IMG/VR virus record: IMGVR_UViG_3300031707_000203
Span: 1-22,121 of that record
DNA: 22,121 nucleotides
Origin: a virus
Strand: one strand, 5' to 3'
Shown: positions 1 through 22,121 of the stretch, in pieces
Position numbering within the stretch: position 1 is the first letter of the stretch
How the letters are laid out: each line of letters starts with the position of its first letter
Position numbers and translations under genes: made by a program
Notes under the pieces: model-generated
Database searches by the model: none
The model's input: only the letters and a program-made list of their open reading frames with translations
What the model was told of the DNA's origin: nothing

Positions 1-174
1 GCGAAGGATATTGATGAAATTTATTCACTAGTCACCACCGTCAATCTCATGGCTCCAAATCTCCGTATGGGCGTTTACACAAAAAAGGCGACGTTCTGTC
101 ATTTGGACACCGGCTATCGAATTATCCCCCGCGTACTACGGGCATGGCACGAAGGAGCCCGGTGGAACGGATGA
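1..174 (+). CDS. C-terminal end of a probable M15-family peptidase (endolysin candidate), truncated by the window edge
   Basis: Frame 1 is open from the first base to a TGA at 172-174 and gives the last 57 residues of a protein. The tail contains FCHLDTG followed by a Trp-rich basic end (RAWHEGARW). An aromatic-x-H-x-D motif near the C-terminus is where peptidase M15 (D-Ala-D-Ala carboxypeptidase-like) enzymes place their last zinc ligand. Phages use such enzymes as endolysins that cut peptidoglycan cross-links. The nearby downstream membrane-protein genes fit a lysis region. Only the tail end is visible and the SxHxxGxAxD motif would lie outside the window, so the family call rests on one motif. 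A gene of unknown function is the alternative. Confidence 0.5.
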   Translation, partial: AKDIDEIYSLVTTVNLMAPNLRMGVYTKKATFCHLDTGYRIIPRVLRAWHEGARWNG

Positions 175-176
175 AT

Positions 177-190
177 AGGAGGCTGACATA
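177..190 (+). promoter_or_regulatory. Strong ribosome binding site followed by an ATA codon, a possible non-standard start
   Basis: AGGAGG at 177-182 is followed after 5 bases by ATA at 188-190, in frame with the metallophosphoesterase. The previous in-frame stop is TAG at 176-178, so coding can begin no earlier. There is no ATG, GTG or TTG between this site and TTG 251. The spacing is ideal for initiation at 188. Confidence 0.4.
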
Positions 191-250
191 GACATCTTAG
201 CGGAGGCCGGTCGGCCTCGGTTTTATTGGACGCCGGAGGCTCTGGCGAAA

Positions 251-1111
251 TTGCGCGAGATGGTTGCCGCGGGATGCGCGGCCCGGGATATTGCCGCCGC
301 CTTTGAACAACCTACCCAATGCATCGATAATGCCATCCGTCGCCATGGCAAGATTCCCGTGGGAATGCTGGAAGAGAACTTCGACATTCCCGTTTTCAAG
401 GGCGACCTAAAACTTCCGATGAATGACTATATCATCACGGCTGACTACCATTCGCCCTATTTCAGCACCCTCTGGCACTATCGAAGCTTAATGATAGCCG
501 AACATTTCAGTATCAAGAAACTCGTGGTGGTAGGTGATCTCGTTGATTTCGGTTTCGCCTCTCATTATTACAGCGACCATAAACCGGGCATAGATGATGA
601 GGCCGATGAAAACAAGCGACTCATTCAATCGCTTCTCGCCCAGTTCGAGGAGATCGTCGTCGTCAAAGGGAACCATGAGGATCGGCTCGGACGACAGACC
701 GACGGGCTCATTCAAGCGCGCTATCTTTTTGAGCTTTGGGCTGGTCCGGAGTATGGGAAACGATTCAAATATTCTCTTTATGATCGACTTACGATTGGCG
801 ATGAATGGCTGTGTGTCCATCCGAAAAGTTATAGTACGGTAAGCACACGGGTCGCTAAGCTTCTCGCCGCCAAGTATCACAAGAATATTCTTAACACGCA
901 TGGACATTTTATGGGTTATGGATATGACATCAGCGGCAAGTATTATGTAGCCGATATCGGCGGAATGTTCGACAAAGAAAAGATCGAATATAAAAACCTG
1001 AAAACGACAATTCACCCTGAATGGACGAATGGGTTTCTCATGCTGAAAAATGGATATCCATATCTTTTCAACGAACATACCGACTTTGATTTTTGGCTGA
1101 GAGACGCATAA
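251..1111 (+). CDS. Calcineurin-like metallophosphoesterase with an N-terminal helix-turn-helix-like segment
   Basis: This is a phosphoesterase of the calcineurin-like superfamily, which uses two metal ions to cut phosphomono- or diesters; the substrate here is unknown. The metal-binding motifs appear in order: D65-x-H67 (ADYHS), G95-D96-x-x-D99 (GDLVD), G140-N141-H142-E (GNHED), H190 (VHP) and G218-H219 in THGHF. The first 30-odd residues look like a helix-turn-helix (AARDIAAAF, then CIDNAIRRHG). The given start is TTG 251, with GGAGG at 235-239, a long 11-base spacing. Coding probably reaches back to 188: the frame stays open and reads protein-like (RPRFYWTPEALAK), completing the first helix, and AGGAGG lies 5 bases before ATA 188. 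The stop overlaps the next ATG by one base. Phages often carry such enzymes near DNA-metabolism genes. The enzyme family is clear; the true start and the role are not. Confidence 0.85.
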   Translation: MREMVAAGCAARDIAAAFEQPTQCIDNAIRRHGKIPVGMLEENFDIPVFKGDLKLPMNDYIITADYHSPYFSTLWHYRSLMIAEHFSIKKLVVVGDLVDFGFASHYYSDHKPGIDDEADENKRLIQSLLAQFEEIVVVKGNHEDRLGRQTDGLIQARYLFELWAGPEYGKRFKYSLYDRLTIGDEWLCVHPKSYSTVSTRVAKLLAAKYHKNILNTHGHFMGYGYDISGKYYVADIGGMFDKEKIEYKNLKTTIHPEWTNGFLMLKNGYPYLFNEHTDFDFWLRDA

Positions 1112-1392
1112 TGCCCTACATTGTCTCCGCACGTAGAGAGAGTTTTCAGGACTTCCTTGAGAAGACAAAGAACCTGCGAATCGATACAGCCGGGGAACTC
1201 AATTTCCTCATCACGATGCTCGGGCAAATCTATCTCGGCAATCATGGAGGCACCTATAAAACATTCAACGACATAGTGGGTGCCCTTGAATGCGCAAAGA
1301 TAGAGACGTACCGACGCCAGATAGCGATGCTGGAGGACATGAAAAAGCAAGAGAACGGGGACGTATTTCTTCCCGTGCCGGGGACGGAATGA
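1111..1392 (+). CDS. Small conserved phage protein, DUF6899-like
   Basis: The 93-residue product starts MPYIVSARRESF. It contains the GELNFLIT block, an YLGNHGGTYKTFNDIVGALE block, the YRRQIAMLED block and NGDVF near the end. This pattern matches my recollection of the DUF6899 family of small phage proteins, whose function is unknown. I chose ATG 1111 over an upstream start at 1093 because it overlaps the preceding TAA by one base (TAATG) and because family members begin with MPYI-like residues. Its own stop overlaps the next gene through ATGA. The protein is soluble, with no membrane segment or cysteine motif. Confidence 0.75.
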   Translation: MPYIVSARRESFQDFLEKTKNLRIDTAGELNFLITMLGQIYLGNHGGTYKTFNDIVGALECAKIETYRRQIAMLEDMKKQENGDVFLPVPGTE

Positions 1393-2135
1393 AAGGATAT
1401 AAGCATACCCCAGAAGCCCGGACTAAAATAAGCATTGCTGCAAAGCGAAGGCAGACCTACGTCCGAACCCGGGAAATTCGGGCGAAGGCAAGTATGACCG
1501 CAATAAAGCGTTGGGAGAACCCCGAAGCACGGAAGAAGATGAGCGAGATATCGAAGAAAGTCAACGTGAGACCCGGCATGCGCGAGAGGCAGGGTGAACT
1601 CAGGAAAAAATATTATGAGATACCGGGGATGCGCGAGAAACAAAGCACAGCCTTAAAGAATAGTATTGCATTCCAAGTTGCCATAAGATCGCCAGAACAT
1701 AAAAAGAACCTACGGGAGGCCATGAAGAAGCGTTGGGCTAATCCCGAGGAAAGAAAAAAGACTAGCGATGGTATCAGGAATAGTCCCATATTTCAAACCG
1801 TTATACATTCTTCGGAATATCGAGAGAATCACTCTGGGCCTAATAGTTCTGCTTGGCGCGGGGGAATACATACACCCTATGGGCTGGAGTTTACCGCCGA
1901 TTTAAAAAAGATGATTCGCAAACGGGACGACCATTTATGCCAAAACCCAGAATGTTATCTGCCTGAAAACGGACGTCTTCATGCCGTTCATCATATTGAT
2001 TATCACCAACGGAATAGTAATCCACCTAACTTGATTACCTTGTGTATTAAATGCCACACGAAGACCACTATCGGAGATCGTCACTATTGGATGGATTTCT
2101 ACCAAGCATTGCAGGAAATGCGGGGGATCGCTTGA
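1389..2135 (+). CDS. HNH homing endonuclease with NUMOD3-like DNA-binding repeats
   Basis: This 248-residue protein has two parts. Residues 1-150 are basic, start with a NUMOD3-like GYKHTPEARTKIS and carry related units such as RWENPEARKKMSE and RWANPEERKKTSD, expected to contact DNA. Residues 180-225 form a zinc-bound HNH finger: C184-x4-C189, the H201-H202-I-D-Y core and C219-x2-C222-H223. Such enzymes nick or cut DNA to spread their own gene. ATG 1389 was chosen because it overlaps the previous TGA (ATGA). The gene ends in TTGA, overlapping the next start. It is visibly more A/T-rich and Lys-rich than the capsid genes, which fits recent acquisition. No intron is visible around it, so it looks free-standing. 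Confidence 0.9.
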   Translation: MKGYKHTPEARTKISIAAKRRQTYVRTREIRAKASMTAIKRWENPEARKKMSEISKKVNVRPGMRERQGELRKKYYEIPGMREKQSTALKNSIAFQVAIRSPEHKKNLREAMKKRWANPEERKKTSDGIRNSPIFQTVIHSSEYRENHSGPNSSAWRGGIHTPYGLEFTADLKKMIRKRDDHLCQNPECYLPENGRLHAVHHIDYHQRNSNPPNLITLCIKCHTKTTIGDRHYWMDFYQALQEMRGIA

Positions 2136-2470
2136 AAACTGCCGAAAAAGAAATTGGCACGGGCCTTTGCTGGCGTTGCGAACATAGAAGCATATTTCTT
2201 GAGACCGGTATCCATCCACGCTTCGAATGCGGCATGGAGAAAACGGCATCCCATAGTTGCTATATGTTCATGCCGTGTAAACCCATCGCGGTTGGACCCA
2301 TTAAAGGCGAGAAGCGCCCCATCTTTGCCGGATGGATGTTTGCCGGACGCATACAATCGTATGGCCTTGTCGCCGATGAGAGAATCCGCTTGAAATTGAT
2401 TGACCTAGGCGATGGCAAGGTGTCGGCAGTCTGGACGACTAAGCCGAAAGGGAAGAAGAAAGCCGAATGA
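2132..2470 (+). CDS. Small Cys-rich phage protein of unknown function
   Basis: The product is 112 residues with a TTG start. C13-x2-C16 with C33, C43 and C49 could form a zinc site in the first half. The second half looks like a small beta-rich domain (IRLKLIDLGDGKVSAVW), and the tail is basic (KPKGKKK). I chose TTG 2132 because the reading frame further upstream (from 2051) only shadows the HNH gene, TTG 2132 overlaps the HNH stop as TTGA, and a G-rich run (GGGGG) sits about 6 bases upstream. Its stop overlaps the next ATG. I do not recognise a named family. Zinc binding is an inference from cysteine spacing only. Confidence 0.65.
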   Translation: MKTAEKEIGTGLCWRCEHRSIFLETGIHPRFECGMEKTASHSCYMFMPCKPIAVGPIKGEKRPIFAGWMFAGRIQSYGLVADERIRLKLIDLGDGKVSAVWTTKPKGKKKAE

Positions 2471-2802
2471 AGCTCATCATATATGTTGCCGGTCCTTACC
2501 GAGCTAAGACCGAATGGGATATTCTTCGAAACGTACGGCGGGCTGAGGAAGCGGCGCTGGAACTGTGGCGCAAAGGTTGGGCGGTCATCTGTCCGCATAA
2601 GAATACGCACGGGTTCAATGGATACCTACCGGATAGTACGTGGATCGCCGGAGACCTAGAAATCATTCGACGGTGCGACGCGATTTGCATGCTGGTCGGA
2701 TGGGAGAAATCGGAAGGCGCGCAAATGGAACACCAGCTTGCTGTTGAATTGAACATGCCGATTTACTACGGGGCCGGAGCCGTGCCGGACGGGAACTTAT
2801 AA
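2467..2802 (+). CDS. DUF4406-like protein (nucleoside deoxyribosyltransferase-related fold)
   Basis: This 111-residue protein begins with IIYVAGPYRA, the characteristic N-terminal strand and loop of DUF4406 and related nucleoside 2-deoxyribosyltransferase-like proteins. CPHKNTHGF, WIAGDLEIIRRCDAICMLVGWEKSEGAQMEHQLA and the final MPIYYG follow in the expected order. The related enzymes exchange bases on deoxyribonucleosides, with an active glutamate in the SxGAxxE block (here SEGAQMEHQ). Actual activity of this phage version is not shown. The start overlaps the preceding stop as ATGA and the stop overlaps the next ATG by one base, so it is probably translationally coupled. A nucleotide-metabolism role beside the DUF3310-like gene is an inference. 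Confidence 0.8.
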   Translation: MKLIIYVAGPYRAKTEWDILRNVRRAEEAALELWRKGWAVICPHKNTHGFNGYLPDSTWIAGDLEIIRRCDAICMLVGWEKSEGAQMEHQLAVELNMPIYYGAGAVPDGNL

Positions 2803-3068
2803 TGCCGACCAACAAACCGCACGTCTCCCATTATGATCGGAGCATAATTCAGCCGATTGACTTTATGGAGTCAAGCTTCACGCCGGATGAATACCGCGGC
2901 TATCTCAAGGGGCAGATCATAAAATACATCTCGCGTTATCGCTACAAGGGAACGCCGATTGCCGATCTTGCCAAGGCGCAAACATACCTGGCGTGGCTCA
3001 TCGAATTCGAAGAGACTCGGCCCGCGTCCGAGACGCCACCGAATAAATTTTTAAGGAGGTCAACATGA
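2802..3068 (+). CDS. DUF3310-like small phage protein
   Basis: The 88-residue product contains SHYDRSIIQPIDFMES, then YRGYLKGQIIKYISRYRYKG and DLAKAQTYLAWLIEFEE. These are the hallmark blocks of DUF3310, small phage proteins sometimes annotated as nucleotide kinase-like; their activity is unproven. The start overlaps the preceding TAA by one base (TAATG). The strong ribosome site of the next gene (AAGGAGG) lies inside the last codons of this one, which explains the basic tail FLRRST. Confidence 0.8.
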   Translation: MPTNKPHVSHYDRSIIQPIDFMESSFTPDEYRGYLKGQIIKYISRYRYKGTPIADLAKAQTYLAWLIEFEETRPASETPPNKFLRRST

Positions 3069-3316
3069 CCCAAATTGCAGCCATCGCCCTGGTCATGGGC
3101 ATCGTGCAGTTTTTCAAGAAACTGCTCCCAAACTTCATTCAGGGGACAGCCGCCAGAGTGCTGGTCATTCTAGCGTCTATCGGGGTAACCCTCTATAAGT
3201 TCCTGAATGAGGGCCTGCCGCTCACCTTCGCCGCGATCAGCTTCGCAGTGACGGTCATCATCGGAGCGTTGAGTGCCTATAGTTTGGTTCAGGTCGCGGG
3301 AGGCAATGGTCGATAA
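3065..3316 (+). CDS. Small two-to-three-segment membrane protein, holin candidate
   Basis: The 83-residue product is mostly hydrophobic. Segments at about residues 3-18, 30-48 and 53-76 are separated by short charged turns (FKKLLPN, NEG), and the tail is GGNGR. Length and layout fit a phage holin, which forms holes in the inner membrane at lysis, but many small phage membrane proteins look similar. An excellent AAGGAGG precedes ATG 3065, which overlaps the previous stop as ATGA. It opens a run of membrane proteins extending to 5117. The holin role is inferred from this context and from the peptidase remnant at the window start. Confidence 0.65.
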   Translation: MTQIAAIALVMGIVQFFKKLLPNFIQGTAARVLVILASIGVTLYKFLNEGLPLTFAAISFAVTVIIGALSAYSLVQVAGGNGR

Positions 3317-3342
3317 TCTGACGCAAATCTGACGGAGACAAA

Positions 3343-3552
3343 ATGAAAGCAGAACGTTGTCCCGTGTGTTATGGAACGGGTAAATATACCGATCCTCCCG
3401 ATCCCATGAATACGGCCGTGCCAATGCCGCGAACTTGTCATGGTTGTGGTGGGTTGGGTTGGGTATCTGTCTCTGAGGATCAAACCCTAACCCTTGATTT
3501 GGCTGATACGAGCAAACCTTTCGGGATTCCGCATGAGGTAGGATTGCCATGA
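3343..3552 (+). CDS. Small zinc-ribbon protein with two DnaJ-like CxxC knuckles
   Basis: The 69-residue product has C6-x2-C9-x-G-x-G (CPVCYGTGK) and C32-x2-C35-x-G-x-G (CHGCGGLGW). Two such knuckles make one zinc site like half of a DnaJ cysteine-rich domain. The rest is short and acidic. A GGAG sits 8 bases before ATG 3343. The stop overlaps the next start as ATGA. Zinc binding is likely from the motif; any chaperone-like or RNA/protein-binding role is unknown. Small CxxCxGxG proteins are common in phage accessory regions. Confidence 0.65.
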   Translation: MKAERCPVCYGTGKYTDPPDPMNTAVPMPRTCHGCGGLGWVSVSEDQTLTLDLADTSKPFGIPHEVGLP

Positions 3553-3818
3553 AGATCAAGGCCTATGGGTGGATGTCGGGTTATACGACCGGAGATCCCG
3601 GCGATGATTCTCAATCCCTTACCGTAGACTTAATCCCGGCTGTGCGGATTGATATTGAAAAACATAATTTCGCTCCCGATCTAGATGGAGACGGATGCCC
3701 ATTCCGACGCAAGGGCTGTAATATTTTTATCCTCCTCGGGTGGTTAATATTCGGAATCACATTAGATTTCAGATTTGGGCGTGATACCGGATATTGGCCC
3801 GGGAATGACCAACCATGA
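3549..3818 (+). CDS. Hypothetical phage protein with one possible membrane segment
   Basis: I do not recognise this 89-residue protein. It has an N-terminal part rich in Asp, Gly and Thr, an Asp-rich stretch (APDLDGDGCPF, loosely like a calcium-binding loop) and a hydrophobic stretch CNIFILLGWLIFGI near residues 57-70. It is kept as a gene because it starts inside an ATGA overlap with the previous stop and ends in another ATGA overlap with the next gene. It sits among other small membrane proteins. Its codon use looks less GC-rich than that of the structural genes. Confidence 0.5.
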   Translation: MKIKAYGWMSGYTTGDPGDDSQSLTVDLIPAVRIDIEKHNFAPDLDGDGCPFRRKGCNIFILLGWLIFGITLDFRFGRDTGYWPGNDQP

Positions 3819-4453
3819 AAGTTCGCCCGATATACTGGGTCGCGCTGGGTCTCGCCCTGGCCTTGACCGTTGCCGTCATAGACGGCCTGCGCCTGCACGA
3901 TAAGTACTCCATCGCCATCGGGAAGTATGAAGAAGCACTTACTCAAGAGCGAGTAAACGGCAAAGCGCTTACCATACAAATCGCCCAGATGACCGAGACC
4001 GTGGGGCAAAAGGATAAGGAGATCGCCGAGAAGGTCGAGACCATTGGTCACATGACCAACGCCATTGGCCGGAAGGATGCGAATCTCGAAGCACTTGGAC
4101 AAAAACTCAAACAGTTAGAAATAAGTGGTGACCTCCCCGCGCAGGTGGCAAACCTCAAAGAACAGGTCAAGGCGTGGTCGGACAAGTTCAGCTTGGCGCA
4201 GACGGTCATCGCAGAGAAGGACGCCATCATCGCCGATGGGTCCGCAAAGTATGACGCTCAGGTTACGATAAGCGAATCCTGGAAGCAGAAGTATGAAGGC
4301 GAGACACGCCTGCGCACGCTGGCGGAGAAGGGCTGGAAGGCGTCCGAGCGGAAGCTCCGATGGACGCGGATTGTCGGGAATGTCAAGACCGGCCTCGTCT
4401 TGGCTGCCGCCGGCTATGTCGGATACTCAGCACTGAAGGGGAAAGCCAAATGA
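3815..4453 (+). CDS. Membrane-anchored coiled-coil protein, spanin-like candidate
   Basis: The 212-residue product has an N-terminal membrane segment (about residues 7-24, WVALGLALALTVAVIDGL), then about 140 residues of charged heptad-like helix (for example QMTETVGQKDKEIAEKVETI), then a second hydrophobic stretch near the end (TGLVLAAAGYVGYSAL). An N-terminal anchor plus a long periplasmic coiled coil is the plan of inner-membrane spanins (Rz type), which help disrupt the outer membrane. A C-terminal hydrophobic stretch is not usual for Rz, so a different membrane-linked role is possible. It is ATGA-coupled at both ends. No overlapping lipoprotein (Rz1-like) frame was recognised. Confidence 0.6.
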   Translation: MKVRPIYWVALGLALALTVAVIDGLRLHDKYSIAIGKYEEALTQERVNGKALTIQIAQMTETVGQKDKEIAEKVETIGHMTNAIGRKDANLEALGQKLKQLEISGDLPAQVANLKEQVKAWSDKFSLAQTVIAEKDAIIADGSAKYDAQVTISESWKQKYEGETRLRTLAEKGWKASERKLRWTRIVGNVKTGLVLAAAGYVGYSALKGKAK

Positions 4454-4704
4454 ATCTCCCGCTCGCCCTGAAAATCGCCGAGGTCGTCGGGATCCTGTTG
4501 GGTGCTACAGCATTTGCTCTTGTGAATTATTGGAGAATGAAGGAAAAGGCGTTCACGAGGGCCAGGGGACTTGATGAGAACCCCGTGAGATGCGACCAGC
4601 ATGAGCAGGCTATCAACAGCATTAACATGGCGATTGTTGGTATCGGCAAGGATATCCAGAACATGAAGGATGACATCGCGGAATTAAAGGGGAAGCGTCC
4701 ATGA
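4450..4704 (+). CDS. Small membrane-anchored coiled-coil protein
   Basis: The 84-residue product has one N-terminal membrane segment (about residues 5-26, ALKIAEVVGILLGATAFALV). A short linker and an amphipathic helix follow, in CDQHEQAINSINM, then DIQNMKDDIAELKGK. ATG 4450 is preferred to an earlier in-frame start at 4360 because it overlaps the previous TGA and opens directly into the membrane segment. Small phage proteins of this shape are often found in lysis cassettes (XhlA-like layout), but I cannot assign the family. Confidence 0.6.
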   Translation: MNLPLALKIAEVVGILLGATAFALVNYWRMKEKAFTRARGLDENPVRCDQHEQAINSINMAIVGIGKDIQNMKDDIAELKGKRP

Positions 4705-4835
4705 ATCTTATCCCCGAGTATTTAGACATAGCGTTTGCGCTAAAACTCCAGTTGACCCCCTTGAACATCGGCGCACTACTCGCGCTCGGGTTCTGTTTGC
4801 TAGTTGTGTGGCGGTGGTTTAAGAGGCGTACGTGA
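4701..4835 (+). CDS. Very small single-segment membrane protein
   Basis: The 44-residue product has one strong hydrophobic segment (NIGALLALGFCLLVVW) followed by a positive tail (RWFKRRT), which predicts an N-out, C-in orientation. The start ATG 4701 overlaps the previous stop as ATGA, continuing the coupled chain, and AAAGGGGAAG lies just upstream. It is easily missed because of its length. The function is unknown; position suggests a lysis accessory or membrane-associated role. Confidence 0.5.
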   Translation: MNLIPEYLDIAFALKLQLTPLNIGALLALGFCLLVVWRWFKRRT

Positions 4836-4853
4836 TCGCGCACGAGAGACCCG

Positions 4854-5117
4854 ATGAACCTCCGCTTACGGCGACGAATAGCGAGCCTTGCCGGTTTCTT
4901 CGGACTGGGCGCGGGCACAGACGTACTTGTCGTTCTCTATTTGCGCGCCGTATCTCATGGCCTAGTTCCTTATGCAATGGCCTTATCCTTTGTGGTCACG
5001 ATTATACCCTTTCTGGTTACACGGAAAGGCATAGAGGCTAGGCGTCCGGAATTATTCTTTGCATATGCGCTCGGGGCATCCGTCGGCACGCTCGTGGGGA
5101 TGATGGTGCGGATTTGA
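4854..5117 (+). CDS. Small three-segment membrane protein, holin candidate
   Basis: The 87-residue product starts with a basic stretch (MNLRLRRRIA) and has three hydrophobic segments at about residues 11-30, 38-55 and 66-85, separated by short turns (TRKGIEARRPE). Three segments in under 100 residues with a charged N-terminus match the class I holin layout, though no family signature is recognised. GAGAG lies about 6 bases before ATG 4854. An overlapping frame from GTG 4832 gives a shorter, less protein-like product and was set aside. This is the last gene before the structured gap. Confidence 0.6.
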   Translation: MNLRLRRRIASLAGFFGLGAGTDVLVVLYLRAVSHGLVPYAMALSFVVTIIPFLVTRKGIEARRPELFFAYALGASVGTLVGMMVRI

Positions 5118-5418
5118 TCTATTAAAGCGAAGCCTGATCCGCTTTCATAACGAACGCGCTTATTAAAGTAATTTTATTTACCTGGGAATTGTCAGATGTT
5201 ACCCCATGAACGTCCAGCCTTCCTAAGAAACGTGGTGTATAAAGGTCTCGCCCGAAGCCCGGGATCGCATAGCCGTATGCGTGTGCGGGCGGGACGATTC
5301 GGACGTGGCGATACGGTCAGCATCCGGTAACGGGTGAAAGTCGCCACGCCTAATGTAATCACGATGGGCGGCTAGACAAAAGGTTTCGTCCTGCGTTGAT
5401 GCCGCCCACAAATAAAGC
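5118..5418 (+). other. 301-base gap with nested inverted repeats before the packaging genes
   Basis: No convincing gene lies here. The left third is A/T-rich and contains an inverted repeat AAAGCG 5124-5129 / CGCTTT 5140-5145 without a T-run, so it is a poor terminator. A TATAAA at 5238-5243 could be a -10 element, but no good -35 is seen 16-18 bases upstream. The right part is GC-rich and carries the stems listed separately. A 44-codon open frame (5196-5330, Arg-rich) crosses this part without a good ribosome site. Possible roles are promoter plus leader RNA, a small RNA, or the DNA packaging (cos-like) site, which in many cos phages lies just before the small terminase gene. Confidence 0.5.
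5245..5408 (+). ncRNA. Candidate structured RNA or leader upstream of the terminase operon
   Basis: Stems read directly from the sequence: GTCTCGCCCG 5245-5254 pairs with CGGGCGGGAC 5286-5295 (10 pairs, one G-U). It encloses the hairpin GCATA 5267-5271 / TATGC 5276-5280. CGTGGCGA 5304-5311 pairs with TCGCCACG 5341-5348. TGGGCGGC 5365-5372 pairs with GCCGCCCA 5401-5408 around an inner imperfect hairpin (GACAAA/TTTCGTC). Three consecutive stems of 8-10 pairs in 164 bases are more than expected by eye. I recognise no known RNA class. DNA-level function or chance in GC-rich sequence remains possible. Confidence 0.35.
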
Positions 5419-5625
5419 ATGAAAATCATGAACCATAAACGTGTCGCTTTCCCTGCACTTATGAAAAAGTTGGAGATCAAGAGTCTGGTCAGTCTGGATA
5501 AAGGCGGCCTCTTAACGCTGGAGTTCAATGCGGCTGACGATGCACTTGTCGCGGACATTAACGGCCTGATGAAGGCCGATCAGGAAATTTTCGTGGTGCT
5601 GATGGAGAAACCAGAAAGCAAGTGA
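5419..5625 (+). CDS. Small hypothetical protein preceding the terminase genes
   Basis: The 68-residue product has a C-terminal part that reads like a compact alpha/beta domain (KKLEIKSLVSLDKGGLLTLEF, then ADINGLMKADQEIFVVLME). ATG 5419 has no clear ribosome site (upstream ACAAATAAAGC). ATG 5461 is another possible start that would leave the conserved-looking part intact. The stop overlaps the next start as GTGA, coupling it to the small terminase gene. I recall similar small proteins upstream of phage terminases, but no function is known. Confidence 0.55.
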   Translation: MKIMNHKRVAFPALMKKLEIKSLVSLDKGGLLTLEFNAADDALVADINGLMKADQEIFVVLMEKPESK

Positions 5626-5930
5626 ATAAACAAAGCAAGGGCAATGCAGTCTCGCCCATAACGGGCGCTGTTCTGCGTTCTCATCCCGGACGCCCGAAGG
5701 GGACGAAAAATAAACTTTCAAGGGCGGCCAAGGAAAATATCGGGGCCGTATTCGAGGCGCTCGGCGGAGTGCGCGGCATGACGACATGGGCTAAGCGAAC
5801 TCCGCGTAACATGGAATCATTCTACCGAGACATCTATCCGAAGATTCTTGCGCTGGATGTTTCGCACTCCGGCGAAGTTGCTCACGTCCTCACCTTCGAT
5901 TTCGGCTCGAACGGCAACGGGGATGAATGA
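5622..5930 (+). CDS. Probable terminase small subunit
   Basis: The 102-residue product opens with a disordered Gly/Pro part and the segment HPGRPKGTKNKLSRAAKENI, a GRPKGxxNK pattern common at the N-terminus of phage small terminase-like proteins. A helical part and FYRDIYPKILALDV follow, resembling the end of such proteins. The small subunit recognises the packaging site and delivers DNA to the large subunit. It is placed directly before the large terminase, its GTG start overlaps the previous stop (GTGA), and its TGA overlaps the terminase ATG. The assignment rests on context and this motif, because small terminases diverge strongly. Confidence 0.6.
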   Translation: MNKQSKGNAVSPITGAVLRSHPGRPKGTKNKLSRAAKENIGAVFEALGGVRGMTTWAKRTPRNMESFYRDIYPKILALDVSHSGEVAHVLTFDFGSNGNGDE

Positions 5931-7138
5931 AGATTCTCGGATTTTCTCCGCGCCCAAGTCAGGCCGCCATATTCTCTGCCGAAGAACGGTTCCTAATTCT
6001 CGACGCCGGAAGGCGATTCGGCAAATCGCTGACGGGCCTGAATTGGTTATTGGCGGGGGCGTGCGAGCGACCGAGAGAGAACTGGTATGTCTCCCCGATC
6101 TACTCGCAGGGCAAAATGGCATTCCGCACATTTCTATCGGCGGCGCACAAGGGCAGAGCCGAGGACGTGTTCAAGAACATCTCCCATTCCGAGATGCGGA
6201 TCGAGTTCATCAACGGCGCGGCCATGACCTTCAAGAGTGCCGACAACCCGGACAACCTGCGCGGCGAAGGACTGCATCGCGTAGTCGTGGACGAGGCGGC
6301 TAGGGTTAAGCGCGAAGTATGGGAAGCAATCCTTCGTCCAGCCGTATCCGATACGCACGGGCGCGTGCTGTTTATTTCGACGCCTAAAGGCAAGAACTGG
6401 TTCTATGAGCTTTGGACTCGCGGGCAGGACGTCCTGCAGCCTGAATTCGAGAGTTGGAAATTCCCGACGGCTGATAATCCAAAGGTCAGTCCGGAGGACA
6501 TCGAGCAGGCCCGGCAATCGCTTCCCGTCGATGTGTTCAGCCAGGAATACTTGGCCGAGTTCCTTGAGAACAGCGCGGGCGTATTCAGGAACATCAACGA
6601 GTGCTTGGGGTCATGCCGCGAGGAGCCGCTCCCCGGCAAGGAATACTTTGCCGGCCTCGATTTGGCACGGCTCACAGATTTTACGGTCTTGACGATCCTC
6701 GATGCGAAGGGGCGGCAGGTTTATTGGGACAGATTTAATTTACTGGACTGGACGGTTCAGAAAGAGCGGATCATCCCGGTCATCCGTCGCTACAAGGCAA
6801 AGCTCAACGTGGACGCGACGGGCGTGGGCGATCCGATCTATGAGGACTTGCGCAGAGCTGGCCTCAACGTCATGGGCTACAAGTTCACAGCTGAGAGTAA
6901 GAAGAAGCTCATCGAGACCCTGATGATCGGGTTCGACCAGAAGAAGCTCAGCATCCTGGATGAGCCGGTGCAGACGAACGAACTCGACATTTTCGAGTAT
7001 GCCATCGGGTCATCGGGCATGGTGCACTATGCGGCCCCCGAAGGGTATCACGATGACTGCGTAATTTCTCTTGCTCTCAGTTACTGGCTCGTGGGAGGGC
7101 CAATAATTATTCCCGGTGTGGCAAGGATTCGATGGTGA
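5927..7138 (+). CDS. Terminase large subunit (packaging ATPase and nuclease)
   Basis: This is the DNA-packaging motor of the phage. Residues 1-210 are the ATPase: Walker A G28-R-R-F-G-K-S34, Walker B VVVDEA 119-124 with the catalytic glutamate, and the coupling motif STPKG 151-155. Residues 240-390 are the RNase H-like nuclease that cuts concatemers, with acidic residues D245 (GLDLARLTD), D296 (VDATGVGD) and D376/D377 (YHDDCV). The 403-residue length is short but within the range for this group; all key motifs are present. It overlaps the small subunit by four bases and ends 13 bases before the portal start. Confidence 0.95.
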   Translation: MKILGFSPRPSQAAIFSAEERFLILDAGRRFGKSLTGLNWLLAGACERPRENWYVSPIYSQGKMAFRTFLSAAHKGRAEDVFKNISHSEMRIEFINGAAMTFKSADNPDNLRGEGLHRVVVDEAARVKREVWEAILRPAVSDTHGRVLFISTPKGKNWFYELWTRGQDVLQPEFESWKFPTADNPKVSPEDIEQARQSLPVDVFSQEYLAEFLENSAGVFRNINECLGSCREEPLPGKEYFAGLDLARLTDFTVLTILDAKGRQVYWDRFNLLDWTVQKERIIPVIRRYKAKLNVDATGVGDPIYEDLRRAGLNVMGYKFTAESKKKLIETLMIGFDQKKLSILDEPVQTNELDIFEYAIGSSGMVHYAAPEGYHDDCVISLALSYWLVGGPIIIPGVARIRW

Positions 7139-7151
7139 GGATGGAAAAACG

Positions 7152-9599
7152 ATGAATATATTTACCCGATTATTTTCCCGTAAGCCGGAGGTCAAGGCCA
7201 ATCCTGCATATAGGGCGATCCTCAGCACGTACGGACCCGGGACTCCCATCTGGACGCCGAGGGATTACGGCAACCTCACGAGGGCGGGTTATCAGTCATG
7301 TGCCACCGTCTTCGCCTGCGTATCCAAGATTGCCAAAGGCGCATCGCGCATCGGATGGACGCTCGGAAAGCGGCAGGCGGGCGGTGAGATGAACGAGATT
7401 GAAGAGCATCCGTTACTTACGCTCCTGGCCAAGCCTAATGAATCCGAAGGCGGCTCGCGGTTCATCGAGAAGGCGCTGTCGTTTCTCCTGCTGGCCGGGA
7501 ACAGCTACATCCTCAAGGTGCATGGTGCTCCGTCGGTTCCGCCCGAGTTTCTTTATGCGCTCAGGCCCGACAGGATGAAGATTGTTGCCGGGGCGTGGAA
7601 GGAACCTGTTGCTCGATACGAATATTCGCCCGGAGCCGCGATTGAGAAATTTGAGGCTCGGGACATCCTGCACTTGATGGAGTTCCATCCGACAAACGAC
7701 TTCTATGGGCTGTCGCGCCTTGAGGTTGCGGCACGCGCCATCGACATATCGAACAAGAGCATGGAGTGGAACAAGAAACTCCTCGACAACGACATGCGCC
7801 CGTCGGGGATTATCACGCTTGACCCGGCGCTCATGGAAGAGCAGTTCAATACCTTCGTCACGAAGTTCACCGAGCAGTATGCGGGCTATAAGGGGGCTGG
7901 CTCGACGCCGATCTTTAACGGCGGTGTCACGTGGCAGGCGACGGGCCTGAACCCGAAGGACATCGACTGGACGGTCGGGCAACGGGAAATCATGCGGCAG
8001 ATATGCACGATTTTTGACGTCTGCTCACAGCTCTTGGGCGACACCGAGAATACGACCTATTCGAATATGCAGGAGGCTCGGAAGGCGCTCTATATGGAAG
8101 CGATTCTTCCGTTCATGGACCTGCTGCGCGATGAACTGAACGCCTGGCTTGTGCCGCTCTATGGCGATGGGCTTTACCTCGATTATGACCGGGACGAGAT
8201 CGAAGCGCTACAAGAGGACCGGGCAAAACAGTATACCTACATCGCGGCGGCTGACTGGTTAACGATAAACGAGAAGCGGACCGCGACGGGGTATGATGAG
8301 GTTGGACCGGAGGGCGACGTGATCCTGGTGGGAATCGGCAAGATCCCATTAGAACAGGCAACGGCTGAACCCGAACCCGTACCCGATACACTCAAGCCGT
8401 TTGCCGACGGGGGCGCTGTGGACGGAGGGGCGGACGCTGAACCGGGGACCGATGAAGAGCCGATGCCCGAAGAGGATCAGGACAAGGTGCAGGCCATCGG
8501 CGCTCCGGAGCGAAAGCCATTCCCCAATGAACATTCGTGTAGGCTGCAGGAACCTTCGAAGTTCGACCGTATGCGCCGGGGAACGCGGAAGCACGAGGGC
8601 AAGATATACAGCATCATCTTCGGCCACATCAAGGGCGGTGATTCGTGGGAGGAGCAGGCATACCGATACGCGAAGGATGTTTGGGACGCCGATGAGGCCC
8701 GTACTCATTGCGCCGCTCACGACGGCAAGTTCGAAGCGGCGAGCGGGAAGTGCCAAGAGTGCCGACATGAGCTCAAGGGCACAGGATACTGGGCCAAGCC
8801 CGAACTCAAGGAGCGGCTCTGGAAGACGCTGGAGGCGCGGGTCAAGGCACGGGAGAAGTCGTTCGAGCAGATGGCGAAAAGCTATCTCCACGCCCAGGCC
8901 GATGCACTCCGGCAGAAGGCCGCGCGGCTCGGCTCTACGAGCGGCGTTCATGCCGCCGATATATTCAACGTCAAGGAAGAGGCGAAGCGATATGCCCGGA
9001 CATTCACGCCCTGGTATATTGATCATTTCATCCGTGCGGGCAACGCGGGCATGAGGGCTTCGAAGGGCGAACTATTCGACGACGGTGAGTTCAAGGCTCA
9101 GGCATGGAAGGGCGATCCCAAGAAGCCGACATCCTGGGTCTTCACGATGACGCCCGCTCAGGACGCGAAACTCAAGGACATGATCTTCAAGTCGGGGACG
9201 AAGGTGAGCGAGACGACGCTTGAGATTGTCGAGCGGATGATCTACGAGGCCAATGATTCAAACTGGACGGTCGGGCAATTCGCGCAGAATTTGAGCGATA
9301 AAGCTACCGACCTTGGGCCGTGGAGATCACGGCTCTGGGCAAGGACGGAGAGCGCGAAGGTCGATAACTACGGCGCGGTCGAGGGATTCAAGGAAACCGA
9401 GTTTGTAGAGCTGAAAGGCTGGATGTGCTCCATGGTTCCGGATAGTCGGGAATCGCACATCGCGGCCGATGGCCAAGAGGTCGCACTGGACGACGATTTT
9501 AGCGTCGGCGGAGAACAGCTCGGCTTTCCGGGCGATCCACGGGGCAGTGCCGGGGAAGTGTGCAATTGCCTTTGCGGCACGTATCCGGTCGTCGCTTAG
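7152..9599 (+). CDS. Portal protein fused to an FPNEH domain and a MuF-like head morphogenesis domain
   Basis: This 815-residue protein has three parts. Residues 1-400 are an HK97-type portal, the ring at the DNA entry vertex (ACVSKIAKGASRIGW, LLLAGNSYI, GLSRLEVAARAID, RQICTIFDV, LLGDTENTTYSNMQEARK). A Glu/Asp/Pro-rich linker covers 402-450. Residues 456-531 hold a small domain with PFPNEHSCRL, then YRYAKDVWDADEARTHC and DGKFEAA, a recurrent phage domain of unknown function; CQEC follows at 534-537. Residues 550-815 are MuF/SPP1 gp7-like, ending KGWMCSMVPDSRESHIAADG, then GFPGDP and NCLCGTYP. The usual portal and minor head protein are separate genes. ATG 7152 is preferred over GTG 7116 because it leaves a normal portal N-terminus and follows GAGGATGGA. 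Confidence 0.9.
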   Translation: MNIFTRLFSRKPEVKANPAYRAILSTYGPGTPIWTPRDYGNLTRAGYQSCATVFACVSKIAKGASRIGWTLGKRQAGGEMNEIEEHPLLTLLAKPNESEGGSRFIEKALSFLLLAGNSYILKVHGAPSVPPEFLYALRPDRMKIVAGAWKEPVARYEYSPGAAIEKFEARDILHLMEFHPTNDFYGLSRLEVAARAIDISNKSMEWNKKLLDNDMRPSGIITLDPALMEEQFNTFVTKFTEQYAGYKGAGSTPIFNGGVTWQATGLNPKDIDWTVGQREIMRQICTIFDVCSQLLGDTENTTYSNMQEARKALYMEAILPFMDLLRDELNAWLVPLYGDGLYLDYDRDEIEALQEDRAKQYTYIAAADWLTINEKRTATGYDEVGPEGDVILVGIGKIPLEQATAEPEPVPDTLKPFADGGAVDGGADAEPGTDEEPMPEEDQDKVQAIGAPERKPFPNEHSCRLQEPSKFDRMRRGTRKHEGKIYSIIFGHIKGGDSWEEQAYRYAKDVWDADEARTHCAAHDGKFEAASGKCQECRHELKGTGYWAKPELKERLWKTLEARVKAREKSFEQMAKSYLHAQADALRQKAARLGSTSGVHAADIFNVKEEAKRYARTFTPWYIDHFIRAGNAGMRASKGELFDDGEFKAQAWKGDPKKPTSWVFTMTPAQDAKLKDMIFKSGTKVSETTLEIVERMIYEANDSNWTVGQFAQNLSDKATDLGPWRSRLWARTESAKVDNYGAVEGFKETEFVELKGWMCSMVPDSRESHIAADGQEVALDDDFSVGGEQLGFPGDPRGSAGEVCNCLCGTYPVVA

Positions 9600-9613
9600 G
9601 TAGGAGGGTAATC

Positions 9614-10213
9614 ATGACAACTAGAAAAACCGAGACCAAAGAATTTCGCTTCACACTCGATGAGATCGATGAGGTGAAAGGATCATTCACGGGTTACGCG
9701 TCTATCTGGGACGCTATCGACACCTACGGGGACGCCGTGATGAAGGGCGCTTTCAAGAGGTCACTCAAGGAAAGTAAACAATTCCCGTTGCTCTGGAGCC
9801 ACAACCTGATGGAACCCATCGGGATTATCGAAGGTGCGGAAGATGAACGTGGCTTGGCTGTCAGCGGACAACTCAATATCGACGTGCAGCGCGGGCGCGA
9901 GATCAGGTCGCTCATGCGCCAGGGCGCGGTTACGGGGCTGAGCATCGGCTTTCAAACCGTTCGTGAAGAGATCGACAAGACAACCGGGCTGCGCAAGCTC
10001 AAAGAAGTGAAGCTTTGGGAGATTTCGCCATGTGTATTCCAGGCGTGCCCCGGGGCTGTAGCGGACGATGTGAAAACGGCAATCACCGAGCCGGGTGAAG
10101 ATACGGACAACTCCAATCTCATCCCGGAGGTGAAGGATAACCTGAGCACAACGGAGATTATCCATCTGCTCGAATCCTGGCGGCTCTTGATTGAGCAGAC
10201 CGGGAAAAACTAG
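9614..10213 (+). CDS. HK97-type prohead protease (peptidase U35/S78)
   Basis: The 199-residue product is the head maturation protease that cuts the capsid protein's scaffold part during assembly. The core motifs are in order: GSFTGYASIWDAIDTYGD near the start, histidine H63 in LLWSHN, serine S110 in GAVTGLSIGF, and glutamate E136 in LWEISPC. The usual SLV..PA ending of the last motif is altered to SPCVFQACPGA. A short C-terminal extension (TDNSNLIPEVKDNLS and a helix) is presumably removed or used for targeting. TAGGAGGG sits about 6 bases before ATG 9614, so the longer upstream frame is rejected. It lies directly before the major capsid gene, as usual. Confidence 0.93.
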   Translation: MTTRKTETKEFRFTLDEIDEVKGSFTGYASIWDAIDTYGDAVMKGAFKRSLKESKQFPLLWSHNLMEPIGIIEGAEDERGLAVSGQLNIDVQRGREIRSLMRQGAVTGLSIGFQTVREEIDKTTGLRKLKEVKLWEISPCVFQACPGAVADDVKTAITEPGEDTDNSNLIPEVKDNLSTTEIIHLLESWRLLIEQTGKN

Positions 10214-10230
10214 ACAATGGAGGATTTCTA

Positions 10231-11430
10231 ATGGACAACGAAATTGTCAAGAAAGTAGAAGAGCTTCAGAACGAATTCAAGAAGCTCTTGACGGATGAAC
10301 GGGCGGCCAACGAGAAGAAGATCGAAGGCAAGCTCCCGGCATCCGATTTCACGGCGTTCTCTGCGAAGATCGAAGCCCGCATGGTCGAGATCAATACCGA
10401 GATCGCCAAGCTGAAAAAGCCCAGCCTTTCGGTCGAGGGTGGGGAGGCGAAGGACGGCAAGATCGAGTACAAGAAGAACTTCTTCCAGTACATGAGGACG
10501 GGTGTGCTGGAACTCGGCGATGCGGCACGGTCCTACTTCAACCTGGAGCGCAAAGCCCTGGTTGAGGACGTGACGGGCCAGATCTTGGTTCCCGAAGAGA
10601 TCGAAGCGGAGATCTTGAGGGCGCTTCCTCAACTCAACGTCATGCGGCCCCTTTGCTCTTCTCGCACCATTTCGCGTGACCGCATCCGGCTGCGCGGGGT
10701 CAGTGAAGTAGAGGTTGGGTGGGGCAAACTGGAACTCGGCGGAGTGCCGGTTGACACGACCCTTGTGCCGATTGAGACCTGGCAGTATGCCGAAGACCTC
10801 GAAGGCTTGACCAAGGTCGGCAAGGACGAACTGAGCGACAGCGACGTTTCTCTTGAGCCGATCATCGCGGACAGTTTCGCACGGAAGATGGCCGACGAGG
10901 AAGAGAATGCTTTTGTCAACGGTTTGGGCCATGCGAGCCAACAGCCTGCCGGGTTCCTTCCCGCAGCCGCCGGCTGTCTTACTCATGCCCTCGCGGGAGC
11001 CAATGCCATCGTCATGAACGACGTGCTGGACCTCATCTATACGCTCCCCGCTCAGTACCGCAGAAATGCCACATTCGTCATGCACTCACAAATTGAATTG
11101 GCCCTCCGGCAATTGCTGGACGTGGTCACGGGCCGCTACCTTTGGGAACCCTCCATTCAGGCGGGTAGGCCCAACACCCTGCTCGGCTATGGCGTCGTGG
11201 CGTGCGACTCCATGCCCACGTTCACTCTCCCCGCTCCCGGAACCAACATGAGGGTGGTTGCCTTCGGTGACTTCAAGGCGGGCTATCGGATCATCGACAG
11301 GGCCGGGATGACCATCCAGCGGCTTATGGAACTCTACGCGACGGCGGGCCTGGTTGGGTTCTTGGCGTCGCGGCGCGTTGGCGGATCGGTCATCAGAAAC
11401 GACGCCATCGCAATCTTGGTTGAGCCGTAA
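10231..11430 (+). CDS. Major capsid protein, HK97 fold
   Basis: The 399-residue product builds the head shell. Residues 1-65 are a charged coiled coil (EIVKKVEELQNEFKKLL), the delta or internal scaffold domain that the upstream protease removes. The shell domain starts around residue 105 (KALVEDVTGQILVPEEIEAE). Family hallmarks follow: RISRD-type strand motif at ISRDRIRLRG, the A-domain signature EENAFVNGLGHASQQPAGFL, the FVMHSQIELALRQL helix, LLGYGVVACDSMP, VAFGDFKAGYRIIDR and the C-terminal GFLASRRVGGSVIRNDAIAIL. AATGGAGG precedes ATG 10231. There is no sign of a truncation or fusion. Confidence 0.95.
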   Translation: MDNEIVKKVEELQNEFKKLLTDERAANEKKIEGKLPASDFTAFSAKIEARMVEINTEIAKLKKPSLSVEGGEAKDGKIEYKKNFFQYMRTGVLELGDAARSYFNLERKALVEDVTGQILVPEEIEAEILRALPQLNVMRPLCSSRTISRDRIRLRGVSEVEVGWGKLELGGVPVDTTLVPIETWQYAEDLEGLTKVGKDELSDSDVSLEPIIADSFARKMADEEENAFVNGLGHASQQPAGFLPAAAGCLTHALAGANAIVMNDVLDLIYTLPAQYRRNATFVMHSQIELALRQLLDVVTGRYLWEPSIQAGRPNTLLGYGVVACDSMPTFTLPAPGTNMRVVAFGDFKAGYRIIDRAGMTIQRLMELYATAGLVGFLASRRVGGSVIRNDAIAILVEP

Positions 11431-11454
11431 GCGCACGGCAAGAAGGAGAATGAA

Positions 11455-12276
11455 ATGAACGCGCACTATATTCCTGAACGGTTCAAAAGCGGGATCAAGG
11501 TGGATTACATCCTTTCGGATGGCGATCAACTGATCGATCAACCCTTCCAAGATCCCCATGAGACAAGTCTCGTCAAGGTTTTTGACATCGGTACTCGCCT
11601 TCAAATCGGCGAGCGGGTGTACCGCTATGGGTTTTTCTTCGCTGCATCATCGGACATTCATGCTGTAGTGGATAGGAACACCGATGCGGCCGATGGCTTC
11701 TACGAGGCGACCAATCTGGTTGCCGGGGCTGTCGGAGATAAGACGGTCGTAATCCGTGACGTTGCCGCGAGAGCGGTTGACCATTACAAGGGCGGATGGG
11801 TCAACCTGTTCCATTCGGCTGCCGCACAGTCAGCGACCAACCATGACCAATGGCGGAGGGTTACGTCCTCGACGGTCAACGCGGGCGGGGGCGGGACAAC
11901 CATCACGCTGGGGCTCGACTATCCGTTGACCAGCGTATGTGTCACGGGTGTTGCTGCCACTCCATCCAATTATTCCAAGATGGGCGCTCCCCTGGCGGCT
12001 GGTAACGAAGTCTTTGTTGGCTTCCCCTGCCGTCATCACGCGGCCAGCACCTTCGGATGGGTTCAGACGTGGGGGCCCTGCATGGGTCACTACAACCTGG
12101 CCTATCCTGGTTCCATCGGTGCACCGGGAGACCGCGAGGTTTACTTCAACGCATCCGGCGAGATCATCACCCCAAAACAGGGCGGAGCTGACGCATACGT
12201 GTCCTATCAGAGAGCCGGCTACATCCTGACGACCGGCGGCGGCACCACGTTCTTCATGCTGCAACTTGGCGCATAA
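11455..12276 (+). CDS. Probable head decoration or capsid-stabilising protein
   Basis: The 273-residue product directly follows the major capsid gene, the usual place of decoration proteins. It is beta-rich and Gly/Ala-rich, with little sign of coiled coil or enzyme motifs. Blocks such as IGTRLQIGERVYRYGFFFA, AVGDKTVVIRDV, YKGGWVNLF and the final YILTTGGGTTFFMLQLGA recall structural phage proteins that coat particles. Strong AGAAGGAG precedes ATG 11455. The role is inferred mainly from gene order. A second capsid-associated protein of other function cannot be excluded. Confidence 0.6.
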   Translation: MNAHYIPERFKSGIKVDYILSDGDQLIDQPFQDPHETSLVKVFDIGTRLQIGERVYRYGFFFAASSDIHAVVDRNTDAADGFYEATNLVAGAVGDKTVVIRDVAARAVDHYKGGWVNLFHSAAAQSATNHDQWRRVTSSTVNAGGGGTTITLGLDYPLTSVCVTGVAATPSNYSKMGAPLAAGNEVFVGFPCRHHAASTFGWVQTWGPCMGHYNLAYPGSIGAPGDREVYFNASGEIITPKQGGADAYVSYQRAGYILTTGGGTTFFMLQLGA

Positions 12277-12306
12277 GCACGCGCACAATAAGGTAATTCA
12301 AAATCG

Positions 12307-12353
12307 GGGAGGGTCTCGCACAGGCCCTCCCTGCACTTCTCAAATGGAGACCC
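12307..12353 (+). promoter_or_regulatory. Two mutually exclusive hairpins over the ribosome site of the next gene
   Basis: Hairpin A pairs GGGAGGG 12307-12313 with CCCTCCC 12325-12331. It has no T-run after it, so it is at best a weak terminator. Hairpin B pairs GGGTCTC 12311-12317 with GAGACCC 12347-12353, which covers part of the GGAG at 12346-12349 just before ATG 12355. The two share bases 12311-12313, so only one can form fully. This could lower connector-gene expression relative to capsid genes. All pairings are read from sequence; function is inferred. Confidence 0.4.
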
Positions 12354-12354
12354 C

Positions 12355-12588
12355 ATGCGTATCCGAACGCTAAAAAGTATTGCCAGCAAATGGAACTTCG
12401 TCCCATGTGGGACAGTCCTGCATGTCCCAGACGATATCGACGAGGCGACGGCGCAAAGCTGGCTCAAGGGCGGGCTTGCAGAAGAAGACAAGATGATGGA
12501 CCGCATCCCGGAGATCAAGGTCGGGCCGAACGTCACGCTTGAGGTCATCGAAGCGCCCGCAAAGAAAGGCAAGAAAAAGAGGAGCTGA
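12355..12588 (+). CDS. Small hypothetical protein with a lysine-rich tail
   Basis: The 77-residue product has a compact N-terminal half (MRIRTLKSIASKW, then FVPCGTVLHVPDDIDEATAQSWLKGGLAEE) and a basic end (PAKKGKKKRS). The pattern of a strand, G-x-[VI], then an EA-x-x-SW-x-x-G-x-A helix is shared with the small protein at 17002, suggesting the same domain type. GGAG sits 5 bases before ATG 12355. It lies between capsid and connector genes; small proteins of this type are frequent there, but the function is unknown. Confidence 0.6.
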   Translation: MRIRTLKSIASKWNFVPCGTVLHVPDDIDEATAQSWLKGGLAEEDKMMDRIPEIKVGPNVTLEVIEAPAKKGKKKRS

Positions 12589-12590
12589 AC

Positions 12591-13508
12591 ATGCCGGACC
12601 TAGTGACCTTAACAGACCTCAAAACCTACCTCTGGCCGGGCGAGACGATTACGAAATGGGACACCATCCTCCCGGCGATCATCTCGGCCGTGTCCGAGCA
12701 GATCGAGCGCGAGATCGGGTGCAGTATTGCACGGGCGTTTTATACGGCAAAGGCCGGGTTGTCTTTCGTCGTCACCGCCTTGAATAACAAGATCGACTTC
12801 GATGAAGGGGGCGCCGCCCTGGTTGGGACCGTGACCATCGGCACATACACGGGCGCGACGCTGGCAACGGCAATCGCCGCCGCCATGAACGCCGCGGTTG
12901 GAAAGACATTCACCTACACGTGCGTCTATTCAACTACACTCGGCACATTCACCATCGCCGCCGGATCGAATTTTACCATCCGGTGGAACACGGGCACGAA
13001 TAAAGCTATCGACATTTCGAACCTTTGCGGATATTCCGATACCGCCAACTCTACGGGAGCCAAGACTTACACGGGCTACCGAGTCGGCGATGAAGGGAAG
13101 GCGAGCGGGCGCGGGTCGTCGCTATTGTTTCTCCCGGCTTGGCCGATCATCTCGGTCATCTCCGTGGTCGATAAGGATGCGGTCGCCCTTACGGAAGGCG
13201 ATGACGAGGATTATGTCATCTCTCCCGGCCCGCCATGCTTCGCACTCCAGCTTAACGAGGGCGTTTGGGACAAGGGGTCGGGGAACTTCACGGTGAATTA
13301 TCTGGCCGGTTACGCGACGGTCCCGGCGGACATCGTGCTCGTAGCATATGAACTGATTGCCCGGAAGTGGAAGACGATGACGAAACAGGAATGGGGGGAG
13401 AGTAGCCGAACGTTCCCGGACGGATCGACCGGCTCGGTCAATGCGGACGGCGCACTGACGAAATCACAGATGGGAATTCTTGCGAAATACAAACGGCCAA
13501 TTTTATGA
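12591..13508 (+). CDS. Head-tail connector (gp6-like) with an inserted domain
   Basis: The 305-residue product is longer than usual for this connector family. The N-terminal helices (LVTLTDLKTYLW, IISAVSEQIEREIGCSIARAF) and the C-terminal half (LLFLPAWPIISVISVV, DYVIS, NFTVNYLAGYATVPADIVLVAYELIARKWKTM) match gp6-like connectors that form the ring under the portal. Between them, residues about 55-162 form a separate domain (GTYTGATLA, GTFTIAAGSNF), listed separately. Without it the connector would be about 197 residues, a normal size. GAGCTGAAC precedes ATG 12591. The stop overlaps the next gene as ATGA. Confidence 0.8.
   Translation: MPDLVTLTDLKTYLWPGETITKWDTILPAIISAVSEQIEREIGCSIARAFYTAKAGLSFVVTALNNKIDFDEGGAALVGTVTIGTYTGATLATAIAAAMNAAVGKTFTYTCVYSTTLGTFTIAAGSNFTIRWNTGTNKAIDISNLCGYSDTANSTGAKTYTGYRVGDEGKASGRGSSLLFLPAWPIISVISVVDKDAVALTEGDDEDYVISPGPPCFALQLNEGVWDKGSGNFTVNYLAGYATVPADIVLVAYELIARKWKTMTKQEWGESSRTFPDGSTGSVNADGALTKSQMGILAKYKRPIL
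12753..13076 (+). repeat. Inserted domain in the head-tail connector, related to the one at 18566-18892
   Basis: Residues about 55-162 of the connector contain NNKIDFDEGG, GTYTGATLATAI, FTYTCVY, GTFTIAAGSNFTIRWNTGTN, LCGYSD and TGAKTYTG. The second tail-tube protein has the same order of blocks: HHIDLAEG, GTYTGAALAAEM, AYTVTY, KFTIAASGAFELLWHSGSHN, LLGFAHTD and TGQATYT. The similarity is at protein level. This looks like a mobile beta-rich display or interaction domain spliced into structural proteins. Confidence 0.7.
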
Positions 13509-14053
13509 CGGACGGAATAGGCCTTCGCGCAGATTTTAGCGGGGCGATCCGCAAGACGCAGACGCTGAAGATGCTCCCAAAGGCCCACAAATGGCAAGCT
13601 ACGAATTGGACGACCAGCACGGTTAAACTTCTCATGGCCTCGGCTGATGCCATGCAGAAATCCGGCCCGAAAAAAAAGACGGGCATGATGAAAAGGAATG
13701 TTGGTTACCAAATCGCTACGGGTGATAACCGTTGGCAAATTGCCATCGGAACGGGCATTGGCGGCAAGAAAACAGTCCCCTATGCGCTCATTCAGGATAA
13801 GGGTGGGATAACGAAACCCCATCTCATTCAGGCGAAAGCAGGAAAGGTCCTGGCTTTCATGGTCGGATCGGACACGAGATTTCTGCGTCATGTCCACCAT
13901 CCGGGATCGAAAATTCCAGCTTCCGGTTGGTTCAGTAATGTTTTAGCTAAACAAGAGCCGATCCTTTCGGCGATGATGCAACCCAACGTAGTGCTTCAGG
14001 TTGCCGAAATCATGGCAAGCGGAGCCGTGGGGATGAGGTCAGAAACTATATGA
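13505..14053 (+). CDS. HK97 gp10-like / Mu gpG-like head-tail joining protein
   Basis: The 182-residue product has the typical pattern of this group: an early helical region, a basic stretch (KSGPKKKTGMMKRNVGY), then VPYALIQDKGGITKPHLI and the late HPGSKIPASGWFSNVLAKQEP, which matches the usual I-P-A-R/S-x-W-F end motif. Such proteins join the head connector to the tail completion proteins. The start overlaps the connector stop as ATGA, supporting co-translation. A 61-base gap with only a weak 5-pair inverted repeat follows. Confidence 0.7.
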   Translation: MTDGIGLRADFSGAIRKTQTLKMLPKAHKWQATNWTTSTVKLLMASADAMQKSGPKKKTGMMKRNVGYQIATGDNRWQIAIGTGIGGKKTVPYALIQDKGGITKPHLIQAKAGKVLAFMVGSDTRFLRHVHHPGSKIPASGWFSNVLAKQEPILSAMMQPNVVLQVAEIMASGAVGMRSETI

Positions 14054-14114
14054 GCGGAGATGATGGCGGGTAGTTCCGCAGGGAAATTAGCGTAAAGAAT
14101 TTTAGGAGGATAAC

Positions 14115-14495
14115 ATGGCGAAACTCATTCCAGATGCGATCATCGACCTGATGCTGGACATCATCGGAGCATCAAACGGTGACAGACTATTCATCTGCTC
14201 GGCGCAACCGGCAACGTATGCGGAGGCGGCCTCGACCTATGACTTGGCGACGCACATCCTGACGAGCGGAGACTTTTCGAAGGACAATGGGGACACGTCG
14301 GGCCGGAAGCTCATCCTGGCGGCGCAGAACGGATTCAGCGTCGATCATAACGGGGATGCAACGCATTATGTCATCGGCAAGTCAGGTGACACAAGCATCA
14401 GACTCATCGGGACGCTGACGCTCCAAACGCTGACAGCGGGCAACCTGGTTAATTTCCCGACGACCGATATCGACGAAATCCGAGACGTGGCGTAA
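14115..14495 (+). CDS. Small phage structural protein of unknown role
   Basis: The 126-residue product starts LIPDAIIDLMLDIIGASNGDRLFICSAQPATYAEA and continues with LTSGDFSKDNGDTSGRKLILAAQNG, GDATHYVIGKSGDTSIRLIG and TLQTLTAGNLVNFPTTDIDEI. I recall this pattern in small proteins located between head and tail genes of many environmental phages, with no known function. TTTTAGGAGGATAAC gives a very strong ribosome site. The next gene starts 10 bases after the stop. Confidence 0.65.
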   Translation: MAKLIPDAIIDLMLDIIGASNGDRLFICSAQPATYAEAASTYDLATHILTSGDFSKDNGDTSGRKLILAAQNGFSVDHNGDATHYVIGKSGDTSIRLIGTLTLQTLTAGNLVNFPTTDIDEIRDVA

Positions 14496-14504
14496 GAGGC
14501 TTTC

Positions 14505-16220
14505 TTGGCCATTACGCTGCGATCCGTCGGGGCCAGCCCTGGGGCGAATTCTGCGAACTGTATTATCACGAAGCCCGCAGGCCTGGCCCTCGGCGACTTC
14601 ATGCTGGCGCATGTCGTCAACAAGGCGACATCCGGAACCATCACGCCCCCGGCTAACTGGACGATAATCGGGGCACAGTCCAACACGGCAAGCTCCCGCT
14701 CGGCCCTGTTCTATAAATTCGCCGTCCAGACCGACGTTGATGCCACGACTTTCACTTTCACCCTCGGCACAACGGGGCGCAACCGCGGGGAGATGGCGGC
14801 TTGGCTTGGCGTTGATACCTCCAGCCCGATCAACGTAGCGGATCAGCAGATTAACGCCGCCGGGACTTCCATCGCCGTTCCCACCCCGACGGTCACGAAT
14901 GGATGCACCGTCCTTATCATCGGCAGTAATGCCTTGGGCGGCGTAGCGACCGCGTGCTCCGGGTCCGATCCGACGGCGACCATCACGCTCGGCTATGCCG
15001 TCGCTTACAGCACATACTGCGCGCTGGCCTGCTTCAGCGGGGTAAAGTCAGGCACGGATGCGATAGACGCCCATTCGACTAGCACCTACACATCTGCCGT
15101 CAGTAGCGGACACGCGGTAGCCCTGACGCCTGCGGCTCTGCCGATCGACCTCGTGCCCGCCGAAGGCAATCAGACAGAGGGTAGTGATGCACCCGCCCTG
15201 ACTCAGGAACATCAGCTGGTGGCAGCGGAGGGCTATCAGACAGAACTTTCAGACGCGCCCGTTCTGACGCAGGAGCATCAACTCGCGGCGGCGGAGGGGT
15301 ATCAGACCGAACTTTCGGATACTCCGGCATTAACGCAGACGTTCGTCTTGGCGGCCGATGAGGGAACGCAGGATCAGGTTTCCGATTCTCCGGCGATCGA
15401 GCAAGTAATTCCGCTCGTCCCGGCGGAGGGAGCACAGGACCAGATATCGGACGCTCCGGCGCTGAGCCAGATTCATAGCCTCATCGTCGCGGAGGGGGCG
15501 CAAACTCAACTTTCGGACGCGCCTGCCCTAAGCCAAGAACATCATGTCATCCCCGCCGAGGGTGTCCAGACACAGGCCTCGGATACTCCGTCGCTCGCTC
15601 AGGTTCATGTTTTAGCACCGGCGGAAGGGGCGCAAGTGCAAGTGTCCGATGCTCCGGCATTCAGCCAGGAGCATCACCTTGCCGCCGCCGAAGGCTCGCA
15701 AACTCAGGCGTCAGACGCGCCAGGATTGACGCAGACGCATTATCTCCAAGCGGCTGAGGGATACCAAGGGCAAGCGTCGGATAGCCCGTCCTTGAGCCAA
15801 ACGCATATCTTGGCGGCCCAAGAGGGGGCGCAAACACAGCTCTCCGATCAGGCGACACTCGGCATTGAGGGCGGCGCAACAGACCTAATCCCAGCAGAGG
15901 GCGTTCAGACCCAGGTATCCGACGAAGCGACCATCGACCGCATCATCGCGCTCATGGCCGACGAGGGCTATCAGACGCAACTCTCCGATGAGGCGGCGTT
16001 TTATCTGGAGTTTTTGCTTGAGGTTCAGAAGGGTTATCAAGAGCAGTTCTCCGATTCGCCGGACTATTTGATTGAGGAGACCGGACAGGAGCTGGCTTTC
16101 AGCCCGGATCGGGGTCGGACAATCAAGCCCGTAGTCCTGACGCATCGGAACGAAGCACAGGCAGTCGTCAGCCATCGCCCGCGGAAACGTTGGCTAAAGG
16201 GTACGGGGATTCCGGTATAG
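14505..16220 (+). CDS. Large structural protein with a beta-sandwich-like head and 14 tandem 22-residue repeats
   Basis: This 571-residue protein starts at TTG 14505, with AGAGG 5 bases upstream. Residues 1-210 resemble a secreted or virion beta-sandwich module (ITKPAGLALGDFMLAHVV, PPANWTIIGAQSN, FYKFAVQ, FTFTLGTTGRNRGEMAAWLGVD). Residues 215-525 are 14 tandem repeats, each containing G-x-Q-x-[EQ]-x-S-D. The C-terminal 45 residues are basic (THRNEAQAVVSHRPRKRWLKG). There is no signal peptide or membrane segment. It sits between head-tail joining and tail-tube genes, unusual for a fibre gene. It may be a head or tail-shaft fibre or a decoration protein. I do not recognise the repeat family. 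Confidence 0.7.
   Translation: MAITLRSVGASPGANSANCIITKPAGLALGDFMLAHVVNKATSGTITPPANWTIIGAQSNTASSRSALFYKFAVQTDVDATTFTFTLGTTGRNRGEMAAWLGVDTSSPINVADQQINAAGTSIAVPTPTVTNGCTVLIIGSNALGGVATACSGSDPTATITLGYAVAYSTYCALACFSGVKSGTDAIDAHSTSTYTSAVSSGHAVALTPAALPIDLVPAEGNQTEGSDAPALTQEHQLVAAEGYQTELSDAPVLTQEHQLAAAEGYQTELSDTPALTQTFVLAADEGTQDQVSDSPAIEQVIPLVPAEGAQDQISDAPALSQIHSLIVAEGAQTQLSDAPALSQEHHVIPAEGVQTQASDTPSLAQVHVLAPAEGAQVQVSDAPAFSQEHHLAAAEGSQTQASDAPGLTQTHYLQAAEGYQGQASDSPSLSQTHILAAQEGAQTQLSDQATLGIEGGATDLIPAEGVQTQVSDEATIDRIIALMADEGYQTQLSDEAAFYLEFLLEVQKGYQEQFSDSPDYLIEETGQELAFSPDRGRTIKPVVLTHRNEAQAVVSHRPRKRWLKGTGIPV
15147..16079 (+). repeat. 14 tandem 22-codon (66-base) repeats
   Basis: Each unit reads approximately x-L-x-A-A-E-G-x-Q-T-Q-x-S-D-A-P-A-L-x-Q-x-H. 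G, Q, S and D of the G-x-Q-x-[EQ]-x-S-D core are present in all 14 units, and the EG pair in 13 (KG in the last). Unit 11 is 25 residues, with a GGA insertion before the next unit. DNA copies differ at many third positions, so the array is old or under protein-level selection rather than newly expanded. Confidence 0.85.
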
Positions 16221-16230
16221 GAGACTATGA

Positions 16231-16521
16231 ATGAGTGATTTAATCGTCGAAAAAGCGGTGGCCGAGAAATGGGAGGTTGGCCTTTATTATTATCCGCCTG
16301 ACGTAGACGATGTGAATACGATTATCTCGGCGACAGCAACCGTAACACCGGAAGGATTAGTGCTCGATGGAGACGTTAGAATTTCCGGCCCACAGGTCAT
16401 GCAGATGATGCACGGGGGGACGAAGGGAGTGCTCTATTTGATTCAATTCACAGTTAAGACATTGAATGGGAGTTCTTATTGTCATCCCGTCCATGATGCG
16501 AGAATCGTGAGAGTAATATAA
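16231..16521 (+). CDS. Small phage structural protein, possible fibre/tail adaptor type
   Basis: The 96-residue product has the layout KWEVGLYYYPP, IISATATVTPEGLVLDGDVRISGPQV, HGGTKGVLYLIQFTVKTLNG and a final strand HDARIVRVI. This matches my memory of a family of small phage proteins with a 'T-I-x-x-A-x-V ... G-G-x-x-G-x-x-Y' pattern that lies near tail-completion genes. A small beta-barrel or Ig-like fold is likely. GGAG lies about 9 bases before ATG 16231. Its TAA shares one base with the next ATG. Confidence 0.6.
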   Translation: MSDLIVEKAVAEKWEVGLYYYPPDVDDVNTIISATATVTPEGLVLDGDVRISGPQVMQMMHGGTKGVLYLIQFTVKTLNGSSYCHPVHDARIVRVI

Positions 16522-17000
16522 TGCCAACAGCACCTCTGCGCCTTCAGGTCATCGACCGCATCGTCGCGGTCCTCCAGGGCATCTCGACGGGCGCGACCTA
16601 CTTTTACACGCCCGGCGCAGTCGTCAAGCGCTTCGTCCATTGGGCCGAGGCCGTTGATTTCCCGACCTACATGGTTTTCACGGGCTCCGGCGGCAAGGTC
16701 GAACTCAGCGGCGCGGCGGGTGACGAAAGCGAATATACCGAGGACTTTTACATTTCGGTCAAGGGGATCGTCAAGGACAGCATCGACACCGTAACAAGGC
16801 TTGAGAACTGCATCGCCGACATCAGGAAGGCTATTGACGCGGACTCGCGGAGCGGGGCGGCGGGGAGTCTGGGCGCTCTGGCCGTGGAGGTCAGAATCGA
16901 AGAGAGTCCGGAAACGGATGACGGATATTTGAGCCTGGACGGATTCGGGTTTTTCGATCAGAAGGTCCGGGTCTCAATCGCGGGGGTCATGGGGGTATGA
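16521..17000 (+). CDS. Probable tail terminator / tail completion protein
   Basis: The 159-residue product begins with a helix LRLQVIDRIVAVLQGIS, then strands (YFYTPGAVVKRFVHW, FPTYMVFTGSG), YTEDFYISVKGIVK, a helix TVTRLENCIADIRKAIDAD, and late strands ending FFDQKVRVSIAGVMGV. This helix-strand order is typical for tail terminators (gpU-like), which cap the tail tube and join it to the head. The position just before the tail-tube genes agrees. It starts by a one-base overlap with the previous stop (TAATG). Confidence 0.7.
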   Translation: MPTAPLRLQVIDRIVAVLQGISTGATYFYTPGAVVKRFVHWAEAVDFPTYMVFTGSGGKVELSGAAGDESEYTEDFYISVKGIVKDSIDTVTRLENCIADIRKAIDADSRSGAAGSLGALAVEVRIEESPETDDGYLSLDGFGFFDQKVRVSIAGVMGV

Positions 17001-17001
17001 C

Positions 17002-17202
17002 ATGAAAGTGAAATGGGCAAAGAGCGACCAGCATACGGAGTTTGGCCTGTTCAGGGTCGGACACATCATTGACATGGCGGCTCTGGGCGTTCCCGATGAG
17101 GCCGTCTCGTCATGGGTTAGGGACGGGTATGCCGTCGAAGTGAAGCCGGAGCGGGAATCGAAAACCGAATCCCGTCCGGCAAAGAAAAAGGCATCGAGAT
17201 AG
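17002..17202 (+). CDS. Small hypothetical protein with a lysine-rich tail
   Basis: The 66-residue product has an N-terminal MKVKWAKSDQ, a strand/helix FRVGHIIDM and DEAVSSWVRDGYAVEV, and a basic tail (RPAKKKASR). The layout resembles the 77-residue protein at 12355, probably the same small domain used twice in the structural region. The start lies 1 base after the previous stop, with no strong ribosome site of its own, so translation by reinitiation is likely. The function is unknown. Confidence 0.6.
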   Translation: MKVKWAKSDQHTEFGLFRVGHIIDMAALGVPDEAVSSWVRDGYAVEVKPERESKTESRPAKKKASR

Positions 17203-17211
17203 GAGGTCAAA

Positions 17212-18267
17212 ATGGGCGATATCGAGAAAAGGTTAAACAAGGCGGCCATCAAGGTTCAGTCGGACACGTCGAAATGGGGGATCGTGGTCGCGGGCCTGGT
17301 CGGCGCGGGCAACGGTATCCTGCCGTTAAACCCCGGCTCGCCGAAGCGGAACGTCCAGATGCTCGAGGACGAAAGCGCGTCGGCCTTCGACGTCAACCTG
17401 GATGTCGGGACATGGGGGGCTTCGGACTTCGGTCTGGACTTCGATTACCGATGGGACGGCCTGGAAAATATTCTCCTCGGCCTCCTGATGGGTGTCGACA
17501 CGAACCCACAAGTGCAGGATGTGCTGGCTTTCCAGCACACGATCACGATGAAGGACTCCGCGGTCGGATTGTTCGCATCTTACGCAACCGAAAAGTTTAG
17601 CGAAGTTCACACGATTCCCACCCTCAAGGTGCTCAAGATGACGCTGTCATCCAGCGGCGGGCTGATTAAGGCGGCGTTCAACGTGAGGGGAAGCGACATC
17701 ACGTCCGAGACGGCAACCCTTACGGGGGTCACGGTCCCGGCCAATGCGCACTTTCGGGCGAAGTTCCAGCAGGCCATGTTCAGGATGAACGACTACGCGG
17801 TCGCGGGCGGGGGCACGGGCCTCGGCGCGGGTCATGTCATCAAGCCGAAATCGTTCTCGCTTGAGATTGAACGCAAGATGGATGCGGAGCATACCTCGGG
17901 AAGTCAGCAGATCATCGAACCCATCGAGAACGATAAGCCGAGCGTGAAACTTACGATGGAGTTTCCGCGCATGGATGCGGTGAACGCCGCTTATTTTGCG
18001 GCATGGACGGCACTCCCGATCACCGTCGACAAGAAGGCCGATATCTGCATCACGGGCCCGGTCATCGAGGCGGCCCATGCCTACGAACTCGACATTCATC
18101 TGCCGCATCTCATCATCGAGGACGTGGAATACGCGGACAGCAAGATCATCCCCTCCAAGATCGTCCTGCGGGGCGCGGTTGCGGACGAAATACAGACGGA
18201 CATGGCCGACAAATTGCCTGCGGCTATTTACCTGACGAACACGAGAGCGGCTACCCTGGTCGCATAA
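17212..18267 (+). CDS. Tail tube protein, first of two tandem paralogues
   Basis: The 351-residue product starts MGDIEKRLNKAAIK and has blocks LPLNPGSPK, DFGLDFDYRWDGLEN, AVGLFASYATEKFSEVHTIPTLKVLK, GGLIKAAFNVRGS, FSLEIERKMDAEHTSG and DVEYADSKIIPSKIVLRG. It is clearly more than half identical by eye to the following protein outside an insertion. Position after the tail terminator and before the chaperone pair and tape measure indicates the tail tube subunit, which stacks in rings along the tail. AGGAGGTCAAA precedes ATG 17212. I do not recognise a named tube family signature, so the assignment is contextual but strong. Confidence 0.75.
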   Translation: MGDIEKRLNKAAIKVQSDTSKWGIVVAGLVGAGNGILPLNPGSPKRNVQMLEDESASAFDVNLDVGTWGASDFGLDFDYRWDGLENILLGLLMGVDTNPQVQDVLAFQHTITMKDSAVGLFASYATEKFSEVHTIPTLKVLKMTLSSSGGLIKAAFNVRGSDITSETATLTGVTVPANAHFRAKFQQAMFRMNDYAVAGGGTGLGAGHVIKPKSFSLEIERKMDAEHTSGSQQIIEPIENDKPSVKLTMEFPRMDAVNAAYFAAWTALPITVDKKADICITGPVIEAAHAYELDIHLPHLIIEDVEYADSKIIPSKIVLRGAVADEIQTDMADKLPAAIYLTNTRAATLVA

Positions 18268-18277
18268 GGAGACGCAC

Positions 18278-19642
18278 ATGGCGGACATTGAGAAAAGGCT
18301 AAATAAGGCGGCGGTCAAGAAGGCCGGGACATGGGGGACGGCCGTCGATACCGACGCGGCCGGGATGGGGTTTCTGCCCCTGAACCCGGGATCGCCGAAG
18401 GCGGCGGTGCAGATGATGGAAGACGAGGCGGCCTCGGCGTTCGAGGGGAACCTGGACGTCGGAGTCATCAACCCGTCGGACTTCGGGCTCGACTTCGACT
18501 ACCGCTGGGACGGGCGGGAGAACCTCCTGCTGGCGATGCTGATGGGGGCAGCCGGGGTCCCGGGGATGTATTTCATCGTGAGCAACGCGAACCACCACAT
18601 CGACCTTGCGGAAGGCGCAGGTGAATTACCCGCTACACTCACGAATGGAACCTATACCGGCGCAGCCCTTGCCGCAGAGATGAAAACACAACTGGACGTG
18701 GCCGGAGCATTGGCCTACACAGTCACCTATGTCGAAGCGACCCGGAAGTTCACCATCGCGGCATCGGGAGCATTCGAACTCCTTTGGCACTCGGGGTCGC
18801 ACAACGCAGAAGGGCAGGGCGTCTTACTCGGATTCGCTCACACCGACTTGACCGGACAGGCTACCTATACATCGGATGGCGCCGGAGTCGGTGCCGGGCT
18901 CAACTATCTTCACTCCTTCGTCCTGGCCAACTCGACCGTCGGACTTTTCGGAACCTATGCGACGGAAAAGTTCACCGCCATCCACACCGTCCCGACGTTC
19001 AAGGTGCTGAAAGGCACGTTCTCGCTGAGTGGCGGACTCATCAAGGCGGCTTTCAACCTGCGGGGGAGTGAGGTCACGGACGCCTCGCCGCTCCCGGCGG
19101 CCTTCACATCGACGACCGTTACGGGCAATACCCACGCCCGGGCGAAGTTCCAACAAGCCGTCTTTCAAATGACCCCCCAGGGTCATGCGGGTTTTGACGG
19201 ATCGACGGATATTCTTCGACCCAAGTCCTTTACGCTGGAGATCGAACGAAAAATGGATTCGGAACACGTGGCCGGTGCCCAGATCATCGTCGAGCCGGTG
19301 GAGAACGACAAACCGTCGGTCAAGTTGACGCTGGAATTCCCGAGGATGGACGCGGTAAACGCGGCCTATTTCGCCGACTGGATTGCAGGGACGGCCGCGG
19401 CGGAGAAAAAGGCGGAGCTGGTCATCACGGGTCCGGCTATTCAGGGTGCCTACAACTACTACCTGAAGTTCGAGTTCCCGAGGCTCATCGTCGAGGACGT
19501 CGAGTATGCCGACTCGAAGATCATCCCGGCCAAGATCGTTCTGCGCGGGGTGACGGCGGATACCGCGCCGACGGACATGGCGGCTACCGTCCCGGTAGTT
19601 TGCCAAGTGATGAATACCAGGACGGCAGACTATCTCGCTTGA
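18278..19642 (+). CDS. Tail tube protein, second paralogue with an inserted domain
   Basis: The 454-residue product matches the preceding protein almost throughout (MADIEKRLNKAAVK, LPLNPGSPK, DFGLDFDYRWDGREN, FTLEIERKMDSEHVAG, DVEYADSKIIPAKIVLRG). It differs by about 109 extra residues at positions 97-205, described separately. TAAGGAGACGCAC precedes ATG 18278, 10 bases after the first copy ends. Two tube proteins could mix along the tail or form distinct parts of it; the insertion would likely protrude from the tube surface. The sequence does not show whether one copy is used in greater amount. Confidence 0.75.
   Translation: MADIEKRLNKAAVKKAGTWGTAVDTDAAGMGFLPLNPGSPKAAVQMMEDEAASAFEGNLDVGVINPSDFGLDFDYRWDGRENLLLAMLMGAAGVPGMYFIVSNANHHIDLAEGAGELPATLTNGTYTGAALAAEMKTQLDVAGALAYTVTYVEATRKFTIAASGAFELLWHSGSHNAEGQGVLLGFAHTDLTGQATYTSDGAGVGAGLNYLHSFVLANSTVGLFGTYATEKFTAIHTVPTFKVLKGTFSLSGGLIKAAFNLRGSEVTDASPLPAAFTSTTVTGNTHARAKFQQAVFQMTPQGHAGFDGSTDILRPKSFTLEIERKMDSEHVAGAQIIVEPVENDKPSVKLTLEFPRMDAVNAAYFADWIAGTAAAEKKAELVITGPAIQGAYNYYLKFEFPRLIVEDVEYADSKIIPAKIVLRGVTADTAPTDMAATVPVVCQVMNTRTADYLA
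18566..18892 (+). repeat. Inserted domain in the second tail-tube protein, related to the one at 12753-13076
   Basis: The first tube paralogue goes from LLMGVDTNPQVQDVL straight to AFQHTITMKDSAVGLF. The second has the whole block MYFIVSNANHHID through QATYTSDGAGV between LMGAAGVPG and LNYLHSFVLANSTVGLF. The inserted block shares the order of motifs GTYTGAALA, FTIAA, a W-x-SG-x-N loop and LLGF-x-x-TD with the connector insertion. The pair of paralogues defines the insertion edges to within a few residues. Confidence 0.75.
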
Positions 19643-19656
19643 CGAAGGAGAAACAC

Positions 19657-20061
19657 ATGGACATCAAAAGATTACAGCCGGAAGCTGAGGTCACCTACGA
19701 ATTAGAGACGACGGGCGAACCCATCTCGATCACGTTCAAAGTCGGATTCATCGCACTGGATGCGGTCCAGGATTACATTAATGAATCCAGGGACGGCACG
19801 CGCCCTCCGCGAATCTCGGACGTGATCCGGCGGGCGGTTGCCGATGCGATCCGCGACTGGGATCTGACGGAAGGCGGCGCGCCGCTCCCCTGCACGCGGG
19901 AGACGAAGGACAAGTATCTCCCGCTTTTATTCGGCCTGAAAACCAAACAGCCGGAAGTGGTCGTGGACGGTGAGACCTTGCCGGTCGATCCGGTGGCCTC
20001 GGTCCTCGTGCGAGCGCTTGCAGAGTTTGCGGGGAACCCGGAGAACTTCCTAAAAAATTAA
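19657..20061 (+). CDS. Tail assembly chaperone, short (G-type) product
   Basis: The 134-residue protein starts MDIKRLQPEAEVTYELETTGEPISITFKV and is mixed strand and helix. It lies between tail-tube and tape-measure genes, where tail assembly chaperones that coat the tape measure during assembly are found. GAAGGAG precedes ATG 19657, so an upstream start at 19600 inside the previous gene is rejected. The C-terminus ENFLKN stops at TAA immediately after a run of six A residues that is a likely -1 slippage site, making this the short form of a pair. No enzyme motifs are seen. Confidence 0.75.
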   Translation: MDIKRLQPEAEVTYELETTGEPISITFKVGFIALDAVQDYINESRDGTRPPRISDVIRRAVADAIRDWDLTEGGAPLPCTRETKDKYLPLLFGLKTKQPEVVVDGETLPVDPVASVLVRALAEFAGNPENFLKN

Positions 20062-20396
20062 ATGCCTATCTCGGCTATTACGCCGAGTGGTGGGAATCGG
20101 TCCTCAAGCCGGAGGACCACCGGCACGAGATAGGCGAATCGACAGCGGAGTGCGTGAACTGCCAACTTGATGCGATGGCGGCAAAACTGAGCGCCTTCGA
20201 ACTCGGCATCTGGAATTGGTATTGCGAGGTCGTGAACCATTTCACGCTTGAGGCCGGGATCGTGGCCGACGAACTCCGCCGGGAAGGGTTTCGGGGCCCG
20301 GCGCGTCGGATGGCGTTGTCTGCGTTGAACTCAATCCACCTCATGTTCCAGACCGTCGCGGCGGAGCGGAGGAATAAGGCTCAGGAGAAGGAATAG
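19657..20396 (+). CDS. Tail assembly chaperone fusion (G-T type) made by -1 ribosomal frameshift
   Basis: Shifting back one base at A-AAA-AAT (20052-20058) replaces the final Asn and stop by K-L-N-A-Y-L-G-Y-Y. The frame then stays open to TAG 20394-20396, giving a 246-residue fusion. The downstream part (YAEWWESVLKPEDHRHEIGESTAEC, AFELGIWNWYCEV, ADELRREGF) has no good start of its own: GTG 20154 lies inside it, with no ribosome site and half the helical domain missing. Tail chaperone pairs of many long-tailed phages use this arrangement, with the longer form binding the tape measure. The frameshift is inferred from open frames, slippery site and hairpin; it is not measured. Confidence 0.75.
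20040..20087 (+). promoter_or_regulatory. dnaX-like -1 frameshift cassette
   Basis: Three elements are in order. A Shine-Dalgarno-like GGAG at 20040-20043 lies 8 bases before the slippery heptamer A-AAA-AAT at 20052-20058. A perfect 6-pair hairpin CTCGGC 20070-20075 / GCCGAG 20082-20087 (loop TATTAC) starts 12 bases after it. The zero-frame stop TAA is at 20059-20061. This copies the logic of bacterial dnaX frameshifting, with AAT in place of the more efficient AAG. Confidence 0.75.
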
Positions 20397-20400
20397 TCTA

Positions 20401-22121
20401 ATGGCCGGAGCGGATATTCGTTATATCGTCGAGTGCGACGCTACTGGTGCACTGAAGTCCATCAAGGAACTCGACGGCGCCATCAACCAGGCGGCCGGGA
20501 CGACGGCCAAAGCCGGGGGCTCCAGCGGGCCTTTCGGTAGTCTCTTCGCCCAATTCACAGCCGGAACATTGGTAGCCTCTGCGCTACGGAAAGGGATTGG
20601 TGCGCTCAAGGACGCGGTTGCCGATGCAATCCAGGGAGCTATCGAGGAAGAAAAGACAGAGAATAATCTGAGAGCCGCATTGGAACTCACGGGCCGGACC
20701 GTCGAAGGGAATATCCAGCATTATCTCAAATTTTCCCAAGAGCAACACAGGGCCACGCTATTCACGCATGAGCAGGTCGAGGCGAGCCAGGCGCTCCTCC
20801 TCCAGCTCACGGACCTCGATCAAAACGGGATTGACCGGGCGACGAAGGGCGCGATGGGCCTCGCCTCTACGATGGGAATAGACCTCCATTCGGCCACGAT
20901 GATGGTGACGAAGGCGATGGAGGGGAACTATGGGGCGCTTGCTCGGGTTGGGATTCGTGTCGGTGAAAATCTTACAGCAGAACAAAAGGAGACATCGCTT
21001 CTCGATCAGCTGATACAACTCTATGGTCGTTCGACAAAAGAGGTTGGGACCTTCGGCGGATCGCTGACACAGCTGGCCAAAAACTGGGACGAGGTCAAGA
21101 CCGATGCGGGGAAGGCCGTGCTCGCAACTGAAGGACTTGGCGGGGCCATTGTCGGCCTCAATAAAGCCATATCGAATTTCGTATCGGGCGGCGCGTTTAC
21201 GAAATTTCTTGGACAACTTGAGAGATTCCCGGTCATCCGAAATTTCTCGGACGGCCTGAAATTATTGGCGTTTATGTTGGAGCTGGAGTCCGCGAAGGCG
21301 GATCATGCCGCGAAGGTCAATGCGGGTCTGGGGGTCGCTGCTGGCGCGATGGGAAAAGCCTTTTCCGGGGCGGCCCCGATGCTGAAGGCTTTTGGAATTG
21401 ATTTTAAGGGGCTCGTGGATATGTTCACGGGCGCTCCCACGAAGATTAATCAAGTGGGGAATAAGGTCCGCGAATTAACGGCGGCAGAGATCAAGGCGGC
21501 TAAGGAGGCGGCGGACGCATATAAAAAGCTCGGGGACGCCGCAGCCGACATCGTAGCAAAATATAACCCGCTCCTCGGCGCGATGATGAAGCTCAAGGCG
21601 GAAGAGGACACCCTGACGAAGGCCCGGAAGGCCGGGGCCATGAGCATCGGCGATTACGACAAGGCAATGGCCGCGAACGCCAAAGCCATGAAGGACGTTG
21701 GGGTCGAGGCAGGCAAATCAGCGAAGGCGCAGGGCGAGATGGTGAAGGCCGCCCAGGACATCATCAACCGATATAACCCGATGCACGCGGCGATGGTAAA
21801 GGCCATCGACGACGAAAAGAAACTCGATGCGGCGCTCAAGGCCGGGGTCATCACCGACAAGGCTTACGCGAAGGGGCTTGAGAGCATCCACAAGGACCTC
21901 GACGCGGCAGCGGACGCGGAGAAGAAGGCCAAGACGGCGACATCAGCGTTCGCACAATCCGCCCAGGACCTCGTTAATAAGCTCAAGGTGACGAGTCCGG
22001 CATTTAAGAAGGCGACCGACGAAGAAAAGAAATTGATGGCACAGCTTATCATGGGGCTCATCACCCTCAAGCAATATAAGGCGGCCATTGTGGCACTCAA
22101 CGCGGAACTCGCTGATAAAAA
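20401..22121 (+). CDS. Tape measure protein, N-terminal 573 codons (runs off the window)
   Basis: The tape measure sets tail length. The frame is open from ATG 20401 to the window end without a stop. It begins MAGADIRYIVECDATGALKSIKELDGAINQA, a typical tape-measure N-terminus. It continues with a Gly/Ala-rich hydrophobic stretch (FAQFTAGTLVASALRKGIGAL) and the block SQALLLQLTDLDQNGIDRATKGAMGLASTMGIDL, then GGSLTQLAKNWDEVK, common to this group. The C-terminal visible part is Lys/Ala-rich helix with repeats of about 70 residues. GGAGAAGG precedes the start, 4 bases after the chaperone stop. Confident from sequence style and position after the frameshifted chaperones. Confidence 0.9.
   Translation, partial: MAGADIRYIVECDATGALKSIKELDGAINQAAGTTAKAGGSSGPFGSLFAQFTAGTLVASALRKGIGALKDAVADAIQGAIEEEKTENNLRAALELTGRTVEGNIQHYLKFSQEQHRATLFTHEQVEASQALLLQLTDLDQNGIDRATKGAMGLASTMGIDLHSATMMVTKAMEGNYGALARVGIRVGENLTAEQKETSLLDQLIQLYGRSTKEVGTFGGSLTQLAKNWDEVKTDAGKAVLATEGLGGAIVGLNKAISNFVSGGAFTKFLGQLERFPVIRNFSDGLKLLAFMLELESAKADHAAKVNAGLGVAAGAMGKAFSGAAPMLKAFGIDFKGLVDMFTGAPTKINQVGNKVRELTAAEIKAAKEAADAYKKLGDAAADIVAKYNPLLGAMMKLKAEEDTLTKARKAGAMSIGDYDKAMAANAKAMKDVGVEAGKSAKAQGEMVKAAQDIINRYNPMHAAMVKAIDDEKKLDAALKAGVITDKAYAKGLESIHKDLDAAADAEKKAKTATSAFAQSAQDLVNKLKVTSPAFKKATDEEKKLMAQLIMGLITLKQYKAAIVALNAELADK
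21562..22121 (+). repeat. About 70-residue repeats in the tape measure protein
   Basis: YNPLLGAMMKLKAEEDTL begins at 21562 and YNPMHAAMVKAIDDEKKL at 21772, exactly 210 bases (70 codons) apart. A third, more divergent unit (TSPAFKKATDEEKKL) begins near 21991. Each unit runs on with A-x-x-x-G-x-I/M-x-x-x-x-Y-x-K-A and a second helix, the pattern of helical rungs used to change tape length in steps. Confidence 0.65.

Follow-up and report, generated by a model that had tools for sequence, protein, structure and literature searches.

A small predicted alpha/beta module inserted in tail-tube, connector and other virion proteins of uncultured tailed phages

The head-tail connector and the second tail-tube protein encoded in the window (the whole 22,121-nucleotide stretch analyzed here, IMG/VR virus record IMGVR_UViG_3300031707_000203) carry homologous copies of one small module, which is a true insert in the connector, in the tube and in a third protein. 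Sequence comparison indicates that the two copies were acquired separately from a shared pool and not recently copied within this virion. The module belongs to a known kind of element, the promiscuous virion accessory domains, as a new family not yet listed; its range of hosts is unusually broad and its predicted fold differs from that of phage Ig-like domains, and by analogy it probably serves as a reusable surface attachment or cement piece of virus particles.

Accessory domains of phages are usually described as Ig-like add-ons, often located at protein ends. Here, one small domain whose predicted fold differs occupies loops in tube, connector, tail, neck and nozzle proteins, and matching empty sites define several of the insertions. 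The module offers a natural map of where virion proteins have insertion-tolerant loops, and a direct way to test the function of such decorations.

The reading frames and coordinates given in the first-pass annotation for the connector and for the two tandem tube paralogues, tube1 and tube2, were correct (Table 1). The connector is gp6-like as proposed, since the C-terminal half flanking its insert matches the head-tail adaptor profile PHROG_442, and tube2 has the double tube-domain fold of T5 pb6, with Z scores of 26.8 to the P74-26 tail tube and 22.7 to that of T5. The two inserts align by blastp at 37% identity across 105 residues (E 1e-18), and a comparison of the whole connector with the whole of tube2 yields the insert as the only meaningful match. 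Their Smith-Waterman score is 168, as compared to a mean of 34 (sd 6, maximum 63) for 2000 shuffles, or a Z of 22. The blastp and shuffle results together confirm the earlier claim that the inserts share one domain type. Tube1 lacks the block, as had also been noted, and outside it the two paralogues align along their whole length. The proposed edges stood in part: the tube2 end (18892) reaches about 5 residues into the linker, and the core is set here by profile envelopes.

Table 1. Genes and module copies in the window, and host proteins of the module
Feature	Window position or locus	Strand	Basis or remark
gp6-like head-tail connector, 305 aa, carries module	12591..13508	+	PHROG_442 head-tail adaptor E 7.5e-22, residues 159-303
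Module copy 1, connector residues 59-163	12765..13079	+	Profile envelope; AlphaFold2 model
Tail-tube paralogue 1 (tube1), 351 aa, site empty	17212..18267	+	Alignment with tube2 outside the module
Tail-tube paralogue 2 (tube2), 454 aa, T5 pb6/P74-26-type double tube fold, with module	18278..19642	+	AlphaFold2 pLDDT 80.2; Z 26.8 to 8ed0_A, 311 residues
Module copy 2, tube2 residues 99-200	18572..18877	+	Profile envelope; residues 97-205 match EhV-201 penton insertion domain, Z 13.7
Host: pb6-type tail tubes			Two different sites in L018
Host: Phage_tube_2 tubes	L098		Pfam PF18906
Host: gp6-like connector			
Host: PHROG_8610 tail proteins			
Host: FN3-containing tail proteins	e.g. L030		
Host: neck-like protein	L052, L085		L052 named from reading the sequence, no family match
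Host: nozzle-like protein	L057, L085		PHROG_511 match
Host: tail-like protein	L096		Named from reading the sequence, no family match
Host: small protein	L053		Named from reading the sequence, no family match

That the block is a true insert follows from empty-site relatives of the connector, the tube and the PHROG_8610 tail protein; homologues without the module exist for all three, so it is dispensable to the host protein. Connectors carry the module in L002, L004, L013, L019 and L020 and lack it at the site in L016, L003, L010, L006, L026 and L023, and a comparison at the same site set 6 connectors with the module beside 4 close relatives without. In phages of the window type, the module is present in 16/16 sampled tube2 proteins and absent from 13/13 tube1 proteins, in a sample skewed to carriers because some search peptides came from inside the module. 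The sharpest pair concerns the PHROG_8610 tail protein, which contains the module in L008 and not in L011; the flanks share about 80% DNA identity, and the insert appears as a clean in-frame gap. No obvious target-site duplication was seen at the insert edges inspected, including those of this pair. Consistently, in tube2 the host part accounts for the match to the P74-26 tube and residues 97-205 for that to a giant-virus penton domain, which upholds the view that the block entered unrelated proteins and, together with the empty-site homologues, that it is not intrinsic to their folds.

In-frame inserts with empty-site homologues would also fit an intein, or an RNA-level intron, that is removed before assembly. 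We consider this exceedingly improbable, given that the module, at about 105 residues, falls short of the minimum length of an intein and lacks the splicing end residues: alignments of 18-45 copies have no conserved N-terminal Cys/Ser and no C-terminal Asn + Cys/Ser/Thr. The confident predicted fold and the conservation at the protein level also weigh against it, as does an Rfam search, which had no match in the window.

The hosts of the module extend well beyond the window. Searches of IMG/VR, queried with single sequences, and of GTDB genomes gave 57 domain matches with E no higher than 0.01 in the initial loci and 82 once more scans were added. The carriers are uncultured tailed phages in IMG/VR plus a few metagenome-assembled bacterial genomes, all of them metagenomic contigs or MAGs, and 132 genomes from the phylum of the Zixibacteria carrier held only the known copy. 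About nine host families, drawn from different parts of the particle, carry the module (Table 1). In L030, it splits an FN3 domain: Pfam fn3 matches at full length (25.8 bits, cut-off 25) only with the module left out. In L085:736-4290 (residues 514-730), a second module encloses a complete one, and the homologous protein of L057 has one module at the place of the nested pair. The joined outer halves are 72% identical to the single L057 module and the inner module 71%. Although L085 is a 5.2-kb contig, a repeat error of assembly is unlikely, because identity between the inner and outer copies is only about 60%.

The module appears to be unlisted in the family databases searched. No Pfam family scored above its cut-off; pAdhesive_6 matched below it (E 0.0016-0.0037), and no family above threshold supported the glycan binding suggested in the first-pass annotation. 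PHROG_644, whose function is not assigned, gave a weak sequence match to 3/18 modules (profile positions 81-163, E 0.0075), below usual significance. Searches of cultured phages and plasmids by tblastn with both inserts, the consensus, both host proteins and other carriers returned nothing, with a terminase query as positive control finding 3126 records. Among the papers searched, none described this module in phages.

Also observed was another promiscuous module, unrelated to the first and about 82 residues long, in L018:7948-8751 (residues 126-207) and L031:2-1789 (residues 53-136), at 41% identity and E 7e-20. Its hosts are the L018 connector, in a different loop from that of the main module, and the L031 PHROG_8610 protein, which suggests that these phages generally tend to acquire small domains in loops of their proteins. 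In L031:2-1789, an extra domain (residues ~137-275) lies between the second and the main module; its sequence has a beta-rich look, it is possibly carbohydrate-binding, and it has no Pfam match.

The first-pass annotation had the module spreading within one virion, and two copies in one genome, with several relatives likewise holding two, could suggest recent copying inside this phage. We regard such copying as very unlikely. In an AU test, a tree with the window pair as sisters is rejected (p 4.7e-45), and in every two-copy genome tested each module is closer to one elsewhere than to its partner; in the window, the partners are 38% identical to each other versus 96% and 76% to modules elsewhere. 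The tree test and the identities thus refute recent intragenomic copying; all the modules may nevertheless share an ancient common origin.

The preferred reading is that the module was taken up separately and repeatedly from a common pool and passed between different host genes, as the same two lines of evidence would indicate. The module tree conflicts with host protein identity, and on its well-supported branches no fewer than 4 changes are required for the tube label and likewise for the PHROG_8610 label. The module of the L008 PHROG_8610 protein is the sister (100/97) of the window tube2 module, the two being 76-77% identical, and an AU test rejects placing the L008 module outside the tube clade (p 0.002), a group that was named after the tree was seen. 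The window connector module groups with other connector modules, in a larger clade to which other phages contribute tube and PHROG_8610 modules. The occupied L004 connector falls apart from the window type in a host tree that is poorly resolved there, and a second gain of the module by connectors is possible on this placement.

The prediction that the insert is a self-contained domain is borne out by AlphaFold2, which models it alone with a mean pLDDT of 96.3 and a pTM of 0.90. The model has a strand at each end, one 13-residue helix and a long strand, so that the original description as beta-rich holds insofar as the module is mostly beta, but the fold is properly alpha/beta. Its best structural match is the EhV-201 penton insertion domain (Z 13.1), from a chain that is likewise a fitted AlphaFold2 model, and PBCV-1 P1v1 follows with Z 10.9 and an rmsd of 1.8 A over 101 residues. 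The predicted fold is thus of the giant-virus penton insertion type (P1v1 domain I). In the model of whole tube2 (pLDDT 80.2), the host part aligns with the P74-26 tail tube along 311 residues. Separately, the module there matches the penton domains, with Z 13.7 (EhV-201) and 11.8 (P1v1), above the next matches. Lower structural matches of the module include the E217 sheath, mavirus and adenovirus pentons, flagellin and FliD; the BFVD matches listed were mostly giant-virus minor capsid proteins, and CD58 (Z 2.0) was the only Ig-like fold among the structural matches listed. A profile search of the PDB ranked PBCV-1 P1v1 first at a marginal E of 0.072, the other sequence matches there being chance-like. 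A match to the designed protein Scone-R (E 0.0004) was set aside, as it sums short repeats of which no single stretch passes alone.

Among known systems, the phage Ig-like accessory domains (Big_1, Big_2, I-set, FN3) are comparable in habit. They occur in several classes of virion protein, are horizontally exchanged and are unneeded for tube formation, and one in YSD1 is inserted within the tube core (PMC9022992). The module likewise is a dispensable accessory domain found in, and exchanged between, several unrelated virion protein classes. Unlike them, it is predicted to be alpha/beta, matches penton insertion domains and is absent from Pfam; it is also loop-inserted in nearly every host seen and itself lies inside an FN3 domain.

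The penton insertions are comparable in predicted fold, being inserts in a virion protein as well. Insertion domain I of P1v1 comprises DE-loop residues 59-203 and 370-385 and encloses a nested domain II (210-367) (PMC9617893), and the EhV penton insertion spans 538 residues in five small domains (PMC11006232). The nesting resembles that of the L085 module, although the nested site differs. In contrast to the tail tube, connector and other tail proteins that host the module, the host of these insertions is the jelly-roll penton of a eukaryotic virus, and sequence similarity to the module is marginal (profile E 0.072). Extra domains of contractile sheaths (E217, Mu, Milano, A-1(L)) have a similar fold at Z 7.9 to 3.7, where values below 8 may reflect a common arrangement; they are thought to have been added in evolution and to be located away from the tube (PMC9230969). 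No sheath gene was identified in this window, unlike in contractile-tail systems. The variable domains of flagellin FliC and the cap FliD, outer domains of a self-assembling tube but of a different polymer, match weakly (Z 4.7 to 3.8). It is doubtful, yet conceivable, that the module is truly homologous to the penton insertion domains and to the sheath and flagellin variable domains, as a plug-in that crosses realms, entering the virion proteins of unrelated viruses, and even its own copies, through in-frame insertion. Such homology, if true, would link phage-tail decoration with eukaryotic-virus capsid decoration via giant-virus vertex domains.

Where dS could be computed, dN/dS of the module was 0.03-0.3; such low values indicate that its protein sequence is under selection and argue for a functional domain. 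These values bear on the idea that the module is a selfish in-frame coding insert that is merely tolerated, like the Rickettsia palindromic elements. Promiscuous sites, one copy nested in another and presence or absence among close relatives would suit a selfish insert, but strong purifying selection, a conserved fold, identifiable hosts that are all virion proteins and the lack of target-site duplication at the inspected edges make it improbable.

We instead think it likely that the module, as a whole, is a mobile, self-folding virion accessory of about 105 residues, repeatedly acquired and displayed outward on the particle for adhesion and/or cement. Starting and ending in a strand, it can sit in frame within structural-protein loops and leave the host fold intact, and it would circulate among uncultured tailed phages, most likely via recombination, with repeated gains by tube2, connector, PHROG_8610 tail, FN3 tail, neck and nozzle proteins. 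The module most likely points outward from the neck ring and tail tube, as the DNA channel would be obstructed by several additional 11-kDa domains in each ring; other tube proteins offer precedents (PMC9022992). There it may act as a weak, many-copy contact that adheres to the host surface and/or cements neighboring subunits, a role proposed by analogy with Ig-like domains and penton insertions.

A narrower proposal, that the module is a structural cement or docking piece and not an adhesin, has an appreciable though lesser chance of being right. Modules of the neck, tube and tail tip would then contact neighboring subunits or a separate fiber, much as insertion domain I of PBCV-1 P1v1 forms a channel that anchors the spike while one of its loops clamps neighboring capsomers (PMC9617893). 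The nearest solved relatives are indeed such penton insertion domains, and all 16 sampled tube2 proteins of this clade retain the module. Connectors and PHROG_8610 proteins of close relatives nevertheless lack it, so those assemblies do not need it, and a single module in proteins from different particle parts also weighs against a role limited to cement.

Several other features were observed. A portal and a head-morphogenesis domain share one 827-aa frame (window 7116-9599) that matches PHROG_2662 nearly end to end. Directly after the major head protein, a 273-aa protein without PHROG match (11455-12276) is a candidate head decoration. Between the connector and tube genes, a 571-aa protein (14505-16220) has many degenerate short repeats (AEGxQTxxSDAPxLTQxH), and its gene contains a 66-bp DNA repeat unit at 15192-15338. 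Outside the window, a 1125-aa protein of a bacterial MAG (L061:3-3377), possibly a cell-surface protein, has five divergent module-like stretches with E values of 3e-7 to 3e-15.
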